64,000 nucleotides of DNA from Nitrospina sp. (GTDB lineage: Bacteria > Nitrospinota > Nitrospinia > Nitrospinales > JACRGP01). The DNA lies in contig JACAVV010000029.1 of NCBI GenBank assembly GCA_024648695.1, forward strand, positions 1-64,000. Direction: 5' to 3'. Positions within the stretch are counted from its first letter, which is position 1. Each line of letters opens with the position of its first letter. Position numbers and translations under genes: made by a program. The notes beneath the pieces were generated by a model, which was not told the DNA's origin, ran no database searches, and saw nothing but the letters and a program-made list of their open reading frames with translations. Below are positions 1 through 64,000 of this stretch, piece after piece.

Positions 1-1013
1 AAAAAGCTGGCGATGCCAAAGCTGGGGAAGCGAAAGAAGGTGAAGCTAAAGCCGGAGATGAAAAAGCTGGCGATGCCAAAGCTGGGGAAGCGAAAGAAGG
101 TGAAGCTAAAGCCGGAGATGAAAAAGCTGGCGATGCCAAAGCTGGGGAAGCGAAAGAAGGTGAAGCTAAAGCCGGAGATGAAAAAGCAGGCGACGCTAAA
201 GCTGGAGAAGCTAAAGCCGGAGATGAAAAAGCAGGCGACGCTAAAGCTGGAGAAGCTAAAGCCGGAGACGAAAAAGCAGGCGACGCTAAAGCTGGAGAAG
301 GGAAAGAAGGTGAAGCTAAAGCCGGAGATGAAAAAGCAGGCGACGCTAAAGCTGGAAAAGCAAAAGAAGGTGAAACCAAGGCCGGAGACGAAAAAACTGG
401 CGATGCCAAAGCTGGGGAAGCGAAAGAGGGAGAGTTTAAAATTCCTGATGTCAAGGGCGAAGACATAAAATCACCAGAAGCCAAAGCCGATGATTTTAAA
501 ATTCCAGAAGTCAAAACCGGCGACATCAAAACTCCGGAAACCAAGGCTGGAGAATTAAAGGTACCTGACGTCAAAACTGATGAGGTCAAAATCCCTGAGG
601 CCAAGGGAGACGAGATAAAAATTCCGGAAGTAAAGGAAGGAGAATTAAAAGCGCCGGAGGCACCGGTTGAAGATGTGAAAATTCCAGAGGTTAAAGGTGA
701 GGACGTCAAGACGCCCGAGGTTTCAGAAGATACGGCAGAAACCGGTGGAGAAGCCTCTACAACAGGCGAAAATGAAGAGACTCCGCCAGAAGATAAAGGA
801 TTTCTGGAAAGCCTCCAGGATAAGGCAGATTCTAAAGTTGAAGGTGCGCAGGATTCTGTCGACTCGGTTACGGACCAAGGCGACTCCCTAACCGATTCAG
901 TCGAGGAACCGGAAGTGCCGGATGAAGACAGCCTTCTCGATCGGCTACGCAAAAAAGGCAGGGAAAAAGCCGACGGCACCACTGACGATGTCCTGGGAGA
1001 ACCAGAAAACTAA
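1..1013 (+). CDS. Charged tandem-repeat protein, C-terminal part (5' end outside window)
   Basis: An open frame runs from base 3 (first full codon) to a TAA at 1011-1013, giving 336 visible residues with no start in the window. The first 145 residues are 29 pentads of the form K-[A/E]-G-[D/E]-[A/E]. Ten decads follow, of the form K-x-P-[E/D]-x-K-x-[G/E/D]-[E/D]-x. A lysine therefore opens nearly every fifth residue for about 245 residues. The last ~90 residues are an acidic, non-repetitive tail ending DVLGEPEN. No membrane segment is visible. The composition (Lys, Glu, Asp, Gly, Ala, Pro) suggests an extended or disordered chain, like LEA-type or other charged repeat proteins. Function is unknown. 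The frame choice is supported by the periodic motif continuing without stops into the non-repetitive tail, while the other two frames break. Confidence 0.8.
   Translation, partial: KAGDAKAGEAKEGEAKAGDEKAGDAKAGEAKEGEAKAGDEKAGDAKAGEAKEGEAKAGDEKAGDAKAGEAKAGDEKAGDAKAGEAKAGDEKAGDAKAGEGKEGEAKAGDEKAGDAKAGKAKEGETKAGDEKTGDAKAGEAKEGEFKIPDVKGEDIKSPEAKADDFKIPEVKTGDIKTPETKAGELKVPDVKTDEVKIPEAKGDEIKIPEVKEGELKAPEAPVEDVKIPEVKGEDVKTPEVSEDTAETGGEASTTGENEETPPEDKGFLESLQDKADSKVEGAQDSVDSVTDQGDSLTDSVEEPEVPDEDSLLDRLRKKGREKADGTTDDVLGEPEN
3..437 (+). repeat. Tandem 15-bp repeats in 60-bp and 45-bp higher-order units
   Basis: Bases 1-60, 61-120 and 121-180 are identical copies of a 60-bp unit. They are followed by 45-bp and 60-bp variants (starting at 181, 226, 271, 331 and 391). 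The underlying period is 15 bp, five codons. Identity is highest at the left edge, so recent expansion or contraction by slippage or unequal recombination is likely. Confidence 0.95.
438..737 (+). repeat. Ten degenerate 30-bp (10-residue) repeats
   Basis: Units begin every 30 bases from 438 to 708. Each encodes K-[I/T/S/V/A]-P-[E/D]-[V/A/T]-K-x-x-[D/E]-x. The last unit (KTPEVSEDTA) is degenerate. They stay in phase with the preceding pentads and have diverged far more at the DNA level, so this block is older. Confidence 0.9.
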
Positions 1014-1317
1014 AAGTTTTAGCTGTGGTAACAAACCCTAGAAATGGGTCAATGCCGTTAAGTTAGGAAACCGATTATAAGGGACCTACTTGTAAATACC
1101 GAAAATCAAATAAAGAAATCTATAAGCAGGGCCTTTGACCACAAATGCCTCTTCCCGGCCTTCTCCAGCCAGAGGAGAATGGGTATTCTTATCTAAAACT
1201 CAGGTTACAGGTATCTTTTTGGTCGATTTCCAATTATTGGCCATGTTTTGGCTTTCATCCTAATCTTATAGTTTGGGTTTAATTATTAATCCGGATTAAC
1301 CGTAAACATCTTTTCTT
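1014..1317. other. Intergenic, convergent genes
   Basis: No gene is seen here. The only structure noted is a perfect 14-bp palindrome (TTAATCCGGATTAA, 1286-1299) close to the 3' end of the minus-strand hydrolase gene. It has no T-tract and is not a clear terminator. Confidence 0.5.
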
Positions 1318-2019
1318 CTAGTACCATCCATCTATGGATGGAAGCATTTTCTTTACCCAACCTTTGTATTGTTGGGCTGATGGATGCAATCCGTCTTTGG
1401 CGAACATTCCTTTTTTCTGACACAATTCCTGGGACAAAGGGAAAATATCGGCGACCGGCCAGGTTCTTCGCTTCCCTTCTGATTCCACCAGCGCGTTGAA
1501 TTTTTTTAGTCCGTTGATCGCACCACGACCATAACCCCACTTTTTTCCGGTTGGGGAACAAGAGAAATCTGGAATGGTGATGAGCAGGATTTTAGCATCA
1601 GGTTTAGCCGAATGTTCTATCCTGTTGAGTAAATCCACATATTCTTTTCGGAACCTTTTGTAACCATGCCCACGGACCCAATCGTTGACGCCTATCAACA
1701 AGGTGATCCAATCGGGCTTCTCCTTCCTAACATAAGGCAATTCGTACTGTATGACATCCGCCACAGTCCACCCGGTTCGTGCGGGGTTGGCGATCAATCT
1801 TATGGGTACATTTCGCTTGTTTAGGGTGCGGGTCAAAAGATTAGGCCATCTCTCTTCTTTCAGCACGCCTTCTCCAATACTGTAGGAGTCACCTAATGGA
1901 ATATAGGTGATAACATCAACACCCGAAAAAGAGTCGCTTTCTGAAGCATACGGTATGAGTGGAAGACAAAGTATCCAGATAAATATCAAGCCGAAAAATA
2001 AAGGTGATTTTTTATTCAT
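1318..2019 (-). CDS. SGNH/GDSL-family hydrolase, secreted
   Basis: A 233-residue predicted secreted esterase- or acetylhydrolase-type protein. The N-terminus has a hydrophobic signal sequence (about residues 8-25, ending near PYASE). The SGNH blocks are visible: block I as LGDSYSIGEG with the nucleophilic Ser, block III as GVNDW with the Asn, and block V as DGLHPS with the Asp and His. The start is taken at the ATG at 2019, five bases after the stop of the upstream TPR gene. A TTG one codon earlier is also open. The tight spacing implies co-transcription and perhaps translational coupling with the TMTC-like protein, which suggests a role in trimming or modifying a surface glycan. The substrate cannot be read from sequence. 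Confidence 0.82.
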   Translation of the reverse strand: MNKKSPLFFGLIFIWILCLPLIPYASESDSFSGVDVITYIPLGDSYSIGEGVLKEERWPNLLTRTLNKRNVPIRLIANPARTGWTVADVIQYELPYVRKEKPDWITLLIGVNDWVRGHGYKRFRKEYVDLLNRIEHSAKPDAKILLITIPDFSCSPTGKKWGYGRGAINGLKKFNALVESEGKRRTWPVADIFPLSQELCQKKGMFAKDGLHPSAQQYKGWVKKMLPSIDGWY

Positions 2020-2024
2020 CAATT

Positions 2025-3911
2025 CTACTTTTGTATCATGGAAAGAATAATTCCCAGGTTTTTCTGTGCCGATGGATGACCGGGATGAAGCCTTAAAGCC
2101 TCTTTATAATGGGAAACGGCTTCCTCCAGCTTCATCATTCTGCCCAGGGAAGTTCCCAGGTTGTTGTGTGCCTCTGCATATTGGGGATTGATTTCAATCG
2201 CTTTTTTATAGTGATGAATCGCTTCACCGAGCTTGTTTTGCTCACTTAATGCCATCCCCAAATGATTTTGTGTTTCCGCTGAATCTGGATAAATACTTAC
2301 CGATTTTTTAAAATGGACCACCGCCTTATCAAACTGACCGGTTTGCGCTAACGCAACTCCCAGGTAGTTTTGCAACTCTGCATTATTGGGGAATTTTTTT
2401 AAGGTGATTTCAAAATGTAGAACCGCCTCTTTAAACCGGTTCATTTCAATTAAAATAATGCCAAGGTTGTTTCGTGCAACATAATGCTCAGGATTGAGCT
2501 TAAGGGCGCTTCGGAATTGATTCACGGCTTCATTGAATTTTCCTTTTTTCTTTAAGGCCATGCCCAAATTATTATATATATTTGAAAAGCTTGGATATTT
2601 TTCATCAACCACCTGTATTGAATGTTGAAATACCGTTACGCTGTTTTTCCAAAAACTCACCTGATTCCATGTATGAAACATCAACAAGGCAATTACGGTT
2701 CCCCCCAGTCCTTGAACCATACTTGGATTAAAATGAATACTTTTAAAAATTAAGGGGCCGCCCCATGCCACCATGAAAAATATACCGATCAAAGGAACAT
2801 ACATATACCTGCCCGCCATGGCCTGCACACCTACCTGTACAACTCCAATAACGGGCACCAGAGTCCCTAAATACCAAAACCAACCTACAGTCAAAAAAGG
2901 AAGTTTTCTAACCTTAGTGATCACAAAAAGAGTGACCCCCAACAAGACCGCACCACACAACGTGCCTTTCCAGACTGGTAACGCTGAGCCGGGATGTGGA
3001 TATAATATAGATAATTTTGTCGGCCAAAACGTTTTCCATAAATACTCCAGATAAGAAACCAAAGCGTTATTTATGCGAACCGAAAGCGGAAAAGCATCCG
3101 AACGCACCGCTCCTGCAGTTTTTTGAGCTAAAAAAGTAACGACGCTGGATGCGATAACTATCACCAACAAAGGCACCTTTTCTTTTATCAAATGGGATAA
3201 AGGGAATTGATTCCCTTTGCTTTTGATCGGTTTATTTTTCTTTCCCTTTTTATTTTCGGGTTCTAATTGAAGACGGTTTAACGGCCAATAGTCCAGTAAC
3301 AAAAGCACAAAGGGAAGAGTCACAAGCATAGGCTTGGACATCAAACTGAAAACAAGAAAAACCGCTACCCCCAAAAACCTCTTTATCTCAGGCCTGCTAA
3401 CATAAAGCACATAGGCCCAAATGGTTAAAAATCCAAAAAAAGTACTTAACAGATTTTTTCGCTCTGCCACCCAGGCGACCGAATCGATATTCAATGGGTG
3501 AAAACCAAAAAGAGCGGCTACCAATGCGCTTCGCCAAAGCGCTCCAGTCATCTTTTTAAAAAGCAGAAATAATAAAAGAACATTTGCGGTATGAAGGATA
3601 AGATTATTTATATGATGCCCTTTGGGATTGGAGCCAAAAATCTGATAATCAGACATATGAGACAGCCAGGTCAGGGGGTGCCAGTTGCCTGTATGATTAG
3701 AAGTAAACGACCAAACAAGGCTCTCCCTGGAAAAACCCGATTGCACTTGCCGGTTTTCCGTAACGTAAACGTTATCATCATAATTAAGAAACTCGTGATC
3801 CTTCACTTGCCCATAAACAATGAAAATTCCCACGATAAGAAACAGGCAAATTATTAGAAAGGATGCCTTAATCTCTTTATCCTTTTTTTCAGGCATATAA
3901 TTTTTCACCAA
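2025..3911 (-). CDS. TMTC-like multi-pass membrane protein with C-terminal TPRs (putative GT-C glycosyltransferase)
   Basis: A 628-residue protein. About ten hydrophobic segments fill residues 15-430, and roughly five 34-residue TPR units fill 440-628, each with the pattern NNLG..L...G...EA...F..AL.L.P. The first extracytoplasmic loop has an acidic pair in FLNYDDNVYVT, followed by WHPLTWLSHM and a HHINNLILH segment. This arrangement is typical of TMTC-like proteins, whose eukaryotic members are O-mannosyltransferases using a lipid-linked sugar donor. Transferase activity here is inferred from the fold pattern. The likely start is TTG at 3911 or the next codon, GTG at 3908, behind a GGGGGA. 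An ATG at 3896 has no ribosome site. It is the first gene of a pair with the SGNH hydrolase. Confidence 0.75.
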   Translation of the reverse strand: MVKNYMPEKKDKEIKASFLIICLFLIVGIFIVYGQVKDHEFLNYDDNVYVTENRQVQSGFSRESLVWSFTSNHTGNWHPLTWLSHMSDYQIFGSNPKGHHINNLILHTANVLLLFLLFKKMTGALWRSALVAALFGFHPLNIDSVAWVAERKNLLSTFFGFLTIWAYVLYVSRPEIKRFLGVAVFLVFSLMSKPMLVTLPFVLLLLDYWPLNRLQLEPENKKGKKNKPIKSKGNQFPLSHLIKEKVPLLVIVIASSVVTFLAQKTAGAVRSDAFPLSVRINNALVSYLEYLWKTFWPTKLSILYPHPGSALPVWKGTLCGAVLLGVTLFVITKVRKLPFLTVGWFWYLGTLVPVIGVVQVGVQAMAGRYMYVPLIGIFFMVAWGGPLIFKSIHFNPSMVQGLGGTVIALLMFHTWNQVSFWKNSVTVFQHSIQVVDEKYPSFSNIYNNLGMALKKKGKFNEAVNQFRSALKLNPEHYVARNNLGIILIEMNRFKEAVLHFEITLKKFPNNAELQNYLGVALAQTGQFDKAVVHFKKSVSIYPDSAETQNHLGMALSEQNKLGEAIHHYKKAIEINPQYAEAHNNLGTSLGRMMKLEEAVSHYKEALRLHPGHPSAQKNLGIILSMIQK

Positions 3912-3970
3912 AAGGTTTCCCCCATTTGAAACATTAAATAAGCACCCATGCCAGGCCTTGTGGACCTAAC

Positions 3971-5092
3971 TTAAAGCTCCTTTAGCATTTCATGCGTGCG
4001 CATTTGTTGAAACAAATATTCCCCCAGGCGTTTCGAACCCTTTGCATTCATATGGACGACATCGTAAAATTCGGAGGGCTTGAATACTTGATGCGCGATG
4101 TCCAGATAATAACCTGCGTGAGCGCGACATTTGGCTTTCATCACTTCATTCAAGGCTTCTATGGACACTGTGTAGTCGTGGCCATTATAGGTTTGACCTT
4201 TATACTTAAAAGCCTTGCTCAATCCTTTTTTCTGTCCGTTTGACTCCAAAACCATCCAGTGAGGTTGCGATATGCATACCGGAATAGATCCCATTTGTTT
4301 AGTTTGGTCCAGCAATTTTGACAAGCGTTTGGAGAAACTTTCTGTATTTTTAACAATTAATTGAGAAGCGCCTTTTGACAGAGAATCAGCCTGATAATCG
4401 CTGATCGCAGGCTTTACAACCTGGTGCCCAGCGTAGGCCCGGACCTTTGAATTTGTGAAACTGCGAATCGCGCTGTTTGCAATCCACAACATTTTGAATA
4501 ATGCGGAACGCTCATTGATAGAGTATTTCCAACCCTTAAGGCCCCTGGAAGGGGGAATATCAAAACCGATTTTTGGTGCGTCGCGAAACCCGGCATCGTT
4601 GATGCCAATATAAAGAAAGACGAATTTTGGCTTGAGGTGGGGAATTAAGGGAAACCAGTTTTCGAAGGCTAAAATGTGTCCGAAGGTACTGTGTCCGTCC
4701 ACTCCAGAATTAGAAACACAAACCTTGCGGGACAATTCTCTGGACAAGAGGGTTTGAAGTCGATCCTGAAAGGTTTCTCCATCTGATATGTATTTCTGGT
4801 CGGTAGTCGAACCGCCTACCGTAAGTATTTCGATCTCTTCCGGACTCTCGCAATTGTCCCGCAATCCATACTGATTTCGAGAGTAGATAATGGAAGGTGT
4901 TTCTTCTCCATAAACATTGGAGGTGTCGATATGCAATACTTGATCAACAACAATATTCAACCGGTACGCATGCACCCAGGGATCAAAAGGACGGATCCAG
5001 AAACCAAACACCAGTTCCAGCAAAATCGCGGAGGGGAAGAGAATCAGGAACCAACTCAGGATTGCAAAAAGTAAATTTTTAGGGAAACTCAT
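3971..5092 (-). CDS. SGNH hydrolase-like protein with N-terminal membrane anchor
   Basis: A protein of about 373 residues. A hydrophobic segment near the N-terminus (FAILSWFLILFPSAILLELV) would anchor it, with the rest outside the cytoplasm. Catalytic blocks are visible: GGSTT around residue 90 (block I with Ser), LYIGINDAG (block III with Asn), and DVVHMN near the C-terminus (Asp and His of the triad). This subgroup often acts on polysaccharides or cell-wall glycans (inference). The ATG at 5092 is preferred. A TTG at 5119 would add nine residues, but neither has a strong ribosome site. It lies about 60 bp upstream of the TMTC-like/SGNH pair on the same strand, so all three may form one transcription unit. 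Confidence 0.78.
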   Translation of the reverse strand: MSFPKNLLFAILSWFLILFPSAILLELVFGFWIRPFDPWVHAYRLNIVVDQVLHIDTSNVYGEETPSIIYSRNQYGLRDNCESPEEIEILTVGGSTTDQKYISDGETFQDRLQTLLSRELSRKVCVSNSGVDGHSTFGHILAFENWFPLIPHLKPKFVFLYIGINDAGFRDAPKIGFDIPPSRGLKGWKYSINERSALFKMLWIANSAIRSFTNSKVRAYAGHQVVKPAISDYQADSLSKGASQLIVKNTESFSKRLSKLLDQTKQMGSIPVCISQPHWMVLESNGQKKGLSKAFKYKGQTYNGHDYTVSIEALNEVMKAKCRAHAGYYLDIAHQVFKPSEFYDVVHMNAKGSKRLGEYLFQQMRTHEMLKEL

Positions 5093-5142
5093 TTTTAACC
5101 CCGAATTGCTTCCGGGCAATTTGATTCCAGAGAATTCCCTGG

Positions 5143-5685
5143 TTAGTCCGAAAGGCCCGTGGGTTGGCCATCAATGCTGATCGTATTGTTTTTGGTTTGA
5201 TATTCTTTTAGTTTATCAGGTTTCATACCGCCTGCCCATTTAACGAGGCTTTGGCGGTCTTCCACATAATTAAATAAGGGCACACCGTAGCCACAGGAGG
5301 TTTGAACGGATTCAATATCAACCCGAAAAATTTGCCGGGAACCTGGGAATTCAGGAAACAGTTTTAATTGTTCTTCCCATTCTTCATCTCTCGGATGGAA
5401 GACGGTTGCCTTGCCGTAAATCCTGAGTATGAGGGGCTTTCCTTCGAAGGAACAAAACATGAGGGTGATACGGTTTTTTTCCAGAATATGTGCGGCGGTT
5501 TCATTCCCGCTACCTGTAAGATTGAGCCAGGACAATTTGTTCGGACTCAATACCCGTAAAGAGTCCATTCCCTTTGGAGACAGGTTCACCCGCCCTTCTG
5601 TACCTGCGGTAGCCACAAAAAATACTTTTTGTTGGCTGATAAAATCCATCAAGGTTGGATTTAATTCCGGATAAAACTCACTCAT
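5143..5685 (-). CDS. Pyridoxamine 5'-phosphate oxidase family protein (FMN-binding split barrel)
   Basis: A 180-residue cytoplasmic protein. It begins with FYPELNPTLMDFI and the PPOX-type core VFFVATAGTEGRVNLSPKG, followed by NKLSWLNLTGSGNETAAHI and ITLMFCSF. These match the family that binds FMN or F420 in a split beta-barrel. Known members reduce or oxidise diverse small molecules, so no substrate is assigned. The C-terminal region has GYGVPLF and WAGGMKPDKL. The start at ATG 5685 is set by GAGGTG seven bases upstream. A GTG at 5691 lies inside that site. It is separate from the glycan genes by function and about 50 bp upstream of them. Confidence 0.78.
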   Translation of the reverse strand: MSEFYPELNPTLMDFISQQKVFFVATAGTEGRVNLSPKGMDSLRVLSPNKLSWLNLTGSGNETAAHILEKNRITLMFCSFEGKPLILRIYGKATVFHPRDEEWEEQLKLFPEFPGSRQIFRVDIESVQTSCGYGVPLFNYVEDRQSLVKWAGGMKPDKLKEYQTKNNTISIDGQPTGLSD

Positions 5686-5735
5686 TTGCACCTCAAAACA
5701 AAGTATTATTTGGCGTCAAGACAACGAGTCGAGGA

Positions 5736-8700
5736 TCAATCATCCACCCGTTTCAGGTGGCTGGCAATCTTTGCGAGGTCGGAGGAAATGCTGTAGTTGT
5801 AGGTTCCCAATCCCGACTCATTATTCTCCTTCGCCAGATAAGAAACACCAATCAACCAACCACCACCTTTCCCACCACGGTCGGTGACGAAGCCACCGTA
5901 GTCCTGCAATGCTTTCGCGATCACCAATCCATCGCGGGACAGTCCCAGGGAATTCAAATCAACCGAGGGAGAAAGGGCCAGCCGCGAACCCATGGGAACC
6001 GACCCGGAATAGCCGGGTTCGGCGTCAAAAGCTAGGGCAGGACTGCGTAATTGCTCGCGCAGGAGTTCCGGCGGAAGAATAATGCTGAGCGCGTGTGGAA
6101 TCAAGCCCGCCACCATTTCCTTATCGGTGATGAGCCCGGCATAATTTGGAATGAGACTCGCTCGCCTGCCATTCAATGCTCCTGTGCCGTCGCCTGAAGG
6201 ATCGGTAAAACTGTACATCAGGGCCACCAGTTCTCCGCTGGACAAACGAATTCCGGCATTCACCTCCAGAACGAGACCATCGGGTTGATGTATGGCTAAA
6301 TGACCGTCACCATCCTCTCCCGGTACAGCGTTGGCAGGAACATAAGCTTTCGCGGGTCCGGGACTGGGCTGGACCAACTCATTAAACGTCGACAAACTGG
6401 GCCAAGCACCAGGCTCAAACCATTCCTTGTTTCCATCCACTACTGAATAAATATTCGTATAAAAGTGGCCACCAAATTCTTCACGAAACAGAGACTCCGC
6501 ACAAACAAGAATATCCTGCTCCCTCCAGGATGGGTTATCTGAACGTTTCCATTCCCCTGTTCCTCCGGGTCCTCGGCTAAAAGCATCAACGCAGTAATAA
6601 ATATTTTCCTGAGGATCGCTGATTCTGGCGGAATACTCATTAATCTGTTGGTATTTGGAATTCCAGGAAGTCAAACTCCCCGTGAGACTGGATAATCCGG
6701 AAATATAACGATAGTTTTTTCCTGAAGGAACTTTGGTATTCCACAGGGAGTTCCGGGTGAATCTGGAATCGGTCAAGCTGTTATTGTGGAGAAAATCAAT
6801 TCCTGAAAACTCGGTATCCATATGCTGATTGTGGCTTACCGTCCGCCGTTGGCTGATCTCCACACCTGGAGAGGTGTAAGCTGTATCGGGATTTTTGAAT
6901 GAATACAAAAACAGCTCTCCCGACGGGTCCCAATACCAGTCGCCTTCCTCGTTTAAATCAGCAAGTTTGAACCGTTCACGACCTGGCTTTCCATCATAAT
7001 ACAACCAGGTCGGATACTTGGGTACGGACACACTCCACACATTGGGGTCCCGAACGCTATCCTGATGAAACACTTGAACATCATCTATTTGTACTTTAAA
7101 ACTGGTGGCGTCATATCCATCAAACCCAACCACCAGTTCCTTAATGATATCCATCTCATGAGTGCCCCAGGATTTCAGGTTTCCATCGACTTTAAAGGTC
7201 CAGGAAGGAAACCCGCGCGTATCACATTCCACTTCGATTTCATAGATCTTTCCGGTTTCGATGGCCTGATCCTGGCTTGCATTTTTCAGGGATGTGTTCA
7301 TTCCCAGTTGATAACTTTTGCCATCGTAAGACAACCAAAGCACCGCGTAATCGGGATGCGATTTGCATAAATCCCATCTTACCTTATGCCCTGCCCTGGC
7401 GGTCGAGGTTGGATCAACACGAAATTTGAAACGATGTTTAACAAACGAAAATTCCTTGCCAATTTTATAAAGATGCTCTTCTCGCGAATTCAATTCGTAG
7501 GAATTGGTTCCGGAAACCTTGCTCCCTCCCACAATAAATCCCGATCCATATCGCCAAAACGGATTCAGGTTTCCATTTTCAAATGAATCCGTAACGAGGG
7601 GGTCTCCCAGGGCGTCATGGGTGTATACTTTCAAGTCGTCTATCTGGACTTTAAACAAATTCGCATCATAGCCGTCAAAGCCCACCAACAGCTCTTCAAT
7701 CGACTCCATTTGATGGGTTCCATGCGCATAACGCAATCCATCGACAGAGAAGGTCCAGGAAGGGACGGCACGGGTGTCGCATTCAACCTGAATGTCATAC
7801 ACCCTTCCCGTTTCTATGGGAAATATCTGGCTGGGATCCTGTATTGAAGTGTTCATACCCAATTGATACCCTTCTCCGTCATGTGTCAACCACATGACCA
7901 CGTAATTGGGATGGTTTTTGCACAAATCCCATCTCACTTTATGCCCACTGGAAGCTGTGGTTCCGGAATCCAGCCGAAATTTAAAGTCGTGGCGAACGTA
8001 ATCATAGTTTTGCCCCTCTCGAGACAGTTTTTCTTCCGTCCGGTCAATTTCATACGCATAACTTCCCGACAATGACCGGTTATAAACCCGGGACCCCGTA
8101 CTTGATTCCCAGAAAGGGTCGTTTCCACTGCTTTCAAAATCATTACTATGAACCGGCTCGCCTTTAGGATCTTCGGTAAAAATTTGCACATCGTCCACAT
8201 CGATTTGAAAGCGGTCCGGATTGTAACCTTCGGAGCCCAAAATCACTTCCCGAATTTCCTCAATTTGATGGGTGCCGGAATCTTGCTTGACCCCATTCAG
8301 TGAAAACTTCCAGGAAGGCATTCCCCGGGTATCGCATTCCACTTCAATATTGTACACCGTGTCAAAATCAATCGGAACGGATTCATCGGCAAACGAGGTA
8401 GACGTGTTCACTCCGAGGCGAAGTCCGTCATCTTCATGAGAAAGCCAAAGGACCACATAATCAGGGTGGGATTTACACAAATCCCACCTGACTTTTTTCC
8501 CCAATCCAGCGATTGAGGATGAATCGACTTTAATGCTGAAACGTTGTTTTATGTATTGGTAGGATAAATCCCTTAAGGATAATTGATCGTATTTGGAATT
8601 TATTCGGTAGGCGTTTTGTCCATTCACCAGGTTTCCACCTACAAGCGACCCTAAAGCTTCGGACCAGGCGGAATGCGGAGACCCACTTTCAAAAGAATCG

Positions 8701-9080
8701 GCTAATAAAGGTTCCAAACTAACCTGGGACCAACCTTTAAAAATGTCCGACCCTTTTATCACCGGGTTGGGTCCCGTAGCATATGCAGAAAAGCTTAACC
8801 CATCCCTGGGTATCTTCAACTCCTCCCGCCAAACGCCTCCCCGTTTTAATTTGATCTGCGCTCCCGAACCAAAAGAAGCACTGGATACTCGGGAAAGGGT
8901 TTTCCAGGCTTGAGAGGAAGACAACCCTGATTTAGAATCATCACCATTCACAGGATCTATATAGTAAGGTCCATGCGAGGCAAAAGCATATCCTTCCTGA
9001 CCACCGGCTGGGACCAAATAAGGTTGAACAAATGCAATGACAGCAAGACAACTTATCAGGATGGAATCTCTTAATTTCAT
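5736..9080 (-). CDS. Large secreted protein with three 185-residue repeats
   Basis: A 1114-residue protein with a signal peptide (residues 1-25). Residues 38-125 start YYIDPVNGDDSKSG and resemble the first turns of a right-handed beta-helix (DUF1565-like). Three homologous repeats begin near residues 129, 314 and 499. The landmark KVRWDLCK recurs at 196, 381 and 566, an exact 185-residue spacing. Each repeat contains WDLCK[S/N]HP, WL[S/T], LG[M/V]NTS and a VECDTR motif, so each carries two conserved cysteines that could form a disulfide. The repeats look like concanavalin-type beta-sandwich (LamG-like) modules, which is inference. Residues about 685-1114 are another beta-rich region of unknown family. 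Start: ATG with AGGAGA nine bases upstream. It is monocistronic. Probable surface binding or glycan-active protein, function unknown. Confidence 0.8.
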   Translation of the reverse strand: MKLRDSILISCLAVIAFVQPYLVPAGGQEGYAFASHGPYYIDPVNGDDSKSGLSSSQAWKTLSRVSSASFGSGAQIKLKRGGVWREELKIPRDGLSFSAYATGPNPVIKGSDIFKGWSQVSLEPLLADSFESGSPHSAWSEALGSLVGGNLVNGQNAYRINSKYDQLSLRDLSYQYIKQRFSIKVDSSSIAGLGKKVRWDLCKSHPDYVVLWLSHEDDGLRLGVNTSTSFADESVPIDFDTVYNIEVECDTRGMPSWKFSLNGVKQDSGTHQIEEIREVILGSEGYNPDRFQIDVDDVQIFTEDPKGEPVHSNDFESSGNDPFWESSTGSRVYNRSLSGSYAYEIDRTEEKLSREGQNYDYVRHDFKFRLDSGTTASSGHKVRWDLCKNHPNYVVMWLTHDGEGYQLGMNTSIQDPSQIFPIETGRVYDIQVECDTRAVPSWTFSVDGLRYAHGTHQMESIEELLVGFDGYDANLFKVQIDDLKVYTHDALGDPLVTDSFENGNLNPFWRYGSGFIVGGSKVSGTNSYELNSREEHLYKIGKEFSFVKHRFKFRVDPTSTARAGHKVRWDLCKSHPDYAVLWLSYDGKSYQLGMNTSLKNASQDQAIETGKIYEIEVECDTRGFPSWTFKVDGNLKSWGTHEMDIIKELVVGFDGYDATSFKVQIDDVQVFHQDSVRDPNVWSVSVPKYPTWLYYDGKPGRERFKLADLNEEGDWYWDPSGELFLYSFKNPDTAYTSPGVEISQRRTVSHNQHMDTEFSGIDFLHNNSLTDSRFTRNSLWNTKVPSGKNYRYISGLSSLTGSLTSWNSKYQQINEYSARISDPQENIYYCVDAFSRGPGGTGEWKRSDNPSWREQDILVCAESLFREEFGGHFYTNIYSVVDGNKEWFEPGAWPSLSTFNELVQPSPGPAKAYVPANAVPGEDGDGHLAIHQPDGLVLEVNAGIRLSSGELVALMYSFTDPSGDGTGALNGRRASLIPNYAGLITDKEMVAGLIPHALSIILPPELLREQLRSPALAFDAEPGYSGSVPMGSRLALSPSVDLNSLGLSRDGLVIAKALQDYGGFVTDRGGKGGGWLIGVSYLAKENNESGLGTYNYSISSDLAKIASHLKRVDD

Positions 9081-9550
9081 TTATACAATCTCCTGCTACC
9101 TTGGAAATCAAACAAGCTTGTGAAAGATACAACGAAAATCAGGTCGCTTGGAAATAGCATCCTAGACCAGAATTCCCGCAATAAAAAAAAGCGTTTTAAA
9201 AAAAGTTTAAAAGAAAGATTGGGAGCCTCTGAAAACCCGTGTGAGTAATAGTAGAAATTCTTAGAAGGCTAGGAAAACACGAAGGGACCTAATGAAAGGA
9301 AGCCAATAAAATGCTCCTTGAGGACGAGTTTATTTATAAAAACCCTTACTAGGGGCAAATGGATTTAAGCTATCGCTAACATGAATCTTGAAAATTCTAT
9401 ACAAACAAATCGTCTATTTCAAGGAAATTCAAGGGGTTTTTATAAATCAAATATTTTAAAAAATTTATAAGGAAGGCTCGGCAAAGGGATTTTGCTAAAA
9501 AAAAAACGTATTCTTAAATTTCAGTTCGAATTTAAATTATCCTGATTCTA
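9081..9550. other. Intergenic region upstream of the large secreted protein
   Basis: No gene is supported. The stretch is AT-rich and should contain the promoter of the 1114-residue protein. It also holds the 14-bp inverted repeat listed separately. Confidence 0.5.
9332..9447. repeat. 14-bp perfect inverted repeat, arms 88 bp apart
   Basis: ATTTATAAAAACCC at 9332-9345 is the exact reverse complement of bases 9434-9447. It lies in the non-coding region upstream of the 1114-residue gene. Possible uses are a regulatory site or the ends of a tiny decayed element. No gene lies between the arms. Confidence 0.7.
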
Positions 9551-10606
9551 TCAGTCGCAAAAGCGGACGCCTTTTTTATTGAGATCAGAAAAAATGAGGT
9601 TGGCTTTATTAAATTCCTGCCCCTGCCCGTCACCACTGCCAATCCTAAAAATAGTTTCGCAGGAACTGCCCTTAAAGACACGGGCTTCTGCAACTTTCCA
9701 GGTTTTTCCCTTATTACTGGAAAAACTGAAAATGGATTCCAAACGGTAGGGTTCGGTGACTCCCGGCGGACTATCGATTTTAAACTGGAGGGCACCCAAC
9801 TTGGAGGTACCCATTCCCTCCCAAAGGGCCAACCGTTCATTGCGCACGAGATCGCGCAGTTCAATTTTATGCATGAGATTGGAATGGACGGTACCAATCA
9901 CTTCAATACTCTGAGTCACAGGAAGGGAAATAATGACTGAGCTTTCACTGACCTCGGTACTCGGTTTGGGAACTTTCACACCCAGGACCCCCGCTTTTCC
10001 AGTCCAATCCCTGCGAGTGGGGTCCGCGATTTCTTCACGCGGTAAAGGCTCATTTTCAATCAAAGGCTGCCAACTGGCTTCCCGGGCAACCGGTTCGCCC
10101 GCCACGACCCATTCTTCAGAACCCCACAAATCATCGGATTCGGGGAAGTCGGAGGTAAATGTTTCCTCGGTAATGTCCATTGGGGGTTTAGAGCCATCAA
10201 CTTCAACAAAGATGGTGTCGGTCAACAGCGGTTGGTAGGGACGGTTGGTTTGATCCAAAAACACGGTTCTTAAAACATGGGTTCCAGGTTCCATTTCAAG
10301 CTCTTTACAGGTCGACCCTTTCAACAGGGAAAAACCTTCAACCTGGCTGGATACCGGCTTACGGAGATCTTTGGGTAAAGGAGCATCCACCAGAAGTAAG
10401 AAATGTCCCGCTTCGGCTGGGGTCACTCGACCAATTTTTTCTTCATCAAATCCATGCATGCCCACGCAAACAGATAATGGGCTTTGCACTGGGGAACCAA
10501 CGGCAGGGGTAATAAAATAAACGGCCTCGTTGGCACTGAGTGGGTTGACGAACAGCAAACAAATTAAAAAACTTAAACCCAACCTGACAAACTGGAAATT
10601 TCGCAT
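9551..10606 (-). CDS. Secreted DUF4399-type protein
   Basis: A 351-residue protein with a signal peptide (MRNFQF to PLSANEA). Residues 27-140 resemble DUF4399: VYFITPAVGSPVQSP, a GHFLLLVD segment and a GTHVLRTVF segment, an immunoglobulin-like fold seen in periplasmic or copper/stress-related proteins of unknown role. Residues 150-350 contain a second beta-rich part with VIISLPVTQSIEVIG and a C-terminal region with two cysteines (SSCETIF and the final RFCD). The start is the ATG at 10606, with GGAGAGG eight bases upstream. An earlier TTG lies within that site. It precedes the large secreted protein by about 470 bp, too far for assured co-transcription. Confidence 0.7.
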   Translation of the reverse strand: MRNFQFVRLGLSFLICLLFVNPLSANEAVYFITPAVGSPVQSPLSVCVGMHGFDEEKIGRVTPAEAGHFLLLVDAPLPKDLRKPVSSQVEGFSLLKGSTCKELEMEPGTHVLRTVFLDQTNRPYQPLLTDTIFVEVDGSKPPMDITEETFTSDFPESDDLWGSEEWVVAGEPVAREASWQPLIENEPLPREEIADPTRRDWTGKAGVLGVKVPKPSTEVSESSVIISLPVTQSIEVIGTVHSNLMHKIELRDLVRNERLALWEGMGTSKLGALQFKIDSPPGVTEPYRLESIFSFSSNKGKTWKVAEARVFKGSSCETIFRIGSGDGQGQEFNKANLIFSDLNKKGVRFCD

Positions 10607-10684
10607 TAGAATAGCCCTCTCCAAATTTGAGAAGCATTGCAGGTTAATTTTTTAGACCTAGCTTACCTTGATCAGGGAATCCTT

Positions 10685-10879
10685 TTATTCATTGAACCCG
10701 TACTTGATCACTTCATCCCAAGGCAAATGCTTTTTTTGAGCATTCTTTTTAGCCTTTAATTTTTTTTCCAGATCTTCTGCCGTAAGTTCGGAATCTTTAT
10801 TTTCGTTTTTGGCTTCAGACGCCTTATCATTAAATTTTAATTCCTCGGAATCTTTATCAGAATTTCCAGAATCATTCAT
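10685..10879 (-). CDS. Small highly charged protein
   Basis: A 64-residue hydrophilic protein. The N-terminal half is rich in Asp, Glu, Ser and Asn, and the middle is Lys-rich (LEKKLKAKKNAQKKHLPWDE). No membrane segment or known domain is seen. It is called a gene because GGAGG stands nine bases before the ATG. It lies about 80 bp upstream of the DUF4399 gene on the same strand and may share its transcript. Function unknown. Confidence 0.6.
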   Translation of the reverse strand: MNDSGNSDKDSEELKFNDKASEAKNENKDSELTAEDLEKKLKAKKNAQKKHLPWDEVIKYGFNE

Positions 10880-11467
10880 TTCAGTAAACCTCCATCAACT
10901 ATCAAAATCTATCCCCATTCGCACAAACCATATTGCTCCGGCTAAATATTGATTTGCGTTTGAATCCCATAATTTCTATATTTAACCGCGCACTAACATA
11001 ACAGTCCACTTCTGGTCTGCTATATCATTTGTAAACCGGATTCAAAATTTATACAATACCTCATTCGGGGTATTTTAGTGTAAATCTTTTATTTTCAATC
11101 AAATAAGCATTGACTTTTTTAGGAAAACGAGAAAAAATCTATAAACCTAGAGTTTATTGGAATTTAACAAGGGTTTCTGCAAAATTTGGAAAATTTTAAT
11201 CCATGGGCAGGCACATTGAAAAGAGGGTAATTCGCTTTCAATCTATGGCCGGAATTTTCTCATTATTGTTTTTGCTACTGCAATCGTTATTTGAGGGCAA
11301 TTTGTTTGTGGTGAAAGGTTATCCTGTGGATTCAAATACCACTTTACCAAGGGAAGGGTTAGGGAGAAAACGGTTGGCGCCGGATAAAGGAACTTGCCTT
11401 CGACCCCAAAACCAAATATTTGTTAGTTTGTATTTTTCATGAATGTTTAAAAGAAGTATAGTTACAG
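10880..11467. other. Intergenic region between divergent genes
   Basis: An AT-rich stretch of about 590 bp between the minus-strand small charged gene and plus-strand trmL. It must hold promoters in both directions, but none stands out. A weak hairpin (AATACC...GGTATT, about 11058-11077) is visible. A 79-codon open frame at 11203-11442 lacks a ribosome site and is not called. Confidence 0.5.
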
Positions 11468-11932
11468 ATGCCCCATAATTTACAAATTGTTTTGGTGCAT
11501 CCGGAGATCCCTCACAATACCGGATCGATTGGAAGGACCTGCCTGGCTACCGGGTCGACCTTGCACTTGGTGGAGCCTCTGGGATTTGAGATCAGCGATA
11601 CCAAACTAAAGCGGGCAGGATTGGACTACTGGCAACACCTGGATTGTATCCGATATAAAAGCCTGAAACAGTTTCTGGATTCGGTTCCCGAAGAAGCGCC
11701 AAAGGTTTTATTTACAAAAAAAGCCTCAACCACCTTTTACGAACACCGGTTTACCACAGGCAGTTACCTGATTTTTGGATGCGAAACCAAAGGTTTGCCG
11801 CAACCCATACTTCAGACTTATCCCGACCAGCATTTCAAAATCCCATTATACGATCCCAGGGTGCGTTCCCTTAATCTGGCAAACGCCGTTGGAATTGCAG
11901 TATACGAAGCAATTCGGCAAATGGGCTATTGA
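11468..11932 (+). CDS. trmL: tRNA (cytidine(34)-2'-O)-methyltransferase TrmL
   Basis: A 154-residue SPOUT (trefoil-knot) methyltransferase that modifies the ribose of the wobble base in leucine tRNAs using S-adenosylmethionine. Family motifs are present: VHPEIPHNTGSIGRTC at the N-terminus, then LDYW, the loop YLIFGCETKGLP and the knot end RSLNLANAVGIAVYEA. The length matches E. coli TrmL (157 residues). The gene is convergent with the small STAS-like gene, with four bases between stops. No operon partner is visible. Confidence 0.93.
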   Translation: MPHNLQIVLVHPEIPHNTGSIGRTCLATGSTLHLVEPLGFEISDTKLKRAGLDYWQHLDCIRYKSLKQFLDSVPEEAPKVLFTKKASTTFYEHRFTTGSYLIFGCETKGLPQPILQTYPDQHFKIPLYDPRVRSLNLANAVGIAVYEAIRQMGY

Positions 11933-11936
11933 TGGG

Positions 11937-12287
11937 TTATATATCTCCCAGTTCATCCTCTTCAAACCATTCTTCCATGGTTTGAATCGAAGACTCCCGG
12001 TTATCCTGCTTGTCCAGATAGTCCAGATAATCATTCATCGATTTCAGTAACTCGGGCGTGATATTTTGATACACCAATTGCTCCATCACCCGTTCCTTTT
12101 CAAAATGGTCCAGCAGTTTTCCGAAAAACTCTTTCATGAAAGGTGAAAAAACCGATTTCACCCCCTCGAAATCAAGCTTCACGGGAGTCTTTTCTATAAA
12201 AGCGGGAAATACTTTTTGATACAACTTGTCCCCATCATCCAGGGCCAAAAGCCGGTCCCCTATCAATTCGGCCAGTTTAATCTCCAT
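11937..12287 (-). CDS. DUF4325 / STAS-like small protein
   Basis: A 116-residue cytoplasmic protein. Its core VKLDFEGVKSVFSPFMKEFFGKLLD matches the DUF4325 pattern, a beta-strand followed by a helix like STAS domains, in which DFEG[V] precedes a serine. Known members sit beside histidine-kinase-like or antisigma-type genes or in defence-related pairs. Here there is no such partner: lnt lies on the same strand behind it and trmL converges with it. The acidic C-terminus ends EEWFEEDELGDI. The start has AGGA upstream. A role in protein-protein regulation is inferred only from the fold. Confidence 0.65.
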   Translation of the reverse strand: MEIKLAELIGDRLLALDDGDKLYQKVFPAFIEKTPVKLDFEGVKSVFSPFMKEFFGKLLDHFEKERVMEQLVYQNITPELLKSMNDYLDYLDKQDNRESSIQTMEEWFEEDELGDI

Positions 12288-12401
12288 AGCACGCTGTCCT
12301 TATAAAAATTTTCGTTTATCAAATTCTCGAGCCTTATTGCTAAAACCCTAGTTATAGATAAGAAGTCCCCATCTCCCCTCAAAGACCCATAAAAGTCAAA
12401 T

Positions 12402-13997
12402 TCACCCGGGGCTCCTTATCAGTCCTGACCGTTCGCTTCTATAGGCCCCAATCAGGAGGACGAACACAGGCACCCAGCATAACATGGCAAAGACATCACC
12501 GTATTGTGAGTAAAAGGTATTTGGGTTTCTATTTGGAATGATTTCGGCATTTACCAGATCCTTCACATACAAACCGGTGGTCTGCCGCATCGCGCCGGTG
12601 GGTTCAATCACTCCACTTATTCCGGTGTTGGCTGAGCGCACGATGGGAACCCGGTTTTCCACCGCGCGCAGGGCGGCCATGCCCATGTGCTGGTACGAAG
12701 CCGCACTGCGCCCGAACCAGGCATCGTTGGTAATATTGACGAGAAAGTTAGCCCCATTTTTCACAGGCATGCGCACCTCATCCGGGAAGGTGACTTCGTA
12801 ACAAATGGAGACTCCGAATTTCGTGCCGTTCAAGTCAAACACCGTTCCCACTTCACCACGACCGAAATCGCCGACCATCGCCACCAAACGTTTCACGAAA
12901 AAAAGCAATTTGCGAAAGGGCACAAACTCGCCAAAAGGAACCAGATGGCGTTTGTCGTAGGTCCCCTGGATATTACCATCCGGGGTGACCAGGAAGGCCC
13001 GATTGTACAGCGTTCGGTTTTGCCCCTTCCCTTCCTTATAAGGACTACCAAATAAAAGCGGAACCTTAACTTGTTTGACTAAAGTATTCAGCTTCTCAGT
13101 ATCACGTTTGTCGATAGAATAAAAAAAAGGAGTTGCCGCTTCAGGCCAGACGATCAAGTCGGGTTTGTTCGCCACGGCCCGAATGGTGAGGGTCCTGTAG
13201 ATGGCCATCACCTGATGGCGATAAATCGGATCCCATTTACGGTTTTGATCAATATTGCCTTGCGTCAGTCCCACTTTATATGAGGGACCAGTCCGGTTTT
13301 TATAGTTAGAAAGTGAAACCGTTCCATAAACCCAGCATAGCAACCAAACGGCCAACGCAATTCCCACAGCCTGAAACCCAAACTTCGGGTTGAACGGTGG
13401 AGCCGGATGGGTCCGACCCAAATAGGCTTGCAATGCCAAATAAACTCCCACATTCACCAGAACGATCAAAGCGGATATTCCATAGACGCCGGTGATATCG
13501 GCCATTTGAATTACGGTCAAGGTCTTGAACTGAGAGTACCCAAGACCCAGCCAGGAAAATCCGTAAATCTGGTGAGTGGAGCGAAAATACTCCAGGGCTG
13601 TCCACAAAAATGGAGATAATGCCAATAAAGTGAAAGGTTTACCCTTTGCAAACCGGGTGAGCACATAACAAAAAAGAGCGACATAGCCCCCCAGGTAAGC
13701 CGCCAGAACGGCTAACACCAGCCAACCCAAAGCCGGGGCAAGGTGTCCATAATCGACGAGCGTATTGTTGATCCAACTCAGGCCACCCAGATAAAAGACG
13801 GTTCCACCAACAAACCCGTAAAGCGCTGATTTTTGTGGGGTTTGGTCCTTAATCGCATGCAGTAACGGAACCAGAGCCACCCAAGCCAGAATTTCGAAGT
13901 CGAATTTCGGAAAAACCAGGGTCAAGCTTACGCCACTCAATAAAGATAAAAAAAGCGGATAAAAGGATTTAAAGATTGGATTGTGGGACGATCCCAT
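12402..13997 (-). CDS. lnt: Apolipoprotein N-acyltransferase Lnt
   Basis: A 531-residue inner-membrane enzyme that adds the third acyl chain to lipoproteins, completing their maturation for Lol sorting in Gram-negative bacteria. About seven hydrophobic segments fill residues 10-235. The nitrilase domain follows with the catalytic triad visible: Glu in VWPEAATPF, Lys in YDKRHLVPFGEFVP, and Cys in FGVSICYEVTFPD. A last membrane segment lies near residue 500 (FAMLCWVPVFVLLIGAY). The length is typical of the family (about 510). It stands alone on the minus strand, 115 bp upstream of the DUF4325 gene. Confidence 0.95.
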   Translation of the reverse strand: MGSSHNPIFKSFYPLFLSLLSGVSLTLVFPKFDFEILAWVALVPLLHAIKDQTPQKSALYGFVGGTVFYLGGLSWINNTLVDYGHLAPALGWLVLAVLAAYLGGYVALFCYVLTRFAKGKPFTLLALSPFLWTALEYFRSTHQIYGFSWLGLGYSQFKTLTVIQMADITGVYGISALIVLVNVGVYLALQAYLGRTHPAPPFNPKFGFQAVGIALAVWLLCWVYGTVSLSNYKNRTGPSYKVGLTQGNIDQNRKWDPIYRHQVMAIYRTLTIRAVANKPDLIVWPEAATPFFYSIDKRDTEKLNTLVKQVKVPLLFGSPYKEGKGQNRTLYNRAFLVTPDGNIQGTYDKRHLVPFGEFVPFRKLLFFVKRLVAMVGDFGRGEVGTVFDLNGTKFGVSICYEVTFPDEVRMPVKNGANFLVNITNDAWFGRSAASYQHMGMAALRAVENRVPIVRSANTGISGVIEPTGAMRQTTGLYVKDLVNAEIIPNRNPNTFYSQYGDVFAMLCWVPVFVLLIGAYRSERSGLIRSPG

Positions 13998-14054
13998 ATA
14001 GAATAAGAGGGAGTATTAGTGTTTATTGAAACTCTAACCTAAAGCGTTGAATCC

Positions 14055-14300
14055 GTGGCCTCTCAAAAAGATCTGATAGAAAATTTAAAAAAGGTGTGCA
14101 TTTGCCGTGGGATCACGGGAGGGACGATCAACCAGGCGATTCGGGACGGCGCCCATTCCTTCGAAGCCCTGCGGCGCATTTTGGGAACCGGAACTGGCAA
14201 CTGCAAAGCCAAAAGATGCCGCCAAAAAATTGAGCAAAGGGTAAAAGCCTATAAAGATGAAATGAATGCCAAGGCGGACAAACCAGCTAACGCCTTGTAA
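14055..14300 (+). CDS. BFD-like [2Fe-2S]-binding protein
   Basis: An 81-residue protein with the bacterioferritin-associated ferredoxin-like pattern: VCICRGIT, then about 30 residues with INQAI and SFEALRR, then GTGTGNCKAKRC. Four cysteines (C-x-C and C-x4-C) could hold a [2Fe-2S] cluster. In BFD and NirB-type domains the second pair usually reads C-G-x-C, so the lysine-rich spacer (CKAKRC) is a variant. It begins at GTG 14055 without a strong ribosome site, so the start is uncertain. It is convergent with the aminotransferase gene, 16 bp apart. A redox or iron-mobilising role is inferred. Confidence 0.68.
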   Translation: MASQKDLIENLKKVCICRGITGGTINQAIRDGAHSFEALRRILGTGTGNCKAKRCRQKIEQRVKAYKDEMNAKADKPANAL

Positions 14301-14316
14301 ACTTTACCTTTAAAAT

Positions 14317-15510
14317 CTATTTTAACTTCCCTAAAGCTTCACCGATCCTGTCCAGACCCTTGGTCAGTACTTCCTCCGACGACGCAAAGGATATTCGAGC
14401 GCATTTATCCTCACCAAAAGGCGCTCCCGGAACCACGGCAACCTTGGCTTGCTTCAACAAATATTCCGCCAGAGAAATAGAACCTTCCACCTTAAAATCG
14501 TCGTGGCTCTTCCCATAAAGCTCTGAAAAGTCAGGAAATATGTAAAAAGATCCTATGGGACGAAAACATTTCACACCAGGCATCTGGGCAAATTTATCCA
14601 TCACCAGGTCGCGCCGTTTTTGAAACTCCTGTCGCATGGTTTCCGCCGCATCCTGGGAACCTTGAAGTGCTTCCACGCTTGCCGCTTGCGAAATCGAGCA
14701 TGGATTGGAAGTCAATTGTCCCTGAAACTTGGTCACCTGCGCCGCCACCTCGGTAGGTGCAGCGATATAGCCAATGCGCCAACCGGTCATGGCGTAGCCC
14801 TTGGATACGCCGTTGATAATGATGCTGTTTTTTTGCGCTTCCTCACCTAACGAGGCAAAGCTGGTGAAATGGAATCCGTCAAAAACGATTTTTTCATAGA
14901 TCTCATCTGAAATCACAAGTAGATTCTTTCGAAGGGCAACCTCCGCCAGCGCTTCCAGTTCTTTTTGGGAGTAGCCGGAACCTGTCGGGTTAGACGGACT
15001 ATTGATGAGCAAAGCCTGCGTGTTGGAATTGATCGCGTCACGTACCTGATCGGGTGTGATTTTAAACCCATTTTCGGGCTTGGTTTCAAGGATCACTGGA
15101 GTCGCACCCGAAAGACCTACCATGTCGGGATAGGACACCCAATAAGGAGCAGGGATCAATACCTCGTCACCAGGTTCCCACAGCACCTGGGCCAGATTGT
15201 AAAACGACTGCTTGGCTCCGCAGGAAACCACAATTTGGTCGCGCCGGTATTCCACCTGATTTTCCCGCTGGAACTTGGTAATGATCGCATCTTTAATCGC
15301 TTCGGTTCCCGGAACGGGGGTATAGTGGGTGTCATTGTTGTTAATAGCCGCAATGGCCGCTTCTTTGATATTGTCCGGTGTATCGAAATCCGGTTCACCA
15401 GCGCCAAAGCCGATCACGTCTTCACCACGGGCATTCATCTCCCGCGCAAGGGCCGTTATGGCCAAGGTCATAGACGGTTTAACTTTTTGAATCCTTTGGG
15501 AAAATTTCAT
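14317..15510 (-). CDS. Pyridoxal-phosphate aspartate-type aminotransferase
   Basis: A 397-residue class I aminotransferase of the subgroup Ib, which includes thermophile-type aspartate aminotransferases and some bifunctional aspartate/prephenate enzymes. Visible marks: GFGAGEPDFDTP near the N-terminus, PAPYWVSYPDM, the NSPSNPTGSGYS segment, SDEIYEKIVF, and the Schiff-base lysine in INGVSKGYAMTGWRIGY. It interconverts aspartate and 2-oxoglutarate with oxaloacetate and glutamate. The exact substrate set is not decided by sequence. Its ATG overlaps the stop of coaD (ATGA, 15507-15510), so the two are translationally coupled, with coaD first. Confidence 0.9.
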   Translation of the reverse strand: MKFSQRIQKVKPSMTLAITALAREMNARGEDVIGFGAGEPDFDTPDNIKEAAIAAINNNDTHYTPVPGTEAIKDAIITKFQRENQVEYRRDQIVVSCGAKQSFYNLAQVLWEPGDEVLIPAPYWVSYPDMVGLSGATPVILETKPENGFKITPDQVRDAINSNTQALLINSPSNPTGSGYSQKELEALAEVALRKNLLVISDEIYEKIVFDGFHFTSFASLGEEAQKNSIIINGVSKGYAMTGWRIGYIAAPTEVAAQVTKFQGQLTSNPCSISQAASVEALQGSQDAAETMRQEFQKRRDLVMDKFAQMPGVKCFRPIGSFYIFPDFSELYGKSHDDFKVEGSISLAEYLLKQAKVAVVPGAPFGEDKCARISFASSEEVLTKGLDRIGEALGKLK

Positions 15511-15992
15511 TTTGATAACTTTTTCAATCGTGCCTTTACAGGCTGGGGGACTAATTTGCTCACATTGCCGTTATGCAATGCGATCTCTTTGACAAAGCTA
15601 GAACTTAAAAAGGAGTACTCCTGGCTCGGAATCATGAAGAGGGTCTCAATCTTTTGATCGATAGACCGGTTCATCAAACCCATTTGCAGTTCGTATTCGA
15701 AGTCACTCACCGCTCTCAAACCTTTGATGATCACAGAGGCCTTATGGTTTTGTGCAAAATCTACCAGTAGATTATCAAAAGCAAAAACTTCCAGATTCTC
15801 CAGATCCCGAGTCGCATCCTTAATGAATTTTACCCTTTCCTCAATCGGGAACAAGGGGTTTTTTTTTGGATTCAGGGCCACCGCCACGATCAGCGCATCG
15901 AACAAACACATCGAGCGTCGCATAATATCGAGGTGCCCATTGGTGACCGGATCGAAGGTTCCGGGATAAACTGCAATTTTCTTTTTTGCCAT
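15507..15992 (-). CDS. coaD: Pantetheine-phosphate adenylyltransferase CoaD
   Basis: A 161-residue nucleotidyltransferase that transfers AMP from ATP to 4'-phosphopantetheine, the fourth step of coenzyme A synthesis. The family signatures are clear: YPGTFDPVTNGHLDIM with the T/HxGH motif, KGLRAVSDFEYELQM in the substrate pocket, and the ISSS-type loop QEYSFLSSSFVKEIA. The length equals the family norm (about 160). It is the first gene of a pair with the aminotransferase and is divergent from the serpin gene. Confidence 0.96.
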   Translation of the reverse strand: MAKKKIAVYPGTFDPVTNGHLDIMRRSMCLFDALIVAVALNPKKNPLFPIEERVKFIKDATRDLENLEVFAFDNLLVDFAQNHKASVIIKGLRAVSDFEYELQMGLMNRSIDQKIETLFMIPSQEYSFLSSSFVKEIALHNGNVSKLVPQPVKARLKKLSK

Positions 15993-16161
15993 GATTTCTC
16001 CAATTTTGGAGGTGGGATTATACCCTTAAACCCTTGCTCCCGAAAAGGGGAATCGTGAACCGTTTGCTAAAAATCACATGGGATCGGCAAATTCTATTAT
16101 TATATGGGGTATTATATGGGGGCCTGTGAGTTATTTTTTCGAATCAAAAAAAGAGGGGCTC

Positions 16162-17331
16162 ATGAAAAATTTAGAAAAGTTTTTCAACAAAAACGAGGAC
16201 GATCCCTTCAATCCATTCGCCTGGAAATTGTACCGCCTATTAAAGTCCGGGACCGGGAATGTCGTGTTTTCGCCCTTCAGTATTGCCTGTGCGGTTGCCA
16301 TGCTTTTTTTTGGTGCCGAAGGGAATACACGTAATCAGATTCGGGAGGCGCTCGGACTTAAAAACGAATTGGCGGACGATTCCACTGCATTGGGAAACTA
16401 TTTTCAAACCTTAAAAGGCAAGGACCCCGATTCAAATTACGTTTTAAATTCCGCCAATGCACTTTGGATGCAAATCGGGGGTGAAATCCTGGAGAAATAT
16501 ACCGGAATTCTGCGAAACGATTTTGGAGCAGAGTTGTTTCAATGCGATTTTGCAAAGGACCACCTCAAGGCGATGCGGGAAATCAACGCCTGGGTTTCCG
16601 GCAAAACCAGGGAAAAGATTCCTGATCTGCTGAACTCGGAATCGCTTTCGCCCCTCACTCGAATGGTCATCGTCAACGCACTCTATTTTCTTGGCAACTG
16701 GGCCAGTCCCTTCGATGAAGAATTAACCACTAAGAAACCATTCCAAACACCCCATTTTCCTGATGGAGAAAAAGAACGGTTCGTGGACATGATGATTCAA
16801 ACTTCAGATTTTTCATATCACGAAAACTCCGATTTGCAAATTCTTGAAATGGTCTACCTCGATTCTCCCTTCTCGATGGTGATCCTTCTGCCCAGGCGAG
16901 TGGACGGAATTTACGATCTGGAAGAAAACATCGAAGCTGAAAAACTCGACAAACAACTCGCCAGTTTTTCCGCCCGTGAAGTACAGGTTTCCCTGCCCCG
17001 GTTTAATGTTCGGAGTGGATTGGACCTCAACGACGTTCTTATCGAAACAGGTATCATTGACGCCTTCGATGAAAGATTGGCAAACTTCACAAAAATCAAC
17101 ACAGAGGAACCCTTCTTTTTGAGTCAGGTAATTCACGAAGCAGTCATTGAAGTGAACGAAACCGGAACCGAAGCCGCCGCCGCAACAGCCATGGTAGCGG
17201 CGATGGGGGTAATGGAGGAATTTGAACCGGAACCACCAGCCATATTCAAAGCCGACCACCCCTTCCTTTACCTCATCCGCAATTGGCAAACTGGAAGCAT
17301 TCTGTTTTCAGGTAGATTGATGGAACCCTAA
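16162..17331 (+). CDS. Serpin (serine protease inhibitor family)
   Basis: A protein of about 389 residues with the full serpin fold pattern: NVVFSPFSIACAVAMLFFGA near residue 30, NALYFLGNWASPF, PFSMVILLPRR, and the C-terminal HPFLYLIRNWQTGSILFSGR. The hinge before the reactive loop is GTEAAAATAM, with small residues as in inhibitory serpins. Counting 13 from the hinge Glu places P1 near the Met-Gly of VAAMGV, suggesting a target with elastase- or chymotrypsin-like preference (inference). An ATG at 16162 follows AGAGGGG and starts just before the conserved domain. An in-frame ATG at 16078 would add a hydrophobic leader (IIIWGIIWGPVSYFF), so export remains possible. Serpins are patchy in bacteria, so horizontal origin is plausible. 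Confidence 0.9.
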   Translation: MKNLEKFFNKNEDDPFNPFAWKLYRLLKSGTGNVVFSPFSIACAVAMLFFGAEGNTRNQIREALGLKNELADDSTALGNYFQTLKGKDPDSNYVLNSANALWMQIGGEILEKYTGILRNDFGAELFQCDFAKDHLKAMREINAWVSGKTREKIPDLLNSESLSPLTRMVIVNALYFLGNWASPFDEELTTKKPFQTPHFPDGEKERFVDMMIQTSDFSYHENSDLQILEMVYLDSPFSMVILLPRRVDGIYDLEENIEAEKLDKQLASFSAREVQVSLPRFNVRSGLDLNDVLIETGIIDAFDERLANFTKINTEEPFFLSQVIHEAVIEVNETGTEAAAATAMVAAMGVMEEFEPEPPAIFKADHPFLYLIRNWQTGSILFSGRLMEP

Positions 17332-17477
17332 GGTTCAAAAAAATAATATTTCTTCAAGACCTATCGCTTAAATCACTATCTTTTCTGAAAAAAATACGCT
17401 AAGTTTTCTTTGCATGTTTTCGCGAATCTTTTTGCCGCATTATAAAGGTGTACTAAGGACAACATAGTAATCGACCC

Positions 17478-17621
17478 ATGCCTCAACCCAACGCAGACAC
17501 AAAAAAAACTAAACAAGTTCCCCCGCATCTCGAACCTATCCGTTTAACATCGATCATTGTTTTTTATATATTAATGGTTGTGGGAATTATTTATCATTTC
17601 GTTCTGGCTCCTATGCCTTAG
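17478..17621 (+). CDS. Small single-pass membrane protein
   Basis: A 47-residue frame: a polar, Pro/Lys-rich N-terminus (MPQPNADTKKTKQ) followed by one hydrophobic stretch (IIVFYILMVVGIIYHFVLAP) and a stop. The organisation (basic head, one helix) is typical of small inner-membrane proteins. AAGGA lies some 20 bases before the ATG, farther than ideal, which lowers certainty. It lies alone between the serpin and the LuxR-type regulator. Function unknown. Confidence 0.5.
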   Translation: MPQPNADTKKTKQVPPHLEPIRLTSIIVFYILMVVGIIYHFVLAPMP

Positions 17622-17712
17622 CGCTTAATACAAATACCTGTTTTTCGCCCACATAGACATTTGAAATTCGACCCGTAATTTTTTAAAATAGGCTCTGGAA
17701 TTTAGGGGTTTA

Positions 17713-17721
17713 TGTTATACT
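17713..17721 (+). promoter_or_regulatory. Extended -10 candidate for the LuxR-type gene
   Basis: TGTTATACT stands about 80 bases before the ATG at 17801. It is a TG-extended -10 hexamer with no good -35. Confidence 0.35.
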
Positions 17722-17800
17722 CCTTATTAGAATAAGCAATCAGGTTTCCTCAATTCTGGAAACTCCCCTCAATATCGACAGCAACCATCACTTAACAGCA

Positions 17801-18874
17801 ATGTCAGATTTCGATTACCACGAATGTTTTGGGATTCTTGCCCAACTTAAAGAATGTAAAAACCGAAAAGAACTCAAATCGGCTTTTAAATCCAGGCTCC
17901 TCCCGTTTTTTGAGTGTAGCATGGCCTTGATAGGATGGACGGATTCCCGCCGTGGGGGCGTACAAATCATTGAATGCTCGGGATTCAAGCAGTCAGATTA
18001 CCCCTTGATCAAGGATTATTTAAATTATGATCCAGTTGCAAAGTTATTGTTGACTGAGAAAAAGGCCATATCCCGAAGTAATAATTCTTCAAACTCTTCG
18101 TTGCAAATGGATGAAGATGAGGATGATTCCGGAAATTCATCGTCGTCCTTTTCCGAAAACCCTGACCTGGGTTATGGTAATGATTCGGATGCCGCCAACG
18201 ATTTTTTCAACCAGATGGAGAAACCTTTCACCATTAGAGATCTCAAATTTCTGGAATTAATGCGGCCTCATCTTTTGCATCTCATTAAAAACCTGATGAT
18301 CAAGGAAGAACTGGCCAAATATAAAAGTGCCACCGAAGCACTGGCGAATACGTCCAAAGCCATTGCCCTGCTTAGCAATGATTTACGGGTTTTGTTTTTT
18401 AATGAAGCCTTCAAGGACTTGTTTCATTTGCGCCCGAACCAGAAAGTGACCCAGGAATTGGCATCTGTATTTCAAAAAGAAAACAATAAAGTTCCAGACC
18501 CTGATGATGACGAGGACGAAAACAAGGAAGTGGAAATTCCTTTTTTCACCCTGGGAGATGGCATTTACAAGCTTACCTACACCCAACTGATACCAGAAGA
18601 AAAAATCGGTAAAAAGTTCTGGCTGTTAGGAATCACGCCCGCTACCGACCCCTACACCAAAATGAACACCCTGATGCAAAAGTCCGGGCTGACATGGCGG
18701 GAAATGGAAATCGGTTGTTTGATCCACGATGGCCTCGGGAAAAATGAAATCGCCGCCCGACTGTTCATCAGCCCGGATACGGTACGTACCCACCTGAAAA
18801 AAATCCACAAAAAACTGGGGGTGAATAACCGCACCCAACTGGTCGCCTTCCTCAACCAACACGCGGATCGTTAA
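17801..18874 (+). CDS. LuxR-type transcriptional regulator
   Basis: A 357-residue regulator. The C-terminal ~60 residues are a LuxR/GerE helix-turn-helix: LTWREMEIGCLIHDGLGKNE, then IAARLFISPDTVRTHLKKIH and KKLGVNNRTQLVAFL. Residues about 165-260 look PAS-like (SKAIALLSNDLRVLFFNEAF). The N-terminal ~90 residues are an unassigned sensory-like region with two or three cysteines. An unusually Ser/Asp/Asn-rich acidic linker (about residues 90-135) joins the parts, and a second acidic run (DPDDDEDENKEVE) lies near 225. There is no receiver domain, so activation is not by classical phosphotransfer at the N-terminus. It is monocistronic, and its targets are unknown. Confidence 0.8.
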   Translation: MSDFDYHECFGILAQLKECKNRKELKSAFKSRLLPFFECSMALIGWTDSRRGGVQIIECSGFKQSDYPLIKDYLNYDPVAKLLLTEKKAISRSNNSSNSSLQMDEDEDDSGNSSSSFSENPDLGYGNDSDAANDFFNQMEKPFTIRDLKFLELMRPHLLHLIKNLMIKEELAKYKSATEALANTSKAIALLSNDLRVLFFNEAFKDLFHLRPNQKVTQELASVFQKENNKVPDPDDDEDENKEVEIPFFTLGDGIYKLTYTQLIPEEKIGKKFWLLGITPATDPYTKMNTLMQKSGLTWREMEIGCLIHDGLGKNEIAARLFISPDTVRTHLKKIHKKLGVNNRTQLVAFLNQHADR

Positions 18875-19258
18875 TATCCTGGACCCAATCCTTGCGGGCT
18901 CACATTCTTTTTTTCCATAATTCCCCTGCCTAACACCTCAATTTACAACCTTTGGTCTTCCTGTTCTAAATTTCCTCAAACTTCGCATTTCGAAGCGTGC
19001 CAAGTGTTTACTTCCATCGCTTAGCGATACAACCAAGTCGTAACAATCGCTTTCAAGATAACGGTCGGATCTATTAAAGAACCCGAATAATGGATAAGAA
19101 GGTGGAAAACCAAAAATTAGTTTAAATTGGACAAAGAACTTATTGAGGACTCCAATTTGTGGGCCTTCGGGCTTAAAAAAGGAAAGAATCATCCCCCTCA
19201 TCCTTGCCTTCTCACGCGGGGGGGGGGGGGAGGGAATTAAAGTTTATTTATTTTATTA
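18875..19258. other. Intergenic region with decayed palindromic sequence and G-tract
   Basis: No gene is supported. An 87-codon minus frame (18938-19201) has no family resemblance. The part around 19190-19236 looks like a degraded inverted repeat flanking the 13-G tract. Confidence 0.45.
19218..19230 (+). repeat. Homopolymer of 13 G
   Basis: Thirteen consecutive G follow CTCACGC. This is the longest G-run seen in the window and prone to slippage in replication and sequencing. It lies just beyond the 3' end of the small minus-strand gene at 19259. Confidence 0.9.
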
Positions 19259-19423
19259 TTACTCATATTCAGCGTCTTGCTGTTCAGTCTGAGGCTTATC
19301 CTCGGTCAATCGGTTTTTCAGGGTTTTCCAGCTGGGATCTCTTTTGAAGGACCCGTTTTTATCGGCCGGAATTTTTTTTTCGACAAGAATAGTTTTGATG
19401 GTTTTTTTGCTTTCTGTGTCCAT
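19259..19423 (-). CDS. Small hydrophilic protein
   Basis: A 54-residue Lys/Glu/Asp-rich protein (MDTESKKTIKTILVEKKIPA...). No domain is recognised. The ATG at 19423 has GGAAGAG seven bases upstream. An in-frame TTG at 19447 is weaker. It is the last gene of a minus-strand set with the cyclic-nucleotide-binding protein (28 bp upstream) and the 141-residue protein. Function unknown. Confidence 0.5.
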   Translation of the reverse strand: MDTESKKTIKTILVEKKIPADKNGSFKRDPSWKTLKNRLTEDKPQTEQQDAEYE

Positions 19424-19451
19424 TGCTCGACTCTTCCATTCTTCCAAGGTT

Positions 19452-20030
19452 TCAGTTTAACTTCCCCTGAACTGCTTTTTTGATGGCATTCAATTCATTG
19501 CCCAAATTTTGAACGTTGCCTCCCAATCCCAGGATTCTGTTATTGATTTGCTGGTGTTTGAAAACGATTTGGTTCAGTTCATTTTTTAACTTGCAGATTT
19601 GTCCGTTCATTGAGTTTAACCTGCATGCTATTTCCTTGTTTAGCTGATCCTTTACTTTAGACAGTAATTTCGGTTCCAGTTTCTCAAACATTTCACTGTC
19701 TAACTTTAAGGCTATTAAATAGTCGCCCTTGACTTTCACATTGACCGATCTTGGGGAATGGAACAAAAATGACATTTCGCCAAAAATGGCGCCTGCCTCA
19801 AGGTCGTTTACTTCCACTTTTGGGGCCTCTTCTGTGGTTATGGTCCCAGTTCCCTTGAGGATAACGAATATCGATTGATCTTTCTGTCCTTCCCGTATGA
19901 CATAATCTCCGCTAATGTACTGGACGACATGCGATTCCACTTTGGAGATTTCCAGCTTCTCTTTTTCAGAAAAACCTTCAAAAAATGGGACATTTTCCAT
20001 AAAGTCCACAATTTCATTCTTGATAATCAT
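19452..20030 (-). CDS. Cyclic-nucleotide-binding-domain protein with C-terminal coiled coil
   Basis: A 192-residue cytoplasmic protein. Residues 8-115 form a CRP-type beta-roll: VPFFEGFSEKEKLEIS, SGDYVIREGQKDQSIFVILKG, and the phosphate-binding-cassette region GAIFGEMSFLFHSPRSVNV. The Arg-Ser end and the Gly-Glu pair suggest real nucleotide binding. Instead of a DNA-binding domain, residues 120-192 are a helical coiled coil (KVKDQLNKEIACRLNSMNGQ, then leucine/asparagine heptads). It should therefore work by oligomerising or binding a partner, possibly its co-transcribed neighbour upstream (11-bp gap). The start has AGAGGTG six bases upstream. Confidence 0.8.
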   Translation of the reverse strand: MIIKNEIVDFMENVPFFEGFSEKEKLEISKVESHVVQYISGDYVIREGQKDQSIFVILKGTGTITTEEAPKVEVNDLEAGAIFGEMSFLFHSPRSVNVKVKGDYLIALKLDSEMFEKLEPKLLSKVKDQLNKEIACRLNSMNGQICKLKNELNQIVFKHQQINNRILGLGGNVQNLGNELNAIKKAVQGKLN

Positions 20031-20041
20031 TTTTCACCTCT

Positions 20042-20467
20042 TTATCCTGCCACAATTTTTTCTTCACTGGATCCCAGCAAAAACTTTGCCAGTCCGGTGG
20101 GAAGGGTGCGGGTATTCAATACCATTTTGGATTCCCACATTCCCAATTGCTCGCCAATTTTGAAGGATGTATCGCGTCCTTTTAATGCCAGAGAAGTTTT
20201 AAATAGCGCTCCACCCACATTGCCAAATAATTTGTCAAAGGTTTTACGCACGCTTCCAACTTTTTCTTTGGAATCGCCGACGCCAAAAAAGTTTCCCACC
20301 CCAATTCCAAAACCAAAAATGTATCCGAGGGAAAAGCCTTTGAGCATTCTTTCGGAATATTTGGATTCATCAACCTGCCCAAAAGCTCCCATCACCATTT
20401 GGCTTTTAAGGAAGCGGGCTCCCGTTTCTACTATTTTTGAATTTTCTTGCTCCGTTAAAATATTCAT
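20042..20467 (-). CDS. Hypothetical protein with glycine-rich central helix
   Basis: A 141-residue protein with no recognised family. A Gly/Phe-rich stretch (FSLGYIFGFGIGVGNFFGVG) around residues 45-65 could insert into a membrane or pack in a helical bundle. The flanks are mixed helical, with SVRKTFDKLFGNVGGALF. The start is taken at the ATG at 20467, with TTG 12 bases earlier as alternative. It is the first gene of the operon with the cyclic-nucleotide-binding protein, so a functional link with that sensor is likely. Confidence 0.6.
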   Translation of the reverse strand: MNILTEQENSKIVETGARFLKSQMVMGAFGQVDESKYSERMLKGFSLGYIFGFGIGVGNFFGVGDSKEKVGSVRKTFDKLFGNVGGALFKTSLALKGRDTSFKIGEQLGMWESKMVLNTRTLPTGLAKFLLGSSEEKIVAG

Positions 20468-20630
20468 GACCCATTCCAATCTGAAAAATTTTTAAAATTC
20501 AATTATACCTTCTCAAAAGCAAAGGCTGTGCCAAAAACCAGAGAAAAACCACTGACTGGAATTAGGCCTTAAATTTCAATATGATAAAAAGTTTTAAAGA
20601 AAAGGGGAGAAGAAATCTCCAGCGCAAATA

Positions 20631-20659
20631 ATTTAACAATTACTGTAAAGGTGTTAAAT
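20631..20659. promoter_or_regulatory. 8-bp inverted repeat upstream of the cNMP-sensor operon
   Basis: ATTTAACA (20631-20638) and TGTTAAAT (20652-20659) are perfect arms 13 bp apart, about 165 bp upstream of the first gene at 20467. It could be a regulator site or, read on the plus strand where TTTTT follows, a weak AT-rich hairpin. Confidence 0.35.
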
Positions 20660-20696
20660 TTTTATACGGTACGTCGGAGGGTTTGCATTTTATTAT

Positions 20697-20715
20697 AAGC
20701 CCGAGGGGAGGGCTT
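20697..20715. terminator. Hairpin at the end of the AI-2E-type permease gene
   Basis: AAGCCC (20697-20702) pairs with GGGCTT (20710-20715) across a seven-base loop. TTCTTT follows on the plus strand and an AT-rich stretch on the minus strand. It lies just after the minus-strand permease stop, so it may end that operon, although its better T-tract points the other way. Confidence 0.4.
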
Positions 20716-20719
20716 TTCT

Positions 20720-21790
20720 TTAGCTGTTAAAGAGTTCCGACTTCTTGTAAGCCACCAGGCTTCGCTTTAGAACAACATTCAAAACGGCGGCAATGGGGAC
20801 GGCCAGTAATATTCCGAGTATTCCGAAAAATTCTGCACCTATCAAAACGGCTAACATGATGATTACCGGGTGCAGGCCAATTTGATCACCTACAACCCGA
20901 GGTGTGATTACCATGCCCTCCAACGCCTGCACTATGGCAAACACGGCGATGACTCCAACCAGTGGCAGGATTTCCTGATACTGTAAAAAGGTCAAAACTA
21001 TGGCAGGAAGGAAACCGAATACCAGTCCCAGGTAAGGCACCATATTGGCGTATCCTGCAAGGATTCCAATAAACAGGCTCAATGGGGTTCCGCAGATGAA
21101 CAGTCCGAGACAATACAACAACGCCATGAGGGTGGCGACCATCAATTGTCCGCGAACAAACTTGGACAGGGTTTGGTTGATTTCCCTGGATACCTCCAGC
21201 ACGGGGTCGCGAAAACGGTGGGGTATGATGTTCACCAGTTTATCCAGAATGATATCGTAATCGCGCAGTAAGTAAAACAGGGCTACGGGAATTAAAATAA
21301 CATTGATCATCATCATGACAATGTTCAGCAGACCTGAAAGGGAACCCCATACAAATTTTGAAAGACCGGATACGATTTTAAGCGGAAGTTCGCCGAACTT
21401 TTTTATGCCTTCATTCAGAAAAGCCTGGACCCGCGCCGAATCCAGGCCGGATACCTGATCCAATAACGGCTGGACCCACCCTTGCATGATTCCAATATAG
21501 TCGGGAATGTTTTCCATCAGGTGGTGGACCTGATACTGAAACACGGGAATGAACACCATCCCGCCCAGAAACAGAGATAAAAACAGGGCAAACAGTACGA
21601 CTACAATCCCTAGCGAACGGGAGATCTTGTGTTTTTCCAGGCGGTCGATCAAAGGGTCCAGGAGATAAGCCAGGGCAAAGGCAATAGCAAAAGGGGTCAC
21701 GGTACGACGGATAAAATACAGCAGAACCAAAAATGCTGTGATTCCTCCAAGGAAAAACCAGATTTGCCTTGTGGTCCGGGACTCATCCAT
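20720..21790 (-). CDS. AI-2E family (PerM/UPF0118) membrane transporter
   Basis: A 356-residue inner-membrane protein with about eight hydrophobic segments. Family marks include an N-terminal pair of helices (FLGGITAFLVLLYFIRR), PFAIAFALAYLLDPLIDRLE, the loop GLFICGTPLSLFIGILAGYA and NMVPYLG, and the end region VITPRVVGDQIGLHPVIIML. Members export autoinducer-2 or act as sodium/proton antiporters, and the substrate here is open. The gene begins one base after the stop of the exported hypothetical gene, with GGAGG inside that gene, so translation is coupled. It is the last gene of the dcd-scpB-rluB set. Confidence 0.88.
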   Translation of the reverse strand: MDESRTTRQIWFFLGGITAFLVLLYFIRRTVTPFAIAFALAYLLDPLIDRLEKHKISRSLGIVVVLFALFLSLFLGGMVFIPVFQYQVHHLMENIPDYIGIMQGWVQPLLDQVSGLDSARVQAFLNEGIKKFGELPLKIVSGLSKFVWGSLSGLLNIVMMMINVILIPVALFYLLRDYDIILDKLVNIIPHRFRDPVLEVSREINQTLSKFVRGQLMVATLMALLYCLGLFICGTPLSLFIGILAGYANMVPYLGLVFGFLPAIVLTFLQYQEILPLVGVIAVFAIVQALEGMVITPRVVGDQIGLHPVIIMLAVLIGAEFFGILGILLAVPIAAVLNVVLKRSLVAYKKSELFNS

Positions 21791-21791
21791 A

Positions 21792-22814
21792 TTAAAGGTC
21801 CTCCATCAATGCCGGGACTGCGGGTTTCGGGGGCGAGGGTGTTTGCTGGGGGGAACCTGTTATTTTTGGAGCGGATTTTGCTACAGGCTTCGGATTCCAA
21901 TAATTTTTAATGGATGTTTGAAAAAAGCCGGCGAGTTTATTGGCGACAATCTCGAACGCCTGGTTTTCAGCATCTTCCAGACTGCCCGCCTGGGCACTTG
22001 CAAAATCGCTTTTGGCCGCCACCATTCGCATCTTGATCGAGGAAATGGCTTTCAGGTTCAAACTCACCTGAACAGATTGATCGCCGGGATTGTCTCCATC
22101 GCGCGGAGTGGATACAGCATTGCCAACAAGAACGATATCGACGCCCGCCGCCATTCCAATATCGGTGGCGGCAGAAATGTCTCCGCGGGCGGCACTCAAA
22201 ACGGTTTCTTCCGAAATGGAGTCACGAACCAAATCGCGCTTGACCACGTTGATACCGGAGGCGATGAACTGCTCCACCAGATGCGCTTCGGAAAGAGGAA
22301 ACATCTCCCAAAAGGAGGCGAATTCAATAGACGCCGTACTCTTTTCGTTGACTAAAATGATGATGGCATTGCCGCCTCCCTTATTCGCCAATACCCCGAG
22401 TGCTCCCAATTGTTTGCGCAGGGAATCCATGAAAAAGGTCACTTCCAGTTCCACCCCACTGGTTTGTGTATCGAAATCATCAAACGCTTCCAAAAACCGG
22501 TAAGTGCGCACAAATTGACGGGATTTCCTTAAAATTCGCTCCAGCTTTTTGAAGTTGGCTTCGAACTCATCTTCCCCAAGTATATCGATCAGCGCATCTT
22601 CCATTGCTTTGCGAAAGGCTTGATTAACCGCCGCCTGACGACCTCTCTTATAGTTTTCGTCTGTCACATTTGCCTGGCCCACTGATTCAAAAGTAGATTG
22701 AAACACAGTGCGGGCATCCGCGTGGGCCGGCAAAGTCCATAAAGAAAAAAAACCGACCCAAACCAGGGCCAGACGGACCTGCCATATCAGACTAAATATT
22801 GAATATTTTATCAT
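21792..22814 (-). CDS. Exported protein of unknown function
   Basis: A 340-residue protein with a signal peptide (FFSLWTLPAHADA). Residues 50-130 are helical and resemble the N-terminal part of flagellar-assembly-T or DUF2066-like periplasmic proteins (AAVNQAFRKAMEDALIDILG). The middle has ELEVTFFMDSLRKQLGALGV and a Gly-rich NKGGGNAIIILVNEK segment, followed by DIVLVGNAV. The C-terminus is a Pro/Ser-rich tail. It overlaps rluB by one base (TGATG) and is followed one base later by the permease gene, so all three are translated together. A periplasmic or outer-membrane-associated role is likely. No activity is assigned. Confidence 0.65.
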   Translation of the reverse strand: MIKYSIFSLIWQVRLALVWVGFFSLWTLPAHADARTVFQSTFESVGQANVTDENYKRGRQAAVNQAFRKAMEDALIDILGEDEFEANFKKLERILRKSRQFVRTYRFLEAFDDFDTQTSGVELEVTFFMDSLRKQLGALGVLANKGGGNAIIILVNEKSTASIEFASFWEMFPLSEAHLVEQFIASGINVVKRDLVRDSISEETVLSAARGDISAATDIGMAAGVDIVLVGNAVSTPRDGDNPGDQSVQVSLNLKAISSIKMRMVAAKSDFASAQAGSLEDAENQAFEIVANKLAGFFQTSIKNYWNPKPVAKSAPKITGSPQQTPSPPKPAVPALMEDL

Positions 22815-23533
22815 CAGGAAACCAGGGTTTTTAAGGATTCGATCTCTTTGCGGGTCAGGTAACGAAATTGTCCAAGAGGCAAACCGATCAGATTTAATGA
22901 AGCGAAGTGTGTACGCTTTAATTTAATCACAGGAAAGCCCACGCCTTCACAAACTCTTTTGATATGGCGGTTTTTTCCTTCCACCAGTTTCATGGTCAAA
23001 AAACAGTTCTTGCCGCTCGACCGTATCACATGGACGCGCATGGGGGCCGTGACAACTCCGTCCAAAGGATACCCCCCGCGAAGTTTATCCAACACCTTTT
23101 CATCGGGGACTCCGCGCACTTTAACCTGATAAGTCCTCCAGACCTTGTATTTTGGGTTCAGTAATTTTTCGGACAACTCGCCGTCGTTGGTAAACAGTAA
23201 AACGCCCTGTGTATTGTAATCCAACCGACCCACAGGAAACACGCGTTCAGGAACTTTCTTGATGCAGTCCATGACCGTCGAGCGTTTCCGGTCGTCTTTA
23301 GTGGTGGTCACGCAATTGGGAGGCTTGTTCAGAATCAAGTACACTTTTTTCTTGATTGAAGGTAAGGCCCGTCCACGCACTATAATACGGTCGGTTTCGG
23401 GGTCCGCCAGGGTCCCCAGCCGTTTTTCGGGCTGACCGTTGACGTGAACCTTTCCCTGAGTGATCCATTCCTCTGCCTGTCGGCGCGAGGCTAAACCCGC
23501 ATTGGCTATAATTTTTTGAAGTCTGATTTTCAT
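22814..23533 (-). CDS. rluB: rRNA pseudouridine synthase (RluB/RsuA family)
   Basis: A 239-residue enzyme that isomerises a uridine in 23S (RluB-type) or 16S (RsuA-type) rRNA. An N-terminal S4 RNA-binding domain (RLQKIIANAGLASRRQAEEW) is followed by the catalytic domain with YLILNKPPNCVTT and the catalytic Asp in VGRLDYNTQGVLLFTNDG. The C-terminal marks GKNRHIKRVCEGVGFPV and LKRTHFA are present. Adjacency to scpB is widely conserved for rluB, which favours RluB over RsuA. No ribosome site is obvious before the ATG. Confidence 0.9.
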   Translation of the reverse strand: MKIRLQKIIANAGLASRRQAEEWITQGKVHVNGQPEKRLGTLADPETDRIIVRGRALPSIKKKVYLILNKPPNCVTTTKDDRKRSTVMDCIKKVPERVFPVGRLDYNTQGVLLFTNDGELSEKLLNPKYKVWRTYQVKVRGVPDEKVLDKLRGGYPLDGVVTAPMRVHVIRSSGKNCFLTMKLVEGKNRHIKRVCEGVGFPVIKLKRTHFASLNLIGLPLGQFRYLTRKEIESLKTLVS

Positions 23534-23595
23534 TATTTATCCGAGGGTGACAACGGTTGCAAATTGAATGAATCCAGACAATGGGGATCAGACAA

Positions 23596-24429
23596 TCAGT
23601 TTTCGGGGTTTAAGGGGTCTGCATTTTCAGCTTCTTCAATTTCTTCCGGCATTTCCGGTTCTTCAGTTTTCCGGGATTCTTCAATATCCTCAGTATCTTC
23701 AGTTTCCATCATCTCCGGAGGACTCTCATCTTCAGGATAAATAATGCCTTCTGTTGAACCCGTTTCTACCATGGCTTCGTTGATTGTCGATATTTCATTT
23801 TCCACTATTTCATCTGGCCGGGATTCAACAGCTTCCTCCTCAGCGAATGGGAGGGAACCCTGAGTGTGTTCAACCCCATCACCTTCCAACTCACCCAAAT
23901 TCAGATCGTCCAGAGTTGGCAGATCACTCAAATCTTTCAGGCCGAAATATTCGAGAAACTTGCGGGTGGTGCGATACATTACCGGTCGCCCCGGCACCTT
24001 TTTTCTGCCGGCAGGAGTGATGACCTTTTTTTCCAGGAGGGTTTTAATGACGCCCCCGGAATCCACGCCACGGATCTCGTCCACCTCCGCCCGCGTGAGC
24101 GGCTGTTTGTAAGCGATGATGGACAAGGTATCGAGAGCCGGTTGAGACAATTTGGAAGTTTTGTCGAGCTTCAAAAATTTCTTGAGCCACTCGGAATATT
24201 CCCCTCGTGTACATAACTGGTAACCACCGGCTACCATAATGATTTGAAGGTTTCTCTCATCGTAATCGCTTTGCAACTCCTCCAGTGATTCCTGCAATTC
24301 CTCTTTGGGAACCGTGTTCTGGAAGGTGTCCAGTAAATGGGTCACGGTCACCGGTTGATCCGAAGCCAAAAGGATATTTTCCAGAATGCCTTTTAATTGG
24401 TCCCGTTGTACGGGGGATTCTTCAATCAT
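23596..24429 (-). CDS. scpB: Segregation and condensation protein ScpB
   Basis: A 277-residue kleisin-interacting subunit of the SMC-ScpA-ScpB condensin complex, active in chromosome organisation. The two winged-helix domains are visible: LKGILENILLASDQPVTVTH to ELQ, and TLSIIAYKQPLTRAEVDEIR, then DSGGVIKTLLEKKVI and GRPVMYRTTRKFLEYFGL. After residue 180 comes an unusually long acidic tail (~95 residues rich in Glu, Pro and Thr). The core is typical in length. scpA is not in the window. dcd takes the position before scpB. Confidence 0.92.
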   Translation of the reverse strand: MIEESPVQRDQLKGILENILLASDQPVTVTHLLDTFQNTVPKEELQESLEELQSDYDERNLQIIMVAGGYQLCTRGEYSEWLKKFLKLDKTSKLSQPALDTLSIIAYKQPLTRAEVDEIRGVDSGGVIKTLLEKKVITPAGRKKVPGRPVMYRTTRKFLEYFGLKDLSDLPTLDDLNLGELEGDGVEHTQGSLPFAEEEAVESRPDEIVENEISTINEAMVETGSTEGIIYPEDESPPEMMETEDTEDIEESRKTEEPEMPEEIEEAENADPLNPEN

Positions 24430-24463
24430 TGTCTCGGGTGCCTCAAATCTTTATTGCGGGTTT

Positions 24464-25642
24464 TTAGGGAGATTTAAAATATTTGCTCAGTGCCAGGTTT
24501 TGGGATTGGTAATGCGAGCTTATTTTAGACCCATAAACACGGGAGGGAACTTCAATCACCTTTTCAAACTTTAAGCGGCAAAAGGTTTGCCCGTCTTCCA
24601 CCATAAATGGAACGTCATGCGGTCGAACTTCCATCACCGCCCGGGTACCTTGTCCGGTTTTCGATTTACCTCCATGCCAGCCGAATCCGGGATCGAAGAA
24701 GCCGGCATAGTGAGTCCGTAATTCGCCGCTGTTAGGCTCATAAGCGATCATTTCCGCCAGAAGATGCGGCCAAATGCACACTTTTTCCTTCGATACCATA
24801 ATGTAAAAGTTTTCCGGTTCCAGGATCAAGCGATTTTTTTTTTGGCGTTGAATGGGTTCCCAGAAATCCTTCGGATTGTAATGGTCCACCTTGGTCAAAT
24901 CCAGCACGCAACTGTTGGATTTGGCCTTGTAGGCAATGGTGTCGTCCTTTTTGGTTCCCGCCAGATCCACTCCGATAAACAGGCCTCCATCGATTTTAAC
25001 CTCGTTTACAGGAACGGCTTTTTTCCCCTGTCCCTCAAACAACATGGGCGACTTTTTATATTCTCCCTTTAATGTGGCATCGGAAAGATGCGGGTTGCCC
25101 TGAAACAGACGCAGTTGGTTGAGCGCCAGGCCTTCCACCACCCGGACCGGAAAGGACCGCGAAATGATCTCAAGATACATTTTTCCTCGATAACCTGGAA
25201 TAATTTCGTCAAATCGGTATCCATGATCTATGATAACGCGAGTGAACATGTCGAGTCGGCCCGTGGAACTTTTGGGATTGGTTCTGCCATGCAGCGTTGG
25301 CGGAAGGTCCAGTTCTTCGGCAAGGGGAATCAGGTAAATGGCGCCTTTTTCAAGAATGCCGCCATCGCGCAGGTCAACCTCGTACAGTTTTAAATCCTTG
25401 AGTTTGGATTCAACGGTTTCGTTTTCAGGTAAAAAACTGCTCTGAATCCGGTAGGCTTTTTCCCCCAGGCGCAGGTCCAGGCTCACCGGTTGGAACTGTG
25501 ACGGCACCAGGGTCTTGTCGCTATGGACCATTCCCTGATGGTAAGCCAGCTCGATGTATTGGTCGTTCAAGTAACCCGATTTTTTTTTCAAAGATTTCTG
25601 TAAGTCCCGTGCCAAGTGAGTTTTAGCGCTTAATGGTTTCAT
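24464..25642 (-). CDS. dcd: 2'-deoxycytidine 5'-triphosphate deaminase, long two-domain form
   Basis: A 392-residue protein, about twice the classical dCTP deaminase (about 190). It converts dCTP to dUTP for thymidylate synthesis. The first domain carries DLRLGEKAYRI, HGRTNPKSSTGRLDMF and GYRGKMYLEIISRSFPV, holding the equivalents of the catalytic Glu and the substrate Arg/Ser. The second repeats the beta-roll with DPGFGWHGG and TRAVMEVRPHDVPFMVEDGQ. Tandem versions are known in alpha- and deltaproteobacteria. It starts the minus-strand set leading into scpB, with a 34-bp gap. Confidence 0.87.
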   Translation of the reverse strand: MKPLSAKTHLARDLQKSLKKKSGYLNDQYIELAYHQGMVHSDKTLVPSQFQPVSLDLRLGEKAYRIQSSFLPENETVESKLKDLKLYEVDLRDGGILEKGAIYLIPLAEELDLPPTLHGRTNPKSSTGRLDMFTRVIIDHGYRFDEIIPGYRGKMYLEIISRSFPVRVVEGLALNQLRLFQGNPHLSDATLKGEYKKSPMLFEGQGKKAVPVNEVKIDGGLFIGVDLAGTKKDDTIAYKAKSNSCVLDLTKVDHYNPKDFWEPIQRQKKNRLILEPENFYIMVSKEKVCIWPHLLAEMIAYEPNSGELRTHYAGFFDPGFGWHGGKSKTGQGTRAVMEVRPHDVPFMVEDGQTFCRLKFEKVIEVPSRVYGSKISSHYQSQNLALSKYFKSP

Positions 25643-25714
25643 ATTGAAGAAAATGAGGTGTGCATTGGAGGGTGAAAACCGCTTTATTCCCTTTATATTA
25701 CTGGGAAATTAGGA

Positions 25715-25744
25715 TTGACAGGTGATTCGCTGGTATGATTTAAT
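25715..25744 (+). promoter_or_regulatory. Sigma-70-type promoter for the FmdB-like gene
   Basis: TTGACA (25715-25720), an 18-bp spacer and TTTAAT (25739-25744) stand about 45 bases before the ATG at 25788. Confidence 0.6.
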
Positions 25745-25787
25745 CCTAACAATCATAACATTTCAAGCAAATTTATCAGAAAAAACC

Positions 25788-26036
25788 ATGCCTCTCTACG
25801 AATATCAATGTGACGAATGCGGTGAGGAATTCACTCTCCTGCAATCGATTTCCGCCGACCAGGATAAAACGCAATGCGAACATTGCGACTCCACTCAGGT
25901 GCGGCGTAAATTTTCCAGTTTTGCATCAAAAGTGATTGGAGGGACGCCAAAAACCTCCAAGCCGGTTTCGGAAAAAGATTATCCCAATCAAGACGTGTTC
26001 AAGCTTCCTATCCCCAGACTGAGATCGGAATTATAA
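25788..26036 (+). CDS. FmdB-family zinc-ribbon protein
   Basis: An 82-residue protein that opens with the FmdB pattern MPLYEYQCDECGEEFTLLQS. A second Cys pair follows in CEHCDSTQVRRKFSS, giving a C-x2-C...C-x2-C zinc ribbon. FmdB-like proteins are putative regulators. The tail (SEKDYPNQDVFKLPIP) is unassigned. The ATG at 25788 is chosen because the family begins exactly there. An in-frame upstream start would add 22 unrelated residues and cover the promoter. Monocistronic. Confidence 0.85.
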   Translation: MPLYEYQCDECGEEFTLLQSISADQDKTQCEHCDSTQVRRKFSSFASKVIGGTPKTSKPVSEKDYPNQDVFKLPIPRLRSEL

Positions 26037-26103
26037 TTCCTTTGCTCTTATACCACATTCATCGCGGGTTCGGGGAACCAATTTCTCCTGCATCAAGGGT
26101 ACT

Positions 26104-28131
26104 ATGAATTCAAAGAATAAAAACAAAAAAAATATCAAATCGCAATCTGCCCAGGCCAGGGTTGGCTGGGGACTTCCCCTGTTTTTAATTACTTTAACGG
26201 CAATCTGTGTTGGGGGTCTAGTTTATATGTTTACCCCCAAAAATGAATTGGTGCCTTACAATCCTTCTTTTGGAAAACAGGAAGCAAACAAGCCAGAGAA
26301 CCAACCGGAGCCCCAATCGTCGGAACCTAAAAAAATTCCCGTTCAGGTCGAAGACCTTCCATTTGTTGACGAGCCTCAGGTTGTTAAGACAGCCACACCG
26401 GAACCTTCCGCGATGATGACTCTTTCACCGGAAGCGATGCAACACATCAGTAAAGGGATGGAGTTGACGGAAAAAGGTAAATACAATCATGCCGAACTGG
26501 AATTTCAAAAGGCCTCTGAAATCAGCCCGGATTCACCTGAGGTGTTTGCCATTTGGGGCGCGGCGCTTCGCATGCAGGGTAAATACAAGGGAGCGAACCG
26601 CAGGTTTCAAAAAGCTCATGACCTGGCCCCCAAAGACGAGGAAATTCTTTTCAACTGGGCACTCGTTAAAATGGAAGAACGTAAGTCCGAAGAGGCTATC
26701 GACCTGTTTGACAAAACTTTGGAAATCGATCCCCAGCATTACATGGCCTACAATTATAAAGGAAAGGCTCTTGGGCAAAAAAAGAGATATACAGAAGAAA
26801 CCCAAATGTATAAAAAAGCTCTGGGGATCAAACCGGATTTTGCCGAGGGGCATTTCAATCTGGCCATCGTGTTGAGTATTCGCAACATGGTTCAGGAAGC
26901 CGTACCTCACTTTGAGAGGGCTATTGAACTGGATCCGCAATTCGATAAACCTTTCGTAAAACAGATGCTGGCCGCCATGGGCCGTTATCAACCCCCTGCT
27001 AAAAAATCGGACGATAAGAAAAAACAGGGGGAACAAGAAAAAACAGCGAAAGTTAAGAAGAATGGGGAAACCGGTAAAGACACAAAAGCCGACGCCAAGG
27101 TGGAAGAAAAGAAAGCTGAGGGATCGGGTCACCAAATGGAGGGTTCGGGATCCAAGAGTGATCAACCTCATGCAACGATCAAGGGAACGATTCTTGTGAA
27201 TGATAAGCCCATTGGCAGTCACGGGGTGGTGGTATTGGAAACCAAGAACAAATTGAAGGTACCGAAACAGACCACCAACAAACTGGTGATCAAACAAAAA
27301 GCACTCAATTTTTCGCCGATGCATTCTGTGGTTCCGGTGAATTCTGAAGTGATGTTTATCAATGAGGATAATGAGGTTCACAACATCTATTCGAAATCCC
27401 AGAAAAACCAGTTCAACCTGGGGGCAATGGCGGCAGGTGGACAAAAAAGTATCAAGTTGTCGCAACCGGGTCCTGTCATTCTAAGGTGTAATTTGCATCG
27501 CTACATGATTGGTACCATCTTCGTTGTCCCCAACGGTTATTATGCGGAAACCGATTCCACCGGGAATTTTAAATTGGATGAGGTGGTCAATCAGGAATAC
27601 ATCATGCAGGTCTGGCATCCGCGTTTGTACCCTGAAGAAGTTGCGGCCAACCTTAAAAGTGTAAAAGTAGAAGGAATCGATCAAACTTTTGATTTGAACA
27701 TCAAGTCTGCTTCTGCGGAAACAGAAATTCATGACTTGGTTGACGAAACGGATTATAAAGCGGTTGCCGATTCTATAGAAAAAGAAGTTTTCGAAGCTAT
27801 ATCGGATTGGGACGCTGGGAAAAAATACCGGTCGCGAACGCGAATGCTGAAAGCGATTACAAAACACTACGATGGAGAGGGACTCAAGCAGGCGATTGCC
27901 AAGAGTTTCAGCGAAAAACGAAGCGCCAATCTGGAGAAGAAACTGGACATCATTCGAAAGAAAATCTCAGGTATCAAAGTTGATGACACTCCAGTAAGCA
28001 AGGAGGCTTTGGAATCCGAGGCCAAATTCACCATGTCGCAGATTCGCAACACGATTCAGGAACTGGAGCACCGTCTCAAGCCCGATAAAGAGGCTATGAA
28101 CGCCCAGGAAGAAGAAAAGAAAACCGAGTAG
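26104..28131 (+). CDS. TPR - cupredoxin - carboxypeptidase-regulatory-like fusion protein
   Basis: A 675-residue protein with one N-terminal membrane anchor (residues 20-40) and a Pro/Glu-rich stalk. TPR units fill about 110-300 (KGKYNHAELEFQKASEISP and four more), followed by a Lys-rich linker. Residues 360-475 form a cupredoxin-like domain with a full type-1 copper set: His426 in EVHNIYS, then Cys462, His465 and Met468 in RCNLHRYMIG. A carboxypeptidase-regulatory-like beta-sandwich follows (DSTGNFKLDEVVNQEYIMQV), then a helical C-terminus. The single-domain relatives are annotated as methylamine-utilisation-like or plastocyanin-like proteins. This protein would sit in the periplasm, attached to the inner membrane, binding copper and partners through the TPRs (inference). 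Confidence 0.82.
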   Translation: MNSKNKNKKNIKSQSAQARVGWGLPLFLITLTAICVGGLVYMFTPKNELVPYNPSFGKQEANKPENQPEPQSSEPKKIPVQVEDLPFVDEPQVVKTATPEPSAMMTLSPEAMQHISKGMELTEKGKYNHAELEFQKASEISPDSPEVFAIWGAALRMQGKYKGANRRFQKAHDLAPKDEEILFNWALVKMEERKSEEAIDLFDKTLEIDPQHYMAYNYKGKALGQKKRYTEETQMYKKALGIKPDFAEGHFNLAIVLSIRNMVQEAVPHFERAIELDPQFDKPFVKQMLAAMGRYQPPAKKSDDKKKQGEQEKTAKVKKNGETGKDTKADAKVEEKKAEGSGHQMEGSGSKSDQPHATIKGTILVNDKPIGSHGVVVLETKNKLKVPKQTTNKLVIKQKALNFSPMHSVVPVNSEVMFINEDNEVHNIYSKSQKNQFNLGAMAAGGQKSIKLSQPGPVILRCNLHRYMIGTIFVVPNGYYAETDSTGNFKLDEVVNQEYIMQVWHPRLYPEEVAANLKSVKVEGIDQTFDLNIKSASAETEIHDLVDETDYKAVADSIEKEVFEAISDWDAGKKYRSRTRMLKAITKHYDGEGLKQAIAKSFSEKRSANLEKKLDIIRKKISGIKVDDTPVSKEALESEAKFTMSQIRNTIQELEHRLKPDKEAMNAQEEEKKTE

Positions 28132-28162
28132 TTTTTTGCATCATGTATTAAGTACCATTTTT

Positions 28163-28182
28163 CCTCTCCCCTTGGGGAGAGG
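28163..28182. repeat. 9-bp perfect inverted repeat with 2-nt gap
   Basis: CCTCTCCCC-TT-GGGGAGAGG lies between the TPR-cupredoxin gene and cysS. No T-run follows on either strand, so it is not a normal intrinsic terminator. This motif type recurs as small intergenic palindromes in many bacterial genomes. Confidence 0.7.
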
Positions 28183-28261
28183 AACTCTTGGCCCATCCTT
28201 CCTTTAAAACTCTGCCCCCCTTTAGCTTTTTATTTTATTCAATTGGAACTATAATCGTTTT

Positions 28262-29719
28262 ATGAATTTTCAAATATACAACACCCTTACTGGAAACAAA
28301 GAAGATTTCACTCCCCTGCAAGCGGGAAAAATTGGCATGTATGTCTGTGGCGTCACGGTTTACGATTATTGTCACGTAGGCCATGCCCGTGCGGGCGTGG
28401 TATTCGATACCATTTTCAGATACCTGAAGCACATCGGTTATGATGTTACTTATGTTCGCAACTTCACCGATATCGATGACAAGATCATCAATCGCGCCAA
28501 CGAACAAGGGGTCGCCTGGGACGAGATTACGCGCAAATTCATAGACGCTTTTTATGAGGACATGGATCGCTTGAATATGGAGCGACCGAACCTGGAACCG
28601 AAAGCCACGGAATGCATTCCGGAAATGATCGATATGATCTCAACGCTGGAAAAACAGGGAAAAGCCTATAGTGTCGATGGCGATGTGTATTACTCGGTCA
28701 GTTCCTTTGCCGACTACGGTTGTTTGTCGAAGCGCAAGCGTGAGGATTTGCTTGCGGGTGCCCGAGTGGAGGTCGATGACCGCAAACGTGATCCTTTGGA
28801 TTTTGCCTTGTGGAAAAAAAGTAAACCCGGAGAACCGTCCTGGGAAAGTCCCTGGGGACCGGGCCGGCCGGGCTGGCATATTGAATGTTCGGCCATGGGA
28901 CAAAAGTTTCTCGGAAAAGTGTTCGATATTCATGGTGGCGGAAAGGATCTGGTATTTCCGCATCATGAAAATGAAATCGCGCAATCCTGTGGTGCTACCG
29001 GGTCCGCTCCCGTGCGTTATTGGGTGCATAACGGGTTTGTGAACATCAATAAAGAAAAAATGTCCAAATCACTTGGCAATTTTTTCACGATTCGCGATAT
29101 ATTGGATAAGTATCACCCGGAAGTGTTGCGATGGTTTTTGTTGTCGAGCCACTATCGCAATCCCATCGACTTTTCAGATTCGAATCTTGAGGAGGCCGAA
29201 CGGGTGATGGTCCGTTTCTACGAATTTCTGGACGACTCAGAAAAAGTTTTGGCCGGGTTTGTCCCGGAACCTGTTTCCAGCGAAAATGGAATTTCGAAAG
29301 TCCGCGAAAAATTTCGGGAAGCGATGAATGATGATTTCAACACCGCAATCGTTCAGGCCATTTTAAATGAAGAATTGCGGCGATTGAACCAGGTACGTGA
29401 CCAGGCAACCAAAACCAAAAAGAAGCAACGCGGTCCGCTATTGCAGGAGTTGTTTGACGGCCTGGCTCTCATGAAGGAAATGGCCCATATTTTAGGCGTG
29501 TTGATTGATTCTCCTTCAGCATTTTTGGAGTCTATCAAGCAAAAGAAAATCCGGGAACTCGATTTGGATACGGATAAAATCGAGACACTCATTCAGGAGA
29601 GAACCCAGGCGCGCAGTGCCAAAGCCTGGGCCGATGCCGACCGCTTTCGCGACGAACTGACGGAAATGGGTGTGTTGATAGAAGACACTCCAGAGGGGAC
29701 GATTTGGAAAATTCGATAA
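28262..29719 (+). CDS. cysS: Cysteine--tRNA ligase CysS
   Basis: A 485-residue class I aminoacyl-tRNA synthetase. Zinc and substrate motifs: GMYVCGVTVYDYCHVGHARA with the HIGH-equivalent HVGH, WHIECSAM and FPHHENEIAQS with zinc ligands Cys, His and Glu, and the second signature KEKMSKSLGN. The C-terminal DALR-like helical part is present (DDFNTAIVQAILNEELRRLN). The length is slightly above E. coli CysS (461). Its stop overlaps the following DUF2851 gene by 16 bases. Confidence 0.96.
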   Translation: MNFQIYNTLTGNKEDFTPLQAGKIGMYVCGVTVYDYCHVGHARAGVVFDTIFRYLKHIGYDVTYVRNFTDIDDKIINRANEQGVAWDEITRKFIDAFYEDMDRLNMERPNLEPKATECIPEMIDMISTLEKQGKAYSVDGDVYYSVSSFADYGCLSKRKREDLLAGARVEVDDRKRDPLDFALWKKSKPGEPSWESPWGPGRPGWHIECSAMGQKFLGKVFDIHGGGKDLVFPHHENEIAQSCGATGSAPVRYWVHNGFVNINKEKMSKSLGNFFTIRDILDKYHPEVLRWFLLSSHYRNPIDFSDSNLEEAERVMVRFYEFLDDSEKVLAGFVPEPVSSENGISKVREKFREAMNDDFNTAIVQAILNEELRRLNQVRDQATKTKKKQRGPLLQELFDGLALMKEMAHILGVLIDSPSAFLESIKQKKIRELDLDTDKIETLIQERTQARSAKAWADADRFRDELTEMGVLIEDTPEGTIWKIR

Positions 29720-31296
29720 ATCCAGCGAAATCCTTTTTTAGCGACGACTACGCTCGAGCAACGCAGTTGTACGCTTCTCAGGTTCAGCCGCAGGTTGAAG
29801 AGAATGAAGGCCATGTCCATGTTCCCGAAAAAACCATTCGTTGTATCTGGAACGATCAACTGTTAAGCACGCAGGATTTGAGAACCACCGATGGCAAGCC
29901 TATCAGGATCATCTTTCCGGGATTCTGGACTTTTGGCACGGGGCCCGACTTTTCCGGCGTGATCATTCAGGTGGATGACAAGGTTCTGGAAGGCGATGCG
30001 GAACTGCACGTGTATTCATCCGACTGGAAAGCGCACAAGCATTCGGACAACCCGGATTACGATAATGTGATTCTACATGTTTTCATGTGGCAAGACCGCT
30101 GGACCGCGAAAGGGAATCCGGCAAAGAGGAGCCGAAGGGGCGAGGATGGGTATCCGGCAGAAAACGTGTATGAACTGGAACTGAAAGACTATTTAAAGCA
30201 CGGAATCCTCGAATTAAACGATCGCCTAGATTTCGACAATTATCCCACGCTCAATAAATTCAATCTCGGTTATTGTCACGAACCGCTTTCCAAACTGTCC
30301 AAAGAAAAACTGGTGCACCTGTTGAATGCCGCCGGGGATGCCCGGATTTTTACGAAAATGGGACGGTTCCACGACCGCATCATTGTAAAGGGATATGAGC
30401 AAACTTTTTACGAAGGCATTGCCGAAGCGCTTGGTTACCCAAACAATAAAATTCCGTTCAGGACCCTGGCCGAAAATCTTCCATTGCAAACTATTTGGAA
30501 TTGCGTGCCCTGGAACGCCGAGCCAGAGGAAAAGGCGGTTCATATTCAAGCTCTGCTTTTTGGGGTTGCGGGCCTGATTGATTTCAATTTCAAGGATAAG
30601 AAAAACCTCAGTGCTTCTGACGAAGTTTATTTTTCCAGTCTGGCAAAACTTTGGGAACATTACCAAACCCGGTTACCGGAATCGACTTTACAAGCGAACC
30701 ATTGGTCCTTTTCTGGAATTCGTCCGGCGAACTACCCTTACCGAAGGATATCGGCATTGGCTCATTTGCTTGTCCGGCACGAAGAAAATGGAATTTTTGG
30801 CGATTTTCTGGAAGAATTTCACACTCGGAATCCTGAGACCGGTGAGCAGGAGTTCAGCATGTCGGCTCATTCTTCCAAAAAGGTGCTGAATTTCTTTTGT
30901 ATCGACAGCGAAAACGATTACTGGGCGAATCATTATGTGCCCGGTGGAAAAACGCTTGGTGGAGCACAACAGTTGGTAGGTTCCGAGCGGTCCCGCGAAA
31001 TTGCGATCAATATCGGGATTCCTGTCGGGCTGATTTTTGGCCGCGCCAGCAAATCCATTTCCCTGGAAGAGGCTATAAGCGTATTGTACCAATCGAAGAA
31101 AAAGCCCTCTGACAACAAATGGACCCGGTTCATGAAGCAATATTTATTCGGGAACAAGGAAGCAATGCTTTCAACTCTCGATACCGATAAGCAAGTCCAG
31201 GGCCTGATGCAAATTTTCCAGGACTATTGCACGGAAAACGAGAATAATTGTCATCGGTGCCAGTTCCCGGGAGTGGTGGAAAAGTTTTTTTCTTAA
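29704..31296 (+). CDS. DUF2851 family protein
   Basis: A 530-residue protein with the conserved features of DUF2851: IRCIWNDQLL near residue 40, IIFPGFWTFGTGPDFSGVII, GDAELHVYSSDWKAH, a long helical middle, RPANYPYRRISALAHLL, and a C-terminal Cys cluster ENENNCHRCQFPGVV. The domain is found in Bacteroidetes, deltaproteobacteria and Nitrospinota-like genomes. Its function is unknown. Translation appears to start at TTG 29704 inside the cysS end, since the family N-terminus (YARATQLYASQVQPQVEE) lies right after it and no ATG is available there. It is coupled to cysS. Confidence 0.82.
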   Translation: MENSINPAKSFFSDDYARATQLYASQVQPQVEENEGHVHVPEKTIRCIWNDQLLSTQDLRTTDGKPIRIIFPGFWTFGTGPDFSGVIIQVDDKVLEGDAELHVYSSDWKAHKHSDNPDYDNVILHVFMWQDRWTAKGNPAKRSRRGEDGYPAENVYELELKDYLKHGILELNDRLDFDNYPTLNKFNLGYCHEPLSKLSKEKLVHLLNAAGDARIFTKMGRFHDRIIVKGYEQTFYEGIAEALGYPNNKIPFRTLAENLPLQTIWNCVPWNAEPEEKAVHIQALLFGVAGLIDFNFKDKKNLSASDEVYFSSLAKLWEHYQTRLPESTLQANHWSFSGIRPANYPYRRISALAHLLVRHEENGIFGDFLEEFHTRNPETGEQEFSMSAHSSKKVLNFFCIDSENDYWANHYVPGGKTLGGAQQLVGSERSREIAINIGIPVGLIFGRASKSISLEEAISVLYQSKKKPSDNKWTRFMKQYLFGNKEAMLSTLDTDKQVQGLMQIFQDYCTENENNCHRCQFPGVVEKFFS

Positions 31297-31440
31297 GGGT
31301 TTAGGTAATCAATCGATTCAAGTCCCTGAAATAAATCCTTTAGACCTGAATTTGAGTAAGGTTATTCTTGATAATTAGGCCCAGTGGCTTTAAAGTATAG
31401 TATCTATTATTAAGTAATCAGACGTATACGGTAAAACTCC

Positions 31441-31512
31441 ACGAGAACCCTCAATTCATTTCCCGGGTTTTCTCGTTCCAATCAGCCCCTCTTGGGGATT
31501 AATATTTTTAGT
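31441..31512 (+). promoter_or_regulatory. Structured leader / possible attenuator before cysD
   Basis: Two hairpins stand in the 5' region of cysDN. The first pairs ACGAGAACCC (31441-31450) with GGGTTTTCTCGT (31465-31476, two bulged T). The second is CCCC-TCTT-GGGG (31486-31497) and is followed by the T-rich run ATTAATATTTTTA. The ATG lies at 31529, 31 bases after the second hairpin. The layout resembles a transcription attenuator for sulfate assimilation. No known riboswitch class was recognised. Confidence 0.4.
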
Positions 31513-31528
31513 AGGATACGTTAAATCA

Positions 31529-32332
31529 ATGGACCATTTAGACGAACTTGAAAATCAAAGCATTTTCATCCTTCGGGAAGCATATAAAAAATTCAAGGAT
31601 TTGGCCATGTTGTGGTCGATCGGTAAAGACTCGACCGTACTTTTATGGCTGGCGCGTAAAGCTTTTTTTAGTCACGTCCCCTTTCCCCTGGTGCATATAG
31701 ACACCAGCTACAAAATCCCGGCCATGATCGAGTATCGTGACCATTATGCCAAGGAATGGGGCTTGAATCTGGTGGTAGGCCAGAATAAAAAAGCTCTCGA
31801 TGAGGGTATGAATCATGAAAAAGGCCGCATGGTTTGCTGTGAAGCATTAAAAACCCAGGGGCTGTCTGTGATCATGGAAGAAAAAGGCTACACCGGATTG
31901 ATTCTGGGGATTCGCCGCGACGAAGAAGGCACCCGTGCCAAGGAACGTTATTTTTCTCCACGCGACAAAAATTTCGAATGGAATTTCAAGGATCAGCCGC
32001 CCGAATTGTGGGACCAGTTTAAAACCACTTTCGCCGAAGGCACACATATCCGGATTCACCCCTTGTTGCATTGGACGGAATTGAATGTCTGGGAGTACAT
32101 CCATCGTGAGAAAATCCCCATCATCGATTTGTACTTTGCGGATGAAAATAATAAGCGTTACCGGTCATTGGGCTGTCAACCCTGTACTTTCCCCATTGAC
32201 TCCAGCGCTAAAAGCGTTCCGGAAATTATTGAAGAGTTGAAGGGCATCGGGACGGCAGAACGGTCGGGCCGGGCCCAGGATCAAGAGAACACATACGCCA
32301 TGCAAAAATTGCGGGCTCGAGGATATATGTAA
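31529..32332 (+). CDS. cysD: Sulfate adenylyltransferase subunit 2 CysD
   Basis: A 267-residue ATP-pyrophosphatase-type enzyme that makes adenosine 5'-phosphosulfate (APS) from sulfate and ATP, driven by the GTPase CysN. The PP-loop is [20 protein letters not shown]. Further marks are [49 protein letters not shown] and the C-terminal [10 protein letters not shown]. It is about 35 residues shorter than E. coli CysD at the C-terminus, which ends [10 protein letters not shown]. The stop and the cysN start overlap by one base (TAATG), so the subunits are co-translated. Confidence 0.93.
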
Positions 32333-34164
32333 TGAGTGATAATGGAAATGCAGTAGCTTTAGATTCAAAATTGATGCGCCTTGTGATCGTGGGCCATGTG
32401 GACCATGGTAAATCCACCCTGGTCGGCAGATTGATGTCAGATACCGGTAGCCTGCCCACAGGTAAAATTGATTTCGTTAAAGACATTTGCGAAAAGCAGG
32501 GTAAAGTGTTCGAATTCGCTTTTTTGCTGGATGCCCTTGAGGAAGAGCAGGAGCAAGGCATCACCATCGACACCTCGCAAATATTTTTTAATACGAAAAA
32601 GCGTCCCTATGTGATTATCGACGCGCCCGGCCATAAAGAGTTCTTAAAAAATATGGTGACCGGAGCCGCGAATGCTGAAGGGGCACTGCTTTTAATCGAT
32701 GCCTTTGAAGGCGTACAGGAACAATCTCGTCGCCATGGATACATCCTGAAGCTGTTAGGTCTCACTCAGGTAGCTGTAGTCATCAACAAAATGGATCTCA
32801 TTGATTACGATCCTGAGAAGTATTACCAGATTAAAACCGAATACACTGAATTTTTAAAATCGCTGGGAGTGGAAGCCAGGGTGTTTCTTCCCGTGTCGGC
32901 CAAGTTGGGTGAGAATATTGCCACAAGAAGCGATTCCATGTCCTGGTACACGGGACCTACCGTCCTGGAAGTTCTGGACCAGTTTGAGAAAAAGGCGGCA
33001 AAGGTCCATTTGCCCTTTCGCTTTCCCATTCAGGATGTTTATAAATTTGATGAGCGCAGGATCATGGCAGGTCGCGTCGAATCGGGAAATTTAAAAGTAG
33101 GTGACAAACTACTGTTTTCTCCCTCTAACAAGACTGCCGTCGTTAAAACTATCGAAGCCTGGAGTGTTTCCGAGCAACCCACTGAAGCGATTGCAACTGA
33201 ATCGATTGGATTCACTTTAACCGAACAGTTGTTTCTGGAACGTGGTGATGTGGCCAGCCGAGTAGGAGATGAACCACCTATCACCTCCAGCACATTCGAC
33301 GCCAATCTGTTTTGGATGGGGAAAAATCATCTCGAAAAGGGGAAATCATATACCTTAAAACTGACCACCCAGGAAGTCCCTTGCGAGGTTCTGGAATTCA
33401 AGAAAATTATCGACGCTTCCACTCTGGAAACCTTGAGTTCCAGGGATTATGTGGTTAAGAACGATGTCACAGAATTAACTCTACGCGCGCATCGTCCGGT
33501 GGTATTCGACCAGTTCGGAACCATTCCGGAAACGGGCCGGTTTGTTTTGGTGGATGAGTACGATGTGTGTGGGGGCGGTATCATCACCACCTATGTTCCG
33601 GCAACTCAACGAGACAAACTGATTGAGGAAGTGCGCCACCGCGACTTCAATTGGGTGTCGAGCAATATTACGGCTGAACAGAGGGCTTACCGCAACGGTC
33701 ACCGTGCGGCCTTGATCCTTTTTACCGGAAAAGCAGGAGTGGGAAAAGCCAAGCTTGCTTGTTTGCTGGAAGAAAAGATTTTCCAGAACAATTTTCAAAG
33801 TTATCTACTGGATGGACATAATGTACGGCTGGGGGTAGGAGCGGATATAGACAACGAAGAATATTTTTCCGATGGTGAAGCTGTGCGCCGCTATGGAGAG
33901 GTCGCAAAGTTATTCCTGGACGCCGGTCACGTGGTGATTTCCACCTCCAACATCTTCAACCAGCAGGAGCATTCGGATATTAGGGTTTTGGTTGAACCTT
34001 GTCCCGTTGTGGAGATATTGGTCACCAGCACGCCGCCGCAAAAGCAGACTTCCGATATGGTTCTAACTTTGGAAGAAGCCGCTAATGAAAAAGAAACCAT
34101 CGGAAAAATTTATGATTTCCTGAAAGAGCAAAAAATCCTCACCGGACACAATTATTCTATTTGA
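32332..34164 (+). CDS. cysN: Sulfate adenylyltransferase GTPase CysN with degenerate APS-kinase-like C-terminal domain
   Basis: A 610-residue protein. Residues 15-230 are an EF-Tu-type GTPase ([17 protein letters not shown] and NKMD). Beta-barrel domains follow to about 450. Residues 460-610 match the APS kinase CysC, but key positions are lost. The P-loop reads GKAGVGKAK, with Ala473 in place of the Ser/Thr needed for magnesium. The nucleotide/APS loop reads LDGHNVR, with His496 for the usual Asp. The KGLYKKAR lid and the FTGID stretch are missing. [11 protein letters not shown] and the core strands remain. The GTPase half should be active with CysD, while the kinase half is probably a structural remnant or regulator (inference). 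Confidence 0.88.
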
Positions 34165-34172
34165 TTTCCATT

Positions 34173-34204
34173 AAGAGCCCAGGGGGCTTTCTATCCTGTT
34201 TTCC
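34173..34204 (+). terminator. Possible intrinsic terminator after cysN
   Basis: AGCCC-AGG-GGGCT forms a short hairpin 12 bases after the stop, followed by the T-rich TTCTATCCTGTTTT. Confidence 0.4.
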
Positions 34205-34265
34205 CTTGGGCAATCCACATTTGAAGAAGCGTTTCAATTAATACATTTAAAAGTTTTCAATTCCT

Positions 34266-35294
34266 TCAAAAAGAATATTGAATAGCGTATATGGTAGTCA
34301 CGTCACTGTTTTCGACGTCATCTGGAGGGTCGCTGTCGTATTGCCAAATGTTGGAAAGTTTGAAGGACCACCCGTTTCCCAAGGCCGTTGTGAGGGAGGC
34401 CACGTTTCGCGACGTGTATCGTCCAAATTCAATCAGGTTGGGAAAGACCTCAAGTTTGTTACGAAACCTGAAAATTTTAAAAACTTTGAATGCAAGGTCT
34501 GCCGCAAGCCTTCCCGTGGCCCATTTTTGATCTTCGTCGTCAATGAGATCCTCCGAAAAATAAGAAATACCTGCTTCCAGATCGAGAGTTTTCCCATTTT
34601 CGTCATTCCATACAAGGTAACCCAGGCCAGGACCAACCACAGTCCGTAAATTTAGATCCTTGAATTTGTCGTTCAAAAAAGTTGTACTCAAATAGGCGTA
34701 TATTTTTTTATTGTAAAAGTGATCGTATTTTAAGGAACCAAATGTGTTTTGTGCGGTGGTTTCCTCATCTTCTTTACTGAAGTTGAACAGGAAAGAAATG
34801 CTGGTTCGGTCCAACTTTCCAATCCTGCGTTTCCAATCCCCTCCTATGGACAAGCTGGACCTATCCGTATTGCCCGTTTGGGTACTTCCTCCAAAGCTCA
34901 TGTCTCCGTCCCAGGTTCGCGGTGGAGGGTTGATAGCTTCGATATCTTCCCAGTTTAAATACGCTCTCCGGGATTTTTTTACCAATCGAAGGGCCAGACG
35001 ACCGTCTTTCTGGCTATGCAATGCTCCTTTCGCCATCCGACCTCCCGAGAGTTTTACAACTACTGGTTTGCGGGTTAAAATTTTAGCAACTTCGGACATA
35101 GCCAGTTTCAATTCGCCGGAATAGGCTGTGGAAACCGTCATTTGACCCTTCTCTGCCTTGACCAGTTTACCGCGAATTCGATCCCCGTTTTTCATCAAGA
35201 ACAAATCAGCGTGCGCCACATTTATCCCACCAAAAAGAAAGAAACAAAAAGCAACAACAAACCCTGTCCAATTATTCATACAAGAATTGGCCAT
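34266..35294 (-). CDS. DUF481 family outer-membrane-type protein
   Basis: A 342-residue protein with a signal peptide (VVAFCFFLFGGINVAHAD). Residues 32-120 resemble an SH3-like or LSm-like module (DLFLMKNGDRIRGKLVKAEK) fused to a DUF481 beta-barrel. The barrel part has GDMSFGGSTQTGNTDRSSLS, FNFSKEDEETTAQNTFGSLK and alternating strands ending in IYAIQYSF, with an aromatic last residue as in outer-membrane proteins. YdiY-type salt-induced porin-like proteins are the closest known relatives. Function unknown. ATG at 35294 has AGG six bases upstream, and a second in-frame ATG lies at 35279. Confidence 0.78.
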   Translation of the reverse strand: MANSCMNNWTGFVVAFCFFLFGGINVAHADLFLMKNGDRIRGKLVKAEKGQMTVSTAYSGELKLAMSEVAKILTRKPVVVKLSGGRMAKGALHSQKDGRLALRLVKKSRRAYLNWEDIEAINPPPRTWDGDMSFGGSTQTGNTDRSSLSIGGDWKRRIGKLDRTSISFLFNFSKEDEETTAQNTFGSLKYDHFYNKKIYAYLSTTFLNDKFKDLNLRTVVGPGLGYLVWNDENGKTLDLEAGISYFSEDLIDDEDQKWATGRLAADLAFKVFKIFRFRNKLEVFPNLIEFGRYTSRNVASLTTALGNGWSFKLSNIWQYDSDPPDDVENSDVTTIYAIQYSF

Positions 35295-35541
35295 TTAAAC
35301 CTAAAAAAGTAGAAAATCATTTCAAAGTTTTTCTGGAATGGACCTTTTTCAACCAAAACCTTGCAAAACCTAAATTCTTTCAGGTCTGCAAAGGCCAAAG
35401 TCGACTTATGACTTCCATATAACCTATTGATTTTTAAAGAGATAGCATAGCAAGCGCTTAATTTCAATAGCAAATTGCTAGCATTCAATAAATTGAGTGA
35501 GGAGGGTTTTTATGATCCAAAAATTTTATTCATGATCGGGG

Positions 35542-36330
35542 TCAATCAACTCCGGTGACCCAGTAGCGCCCGCCGTTTTCCTTCAAATCAATTCTGCATC
35601 CCATAGCCCTGGACAATACTTCTGATTGCAACATATCACTCTTAATTCCCTGCTCCAGAATTTGCCCCCCTTTCAAATACATCACATGCGAAATTCCCGG
35701 AATGATTTCCTCGATATGATGGCTGACGTAAATGAGTCGGGTTGGAGTCGAAACCAGTTTTTCCAAAGTTCGTAAAAACATCTCCTTGGTCGGGATGTCA
35801 AGCCCGTTACAGGGTTCATCCAGAATGAGCAGAGACGGGTTGTTCACCAGAGCCCGGGCGAGCAAAACCCGGCGAGCTTCTCCATAGGACATTTGATGGT
35901 ATCCCTTATCTTTCAGATACTCAATTCCCAGAAAATTCATCCATTCCAGGGAGGTCTGCTTTTGAGTGGTGGATACAGACTGATACAGTCCGATGCTCGA
36001 AAAAAGCCCGGAAGCTACCACCTCCCATCCGCGCAGGTTGTGCTCGTAACTTTCCTGAAACTCCGCGGAAACATAACCGATTTTTTCACGAAGGTTCCAT
36101 ATGGGGTCCCGCGCCCGGTTCCCGAACCAATGCACGGTACCGCCGTAAAGCGGAATCAACTCACCAAAAATGAGTTTCATCAAGGTGGTTTTCCCCGCAC
36201 CGTTATTGCCGATAATGGCCCAGTTTTCATCCGGTCCCTGTGTCCAGTTGATATTGGATAAAACCAGAGATCCCTTCAAATATACGGAGGTGTTTTTTAT
36301 ATCGATTAGAAAGGAGTCTTGAGTGGACAT
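35542..36330 (-). CDS. ABC-type ATPase (ModF/iron-molybdate-like single subunit)
   Basis: A 262-residue ATP-binding subunit. Walker A is IIGNNGAGKTTLMKLI, Walker B is LLILDEPCNGLDIPTKE, and the switch His is in IYVSHHIEEI. The signature reads MSYGEARRVLLARAL in place of LSGGQ, as in a family of stand-alone ATPases related to ModF/PhrA types. No permease is nearby. It overlaps nothing but is two bases from the histidine-phosphatase gene, so the two are co-transcribed. The transported substrate or even transport itself is unassigned. Confidence 0.82.
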   Translation of the reverse strand: MSTQDSFLIDIKNTSVYLKGSLVLSNINWTQGPDENWAIIGNNGAGKTTLMKLIFGELIPLYGGTVHWFGNRARDPIWNLREKIGYVSAEFQESYEHNLRGWEVVASGLFSSIGLYQSVSTTQKQTSLEWMNFLGIEYLKDKGYHQMSYGEARRVLLARALVNNPSLLILDEPCNGLDIPTKEMFLRTLEKLVSTPTRLIYVSHHIEEIIPGISHVMYLKGGQILEQGIKSDMLQSEVLSRAMGCRIDLKENGGRYWVTGVD

Positions 36331-36332
36331 AG

Positions 36333-36992
36333 CTAAATGTCTTTTCCCGCAGGCGTTTTATAAATACCCCGAAAATCTTTATGGGTTCCGTTGATCAACT
36401 CCACCACTTTCGTATTTTCGTAATACTGGATCACGTTGACAGCCACAAAGTCCTGTTTGAGATTAAAAATATGATTCAAAGGAATCCCCAATATGTCCGC
36501 GAGAATGATGCGGTTCACTCCTCCATGAGCCATAATCAAAATAGTTTCTCCCTGGTGCCTGGAAACGAGTTCCTTGAACCTGGGCAGGACCCTGTCAGCA
36601 AGATCGTGATAAGATTCACCGCCATCGACTTTGAACTCTTCCAGATTGCTCAGGCGTTTTTCGATTTCACCGGGAAACTTTTCTTCCACTTCTCGAACCG
36701 TCATTCCGTCCCATAGCCCAACGGAGATTTCCCGAAGCTCTTTATGGGCCACAGGTTGTATCTCATGCAGAGCGGCGATTGTTTCTGCTCCGATAAGGGT
36801 TCGTCGAAGTGTACTGCAATGGACCGCTTGCAAGTCGACATTCTTGAACGCCTCCGCGACCTCGCGAACCTGGTCGCGTCCGTGGGGTGACAGGCCAACA
36901 TCAAAATGACCGTTAAAAACAGGTTCCTGCGCATTTGCGACTTCGGCATGCCTCAACAAATAAACCCGGCACGTGGGGTTTCCTTTATTCAT
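36333..36992 (-). CDS. Histidine phosphatase (phosphoglycerate-mutase-like) family protein
   Basis: A 219-residue enzyme of the branch-1 histidine phosphatases. The catalytic RH motif is VYLLRHAEVANA, the FNGHFDVGLSPHGRDQVREV segment follows, and the second catalytic His is in ILIMAHGGVNRIILAD. A proton-donor Glu is present in LREISVGLWDGM. CobC-like alpha-ribazole phosphatases and broad sugar phosphatases share this layout. The substrate is open. The ATG at 36992 is chosen over a TTG at 36998. It is upstream of, and two bases from, the ABC ATPase. Confidence 0.83.
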   Translation of the reverse strand: MNKGNPTCRVYLLRHAEVANAQEPVFNGHFDVGLSPHGRDQVREVAEAFKNVDLQAVHCSTLRRTLIGAETIAALHEIQPVAHKELREISVGLWDGMTVREVEEKFPGEIEKRLSNLEEFKVDGGESYHDLADRVLPRFKELVSRHQGETILIMAHGGVNRIILADILGIPLNHIFNLKQDFVAVNVIQYYENTKVVELINGTHKDFRGIYKTPAGKDI

Positions 36993-37114
36993 AAACAACT
37001 GAATTCCTCAAGAAAAATGAAAGAGTTCTACTTGGGTCGATCCTGATAGCAAGATTTAGGTTTGAAAAAATTTGGAAATTGGAAGGTGAAGAATTAAGAA
37101 GCGATTATCTTACC

Positions 37115-38410
37115 CTAGCCTTTATTCCCATTACCCTCAACCAGTTCCTGCAATTTGGATGCTTCCGACGGATCCACGCGTAAATCCAGGTCCCACCCGG
37201 TGGCATTGGATTCCATGGCCACCACCATAGCCAGCTTGTGTATTTTTGGCAAAAGGTTGGCTTGCGAAAACTCGAGATGAAGATTTAAGGTAGTCAACTG
37301 CTTTTCATAACCGGCGACAATCCCTGCACGCAATCGCTCCATTCCCATTCCGGTTTTACATGAAATGAAAACCGCGTTCGGGTACACCGTTTTCAAATCC
37401 TGCATAAATACTTCGTCCCTGATCCGGTCCGCTTTGTTGAAAACTAGCAAGGACGGAGTTTCATCAACGCCCAACTCTTTTAACAACTCATCAGTGGTCT
37501 CCATTTGTTCACGAAACTCGGGGTGACTGAGATCGGTGACCTTCAACAAAAAGTCCGCTTCGCGTACTTCGTCCAATGTGCTCTTGAAGGATGCGACCAG
37601 ATCATGAGGCAGTTTTTTGATCAGGCCAACGGTATCGGATAACAGAACCGGGAAGGGAAAATTCTTTTTCACTTTGCGGGTCGTGGCATCCAGCGTGGCG
37701 AACAATTTGTTTTCGACCAGGGTTTCCGCTTCGGTGAGTGTGTTCATCAGCGAAGATTTTCCAACGTTGGTGTAGCCGACCAGAGCCACCTTGAACACGT
37801 CGCGCCTTTGTTTCCTTTGCACTACCTTTTCCTTGTCGATTTGTTTCAGCTTGCGCTCCAGCTTGTGGATGTCATTGCGGATGAGGCGTCGGTCCAGTTG
37901 GATCTGTGTTTCACCCACATCTTTCAATCCGATTCCTCCGCGCTGACGGGAAAGGTGACCCCACATTTTGGTGAGACGGGGCAGGGCATATTTTAAACGT
38001 GCCAGTTCCACCTGGGTTTTGGATTCGCGGGTGCGGGCATGGTCGCTGAAAATTTCCAGGATCAGCCAGGACCTATCGATCACACGGCATTTGAGTGCGG
38101 ATTCCAGATTTTTGTTTTGCGCGGGGGACAAACTTTCGTCGAAAATCACCACATCCGCCTCGTGATGGTTCACGGCCTCGGCCAATTCATCAACCTTTCC
38201 ACTGCCCATAAAGGTTTTTGGGTGAATGGACGGCAAACGTTGGGTCAGGGTGGCAACCGGTTCGTAATGGGCGGTCGTGGCCAGACCGTCGAGTTCCTCA
38301 AGTTCCTCGTCAAACAGGCCTCCTTCGCGTTTTGATAGGTGGACGCCTACGAGAATGGCACGGCGTGAACTGGCTTGATATTCAGTTTGAAAAAATCTGT
38401 CGGTTTTCAT
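37115..38410 (-). CDS. hflX: GTPase HflX
   Basis: A 431-residue ribosome-associated GTPase that splits stalled or hibernating 70S ribosomes under stress. The N-terminal glycine-rich nucleotide-binding region is present (HPKTFMGSGKVDELAEAV), then LSRQRGGIGLKDVGETQIQL. The G domain has GYTNVGKSSLMNTL, DTVGLIKKLPHDLVASF and NKADR. The length equals E. coli HflX (426). Monocistronic, about 100 bp from the phosphatase gene. No hfq partner is nearby. Confidence 0.94.
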   Translation of the reverse strand: MKTDRFFQTEYQASSRRAILVGVHLSKREGGLFDEELEELDGLATTAHYEPVATLTQRLPSIHPKTFMGSGKVDELAEAVNHHEADVVIFDESLSPAQNKNLESALKCRVIDRSWLILEIFSDHARTRESKTQVELARLKYALPRLTKMWGHLSRQRGGIGLKDVGETQIQLDRRLIRNDIHKLERKLKQIDKEKVVQRKQRRDVFKVALVGYTNVGKSSLMNTLTEAETLVENKLFATLDATTRKVKKNFPFPVLLSDTVGLIKKLPHDLVASFKSTLDEVREADFLLKVTDLSHPEFREQMETTDELLKELGVDETPSLLVFNKADRIRDEVFMQDLKTVYPNAVFISCKTGMGMERLRAGIVAGYEKQLTTLNLHLEFSQANLLPKIHKLAMVVAMESNATGWDLDLRVDPSEASKLQELVEGNGNKG

Positions 38411-38520
38411 ATAGGCAAAAAAAGGAATAGGTAAATGTAGTTTTTCGTATTGTATCAGGGATATAGGTCTTCGTTAAAATAATCTGGTGGAACAAACCAT
38501 TTTGACGATCTTGTAAACGG

Positions 38521-38548
38521 TTGATCCTGAATTAATTTTGTTTAAAAT
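38521..38548 (+). promoter_or_regulatory. Sigma-70-type promoter for the 80-residue membrane protein
   Basis: TTGATC (38521-38526), a 16-bp spacer and TAAAAT (38543-38548) precede the ATG at 38593. Confidence 0.5.
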
Positions 38549-38592
38549 GATCAAGATACTTATCATCAAAAAAGCTCAGCGAAAGGAACCCA

Positions 38593-38835
38593 ATGGTCTG
38601 GTTGAAGCGCGTGTTCATTTTTCTAGTGGGTACGGTGTATGGGCCTTGGGCTTTTGTCGTTCCCATTGCGCATTTTCACAAAGTGTATGGAGCCAGCGGA
38701 TTGGTTTGGGGCTTCCTGCTGTTTTATGCCTTGGTTCCCTATTTGGTGTTCTTTGTTTATCGCTTGATCGTTCCGCCAAAAAAAGAAAGAGAAATAGATT
38801 CCGTTTCGGACCGAAACCGCTCCGGTCTATCTTAG
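38593..38835 (+). CDS. Small membrane protein
   Basis: An 80-residue protein with two hydrophobic segments (VFIFLVGTVYGPWAFVVPIA and LVWGFLLFYALVPYLVFFVY) and a charged C-terminal tail (PPKKEREIDSVSDRNR). No family is recognised. The ATG has AAAGGA seven bases upstream. Its last nine bases overlap the convergent end of the 359-residue gene. Function unknown. Confidence 0.6.
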   Translation: MVWLKRVFIFLVGTVYGPWAFVVPIAHFHKVYGASGLVWGFLLFYALVPYLVFFVYRLIVPPKKEREIDSVSDRNRSGLS

Positions 38836-39906
38836 AATTTTCCACTCTCCACCGATTTTCCCTAAAAACGCAGGAAAGGTGAATCTTCCACCCGTGTTAT
38901 CCGGTGTGGCGCATAAAATGGGCTTTCGGTCTTTTGTCAGGCACTCCACCAAACGGCCTCCCCCGCAAACTCTTAAATCCCATTGGTCTTCTTTCAAAGG
39001 TTCCATGTCCCAATCCGGCTCGGAAGATAATTCCTGCAAAATATTGGAAAGCACTTTTTGACGGTCCTCTTCAGGCAATCCATAAGCTTGTTCGACCTGC
39101 CGTAAACGTGGTTTTACCAAGTCCAGAACCGGATCGAACCGTTTACGCAAAAATGCTTTTCGCAAAGTTTTCAGGAGTTCTTCAATTTGCTCGCGCGCCT
39201 TTAAATCGAGATCAACCCGCTTTGCCGACTCCCAGGGGCAGGGCCAGGACACATGCTGGAGATTGCAACTGTTTGAAACCGATTGCGAAAAGTTTTGTGG
39301 TTGATCGTCCTCAGAGCCGTTCCATTCAACCCGGATCAATTCCTCCCTCTTTCCGGAATTCAGGGCCGTTCCTGCTGGATACTGAAACAGGCAGGCAGAT
39401 GCCGAGGCTCCTTGCGCTTTAAGGACTCGTTGTTCATAGACTTTGAGATTTCCATTTTCCAGGCGAATCCGCCTGGAAATTTGTGGCTGATCCCTTGTTT
39501 GGATTTGCGGTGACCTCAATTCCCACTCGGATTCAAACTCACGATCTGAATATTTATCAGGAGGCGGAGAGAGTGCTACCTCGGTGTCCGGAGGCAAATC
39601 GATTCCCCTTTGCGCGAATGCTTTTTGAAGAGCGAGAGAGAACTTTAAATTCTTTAAACTTTGAAAAAAGGAAGGATCCAGATCAAATAAATAATCCACC
39701 TGCTGACGAATCAGACTGGGTAGTCTGGGCGGGTTGATCACCAGGGTCAGTTCATTGATGCCAGCGATCAGCGTTTCGTTCACGGGGGCATTGACATGGT
39801 TGCCCTTCCCTTCTCCAAGAAATACAAAAGGAACATCATTAATCAAAATCTCAGCAGTGCATCCCCTGACGCGCGCATCCAGCATAAACATGGGAGGAGG
39901 TGGCAT
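38827..39906 (-). CDS. Hypothetical protein of the DUF4123 operon, third gene
   Basis: A 359-residue protein without recognised family. It has no signal peptide. The N-terminus (FMLDARVRGCTAEILINDVP) and the GINELTLVINPP segment look beta-rich, like a binding module. Residues 195-260 include a Cys/Trp-rich part. The C-terminal ~70 residues contain WDLRVCGGGRLVECL and a FTFPAFLGKIGGEWKIL end. It starts three bases after the stop of the 129-residue gene. Given the DUF4123 partner, it may be a secreted substrate, an adaptor or a protein of a contractile-injection system (inference from context only). Confidence 0.62.
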   Translation of the reverse strand: MPPPPMFMLDARVRGCTAEILINDVPFVFLGEGKGNHVNAPVNETLIAGINELTLVINPPRLPSLIRQQVDYLFDLDPSFFQSLKNLKFSLALQKAFAQRGIDLPPDTEVALSPPPDKYSDREFESEWELRSPQIQTRDQPQISRRIRLENGNLKVYEQRVLKAQGASASACLFQYPAGTALNSGKREELIRVEWNGSEDDQPQNFSQSVSNSCNLQHVSWPCPWESAKRVDLDLKAREQIEELLKTLRKAFLRKRFDPVLDLVKPRLRQVEQAYGLPEEDRQKVLSNILQELSSEPDWDMEPLKEDQWDLRVCGGGRLVECLTKDRKPILCATPDNTGGRFTFPAFLGKIGGEWKILR

Positions 39907-39908
39907 GT

Positions 39909-40298
39909 CTATCGGGACTCCGTTTCCATGAGGTCTTTCAAACGTTGTTCCAGGTCCTTGTTGACCCGCTCGGTGAGCCGGCTGAGCTTTTCCTTTTCGC
40001 TAAAATCAAGGTTCAGCAAAATCTCTTGGGCCCAAATTGCTGAATGAAAATTTTCGCCGCGAACAAAAGTCAAATTAATGAATGTCAGCACACCCGTTTC
40101 GCGTGTAATGCCATAGGAACGGGCGCGATCAAAGTTTTCATGAATCCTCAAACGCACTTGTTTTTCACCCAGCTTTTGAAACTCATCAGGCCAGCGTTTT
40201 TCAAGCGATTCATAAACCCGGTTTTCGAATTCCTTCCGCAACTTTAACGCAAACTTATCCTGTTGTTTTTTGCGAATGGTAAAGGTCTTGAGTACCAT
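39909..40298 (-). CDS. Hypothetical helical protein of the DUF4123 operon, second gene
   Basis: A 129-residue protein rich in charged helices: an amphipathic N-terminus (FTIRKKQQDKFALKLRKEF) and a C-terminal helix (LSRLTERVNKDLEQRLKDLM). A central part with GVLTFINLTFVRGENF may form a small beta unit. No family is assigned. Similar small genes often stand beside DUF4123 genes in type VI loci, recalled from other genomes and not tested. It is 18 bp behind the DUF4123 gene and three bases before the 359-residue gene. Confidence 0.6.
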   Translation of the reverse strand: MVLKTFTIRKKQQDKFALKLRKEFENRVYESLEKRWPDEFQKLGEKQVRLRIHENFDRARSYGITRETGVLTFINLTFVRGENFHSAIWAQEILLNLDFSEKEKLSRLTERVNKDLEQRLKDLMETESR

Positions 40299-40316
40299 AT
40301 TTTCTAACCCGTCCGT

Positions 40317-40844
40317 TCAGGATTTCAAGGGAATGTATCGCCACTGCAACAGGGAATCTTCCAGGTGGTAGCTGATCAGGGTTTTGGGGTCATCACCTTC
40401 TGAAAAGTAGCGGCTCACCGGACCAAACACATGTTTCAATTCCTCAGAATTGCAAGTGGGCAAGTAAACTCTCAATACGCGAGGATCATAATAGCGAAAG
40501 TACATGTTTTTGCCACGCTCGTCAGTCACTTTCAAAAATCGCCTGAAGTGGCGACGCAGAACATTGATATTGGTGTTAGCCCGCAAAAAAATTCCCCAAC
40601 TGTCGCCCCAGCAATGCTCGAGGAGCCAGTGTGTGAACGGATGCTTCGGCTTCAGCTGAACGAGGTAAGGCGCGGCCGCGGCCATCTCCGGCGCCAGAAT
40701 GCCCGCGAACAGGCAACGGTAATCCATTTTCGAACGGAGCAGAGAGGGGTAGATGTCCTCATCGCGCGCGCCGTCAAGGAGGGCGAAGGCATCGTCCTTA
40801 GGATGTTCCCATATATTCGAGGTGATGGTTTCCAGATCGGGCAA
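40317..40844 (-). CDS. DUF4123 domain protein (type VI effector-adaptor family)
   Basis: A 175-residue cytoplasmic protein with the DUF4123 layout: FALLDGARDEDIYPSLLRSK, then CLFAGILAPEMAAAAPYLVQ, HPFTHWLLEHCWGDSWGIFL and FRRFLKVTDERGKNMYFRYY, then DPRVLRVYLPTCN. Known DUF4123 proteins (TEC/TapV) chaperone effectors onto VgrG tips of type VI secretion systems. Here no VgrG, Hcp, PAAR or obvious effector is in the window. The start is a TTG at 40844. No ATG precedes the domain before an upstream in-frame stop. It is the first gene of a three-gene operon. Confidence 0.8.
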   Translation of the reverse strand: MPDLETITSNIWEHPKDDAFALLDGARDEDIYPSLLRSKMDYRCLFAGILAPEMAAAAPYLVQLKPKHPFTHWLLEHCWGDSWGIFLRANTNINVLRRHFRRFLKVTDERGKNMYFRYYDPRVLRVYLPTCNSEELKHVFGPVSRYFSEGDDPKTLISYHLEDSLLQWRYIPLKS

Positions 40845-41016
40845 GGTCCAGACTCTAAAAATCGTGTTGTCCGATTATACCGAAATGGTTCCATAGATTC
40901 GAACGGTAAATATAGGTCGCGATTAATTTGAAGTCCCAGTTTAAATTAGAATTGTGAATGCAAGCCCTGGCCTTTATATTAATAGATAGGGAATCGCTTT
41001 TTTACAGGACGAGATT

Positions 41017-41502
41017 ATGAAATATTTCTACAGTTTGATTTTATGGGTAAGCTTCTGCGGAATGGGAACCAGCGGGGCCATTGCCTCGGATTATTCCACA
41101 ATGGACCCACCCAAAAGGGATGTGCCGCAATGGGAAAAGGACTTCGAAAAAATTGGCGAAGATTTTTTAAGGGCACTTCTTGAAAACATGGAAAATTATC
41201 TGGAATCGCAACTGCAGGATTGGGAGCGCGAAAAAGCCCAAAGTGCAGATGAGGCGCAAAGTGAAAAAAACAAATACCTGCAAGCCCTAAAACGTAATCC
41301 CGCCGATGCGGATGCTCATTTTGCGATGGGAGAAATTTATGATCGGCTCGGAGAAGGGGCACAGGCGATCATTCATACCCAAAAGGCGGAAGAATTGTTT
41401 GCGTCTCAAAACAACGTCAAAGGCTTGGCCGAGTCCCGTCGTAATCTCCGAAAGTTCTACAAAAAATATGGTTTCCATCCGGAAGATTTTAAATTGCTTT
41501 AG
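41017..41502 (+). CDS. Small exported TPR-like protein
   Basis: A 161-residue protein with a signal peptide (MKYFYSLILWVSFCGMGTSG to AIASD). A helical segment (WEKDFEKIGEDFLRALLENM) leads to one or two TPR-type units (NKYLQALKRNPADADAHFAM and AIIHTQKAEELFASQNNVKG). AGGACGAG stands just upstream of the ATG. A periplasmic scaffold role is likely. No partner is visible next to it. Confidence 0.7.
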   Translation: MKYFYSLILWVSFCGMGTSGAIASDYSTMDPPKRDVPQWEKDFEKIGEDFLRALLENMENYLESQLQDWEREKAQSADEAQSEKNKYLQALKRNPADADAHFAMGEIYDRLGEGAQAIIHTQKAEELFASQNNVKGLAESRRNLRKFYKKYGFHPEDFKLL

Positions 41503-41686
41503 AATTAAATAGCATCGAAATAAGTGCATAAAAATTAGCCGGTCCGAGTAGCGCCAACTGCTATACAAACTATAAGAGTCGGTTTTTTAATGCGATTTGG
41601 CTAATTTTGCAATGCCGTTATCCAATCTTCCAAAAATTGGTTTGATTTAAATCCTGGGGTGTTTGATCGGCGTTTAAAAATAATTA

Positions 41687-41715
41687 TTGACTTTCCGTCT
41701 ATTCCAAGGCATTAA
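41687..41715 (+). promoter_or_regulatory. Promoter candidate for the ferredoxin gene
   Basis: TTGACT (41687-41692), a 17-bp spacer and CATTAA (41710-41715). TAATAC at 41713 is an alternative -10. The ATG is at 41769 behind AGGAGA. Confidence 0.4.
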
Positions 41716-41768
41716 TACTGCTTCAATTTATACATTAGGAGAATTTTGTTCAGGAGACCCTACGTATT

Positions 41769-42074
41769 ATGCCAAAAGTAACGATCACAAATGACGAAAC
41801 CGGAGAAAGCAAAACCTTTCGCGCAGGCTTGGGCGCTAATTTGAGGCAGGCCGCTTTATACGCGGATGTGGAAATTTACAAGGGTATGAACAAAATGACC
41901 AACTGCCGCGGCATGGGTTTCTGTGGAACCTGCCTGATCGAGGTGGAGCCTATGGAAAATGTGCGCAATCATACCTTTATCGAAAAACTGCACAAGGTTG
42001 CTCCTAACCAGAAATTGGGTTGCCGGGCCAAGGTTTATGGCGATATCACAGTAAAGGCCGCGATTAAAGATTAA
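41769..42074 (+). CDS. [2Fe-2S] ferredoxin
   Basis: A 101-residue plant-type ferredoxin that carries electrons. The cluster ligands are visible in TNCRGMGFCGTCLIEVEP (C-x5-C-x2-C) and the fourth Cys in LGCRAKVYGD. The C-x5-C spacing differs from the C-x4-C of photosynthetic ferredoxins and is seen in a bacterial subgroup. It begins VTITNDETGESKTFRAGLGA. Monocistronic, with its own promoter candidate. The partner oxidoreductase is not in the window. Confidence 0.88.
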   Translation: MPKVTITNDETGESKTFRAGLGANLRQAALYADVEIYKGMNKMTNCRGMGFCGTCLIEVEPMENVRNHTFIEKLHKVAPNQKLGCRAKVYGDITVKAAIKD

Positions 42075-42120
42075 ACCTCAGGAATTCTCCATTCTCGGCT
42101 CGACTCGATCCCTCCCCAGT

Positions 42121-42477
42121 TCAAACAAATTGCAGTAAAATCAACAACGGCAAAAAAAGCAGTCCCACCACTGCCGCAAATGCGTGAAAGACAACGTCCC
42201 AGCGCTTGCTTATCGGAATGATGGTAATATAGTACAAGCCGATCAAATACTCCCAAACCGTATTCTGGGAGTGAACCCCGTTTAAAATCAGATAATACCC
42301 CAGACAAAACAGGATTCCCCAATACAAATATTTGTGGACTCTCAAATGGGTGCGCCCTCTTTTGATGAACCCCATATACGCACCCACAAATACGTTCACG
42401 ATTTGAAAGCAGATAGCCACCACCACCCATTTCAGGGAAGGCGACGCGCTTATTTGGTCAATGATGGAAGGGGTCAT
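42121..42477 (-). CDS. Small multi-pass membrane protein
   Basis: A 118-residue protein with four hydrophobic segments: WVVVAICFQIVNVFVGAYM, YLYWGILFCLGYYLIL, VWEYLIGLYYITII and HAFAAVVGLLFLPLLILL. Histidines and charged residues in the loops (RGRTHLRVHKYL) could bind haem or metal, but no family is certain. The ATG at 42477 is preferred since TAGG precedes it. In-frame starts at 42513 and 42528 have no ribosome site. Convergent with the ferredoxin gene. Confidence 0.6.
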   Translation of the reverse strand: MTPSIIDQISASPSLKWVVVAICFQIVNVFVGAYMGFIKRGRTHLRVHKYLYWGILFCLGYYLILNGVHSQNTVWEYLIGLYYITIIPISKRWDVVFHAFAAVVGLLFLPLLILLQFV

Positions 42478-42668
42478 GTGCCTATTAAATTGTGATTCTT
42501 TAGAAAAAAACATTATGCCGCAAATCAATCTGGCTATGTTGATTATTTATTTATATGTCCGTGACAGGTCAGAAGATCTGATTCGCCCGGCAAAAATAAA
42601 GTCACCCTTTGTGTTAGAATAAATCTCCTTGTTAACCATCCGCCCTCTTTTTGTCCTGCCATAAAATC

Positions 42669-44921
42669 ATGAATCTCCAGCGCACCTCACCCAAATTGTT
42701 TTTGACCGGCTTGTTTTTAATTGCTCTGCTCATTCGTTTGATTTATATGGCGGAGTATTCCCAGAACCCGATGTTCGACTACATAGGAACCGGCCTGGAC
42801 CATTCAAACTTTGATATCGGAGCACAAAATTTTGCAAGAGGGGACTGGTTGGCGGATGCTCCGAATAACAGTTATGCGCCCTTGTACAAATATTTTCTGG
42901 GAGTGATTTACTGGCTCTTTGGAAGAAATTTCTGGGTAGTGTATTCGATCCAGTTTATTATGGGTTCCCTTGCCGGGGTGCTGATTTTTCTGATCGGCAG
43001 AAAACTGTTTGGAACGCGCGCCGGAATTTTCTCTTTTTTGGGGTTTGCTCTTTATGTTCCCGAAATCATCTATGAAGGTATCATTCTGCGCGCGGCATTC
43101 ATTGCTTTTTGGGGAATCGTTTCGTTTTATCTGTTGCTACGTTTACGCGAGAGATGCGATACATTGGGCATTGTTCTGGCCACTCTGGCCCTTTCGTTAT
43201 TTTTTCAGGGTCGTCCCAACACCTTGTTGTGCCTGCCTGTGGTCTGCATCTATTTTTACAAGTATGTGTTCACGAATGCGGACAGCCGATTAAAATCCTG
43301 GACCATTTTCTTCGGAACATTGGGATTGTCATTCCTTCCGCTATTGATTCAATGTTACGTGACACACGGAAAATTCGTTTTGTTCGATGCCAGTGGACCG
43401 CATACTTTCATATCCGGAAACATTATCGATTACCCTGGAGTCGGCTGGGAACCGGACTTGGTGGATAAATTTGAAAAGGAAAATGAGTTGGCCTATTCAG
43501 GGGTTACAGGATTTTTGTTTCGCCATATCTGGGAGAATCCATGGGAATTTTGCCAATTGTATCTACGCAAATTGTATTTTTTACTGAACGATTTTCAGGG
43601 TCCTTCCAATCTTTCAATTTATTTGTTTGCCGAGTTTTCCAAAGTTTTGAAAACAATTGGACTCCACTTCGCCTGGGTTTCCTCATTCGCGCTGGTCGGT
43701 TGCGTGTGGGCTCTCAAGCAAAGGCGGGACGTTTTTTTGCTGGCTGGCTTTTTGGCTAGTTTGTCCGTAGCAGTTTTAATGTTTCTGAACGAGTCGCGCT
43801 ACCAGATCCCGCTGGTGCCGTATTTTATCCTGTTTGCAGGTTATGGATTGGACCGCATTGTGGAATCCATAAGGCAAAAACGGTTTCGCGTATCAGCCGT
43901 TACCCTGGGAGTTATTTTGTTGTGCGTGTATGCCTTTCAGGTTCCAGGTGGAATTTTGTATGCCCGGCAAATTGACCATTGCAATATGGCCAAAGCCTAT
44001 TTGGGCAATCCGCGCAGGTTCAATCTGGAGCAAGCCGAGCGCTACACGCTCCAATGCTGGGAAATTGAAAGGAAGGGCGACCTGGCACATCCATATTCGA
44101 AGCACATGTTGGCCTCGATTTATGTTCACTACGCAGGCTTTCAATTCCAGAACAAAAACTATTCGGAATCCTTGCGCTCCGCCGAATCCGCTTTGGAGCT
44201 GAACCCGTATCATCTCCAGGCCCATAAGCTGGTAGCCTTGTCGCATTTCAATCAAAAGCATGTGGATCGGGCTATCCGTTCAGCCTTGACGGGGCTGGCA
44301 TTGGCTCCATCCGATCAGGATTTTTACCGCTTTCTCGCCAACTTTTTTCATTCGTCGAACCATCGGCACGTGGAGGAATATCTGGCTCTGAAAGGGATGC
44401 GGAGATTGGAGTCGCGACCAGACCGGCTTCCCGGAATTGATCTTGAAATGAGACGTTTGAAAGCCGGGTGGGAGAAGCCGAGGTCTGATTTCGAACAAAA
44501 CCTGCATACGGCAAGAAACTTTTTCAATCAGGGCTTATGGCAAAAAGCCTTGCCTGTCTATCTTAAAATCAACAGGGACAACGTTTCCGATGCCAATTTG
44601 TATTTTCAACTGGGTTCCGTGCTCGGTATTCTGGAGCGTTTTGACTCAGCGCTTGACGCCTTGTATAAAGGTTTAATGCTGGATCCCGATCACCGCGGCA
44701 TCCATCGCATGTTAGGAGAGTATTACCTGACGCAGAAAATGTTCGTCCCGGCTCGTATCCATTTGCAACGGATTCCTGGACGAGAAAAAAACTTACAGCA
44801 GATCGAGTGGCATTTAGGAAGTCAGGAACGGCCTAAAATATTGCCGGCAATTGACAAGGACCTGAATCGCCAATTGTGGGAATTTTATCAAAATTCACAG
44901 AGGGGTCAAAAAGCAGAATAA
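42669..44921 (+). CDS. GT-C-type glycosyltransferase-like membrane protein with C-terminal TPRs
   Basis: A 750-residue protein. Residues 1-420 hold about 11 hydrophobic segments. The first loop has an acidic site (GTGLDHSNFDIGAQNFARGD), then YAPLYKYFLGVIYWLFGRNF, a layout shared with PMT/ArnT-like enzymes that move sugars from polyprenyl carriers. Residues 470-750 contain TPR-like units (ESLRSAESALELNPYHLQAH, DRAIRSALTGLALAPSDQDF, SALDALYKGLMLDPDHRGIH). Transfer of a sugar to a periplasmic acceptor is inferred. The ATG at 42669 fits better than a TTG 18 bases earlier. A second such protein (TMTC-like) lies at 2025-3911. Confidence 0.74.
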   Translation: MNLQRTSPKLFLTGLFLIALLIRLIYMAEYSQNPMFDYIGTGLDHSNFDIGAQNFARGDWLADAPNNSYAPLYKYFLGVIYWLFGRNFWVVYSIQFIMGSLAGVLIFLIGRKLFGTRAGIFSFLGFALYVPEIIYEGIILRAAFIAFWGIVSFYLLLRLRERCDTLGIVLATLALSLFFQGRPNTLLCLPVVCIYFYKYVFTNADSRLKSWTIFFGTLGLSFLPLLIQCYVTHGKFVLFDASGPHTFISGNIIDYPGVGWEPDLVDKFEKENELAYSGVTGFLFRHIWENPWEFCQLYLRKLYFLLNDFQGPSNLSIYLFAEFSKVLKTIGLHFAWVSSFALVGCVWALKQRRDVFLLAGFLASLSVAVLMFLNESRYQIPLVPYFILFAGYGLDRIVESIRQKRFRVSAVTLGVILLCVYAFQVPGGILYARQIDHCNMAKAYLGNPRRFNLEQAERYTLQCWEIERKGDLAHPYSKHMLASIYVHYAGFQFQNKNYSESLRSAESALELNPYHLQAHKLVALSHFNQKHVDRAIRSALTGLALAPSDQDFYRFLANFFHSSNHRHVEEYLALKGMRRLESRPDRLPGIDLEMRRLKAGWEKPRSDFEQNLHTARNFFNQGLWQKALPVYLKINRDNVSDANLYFQLGSVLGILERFDSALDALYKGLMLDPDHRGIHRMLGEYYLTQKMFVPARIHLQRIPGREKNLQQIEWHLGSQERPKILPAIDKDLNRQLWEFYQNSQRGQKAE

Positions 44922-44988
44922 TCATTTGCACCACCGGGAACTCCACGGCTATAATGACGCTTTTCAAACTCAACAAATCAAAGGGAAT

Positions 44989-46032
44989 ATGACTAAGAAC
45001 GGAGAGTATCGATTTATCAAAGCCTGCCGCGGCGAGCCGGTAGACGCCACGCCGGTGTGGTTCATGCGTCAGGCGGGTCGCTATATGAAGGAGTACCGCG
45101 ACCTGAAAGAAAAGTACAGCTTCCTGGAAATGTGCAAAACCCCCGAATTGGCAACGGAAGTGACTCTGCAACCTCTGGATGTATTGGGTGTGGACGCGGC
45201 TATTATTTTTGCGGACATTCTGCTTCCCCTGGAACCGATGGGAACCGGATTGGAGTTTTCTGCAGGGGATGGTCCGGTGATCCCGAAACCGGTGCGTAAT
45301 GCCAAGGATGTGGAAGCTTTAAGGCCCGTCGATGCCGAGGCGCAGTTGGGTTATGTCGGCGATGCGATACGCATGGTGCGTGGCGAAATCGAAGGCAAAC
45401 TACCCCTCATCGGGTTTTGCGGGGCTCCGTTCACCTTGTGCAGTTATATGATGGAAGGCGGCAAGTCCAAGGATTTCACGATCACTAAATTGATGATGTC
45501 GGAAGAACCCGAAACCTGGAAAAAACTGATGGATAAGGTGTGTCTGGTCCTCATCGATTACCTGAAAATGCAGGCCCGGGCCGGTGCGCAGGCGTTACAG
45601 GTGTTCGATAGCTGGGTGGGATGTTTGAGTCCGGGTGACTACCAGCAACACATTTTGCCGTACACAAAACGCGTGATCGATGGCGTTAAGGACTGTGGCG
45701 TTCCGGTGATCAATTTCAGTACTGGCACTTCGTCCATGTTAGGTTCCATCAGCCAGGCGGGAGGCGACGTGGTCGGATTCGACTGGCGTATTTTTCTCGA
45801 CGAAGCCTGGGACATCATAGGTAACGATACTCCCATTCAAGGCAACCTTGACCCCTGTATTTTATTTGCCCCAATCCCGACAATCCGAGAAAAGGTTCAC
45901 GATGTCCTTAAGCGAGCTGGTGGCAGAAAAGGCCATATCTTCAATCTGGGACATGGAATCTTGCAAAAGACGCCCGTCGATCATGTCAAAGCTGTGGTCG
46001 ATATGGTGCATGAATACCAACATGAGCAGTAA
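44989..46032 (+). CDS. hemE: Uroporphyrinogen decarboxylase HemE
   Basis: A 347-residue enzyme converting uroporphyrinogen III to coproporphyrinogen III in haem synthesis. The signature TPVWFMRQAGRYMKEYR is present, with ADILLPLEPMG, GFCGAPFTLCSYMMEGG and FNLGHGILQKTPVDHVKAVV. The ATG at 44989 with AAGGGA just before fits the family N-terminus. An in-frame ATG at 44926 would add 21 unlike residues. The end overlaps hemH by 11 bases, a tight coupling of two haem steps. Confidence 0.96.
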   Translation: MTKNGEYRFIKACRGEPVDATPVWFMRQAGRYMKEYRDLKEKYSFLEMCKTPELATEVTLQPLDVLGVDAAIIFADILLPLEPMGTGLEFSAGDGPVIPKPVRNAKDVEALRPVDAEAQLGYVGDAIRMVRGEIEGKLPLIGFCGAPFTLCSYMMEGGKSKDFTITKLMMSEEPETWKKLMDKVCLVLIDYLKMQARAGAQALQVFDSWVGCLSPGDYQQHILPYTKRVIDGVKDCGVPVINFSTGTSSMLGSISQAGGDVVGFDWRIFLDEAWDIIGNDTPIQGNLDPCILFAPIPTIREKVHDVLKRAGGRKGHIFNLGHGILQKTPVDHVKAVVDMVHEYQHEQ

Positions 46033-46966
46033 TGCCACTCAAATAGACAAAAAAACCGCCGTGTTCCTGATGGCGCACGGCGCTCCACTCAAACTGAAGA
46101 ACATTCCCGATTATCTGGACAATATCCGTTACGGTTTATCCACGCTGGAAAAAGTGGTCAACGAGATCACCGAGCGTTATGAGGCCATTGGTGGCAGTTC
46201 ACCTTTACTGGATATCACCAATCAGCAAGCCAGGGCTCTGGAAAAGTTTTTGAATCAGGGCGGCGGACCCGAATTGAAGGTGTATTTCGGGATGCGCAAC
46301 TGGCTTCCTTACATCCGCCATGTGGTGAAAAAAATGAAGTACGATGGCGTCGAAAGAGTAATGGCGTTGTGTCTGGCGCCACATTACAGCCAATGGAGTA
46401 CAGAACGCTATTTCACCGCCTTGCGTGAAGGGATGGAGGAAAATGATGCCAAATTTGATGTCACTTATCTGAACGGATTTTACAACCACCCTCTGTTGAT
46501 TGATGCCTTCGTCGAACGTTACCAATCTGCGATCCAGAAATTAAAGGAGGCCGGTGAAGAGGATGTGCACACCATATTCACCGTGCACAGCATTCCTGCC
46601 GAAGCAATTGATGAGGGTGACCCCTATGCAGAGCAATACACTCACACTTTAAATGCGATCGTGGACCGGGTGAAGCCTTATCGCTGGTATCAGGCCTACC
46701 AGAGCCAGGGCGCTATCCCTGTTCCGTGGTTGCGTCCCAGTGTGGAAGAAACGCTTGACCGGATTGCGCGTATCGGTTCCAAACCGGTGTTGATTTTCCC
46801 CATCGGATTTGTTTCCGACCATATTGAAATCCTGTATGATATAGATATAGGATTCAAGGAATATGCGGAAGCAAGAAAACTGCGTTTGTACCGTACTGAA
46901 ACCCTGAACCTGTCTCCGAGTTTTATCGAAGCCCTGGGGGCTGTGATCTGGGAACACTTGATCTGA
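46022..46966 (+). CDS. hemH: Ferrochelatase HemH
   Basis: A 314-residue enzyme that inserts ferrous iron into a porphyrin. Family marks: VFLMAHGAPLKLKNIPDYL, VMALCLAPHYSQWSTERYF, the catalytic His in IFTVHSIPAEAIDEGDPY, and the acidic site FVSDHIEILYDIDIGFKEYA. The form resembles the short Bacillus-type enzyme. Whether it acts on protoporphyrin or coproporphyrin is not clear from sequence. The ATG at 46022 is used. An ATG at 46010 is also possible. No oxidase step (hemG/hemY) is seen next to it. Confidence 0.93.
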   Translation: MSSNATQIDKKTAVFLMAHGAPLKLKNIPDYLDNIRYGLSTLEKVVNEITERYEAIGGSSPLLDITNQQARALEKFLNQGGGPELKVYFGMRNWLPYIRHVVKKMKYDGVERVMALCLAPHYSQWSTERYFTALREGMEENDAKFDVTYLNGFYNHPLLIDAFVERYQSAIQKLKEAGEEDVHTIFTVHSIPAEAIDEGDPYAEQYTHTLNAIVDRVKPYRWYQAYQSQGAIPVPWLRPSVEETLDRIARIGSKPVLIFPIGFVSDHIEILYDIDIGFKEYAEARKLRLYRTETLNLSPSFIEALGAVIWEHLI

Positions 46967-47021
46967 TTCCACGTTTATATCATTTGCATTCCGTTAATTT
47001 GGTTTCTTTCCTGTATTTAAA

Positions 47022-48161
47022 ATGATGGCATCCTTCCCGTTTTCCAGACTTATAATTTTTTTGTTTCTATTCCTGGGGTTTTCACCAAACCTCCATGCCC
47101 AAACCTTATTGGAAACCGTTGAACTGGGAGTACTTCTTCCGCTTTCCGGTTCCAACGCAATTCACGGTTTGGAGGCGAAAAAAGGAATCGAATTATCCCT
47201 TGAAAAAAACCGCGAAGGATTGAAGACGATGGGTGTGGAAATCAATCTCCGGATCGAAGATGATGGCCTTGACCCGAAAAAGTCTCTGGAAACGGCCCGG
47301 CACATGCTCCGCGAGCAAAATGTGCAGGCGATCATTGGACCGTTCGGTTCCTCGGAAGTTCTGGCGGTGGCACCTGAGGTGCAGAAAGCAGGTGGTGTCC
47401 TCGTGACCGCAAGCGCGACCAGTCCCAGCATTCAGGGTATTGGAGATGGAATCTTTCGACTGGTTTCCAATGACAATTCCCATGGCAAGGCCTTAGCCCG
47501 GTTTGCGTATCAGATTTTGAGAGTTCGTAAAGCAGTCATTGTCTACATGGTCAATGAATACGGTTTGGGTTTGAAAAATGCCATCGAAAAGAAGATGAAC
47601 GACCTGGGAGGTTCGATCCTGCATAAATCAGGATTTGAAATCGGGACACGCGACTTCGCACCGCTGATAAAAAAAATCAAGGAAGCCCAACCGCATTGCA
47701 TTTTTTTAACGGCGTATCAAACCGAAGGCGGTCATTTCATCAAGCAGGCCCGGGACTACGGTATTCGGGTTCCCATTTTAGGAGGCGATGGTTTATATAA
47801 TGAAGACCTCATTGCCATAGCCGGACCCCAGGCAGAAGAAACCTATGCCACTACCGCGTCGTGGCGGCCGCAAGCTGACCTGGCAAAGACCCGTGATTTC
47901 GTCGAGTCGTTTCGGAATCGCTTTGGAGGCACTCCGGGAGTAGATTCTGCCTATTATTATGATGCCATGGAAATTGTATTGTCAGCGATCCAAAAGGGAG
48001 CACGAACATCAGATGAAATCAAGGAAGCATTCTACTCGCAGTCGTTCGAAGGAGCCACAGGGACAATTCAATTTCAGAATTCTCCGGAAGCAGAAAAGTC
48101 CGTCGATTTGTTTAAAGTGGAAAACGGCGTGTTCCAGTATTTCATGACCCTGGATCCTTGA
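47022..48161 (+). CDS. Branched-chain-amino-acid-type ABC substrate-binding protein
   Basis: A 379-residue periplasmic protein of the LivJ/LivK (type I) fold. The signal peptide is IIFLFLFLGFSPNLHAQ. The mature start GVLLPLSGSNAIHGLEAKKG and the AIIGPFGSSEVLAVAPEVQK stretch match the family, as do VLVTASATSPS and DAYYYDAMEI-like AYYYDAMEIVLSAI. No permease or ATPase genes lie nearby, so it is an orphan. It may serve a distant transporter or a sensory role. Ligand unknown. Confidence 0.85.
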   Translation: MMASFPFSRLIIFLFLFLGFSPNLHAQTLLETVELGVLLPLSGSNAIHGLEAKKGIELSLEKNREGLKTMGVEINLRIEDDGLDPKKSLETARHMLREQNVQAIIGPFGSSEVLAVAPEVQKAGGVLVTASATSPSIQGIGDGIFRLVSNDNSHGKALARFAYQILRVRKAVIVYMVNEYGLGLKNAIEKKMNDLGGSILHKSGFEIGTRDFAPLIKKIKEAQPHCIFLTAYQTEGGHFIKQARDYGIRVPILGGDGLYNEDLIAIAGPQAEETYATTASWRPQADLAKTRDFVESFRNRFGGTPGVDSAYYYDAMEIVLSAIQKGARTSDEIKEAFYSQSFEGATGTIQFQNSPEAEKSVDLFKVENGVFQYFMTLDP

Positions 48162-48207
48162 ACCTTGCTCCAGCCCAAAATTTAAACCACCCTTGAAAGA
48201 ATTTTGA

Positions 48208-50388
48208 ATGATCACTCAAAACCTGAATCCACAGCAATTGCAGGCAGTCACATTTAACGAAGGACCATTAATGGTCGTTGCCGGTGCAGGGTCCGGAAAA
48301 ACTCGTGTGATCACGTCGCGCATCGCGTACCTCATTCAGGAATGTGGCGTGTCCCCAGCGCATATCCTGGCGATTACTTTCACCAATAAGGCCGCCAGCG
48401 AAATGCGCGAGCGTGTCCATCGCATGCTCGACCATCCGGAATCGTCTCCATGGATCAGCACATTTCACTCATTTTGCCTGCGCGTCCTGCGGCGGCACAT
48501 CGACAGCCTCGGATTCTCCACAGACTTCGCAGTGTTCGACGGTCAGGACCAACTCACCCTGATCAAGCAATGCATGAAGCAAGCCAAGGTGAATGAAGAA
48601 GCCTTTTCGCCGAAGACGATTCTCAATCACATCAGCGGATTCAAGAACGATTTTCAATTGCCGCAGGATGTACCCGCAAGTTCCTTTTCGTATGGCAACA
48701 AAATGAAAGCGGCGGAAGTTTATCCTGTGTATCAAAGTGAGTTGAAGAAAAACAACGCACTGGATTTTGACGATTTGCTAGTCACCACCGTTCGCCTGCT
48801 CAAGGAGAATGCCGAAGTGTCCCAACAGTACGCCGAAAGGTTCCGCTATATCCTTGTGGACGAGTTTCAGGACACCAACCGCACACAATACCATCTGATC
48901 CGCCTGCTATCGAGAATCCACAGCAACCTGTGTGTGGTGGGGGACGATGACCAGAGTATTTATCGTTGGAGGGGAGCAAATATTGAAAACATCCTCAACT
49001 TTGAAAAGGATTTTCCCGACACCACCCTGATCAAGCTTGAAGAAAACTATCGGTCCACGCAAACTATTCTGAAAGCCGCCGAGGCGGTGGTGAAAGAAAA
49101 CGTGCATCGCAAAGGAAAAAATTTGTGGACGCAAAACGAATCGGGCGCACCCATCACCTACTACCGCGCCGAAGATGAAACCGACGAGGCAGTATCCCTG
49201 TGCGAACGGGCTTTGCACTGGAACCGGGAGGAGGGCTATTCCTTCAACGACATGGCCATCTTGTACCGCACGAATGCACAGTCTCGTGTGGTGGAAGAGG
49301 AACTCCGGCGACGCAATATTCCTTACAAAGTGATCGGCGGCCTGAAGTTTTATGAGCGCAAGGAGATTAAGGACACCCTCGCCTATATGCGCGTGGTACT
49401 GAATCCCGCAGACTCGGTGTCCTTGCAACGCATCATCAACGTACCCGCGCGCGGCATCGGTAAAACCACTCTAGAGAAGGTCAAAGTGCATTGTGCCGAT
49501 TTGGGCATTTCGCTCTGGGAAGGATTGAAACGGGTTCCGGGAGAAAACTGGACCACCACGGCGGCCAGTAAAAAAATCGCCCAGTTTGTGACCATGATGG
49601 AAACCTTGAAAGACAAAATCCAGGAAGGCCCGTCAGTTGAGTTCTTGAGCGAAGTTCTTGAGAAGACCGGTTATCTGGCCATGCTTCAAAAAGACAAAAC
49701 GGTGGAAAACAAATCGCGTCTTGAAAACCTGAAGGAATTGTATTCCGCCGTAGAGCAATTCATTGAAACCGATCAGAATGGAGACTTCAAGGATTTCCTC
49801 GACACCGCAACACTGGCATCCGATTCCGATAAACTCGACGATTCGCGTGGCGTTTTGCCCCTGATGACCTTGCATACCTGTAAGGGACTGGAGTTTCAGG
49901 TGGTATTCATCATCGGCATGGAAAACGGATTGCTCCCTCACTCCAGTTCCATGGCCGACCAGGCCGAGTTCGAAGAAGAGAGGCGTTTGTGTTATGTGGG
50001 CCTGACCCGCGCCAAGAAAAAGCTGGTCGTGAGTAACGCCCGTCGACGGCGTATTTATGGCAGTACCTATAACTATCAACCCTCAGAGTTTTTGCTATCG
50101 ATTCCGCCGAATGTGCTGGAAAAAGAAATGTCCGTATCGACGCCAACAGTTCCCTCCTATGCAGGCGTGCATACCCAACCATCAAACAGTCCGGCACCCG
50201 CTTTTATGAAACCGAAGCAGGACGACAGTCCCTATTCAATAGGAACCAAAGTGGTCCATCCCAAATTCGGCAAAGGCGTCGTGGTGAATAAAGAAGGCGA
50301 GGATGATGACCTGAAAGTGGTTGTCTTCTTTCAAATGGCCGGAAAGAAAAAACTGGCCGTGAAACTTGCCAAGATGATCGTGTTGTAA
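48208..50388 (+). CDS. uvrD: UvrD/PcrA-type DNA helicase
   Basis: A 726-residue superfamily 1A 3'-5' helicase acting in nucleotide-excision and mismatch repair and in replication. Motifs: Walker A AGAGSGKTRVITSRI, Ia ITFTNKAASEMRERV, II LVDEFQDTNRTQYHL, III VVGDDDQSIYRWRGA, IV and V LEFQVVFIIGMENG-like and LMTLHTCKGLEF, VI RRLCYVGLTRAKKKL. The C-terminal Tudor-like part (GTKVVHPKFGKGVVV) is typical of PcrA and UvrD, which bind RNA polymerase. Length is the family norm (about 720). Monocistronic. Confidence 0.95.
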   Translation: MITQNLNPQQLQAVTFNEGPLMVVAGAGSGKTRVITSRIAYLIQECGVSPAHILAITFTNKAASEMRERVHRMLDHPESSPWISTFHSFCLRVLRRHIDSLGFSTDFAVFDGQDQLTLIKQCMKQAKVNEEAFSPKTILNHISGFKNDFQLPQDVPASSFSYGNKMKAAEVYPVYQSELKKNNALDFDDLLVTTVRLLKENAEVSQQYAERFRYILVDEFQDTNRTQYHLIRLLSRIHSNLCVVGDDDQSIYRWRGANIENILNFEKDFPDTTLIKLEENYRSTQTILKAAEAVVKENVHRKGKNLWTQNESGAPITYYRAEDETDEAVSLCERALHWNREEGYSFNDMAILYRTNAQSRVVEEELRRRNIPYKVIGGLKFYERKEIKDTLAYMRVVLNPADSVSLQRIINVPARGIGKTTLEKVKVHCADLGISLWEGLKRVPGENWTTTAASKKIAQFVTMMETLKDKIQEGPSVEFLSEVLEKTGYLAMLQKDKTVENKSRLENLKELYSAVEQFIETDQNGDFKDFLDTATLASDSDKLDDSRGVLPLMTLHTCKGLEFQVVFIIGMENGLLPHSSSMADQAEFEEERRLCYVGLTRAKKKLVVSNARRRRIYGSTYNYQPSEFLLSIPPNVLEKEMSVSTPTVPSYAGVHTQPSNSPAPAFMKPKQDDSPYSIGTKVVHPKFGKGVVVNKEGEDDDLKVVVFFQMAGKKKLAVKLAKMIVL

Positions 50389-50709
50389 AGACTCAAAGCT
50401 TAAACCTGCACCAAACCATTTATCACATTTCCCAAAATGGAAACCAAAAGGAAAAAAAAGTGATTTTCCCGACTGACCGTTGTTTCGCCATTGATATCAC
50501 ACCTCACGTGTCATGGAAAACTTCTCAGGTAACTTGGAGTATCTGTTAAAACCCTTCAGGATTGGGTATAGGGTCATCGTGTTCCCACTGCAGCTTCAAA
50601 AATCGTCCTTTTCGAACCTCGCCGGTTTTTGACAGCAAAACCTCGTTAAGCTGAATTCCACCCCGAATCGCGAGAAATCATCCCCCCAAGGAGAGGCCAA
50701 TTTACGACT

Positions 50710-50837
50710 TTAGTTCGTAGTCAACGAAAACAGAAATCCATCCCATAAAACCCAGCTCACCCTATTAAATAAAGGGTTTGTCCCAAATTTCAGGTCTGTT
50801 ATGCTGGCCAACAAGGAAAACGAACTTAGTTCGTAGT
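50710..50837. repeat. 12-bp direct repeat with hairpin character
   Basis: TTAGTTCGTAGT occurs at 50710-50721 and 50826-50837. In the second copy ACGAAC-TTA-GTTCGT forms a six-bp hairpin followed by AGTTTTT, like a small terminator on the plus strand. Confidence 0.55.
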
Positions 50838-51119
50838 TTTTAGCAAAAGGCGAACTGCTTAACCCGGTTTTCCGTTCCTTTGCACCTTACCGCCCGGCTT
50901 TCTGTTCAAATAGGCCTGTGGGTCCAGGATCATTTTTTGGTGGTCAAATTCCAACAGAATCTTTAAGTTTTTCAACCGAGAAATCATACTCTCCCAACAT
51001 ATTGTGTGTGCCCAAGAAATAATAGAATGGTTAGCAATGGCGGACAGTAGATTTTTTCTTTGCGTGGGGTCATTAGAGGACTTGCACCTCCAAGTCAAGT
51101 AATTGTGCCCTGCCGGGCG

Positions 51120-51160
51120 CACACAAAAAGAAAGGAGCATGGCCATTGGCCATGCTCCTT
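51120..51160 (-). terminator. Intrinsic terminator of the cold-shock gene
   Basis: A near-perfect 29-bp palindrome (51132-51160, arms AAGGAGCATGGCCA/TGGCCATGCTCCTT) lies about 60 bases after the csp stop. On the minus strand it is followed by TTCTTTTTGTGT. Confidence 0.88.
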
Positions 51161-51219
51161 ACAAAAAAATGCAAAAATTCGACAGACTCATTGACCCATC
51201 GAATAATGTTTTTTAAATC

Positions 51220-51420
51220 TTATAGGGATGTTACATTGGAAGCTTGTGGGCCTTTCGAACCCATACCTTCTACGAACTGAACCGATTGGCCGTCAGTCAA
51301 AGTTTTGAACCCATCCCCATTAATTTCCGAGAAATGGACAAAAAAATCATTTCCAGCATCGTTTACAATAAACCCATAACCCTTGCTTTCGTTAAACCAT
51401 TTCACAGTTCCAGTTGTCAT
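51220..51420 (-). CDS. csp: Cold-shock domain protein (CspA family)
   Basis: A 66-residue OB-fold RNA/DNA chaperone. It has both RNA-binding motifs: [12 protein letters not shown] (RNP1) and DFFVHFSEI (RNP2), and the end [10 protein letters not shown]. CspA-type proteins melt RNA structure and are induced by cold. AGGAGA stands ten bases before the ATG. The leader upstream includes a small hairpin (CCAGA-AAA-TCTGG, near 51460), and a weak promoter (TTTACA-15-TAAATA, 51490-51516) is possible. Monocistronic, ended by the terminator at 51120-51160. Confidence 0.95.
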
Positions 51421-51725
51421 ATTAATTTTTCTCCTAAAATAAGTTAGAAAAACACTTCCAGAAAATCTGGCTCTGGCCAGCGTTCCTCTTATTTAAATGG
51501 ATTGGATGGGTGTAAAAACTCGTAGAAAACCACTTTGAGAAAAACTAAATAGACGATGGGATAACACCAATGTTTTTTCAGGTTTGATCTAAGCGAAATA
51601 CTAAAAGAAATGAAACTACACAACAAATAACAATCCTTCAATAACTTTTTCATAATAGCATAAATTAGGGAATTGTTCTAGGCCTAATTACCGGGTAGCT
51701 ACGATAAGTGCCAACTTTTGGCATT
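51421..51725. other. Intergenic region between integrase remnant and csp
   Basis: It holds the csp leader and promoter. A hairpin TGCCAA-CTT-TTGGCA (51709-51723) stands right at the end of the integrase remnant and may be its old terminator. No gene is seen. Confidence 0.5.
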
Positions 51726-52262
51726 TCATTCCCACATTTGCGCGGCGATAGTTTTATGTTCATCAAGGGTTTCCAGTTTGGCATGCCCCATCCATTTTTT
51801 GAGCATATTGAGAGGCACCTTCTTCGTGATGGCGTTGACCCCGTAACCGTGGCGTAATCCCTTGGGTGTTTTGTGCGGTCCGTCTTCAATTCCGGCTAGG
51901 TCCATCAGTTCTTTAATCCGAGTGTAAGCAGTTTTTCGTGACCAGAACCAAATCGGTTCATCAATGAGGTCTGGTTTTTGAGATTTTTGTATCTCACGAA
52001 TGCCGTGAACCATATCGAGGGTGTCCAAGACTTCAGCGGGGACCGGAACAGCTCTGTAAATGATCTTTTCTCTTTTTTTCAGGGTTCTAAAGACGATGAC
52101 CCCGGAATTGTAATCGATCCTTTTCGGTGGGAGGGCGAGGGCTTCGGATATTCTGCAACCTGTTATTTACAAGACCGTTGCGAAAGTGCGAACGTCATGG
52201 TCTGGGGCTTGTTTGGCCGCGTCAATAAAGGCTTCGCGCTCGTTTGGGGTGAGGAAAGCCTA
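51726..52262 (-). pseudogene. Tyrosine recombinase (integrase) remnant
   Basis: Reading the minus strand gives the C-terminal catalytic half of a tyrosine recombinase: FLTPNEREAFIDAAKQAP, a stop, then ITGCRISEALALPPKRID, then KGLRHGYGVNAITKK and KKWMGHAKLETL. The Arg of GCRISEAL, the RHGYG box and the GH of MGHAKL are in place. The piece that should carry the catalytic Tyr (usually about ten residues after the GH) is missing, and the frame runs from KLETL into DEHKTIAAQMWE. In-frame stops stand at 52167-52169 (TAA) and 52260-52262 (TAG), and no N-terminal domain is recognisable. It is a non-functional relic of an integrative element. Confidence 0.85.
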
Positions 52263-52299
52263 TTGCCTTCGGTATCAAAAAGCCGGTCAGAATCGCACA

Positions 52300-52329
52300 T
52301 TTACCCAGAATAGTGCAGTTCTGGGTAAA
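52300..52329. repeat. 11-bp perfect inverted repeat beside the integrase remnant
   Basis: TTTACCCAGAA (52300-52310) and TTCTGGGTAAA (52319-52329) are exact reverse complements across eight bases. The position next to a decayed integrase suggests a recombination-site or transposon-end relic. Confidence 0.7.
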
Positions 52330-52591
52330 AATCGAGAGATTTGTTGAAATTTGAGAAGTTAGTAGATTTGTGGTTAAAAACCCGTATGGGCCTTACTGGG
52401 AACGGCCCATTTGGGATTTTTGAGGGTGTTTTTGTATCGTCAGCAGATGTGCTTTGGAGGTGGAAATTCACCCAGAATTGGCCATTCCAGGTAAATCCGC
52501 CCAATAATGCAGGCGGGCTAGCTTAGAAAGCGCCCATTTAAACGCTTAGCGTATATCTTTACACAGCTATCGTGGTGATACCCTAATTTTG

Positions 52592-52618
52592 TGAAACAGA
52601 ATAGACAATTCTGTTTCA
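52592..52618 (-). terminator. Hairpin 3' of guaA
   Basis: TGAAACAGAAT and ATTCTGTTTCA form an 11-bp stem with a five-base loop, ten bases after the guaA stop. The minus-strand continuation (CAAAATTAGGG) lacks a proper T-tract, so it may act as a weak terminator or a 3' stabilising stem. Confidence 0.55.
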
Positions 52619-52628
52619 AGACAACAAA

Positions 52629-54188
52629 TCACTCCCACTCAATGGTGCTGGGGGGTTTGGAGCTGATGTCGTAGACGACCCGGTTGACGCCTTGCACTTC
52701 GTTGATGATGCGGTTGGACATTTTGCCCAACAAGTCATAGGGGAGTTGCACCCAGTCGGCGGTCATGCCGTCGGTGCTGTTCACGGCCCGGATGCCGATC
52801 ACGTTTTCGTAGGTGCGGGAATCACCCATCACGCCTACGGTTTTGACGGGCAGTAACACGGCAAAGGATTGCCAGATTTTCTGGTACAAACCGGCTGACT
52901 TGATTTCTTCCAATATGATTTTGTCGGCTTCGCGCAGGATGGCGAGCCCTTCACCCGTGACGGCTCCCAATATTCGTATCGCGAGGCCGGGACCGGGAAA
53001 GGGCTGGCGCGAGATGATCTCTTCGGGCACGCCGATTTCGCGTCCGAGTTCGCGTACTTCGTCCTTGAACAATTCGCGTAAGGGCTCCACCAGCTTAAAA
53101 TGCATTTTCTCGGGAAGACCGCCAACGTTGTGGTGGGTTTTGATGGTCACTGAGGGTCCGCCTTTCACGGGCACCGATTCAATCACATCCGGATACAGGG
53201 TCCCTTGGCCCAAAAAGGCGACTTCCTTGAGCGTCTTGCCTTCTTCTTCAAACACTTCGATGAATGTGTTGCCGATAATTTTTCTTTTGGCTTCGGGGTC
53301 CGTCACGCCTTCCAATCTTTTCAGAAAACGTTCCGATGCGTCCACCACTTTAAGATCAATTTTAAAATGGCCACGAAAAGTTTCTTCCACTTTTTCCCGT
53401 TCGCCGTGGCGAAGCAAGCCGTTGTCAATAAATATACAGGTCAAGCGATCGCCAATGGCTTTATGCATCAGAACAGCCACAACGGATGAATCGACCCCCC
53501 CGCTTAAGGCGCAGATGGCTTTTCCCTGCGGGCCGATTTGCTCTTGAATGTTCTGGATGGAGTAGTCGGCCAAGCGTCCCATTTCCCACTCCGGTTTGCA
53601 GGAACAAATGTCGTACAAAAAGTTTTGCAGGATCTGTTTGCCTTCAATGGTGTGCACGACTTCCGGATGGAACTGTAACCCGAACAGTTTGTCGCGGGAA
53701 TGTTCGATGGCCGCATAGGGCGAATTGTCGGTGAAGGCGAGACTTTTGAATCCAGGGGGCAGGCGTGTAATTTTATCCCCGTGACTCATCCACACCATGG
53801 AACCATTGTTCACGTTCTGGAGCAGATGCGTGAATTCCCTGACCATCAAATGCGCCCGTCCGTACTCACGATGATTTGAGGGATTCACTTCTCCTTTAAG
53901 CAGGTGACCCATCAACTGCATGCCGTAACAAATTCCAAGCACGGGAATCTTCAATTGGAAAACCTGAGGATCGCACAATGGTGAGTCCTTTTGCAAAACG
54001 CTGGCGGGTCCGCCTGAGAGGATGATCCCTTTCGGAGCGAACTCGCGTATTTTGTCGAGGGGAGTATCGAAGGGCACAATTTCGCAATAGACTTTACACT
54101 CACGTACCTTGCGGGCGATGTTCTGGGTATATTGGGAACCGAAGTCCAGTATAAGGACACGTTCTTCGTGGAGCTTGTCGGGTATCAT
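52629..54188 (-). CDS. guaA: GMP synthase (glutamine-hydrolysing) GuaA
   Basis: A 519-residue enzyme converting XMP to GMP. The N-terminal class I glutamine amidotransferase has [15 protein letters not shown], the catalytic Cys in [15 protein letters not shown] and the His/Glu pair in [11 protein letters not shown]. The PP-loop of the synthetase domain is [18 protein letters not shown], and the C-terminal dimerisation domain ends [18 protein letters not shown]. Full length. It follows guaB with a 57-bp gap on the same strand, forming guaBA. Confidence 0.97.
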
Positions 54189-54245
54189 TATATTCGAATC
54201 TTTCTAATCCTGAGGATACAGGAACAAGGGATTGGCGTAACCCAA

Positions 54246-55712
54246 TCAATCGATTTGGTAATTGGGTGCTTCTTTGGTGACGATGACGTCGTGCACATGG
54301 CTTTCGCGTAAGCCGGATGCTGTGATTTGTATGAATTTGGCGTTTTGCCGCAAGGTTTCAATGTCGGAACATCCACAATAGCCCATTCCGGCACGCAGTC
54401 CGCCCATCAACTGATGAACGGTGGACGATACCATGCCGCGATAGGGAATCCGCGCCTCGACACCTTCGGGAACAAGTTTGCTTTCGGACAATCCTTTATC
54501 CTGAAAATACCGGTCGCCACTGCCTTCAGACATGGCGGCGATGGAACCCATTCCCCGGTACTCTTTGTAACTTCGGCCCTGGTATAAAATCCGGTCGCCG
54601 GGGCTCTCCTCGGTACCTGCAAACAGGGACCCAATCATGACAGAACTGGCACCCACAGCAAGGGCTTTAGTAATATCGCCGGAAAACTTGATTCCCCCAT
54701 CGGAAATGATGGGGACCCCATGCTTTTCAGCAACAGCCACACATTTCATCACCGCGGAAATTTGCGGAACCCCCACTCCGGAAACCACCCGCGTGGTGCA
54801 AATGGAACCGGGACCGATGCCTACCTTGACAGCATCGACACCTGCACCGATCAATGCCTGGGTGGCCTCTGCAGTAGCCACATTGCCACCGATCACTTCC
54901 AGATCCGGAAACTCCCGCTTGACGTCTCTGACGGCTTGAAGCACTTTTTCCGAATGCCCGTGGGCGCTATCGATCACCAGGACATCGAGTCCCACCGCAA
55001 TCAATGAATGGACATATTCAATATAATCCGCCTGCGCTACACCGATTCCCGCTCCCACCAGCAGGCGGCCCTTGGAATCTTTCGCCGCATTGGGAAATTT
55101 GCCGGACTTTTCAATATCGTTGATGGTGATCAACCCCTTCAGGGTCCCTGACTCGTCCACGACCGGCAGTTTTTCAATACGGTTGCCGTGAAGGAGTTTT
55201 TTACATTCTTCCAGAGGCGTGCCTTCAGCTATGGTTACCAGTTTTGTGGTCATCAATTCCGAAACCAGCTTGTCCGGATTGGTCTCGAACCGGATGTCGC
55301 GATTGGTCAATATCCCCACCAATTGATTGCCTTTGGTGATGGGGATTCCCGTGAACTGGTACTTTTGTTGAATCGCCCAGGCATCAGACAGTTTCTGATC
55401 CGGTTCCAAAGTGATCGGATCGGGGATCATCACGCTCACCGAACGTTTCACCCGTTCAACCATTTTACGTTGTTTGCCGGGCGGTAAATTGCGATGAATG
55501 ATGCCGATACCCCCTTCATTAGCCAAAGCGATGGCCATTTGGGCTTCCGTGACCGTGTCCATTGGGGCGCTGATCAAAGGGCAATTCAAGCGAATATTAC
55601 GGGTCAGGCGCGTGGAAATGTCCACCTGGTTCGGAAGCACTTCCGAATGGGCAGGAAGCAGTAAAACATCATCAAAAGTAAGATAGGTTTCAAGTGTTTC
55701 AGGATTGAGCAT
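54246..55712 (-). CDS. guaB: IMP dehydrogenase GuaB
   Basis: A 488-residue NAD-dependent enzyme making XMP from IMP, the committed step to guanine nucleotides. The barrel starts [19 protein letters not shown] and has [11 protein letters not shown]. Two CBS domains lie at about 95-205. The catalytic Cys loop is [20 protein letters not shown], and the flap ends with RGMGSIAAM. Standard length. First gene of guaBA. Confidence 0.97.
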
Positions 55713-56074
55713 AGGGTATATGTGTCAGCCTCTGGAAAATTCCCAAGCAAAAGGGTTTAAAATTAAAATAAATAATATAACATGCCTTTGGTTTCCTTTC
55801 ATATATATATAAAACTTTTAACCTGATTTTCAGCACACACCATTTCCAATCCATCCAGGAAGCATTCCAGCAAGTCAAAAGCCATTGATTTTAAAGTTTT
55901 TATAGCATTTTTGAAACCGGGCTTGTAGAATAGAGATCGCAAAGACAGGTGGGCGAAATTGCTAAAGGCCGCCCCCTGTTCCCAACAGGGATTCAATCCT
56001 GGAGGAAATCAAACCCAAATGCCTAAACAACCTGCCAGCGGGCTCAGTCCTTTTATTAGAGGGAATCTCCAAAA
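55713..56074. other. Divergent intergenic region with hairpin
   Basis: It must hold promoters for guaBA (minus) and the DUF484 gene (plus). A CCCTGTT-CCC-AACAGGG hairpin (55974-55990) stands about 85 bases before the DUF484 start. An alternating AT run lies near 55800. A 65-codon minus frame here is not supported. Confidence 0.45.
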
Positions 56075-57289
56075 ATGAAAAAAGACGAAATAGCCGTTTA
56101 TCTCAACGAACATCCTGAGTTTTTTAACGACTACCCCGAACTCCTGAAACAGATCAAGGAAATTGACGAGAATGATTTGCCCATCGAACCCTTCAATACT
56201 CTGAGTGTTGCCGACCGGATCATTAAACGCGCCAACGCCGACAAGGAGCATATGAGGAGCAAGCTGGAATGGTTTCTGGAAATCGTGGAGGCTAATGAGC
56301 AGATTCAGGAACACCTGTTTGAAATTGAGCGAGAGGTGCTTTCCAGTTCCAATCTTCCGGAAATGATCCGGTCCCTGACCAAAGAGATTCAAGGCCGATT
56401 CGATTTAAAACACGTGCAGATCGGGCTGGTGGACGGTGCCGACCATTTCATTGAAGACAAAATTCAGGAACGGTTTCTTAACGAGGCTATGGAGAATCTT
56501 GTGTATCTGGAGCAAGACACCGCAAGCGCCTGGCTGAAAAACGGAATGACCCCCGTACTACGCGGCGAAATCGATACCCTGGCTAACCGCAACGGACCCG
56601 ATTTTCCAGAGGAGGTCAAGTCAGAAGCGCTGATTCCTATTATTTTGCGAGGTAAAGTAGCGGGGATTCTGGCACTGGGAAGTTTTAATCCCTTGCACTT
56701 TTATGAGGGACTCCGGACGGATTTTCTGGAACGCCTGGGAGACAAACTGGCCCTGTCTATCGACAATCTGCTTTTGCTGGATATCATGGAGCGACAGGTA
56801 TTAATGGATCATGAGACCGGCATCTTCAACGAGAGTTATCTGGAGCCCATATTGCTCCGCGAATTTGACCGTGCCCAGCGTTATGGGAAAAAGTTATCCT
56901 GCCTCAAAATCCACATTGACTATTTAAACGATTTCGAGGATACTTTAAATCTCGATGGGAAAGACCCTTATTCCCCCCGAATCGGAACCCTTTTAAAAGA
57001 ATGTTGTCGTACGAGCGATATACTGATTCGTTCCGGGGAACACGAATATTTCGTTTTACTGCCAGAAATCAGCGAACGGTCTGCTTTGGTGGTGGCCGAA
57101 AGAATTCGCAAAGACTCAAAGGGTGAACTTTCCAATGGTTCCGGCGAGAACCACAGTTATCAATTGAAATTGGGCGTGGCTACCTTCCCAGGTAAAAATA
57201 TCGATTCCCATCACGATTTGCTGGATTCGGTTCACGACAATTTAAACAAATTCAAAACCCCTTTAGAAAATCGAGCTCTGGTAGGATGA
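56075..57289 (+). CDS. DUF484/GAF protein with degenerate GGDEF domain
   Basis: A 404-residue protein. Residues 1-230 match DUF484 (KKDEIAVYLNEHPEFFNDYP at the start, and the GAF-like EALIPIILRGKVAGILALGS further on). Residues 240-400 have the fold of a GGDEF diguanylate cyclase (LMDHETGIFNESYLEPIL), but the active-site loop reads IRSGEHEYFVLLPE where GGDEF is expected. Cyclic di-GMP synthesis is therefore unlikely and nucleotide binding or a structural role more probable. The stop overlaps the next gene by four bases. Confidence 0.75.
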   Translation: MKKDEIAVYLNEHPEFFNDYPELLKQIKEIDENDLPIEPFNTLSVADRIIKRANADKEHMRSKLEWFLEIVEANEQIQEHLFEIEREVLSSSNLPEMIRSLTKEIQGRFDLKHVQIGLVDGADHFIEDKIQERFLNEAMENLVYLEQDTASAWLKNGMTPVLRGEIDTLANRNGPDFPEEVKSEALIPIILRGKVAGILALGSFNPLHFYEGLRTDFLERLGDKLALSIDNLLLLDIMERQVLMDHETGIFNESYLEPILLREFDRAQRYGKKLSCLKIHIDYLNDFEDTLNLDGKDPYSPRIGTLLKECCRTSDILIRSGEHEYFVLLPEISERSALVVAERIRKDSKGELSNGSGENHSYQLKLGVATFPGKNIDSHHDLLDSVHDNLNKFKTPLENRALVG

Positions 57290-57807
57290 TCCGAAAAGCT
57301 AAAATTCAAGATGCGGAAGCTATCTTCCAATTAATCCACATGCATTCCGAAAATGGCCAAATGTTGTCGCGGTCACTGAATGATATTCAAAATACCATTG
57401 CAGATTTTTTCGTGTACGAAGATCAAAGCCAAATAATCGGCGCTTGCGGTCTGAACTCTGCCTGGAACCCCCTGATTGAGATTCGTTCGCTGGCGGTTCA
57501 TCCCATGCATTTTGGCAAAGGCGTCGGTACGGCCCTGGTTCAGGAGTGCCTCAATGTGGCCATTGATCGTCGATTCGATTCCATTTTCGTACTCACCTAT
57601 GCCGTGCCCTTGTTTCAAAAACTGGGGTTTCAAATTGTCGAAAAAAGCACCATGCCTCTTAAAGTCTGGAACGATTGCCAGGGGTGCCACAAACGCGACA
57701 ACTGTGACGAAATCGCTATGGCCTTGCCTTTAAAGAAACCGGCCATCGCCGAAATCCACACAAAACCCTCCCCGCTTTCCTCAGAATCTGGTATATTTGT
57801 AAACTAG
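57286..57807 (+). CDS. GNAT acetyltransferase, short N-acetylglutamate-synthase-like
   Basis: A 173-residue acetyl-CoA-dependent transferase. The acetyl-CoA loop is visible in MHFGKGVGTALVQECL after LIEIRSLAVHP. The C-terminus carries a Cys-rich piece (WNDCQGCHKRDNCDEIAM) seen in the short ArgA-like proteins that make N-acetylglutamate for arginine synthesis. That assignment is by family resemblance. It starts four bases inside the end of the DUF484 gene, so translation is coupled. Confidence 0.8.
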   Translation: MIRKAKIQDAEAIFQLIHMHSENGQMLSRSLNDIQNTIADFFVYEDQSQIIGACGLNSAWNPLIEIRSLAVHPMHFGKGVGTALVQECLNVAIDRRFDSIFVLTYAVPLFQKLGFQIVEKSTMPLKVWNDCQGCHKRDNCDEIAMALPLKKPAIAEIHTKPSPLSSESGIFVN

Positions 57808-57925
57808 GGGTTCCCGAAACTACTGCTTTTCATGGCCTTTTATTCAGTGAGGCTTCAGTTCCAGGAACACGTCAACGTTTCCCGATCACTCTCCATTCAC
57901 ATGAATGGATTTTGAGGGCGGACCC

Positions 57926-58639
57926 ATGATCGATGCTTTTTTCAATGCGCTGTCGGGATTGAGGACTTCATCCAAACGATTACAAAACAGCGCGAACAAC
58001 GTTGCTAATATTCAAACGCCAGGATTCAAGAAAAATGAATTGAATCTGGCAGAGAATAGAACGGGAGGAGTGAGCGTCGTTTCCTCCAACCGTGTCAATA
58101 CGCCGGGAAGTGTGCTGACCACGTCAAATCCCATCGACATCGCGATTCAGGGAAACGGATTGTTTCAGGTCACCTTGCCCAATGGTGGAACCGGTTTCAC
58201 CCGATCAGGAAGTTTCAAGATAGATGGACAGGGTCGGCTCAGTGACTCCAATGGCAATCCCTTGCAACCCGAAATCACAGTACCCGCTGGAAGCACCGAA
58301 TTGGCGATTGGTGCCGGAGGTGAAGTATCCGCCAGAGTCGGTGGCGAGGTGAGGAGCCTTGGGCAATTTCAACTGTCCCAATTCAACAATCCAGGCGGAC
58401 TGGATTCGGCGGGAAACAACCTGTTACTGGAAACTGCCGCTTCCGGTCAGGCCGTATCGGGAAGCCCTGGAACAGGTTCATTAGGTTCTCTCGTTTCAGG
58501 GGCTGTGGAATCCTCCAATGTGGACCTCAGCGAAGAGCTCGTCGGCCAGTTGGTGGATAAAACTGTATTTCAGGCCAACATCAACGTCATTCGCGTTGCT
58601 GAGGATATGACAGGGACTCTCCTGGATTTGGAATCCTGA
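57926..58639 (+). CDS. Flagellar rod/hook-like protein (FlgG/FlgF family), isolated gene
   Basis: A 237-residue protein with the N-terminal rod signature (ALSGLRTSSKRLQNSANNVA then NIQTPGFKKNE), the family core IDIAIQGNGLFQVTLPNGGT and FTRSGSFKIDGQGRL, and the C-terminal segment ESSNVDLSEELVGQLVDKTV followed by QANINVIRVAEDM. It is close in length to FlgG/FlgF (about 250). The ATG at 57926 with GAGGGCGG upstream is chosen. No other flagellar gene is in the window. It may belong to a scattered flagellar system or be a non-motility secretion component. Confidence 0.82.
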   Translation: MIDAFFNALSGLRTSSKRLQNSANNVANIQTPGFKKNELNLAENRTGGVSVVSSNRVNTPGSVLTTSNPIDIAIQGNGLFQVTLPNGGTGFTRSGSFKIDGQGRLSDSNGNPLQPEITVPAGSTELAIGAGGEVSARVGGEVRSLGQFQLSQFNNPGGLDSAGNNLLLETAASGQAVSGSPGTGSLGSLVSGAVESSNVDLSEELVGQLVDKTVFQANINVIRVAEDMTGTLLDLES

Positions 58640-58695
58640 ACAAGGATTGAAGAGGCCAAACGCGTTCCCCTTAAACTTCCTACCTTTTGGGTTTC

Positions 58696-58968
58696 ATGAG
58701 TTTACTTGAAGAACCGTCACTAAATTATCTCAGCACCGTAGAGCAGTTTTTTTTAAAGCTGAAAGGCTCCGGTCTGTCCTTGTCCGGAAACGATTACCAT
58801 TTGATCAGCGCGTGGGAACAGGAAGGCTTGCCCTTGCGGGACGTGTGTCGAGCCATTGAAAGAGGAATGCAACGCGCGCAAAGCCAGAACCGTTCTGTAG
58901 GTCAAAACGTTTCGTTGACTTACCTGAAACGCTTTATCGAAGAAGAGTTGAATGGGGAAATATTGTGA
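58696..58968 (+). CDS. Small protein coupled to a zinc-finger AAA ATPase
   Basis: A 90-residue protein without signal peptide: MSLLEEPSLNYLSTVEQFFL, then SGNDYHLISAWEQEGLPLRD and VCRAIERGMQRAQ. The middle looks like a winged-helix or short helical bundle. It overlaps the downstream ATPase by four bases (GTGA), so they are co-translated and probably act together, for example as a loader/adaptor pair. ATG at 58696 is preferred over TTG nine bases earlier. Family not recognised. Confidence 0.65.
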   Translation: MSLLEEPSLNYLSTVEQFFLKLKGSGLSLSGNDYHLISAWEQEGLPLRDVCRAIERGMQRAQSQNRSVGQNVSLTYLKRFIEEELNGEIL

Positions 58969-59867
58969 CCGCCTCAAAAGTTAAATCCGCTCAATGCACC
59001 CTGTGCCAGGATGAGCATTACATCCTTTCCAATGAAAAAGGATGGCTGAGATCCAAATTGTGCGAATGCTTCAACTGCGACCAGTGTCAGGGGCAAGGGA
59101 AAGTCATCTTTGAGGACGAGCAAGGGCGATCCCTGGTTCGGAATTGCGTGTGCTCCCGGCTAAAACAATCGTTAATCTACCTGAACCGTGCCGGCATCCC
59201 TGGAAAATTCGTGAACAGCACATTTCAGACTTACATGACCAATCCGCCGCACCACCAGTTACAAAAACGCGCCAAATCGCGGGCGATGGATTTCGTGAAG
59301 CATTTCGGTGAATCGAGCCAGGGACTCGTGTTCATGGGCGGACCCGGCCTGGGCAAAACGCATCTGGTCGTGGCCATCATTAAAGCGCTGATACTGGAAA
59401 AAGGAATCCCCTGCAAATTCGTCGATTTTTTTCAACTGTTATCCGACATCAAACACGGGTATTCGCAAGACATGTCCGAGCAGGCCATCATCAATCCCTA
59501 TATTCAGACTCCGGTTCTGGTGATTGACGAGCTTGCCAAAGGCCGCGGTACCGAATGGGAGTTGACCATGCTCGACCAGATCATCGCCAGCCGTTATAAC
59601 GCCGCGGACAAGATAACCCTGTTCACCACCAACTACAACAATGTCCTCGAAGAAAAAAATTCCGGTAAGAAAACAACCAGCCGGCACATCGACACCGACC
59701 GCTTAGGCTATGGCGAGCAATTGACCCGGGAAACGCTTCCCGACAGGACAGGATTAAGAATCTACTCACGCATTGCAGAAATGTGTGAATTCATAGAAAT
59801 GGAAGGCATCGACCAGCGCCAGGCAAAACTCACCCAGTCCCGACAGTTTCCCCGGACAAGGAAGTAA
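58965..59867 (+). CDS. DnaC/IstB-like AAA+ ATPase with N-terminal Cys-rich zinc finger
   Basis: A 300-residue protein. Residues 8-65 carry eight or more cysteines (CTLCQDEHY, CECFNCDQC and NCVCSRL), a double zinc-ribbon resembling a DnaJ-type centre. Then comes a DnaC/DnaI-like AAA+ domain: Walker A VFMGGPGLGKTHLVVAIIKA, Walker B VLVIDELAKGRG, sensor-1 TLFTTNYNNVLEE and a C-terminal Arg finger region (TGLRIYSRIAEMCEF). It starts at a GTG inside the end of the preceding gene. A helicase-loading or DNA-remodelling role is likely, but the zinc-finger head is unlike DnaC. Confidence 0.78.
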   Translation: MTASKVKSAQCTLCQDEHYILSNEKGWLRSKLCECFNCDQCQGQGKVIFEDEQGRSLVRNCVCSRLKQSLIYLNRAGIPGKFVNSTFQTYMTNPPHHQLQKRAKSRAMDFVKHFGESSQGLVFMGGPGLGKTHLVVAIIKALILEKGIPCKFVDFFQLLSDIKHGYSQDMSEQAIINPYIQTPVLVIDELAKGRGTEWELTMLDQIIASRYNAADKITLFTTNYNNVLEEKNSGKKTTSRHIDTDRLGYGEQLTRETLPDRTGLRIYSRIAEMCEFIEMEGIDQRQAKLTQSRQFPRTRK

Positions 59868-59920
59868 TTTCCAGTGTACCCGTTAAGATCGATTTCTGAG
59901 GAAAATTAAATCAACTTATT

Positions 59921-59957
59921 TGAGTAAATATAGCTAATAATAGACTTGATACTTCCA
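59921..59957 (+). repeat. Second copy of a 37-bp sequence found upstream of the RAYT gene
   Basis: TGAGTAAATATAG at 59921-59933 starts a stretch matching bases 63924-63960 at about 31 of 37 positions by hand count. Here it lies between the ends of two convergent genes, without a transposase. Confidence 0.65.
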
Positions 59958-60048
59958 CTTCTACATTTAAAAGTCTGCATCTGCCGGGTTTGGGTTTTGG
60001 GAAGGCCTTTGGCTGGATGAGTATTGGAATTCCCCGGCTCACATTTTT

Positions 60049-61629
60049 CTAGGTTTGGCACCGTTGGCGTTCCAGGGCACGTAGCCTTCGGGCTTCTTTT
60101 TTACTTACCTTGACTTTTGTCTTTTTTTCTGCAACGGGTTCTCCCTCCCAGCCCACTTTCTCCAAAAAGTCCTCGTACCCACCATGGAAATATTCCGCGC
60201 CTCCCTGATGAAAAACTATCAGGTTTTTAGCCAGGGTTTTTAGAATGAGTTCTGAGTGAGTAACAATTACAAGGGCACCCTCATAATCATTCAACTCCTC
60301 GATCAGGGATTCAATCGATTCAACGTCCAGGTGATGGGTCGGTTCGTCCAAAAGCAACAGGTTGGTGGGATGGGAAATTATTTTTCCCAGTAGCAGACGG
60401 CTTCTTTCTCCGCCAGACAACACGCTCACCTTTTTTTTACTCAATTCCCCGCCAAACATCATGACGCCACATATAGCGTGGGCGGCCTGCAGGGAAATGT
60501 TGGGATTGGATTTCAGGACTTCATCCAGCACCCGGTTTTTCGGTTCGAGCCGGTCGATATTGGTCTGGCCAAAATGCCCTATGCTGGTTGACGGGTGATT
60601 GCTGATGGTACCGGCGGTAGGCGTCAGTTCCCCGGCCAGACAATTCAGCAATGTAGACTTGCCCTTGCCGTTGGCCCCGATGATTCCGATACGGTCTTTC
60701 CTGCCAATGGAAAACGAAATATCCGAGAAAATGTTAGCCTGGGATTTACCTCCATAGGAAAAAGAAAGGTTCTCAATATTCATGAGGGTTTTCCCCGGAC
60801 AGGCGCGAAAGTTGAATTTAAACCCCAAATTCCTTTCGCTTTCCAGCTTTTCCATAGTGCCCATTTTTTCCATCATTTTCATTCGCGATTGCGCCATGGT
60901 GGCTTTCGATGCCTTGGCTCGAAACCGGTCTATCAAAGATTGCATCTCTTTTTTCTTGCTCTCCATGTTTCTTCGAGTCAATTCGTAGGTCTCTTCTTCC
61001 TGCATTATTTGCTCATAAAATTTAAGGGTCCCGCCCTGGACTTTTTTCGCCTGTTTCCGGTGCAGACCCAGTGTGTGGGTGGTGACACCATCCATGAAAT
61101 CGCGGTCATGTGTGATGAGCATCATTTCCCCTGGCCATTTAATGAGATATTCCTTGAGCCAGCGCAGTGAAAGGATGTCCAGATAGTTGGTAGGCTCATC
61201 CAAAAGAAGCATATTGGGGTTGGCCAACAATGCTTTACAAAGGTTGATCCTGACCTGATACCCCCCACTGAAAGTTTTGGGATCTTTTTGAAAGTCCTGC
61301 TCGCTAAAACCCAGTCCCGAAAGGATGATCTCTGCCTTATAATGATCCCACTGTTTTTCAGGGGGCAGGGCTTGAATGCATTCCTTGAGAACCGTGGGTT
61401 GGGTGAAGCGAATGATCTGCTCCAGGGCATCGATGCGGTACCCTTTTGGGGAGGAAATATCTCCGGAATCCGGCTTCTCCTGTCCCAGGATCATTTTGAA
61501 CAGGGTTGATTTTCCCGTGCCGTTTTTGCCTACCAATCCGACGCGTTCGCCTTTGTTTATAAGAAAGGAGACATCGTCAAACAGACTTTGGGCTCCAAAT
61601 GATTTTTCAATATTACTAGCTATTATCAT
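60049..61629 (-). CDS. ABC-F family ATPase
   Basis: A 526-residue cytosolic protein with two ABC domains and no membrane segment. Domain 1: GLVGKNGTGKSTLFKMI, KTFSGGYQVRINLCKAL and LLLDEPTNYLDI. A charged linker follows (KEMQSLIDRFRAKASKATMA). Domain 2: GIIGANGKGKSTLLNCL, VSVLSGGERSRLLLGKI and LLLDEPTHHLDV. ABC-F proteins bind the ribosome E site and relieve stalling, and some give antibiotic resistance. The layout (long linker, Lys-rich tail) fits Uup/YbiT-type rather than EttA. Confidence 0.9.
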   Translation of the reverse strand: MIIASNIEKSFGAQSLFDDVSFLINKGERVGLVGKNGTGKSTLFKMILGQEKPDSGDISSPKGYRIDALEQIIRFTQPTVLKECIQALPPEKQWDHYKAEIILSGLGFSEQDFQKDPKTFSGGYQVRINLCKALLANPNMLLLDEPTNYLDILSLRWLKEYLIKWPGEMMLITHDRDFMDGVTTHTLGLHRKQAKKVQGGTLKFYEQIMQEEETYELTRRNMESKKKEMQSLIDRFRAKASKATMAQSRMKMMEKMGTMEKLESERNLGFKFNFRACPGKTLMNIENLSFSYGGKSQANIFSDISFSIGRKDRIGIIGANGKGKSTLLNCLAGELTPTAGTISNHPSTSIGHFGQTNIDRLEPKNRVLDEVLKSNPNISLQAAHAICGVMMFGGELSKKKVSVLSGGERSRLLLGKIISHPTNLLLLDEPTHHLDVESIESLIEELNDYEGALVIVTHSELILKTLAKNLIVFHQGGAEYFHGGYEDFLEKVGWEGEPVAEKKTKVKVSKKEARRLRALERQRCQT

Positions 61630-61997
61630 TGTTGATTTCTGAGGTATGAAAAGGCTTATAACGAAAGCTATAAGTCCTTAATTAGGGAATTGAGAACGAA
61701 GGCCTAATGGAGGAAACCTGCACTATCTTTCGAGCTGTTTTTTTTAAGTATAACAGAATTGTATGTCTTCAAACAAACCTGGGGACACGTTGGCATTTAG
61801 ATATCGATATATTTACAGGAAAACCAACTTTACACTTTTGAGAAATGATAGTTATACTTGATTCATAAAATCTTTTAAACCAAATTCCTATTCAATCAAA
61901 GAAGGGATTCGGAGCGGCTTTGCCTCCAATGGCCAACACGGGTCGTTTACGTCTTTTATAGCAGTATGTGAAACCTGCGAAAAGGGTATCTCAATTT
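61630..61997. other. Divergent intergenic region
   Basis: It holds upstream sequences for the ABC-F gene (minus) and the transporter gene (plus). Nothing further is recognised. Confidence 0.45.
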
Positions 61998-62624
61998 ATG
62001 AGTGATAGTTGTTGCGAAGGAAATATTGATGTCACTGCCTTGCATGCGAAGCAACGCCGTATTCTGATTATTGTGCTCGTGATCAACGCGGCCACATTCC
62101 TGATGATGGTCTTTGCCGCGATCAACAGTCATTCTTCGTCCCTGTTGTCTGGCGCGTTAGACAACTTTGGTGATGCAATGACATATGCACTGAGTTTGAT
62201 TGTGGTCGGAGCAAGTGAACCTGCAAAAGCGCGCGTTGCCCTGTTTAAGGGGGGGCTGATTTTTTGTGCGGCCCTTGCGGTAGCGTTTCAGATTGGCTGG
62301 CGGATACTACATCCCGAAACACCGGTCTTTGAAACCATGGGTTTTGCGGCGGTCATGAATTTGGCCGCCAATTTATTATGCCTTTGGTTGATAACGCCGT
62401 ACCGGGATGGTGATGTAAACATGTCCTCTGCCTGGGAATGCTCACGCAACGATGTGAGTGAAGGGCTCGCGGTTATCGTTGCCGCACTTGCAGTATGGAT
62501 GTTTGGATCAGGATGGCCTGACCTGGTGATTGCAATATGTTTGTTGATTTTGTTTTTACGTTCAGCCACTCGCGTACTTCGTGGAGCGTGGCAGAAACTT
62601 TCTCCAATTTCGGTGCAAAACTAA
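61998..62624 (+). CDS. Short cation-diffusion-facilitator-like transporter
   Basis: A 208-residue inner-membrane protein with five or six hydrophobic segments. Metal-site helices resemble CDF: LLSGALDNFGDAMTYALS (second helix, two Asp) and SRNDVSEGLAVIVAALAVWM (fifth helix, Asp). Usual CDF proteins have a His in these motifs and a ~80-residue cytoplasmic C-terminal domain. Both are absent here, so metal choice (zinc, cobalt, iron) cannot be stated. The ATG at 61998 follows AAGGG. A GTG 30 bases earlier is possible. The N-terminus MSDSCCEG has a Cys pair that may bind metal. Confidence 0.75.
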   Translation: MSDSCCEGNIDVTALHAKQRRILIIVLVINAATFLMMVFAAINSHSSSLLSGALDNFGDAMTYALSLIVVGASEPAKARVALFKGGLIFCAALAVAFQIGWRILHPETPVFETMGFAAVMNLAANLLCLWLITPYRDGDVNMSSAWECSRNDVSEGLAVIVAALAVWMFGSGWPDLVIAICLLILFLRSATRVLRGAWQKLSPISVQN

Positions 62625-62643
62625 AAATTATCCGCTTTTGGTT

Positions 62644-62883
62644 TCAAACTATTAATATGCAGGTGATAGATAGAAACGTTTCGTCATTTTCATCCTTTAA
62701 CGCGACAACAGCCATTGGCAGATCATGCTGATTACAACACCCATGCAAGTCAACTTAAGCATTCCCCTTGCCGTCCGAGCCATACCAAGGCGCCCATTCT
62801 TCAATGAACCATTGCTTTAATACAGGTATTGCAAATGAAGCGTTTTCCAACCGCACTATCCTGATGCTCTTGGTTAAATTCAT
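62644..62883 (-). pseudogene. GNAT acetyltransferase remnant
   Basis: Reading minus from the ATG at 62883 gives 42 residues (NLTKSIRIVRLENASFAIPV ... IEEWAPWYGSDGKGNA), a TAA at 62755-62757, then in the same frame VDLHGCCNQHDLPMAVVALK and DENDETFLS, to a TGA at 62644. The pieces match the first third of GNAT acetyltransferases of the PanZ/AAC-like type (QWFIEEW, then LPMAVVAL). The acetyl-CoA-binding half is missing. A nonsense codon plus truncation make it non-functional. Confidence 0.75.
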
Positions 62884-62937
62884 GGATTTGCCTCTCCCAG
62901 GACGCAGACGGGGTATAGGTGTCATTTTTTATTGACC

Positions 62938-63903
62938 CTATTTTCGCGACATTTTTTTCAAAAGTCTTCCGAAAGATTTATCAATGCCGGCCTTTTCCTT
63001 GGTTTTAAAGTGTATCACAGCCACTGTCCTGTGAGAAATAGCGCCGAAATAATTTGCCACCTCGCGTAATTTCAGTCCCGACAATTCTCGAGCCAGATAA
63101 ATCGCTACGTTCCGAGCTTGATTCAAGGTTCCGCGTCGAGATCGCATCAATTCCTGACGAGTTACCCCAAAATGAATACTCACATCTGCAACGATCCTCT
63201 CCAATAATACCTCTCCTCGAATTTTACGACTCTGGGGTATTTCAATACCATCCATTTCCTGGTTAGCAACCACCTGCTTCATCGAATCAATAAAATCTTC
63301 TCCTCCCAGAATCCAACCCAAATGCTTTCTCTTATAAAATCGGACTAGCTCGGGATTGGAACCCTGATGAATAAAACTCAAGTATAACTTGCGTGCTTGC
63401 CTCCGCTGGGAAGAAAACAATCTTAAAAGCTCATCAACAATCAACCAGTTGGGGACGCCTCTGGATTTAAGAAAGTTTCCGTGACTGCTCCAGGGATATT
63501 CTCCCGGATCCTCAACAATTTTGGCTTCGACCGGATTTAAGTGTATATACCGTATAACCTGGAGAAGATAGGAATCGGCATCGACAATCAAAGCCCGGAA
63601 TCGCCCTCTAAAAAGGGGACCGTCTTGCCCATGTTTCCGGTTGAACCGCAGCGTGTAGACCCCGTTCACATGCCTCATAAATCGGGATAAGTTGGCATTG
63701 GGGGTTTTCACGAGCAAATGATAATGATTGCCCATCAGGCAGTACGCACCGAGTTTCACGTTGAACCGATTGCAAGCTTCTTCCAGGGTATCCAGAAATA
63801 TTCGCGGATCTTCTTCATCCAGAAATATCCTGTGCCTTCGAAGTCCCCGGTTCATGACATGGTACCAACCGTCAGGAATTTCAATTCGTAGCGGACGTGG
63901 CAT
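62938..63903 (-). CDS. RAYT-type (REP-associated tyrosine transposase) protein with DnaA-like C-terminal helix-turn-helix
   Basis: A 321-residue protein. Residues 1-130 form the Y1 HUH transposase core: PDGWYHVMNRGLRRHRIFLD, the metal-binding HUH pattern GAYCLMGNHYHLLVKTP, RGRFRALIVDADSYLLQVIR with the catalytic Tyr, then YIHLNPVEAKIVEDP and YPWSSHGNFL. Residues 215-321 match the Bac_DnaA_C domain (LNQARNVAIYLARELSGLKL, then YFGAISHRTVAVI). This domain pair is a known RAYT class thought to act on palindromic REP repeats. Intact length. A promoter stands directly upstream. Confidence 0.88.
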   Translation of the reverse strand: MPRPLRIEIPDGWYHVMNRGLRRHRIFLDEEDPRIFLDTLEEACNRFNVKLGAYCLMGNHYHLLVKTPNANLSRFMRHVNGVYTLRFNRKHGQDGPLFRGRFRALIVDADSYLLQVIRYIHLNPVEAKIVEDPGEYPWSSHGNFLKSRGVPNWLIVDELLRLFSSQRRQARKLYLSFIHQGSNPELVRFYKRKHLGWILGGEDFIDSMKQVVANQEMDGIEIPQSRKIRGEVLLERIVADVSIHFGVTRQELMRSRRGTLNQARNVAIYLARELSGLKLREVANYFGAISHRTVAVIHFKTKEKAGIDKSFGRLLKKMSRK

Positions 63904-63911
63904 AATTTCTA

Positions 63912-63940
63912 AGTGTAATGGAATGAGTAAATATAGTCAA
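63912..63940 (-). promoter_or_regulatory. Sigma-70-type promoter for the RAYT gene
   Basis: On the minus strand TTGACT (63935-63940), 17 bp, then TACACT (63912-63917), which lies eight bases before the ATG at 63903. Transcription would begin at or near the ATG, giving a very short or leaderless transcript. Confidence 0.5.
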
Positions 63941-63960
63941 TAAAAGACTTGACACCTTTA
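63924..63960 (+). repeat. 37-bp RAYT-linked repeat, first copy
   Basis: It begins TGAGTAAATATAG and includes AGACTTGACACC. It stands 20 bases upstream of the transposase start and overlaps the -35 element. A diverged copy is at 59921-59957. Confidence 0.65.
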
Positions 63961-64000
63961 TTTATAAAGTCACAGAAATTCCTGGCCTCATTCCCACCAC

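Follow-up and report, generated by a model that had tools for sequence, protein, structure and literature searches.

The first 1,013 nucleotides of the window, the whole 64,000-nucleotide stretch of Nitrospina sp. DNA that was analysed, very probably encode the C-terminal end (3..1013) of one giant protein that consists of a heptad coiled coil, more than 50 five-residue repeats (pentads), ten ten-residue repeats (decads) and an acidic tail. The gene for the giant closes a cluster of three, and what appeared as an odd repeat at the edge of a contig can now be described as a defined gene family, a three-gene cluster present in two genera.

The repeat array

An open reading frame of 336 codons followed by a TAA stop occupies positions 3..1013 of the window on the plus strand. 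It begins with 29 pentads of the form K-x-G-[DE]-x (3..437, +), whose 5′ side is cut by the contig end, and continues in register with ten PEVK-like decads of the form K-x-P-[DE]-x-K-x-x-[DE]-x (438..737, +), an acidic C-terminal tail of 91 residues with two short predicted helices (738..1010, +), and the stop codon (1011..1013, +). The succession of 29 pentads and ten decads described in the earlier note was thus recovered, with the refinement that one member of the lysine-led set (KAGKA) departs from a pentad pattern to which nearly all others conform, and that the eighth (KAPEAPVEDV) and tenth (KTPEVSEDTA) decads are imperfect. Lysine recurs at every fifth residue, unbroken across 44 units, and 46 lysine pairs are separated by five residues, compared to a mean of 8.4 and a maximum of 18 in 2,000 shuffles of the same composition. 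At the DNA level the array is built on a 15-bp unit and a 60-bp higher-order unit encoding KAGDE-KAGDA-KAGEA-KEGEA. The repeat is real and coding, extended and charged, and collagen, 11-mer and heptad periods do not fit it, as had been proposed; a collagen-like repeat would need glycine at every third residue, and the pentads have glycine once per five.

Several other matches to this region were set aside. The antisense open frame at 2..982 (-), of 327 codons, is not a gene; it arises from the 15-bp period, which leaves the reverse frame free of stops. A match of the pentads to phrog_14105 (E 1.5e-11) was read as compositional because a tblastn search of phage sequences found nothing. Matches to PDB entries (ribosomal protein L6, calponin) are weak and compositional, and those of a decad query in genomes G007 and G046 are weak and of low complexity, the G046 match lying at the end of a protein encoded between flagellar genes. 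Among viral contigs, none carried the pentad protein, and none matched an alignment of the 164-residue product of the neighbouring gene. A search of relatives for the giant's C-terminal tail gave no homologue.

The pentads contain 30 basic and 41 acidic residues in 145, a fraction of charged residues of about 0.5 with a slight net negative charge, and the array falls on the disordered side of a charge-hydropathy plot. An AlphaFold model of the window fragment, made from a single sequence and therefore indicative, gives pentads and decads without secondary structure (pLDDT mostly 41-50) and places the two tail helices at fragment residues 265-298 and 308-323, with a block pLDDT of about 58-80. 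On these predictions the array is best seen as a flexible, near-neutral polyampholyte rather than as a filament or a polycation. Neither of the physical roles proposed in the earlier note is supported: a binder of polyanions or polycations does not fit a slightly acidic polyampholyte, and a filament formed by the pentads does not fit a modelled coil of such low pLDDT. The elongated part of the giant is a heptad coiled coil of ~735 residues that lies outside the window.

Descent of the pentads and decads

Mean nucleotide identity among the pentads is 73%, falling to 42% at their third codon positions, while half-decads are 51% identical among themselves and 51% identical to pentads. It had been proposed that the whole array grew from one 15-bp unit. 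For the pentads this stands; for the decads it is left without support at the DNA level, with half-decads resembling pentads exactly as much as they resemble each other. The decads do keep the register, and the lysine and [DE] positions, of doubled pentads. Because both half-decad identities are 51%, the DNA neither proves nor orders a descent between pentads and decads; the pentads are read as the more recently homogenised part of the array, and the decads as older or less constrained.

Very probably one gene divided between two contigs

Base 1 of the window is base 1 of its contig (C18, of which the window is positions 1-64000), and hence the array is cut by the assembly. A search of the same genome found the repeat in one other place, the last ~370 bases of contig C51, where 24 further full pentads are encoded at the end of an 871-residue frame that begins with an ATG at position 5936 and is cut by the contig end while still within the array (C51:5936-8550, at locus L003, outside the window). 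The earlier note had named closure of the upstream frame by stops as a refutation; that frame is open as far back as its ATG start on C51.

The two contig ends share a signature. At the start of C18 a 127-bp exact repeat (1-127 = 61-187) recurs 60 bases on, and at the end of C51 the terminal 127 bases have a second copy 180 bases before them; no 128-base word recurs at either end. A limit of 127 bp at both ends would be the pattern left by a de Bruijn assembler with k = 127. The ends have a 91-bp identical stretch in common and do not overlap, which implies further array copies between C51 and C18. The most economical reading is that C51 and C18 carry a single gene, and this is very probably correct. 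That they instead carry two different genes sharing a repeat, so that the protein with the window array would have a different N-terminus, is consistent with contig ends that lack a direct sequence overlap, but is highly improbable given that the assembly has no third contig with the array, that frames and orientation suit one gene, and that each end breaks off at a repeat of exactly 127 bp, which is what a single array left unresolved would give. Read as a single gene, the giant has no fewer than 1,207 visible residues; to its 24 + 29 full pentads come the uncounted copies in the gap. Short-read assembly can hide proteins of this kind, such that annotation misses the full repeat length or even the whole gene.

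Architecture of the giant protein

Residues 1 to ~735 of the giant form an Ala/Lys/Glu-rich heptad coiled coil that contains no cysteine, with a strong autocorrelation at lag 7 (z = 19.3) and none at lag 11 (z = -0.8). Inspection of the N-terminus (MGFSSFTSKLNDIKSRIQ) by eye gave no evident signal peptide. Two alanine-zipper models score above their cut-offs, with the best stretch at residues 7-76 (PF11839, 37.1 bits against 23.1; NF040598, 45.8 against 43), and this match is probably driven by composition. No LEA, dehydrin or TolA model of Pfam or NCBIfam matches the giant, and no catalytic or toxin domain was found in its visible part with Pfam, NCBIfam or PHROGs. Membership of the TolA family was rejected on the lack of a model match, and membership of the LEA family on the same grounds together with the lag-11 value in the coil and the array period of five.

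The three-gene cluster and its distribution

The first gene of the cluster (C51:4124-5263) encodes a protein of 379 residues with about three transthyretin-like (TTR) repeats. The second (C51:5442-5936) encodes a coiled coil of 164 residues whose N-terminal part bears the motif CETN-x-VH-x-FRV, and the third, last of the cluster, is the giant (C51:5936-8550 and window 3..1013). The same three genes occur in the same order in the Nitrospinaceae MAG OFTM44 (G001), with 47% identity for gene 2 and 41% for gene 3. In both genomes the stop codon of gene 2 overlaps the ATG of the giant gene (TGATG), and a PanE-type gene lies upstream of the cluster. The OFTM44 contig stops where the array should begin, and no array is visible before that end.

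The distribution of the cluster is narrow. Full-length gene 2 is present in two of 77 Nitrospinota genomes, this one and OFTM44, which belongs to another genus; partial coil matches elsewhere in the phylum were taken as compositional. Two short peptide patterns, searched against 84,980 species genomes, returned OFTM44 alone, with the limit that distant relatives could escape such patterns. No plasmid was found with the N-terminus of the 164-residue protein. The gene after the giant encodes an SGNH hydrolase and is convergent; SGNH synteny was tried as a route to the C-terminus of the OFTM44 giant and abandoned, as the homologue there adjoins a serpin-like gene instead.

Some observations on neighbouring proteins are recorded here in their own right. 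The TTR protein of OFTM44 (L021:11119-11976, contig C66) carries ~5-6 copies of a Pro/Glu/Val-rich 12-residue repeat, EPPPM[RQ]AEVET[NK], ahead of its TTR domains, a further linker made of repeats within the cluster. On C51, an 816-residue protein (L003:168-2618, -) has a PDZ domain followed by many DD-x-Y...SQG-x-G-x-x-G-x-G-x-L-x-D-x-x-GND repeats, and its PDZ part alone lies above the Pfam cut-off. Within the window, positions 5736-9080 (-) encode a secreted-looking protein of 1,114 residues with three internal repeats of ~160-200 residues (WDLC[KN]-x-HP[DN]Y-x-V-x-WL).

A possible connection to type VI secretion

An apparently complete type VI secretion system (T6SS) cluster is present on contig C19 of the same genome; Hcp, TssB and VgrG were confirmed by Pfam models, and TssA, C, E, F, G, L, M and ClpV were assigned by eye, from their sequences and the arrangement of the ORFs. 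In published work, effectors are linked to the T6SS spike through TTR domains of VgrG and through DUF4123 proteins (PMC7043769). Over 55 residues, the TTR repeat of gene 1 shares 51% identity with the C-terminal part of a Thiodictyon protein annotated as VgrG (E 1e-9), and a weak fold match places the Tle1-VgrG structure 6sjl at rank 10 (E 0.029). In genome G007, a relative of the N-terminal half of gene 1 (AE-x-G-x-PFCE-x-CEKA) adjoins a DUF4123 gene (Pfam 1.8e-34). Judged by these sequence matches, gene 1 is probably spike-linked, and the order of the genes points to the giant as its partner or cargo.

Three of the 77 genomes encode the TTR protein, all within the nine that have TssB, a co-occurrence with a probability near 0.001 if genomes were independent. 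Two of the three come from one family, and because the TTR-bearing genomes are related the co-occurrence is not independent evidence. Neither vgrG, DUF4123 nor PAAR genes were seen beside gene 1 in this genome or on the OFTM44 contig, and in this assembly no T6SS core or VgrG gene lies beside the cluster. A direct join of the T6SS contig C19 to C51 was considered and rejected, since their ends do not overlap. No immunity gene follows the giant; because neither a toxin domain nor an immunity gene was found, the sequence does not support a classical effector. A literature search found no work joining Nitrospinota and type VI secretion, and the link raised here for this phylum is testable.

Other genes in these surroundings were also noted. 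Two large proteins of 1,189 and 2,511 residues (L021:5845-9414; L022:9879-17414, -), both without Pfam matches, are encoded in or beside TTR/DUF4123 neighbourhoods and are possible T6SS cargo. Look-alike proteins of 117-131 residues that belong to no Pfam family (L021:10693-11088; L023:12246-12599, -; L024:7547-7924) are encoded in or next to these large cargo-like genes.

Proposed role and alternatives

The reading favoured, tentatively and at somewhat less than even odds, is that the giant has a T6SS-linked role as an accessory or cargo component in which the array is a spacer. The TTR protein would dock on the spike, as the TTR domains of VgrG do for effectors, and the two coiled-coil proteins encoded by genes 2 and 3 may pair with each other. 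The polyampholyte array would then act as a spacer, soluble and extensible, with the number of repeat copies setting its length, and the giant could be delivered by the T6SS. A more specific version, unlikely as it stands, holds that the giant is a structural, non-toxic T6SS cargo or tether, that is, an exported or carried rod that a stand-alone TTR adaptor holds to the spike and whose extensible polyampholyte tail is tuned in length by the number of repeats. The rod would be ~100 nm long (735 residues at a rise of 0.15 nm) if it formed one continuous helix.

The strongest alternative, itself doubtful, is that the giant is a cytoplasmic structural or scaffold protein with no part in secretion, the coil assembling a filament from which the array projects as a brush in the manner of neurofilament side arms. 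The long heptad coiled coil, the disordered polyampholyte tail, the lack of an evident signal peptide, and two overlapping coiled-coil genes whose products may co-assemble would all suit such a protein. Against a purely structural role stands gene 1, whose TTR repeats and motifs elsewhere belong to VgrG and adjoin DUF4123, and which occurs in no genome that lacks a T6SS among the 77.

It is also unlikely that the array is a neutral expansion, driven by polymerase or recombination, of a tolerated linker in a protein of which only coil and tail are functional. The exact 60- and 127-bp repeats are the mark of recent expansion, and the relative shows no array before its contig ends, but frame, lysine register and acid position are held over 44 units despite diverged DNA. 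Because the register is kept where the DNA has diverged (73% identity; 42% at third positions), selection for the amino-acid pattern is suggested. Least well placed among the proposed functions is that of a hydrophilin or LEA-like protectant, in which the array would retain water and stop aggregation under stress with no specific partner; this is quite improbable, for while the array is very hydrophilic, rich in charge, supplied with glycine in nearly every pentad and predicted to be disordered, the LEA, dehydrin and TolA models of Pfam and NCBIfam are without a match and the array is fused to a ~735-residue coil within a conserved cluster that includes a TTR-repeat protein.

Comparison with known systems

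The tentatively favoured T6SS-linked reading draws on the VgrG TTR/DUF4123 adaptors, which the cluster resembles in that the TTR-like repeats of gene 1 match the C-terminal part of VgrG and its N-terminal motif family adjoins a DUF4123 gene in G007. It differs from the TTR domains of VgrG in having about three repeats on a separate protein without spike domains, followed by a giant without a recognisable toxin domain.

For the giant itself, Ala-rich helical repeats are shared with alanine-zipper lipoproteins (PF11839/NF040598) and TolA-type helices. Unlike the Lpp/OprI alanine-zipper lipoproteins, its N-terminus (MGFSSFTSKLNDIKSR...) has neither an evident signal peptide nor a lipobox cysteine, and it exceeds 1,200 residues. 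Neurofilament proteins, like the giant, join a coiled-coil rod to a tail of Lys/Glu repeats; the giant lacks an intermediate-filament domain and a KSP motif array, however, and the likeness is convergent at best. No Pfam match to a neurofilament rod or to titin Ig domains was found in the giant. The decads (KIPEVKEGELKAPEAPVEDVKIPEVKGEDV) are rich in Pro, Glu, Val and Lys and predicted to be disordered, as is the PEVK region of titin, whose repeats are discussed in PMC6469411 and works it references both as entropic chains and as a polyampholyte spring driven by charge. The two are of unrelated origin, the array being bacterial and following a strict period of five or ten residues rather than PEVK motifs, and the analogy is one of composition only. 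A coiled-coil rod joined to a polyampholyte tail is a known kind of protein and not a new class.
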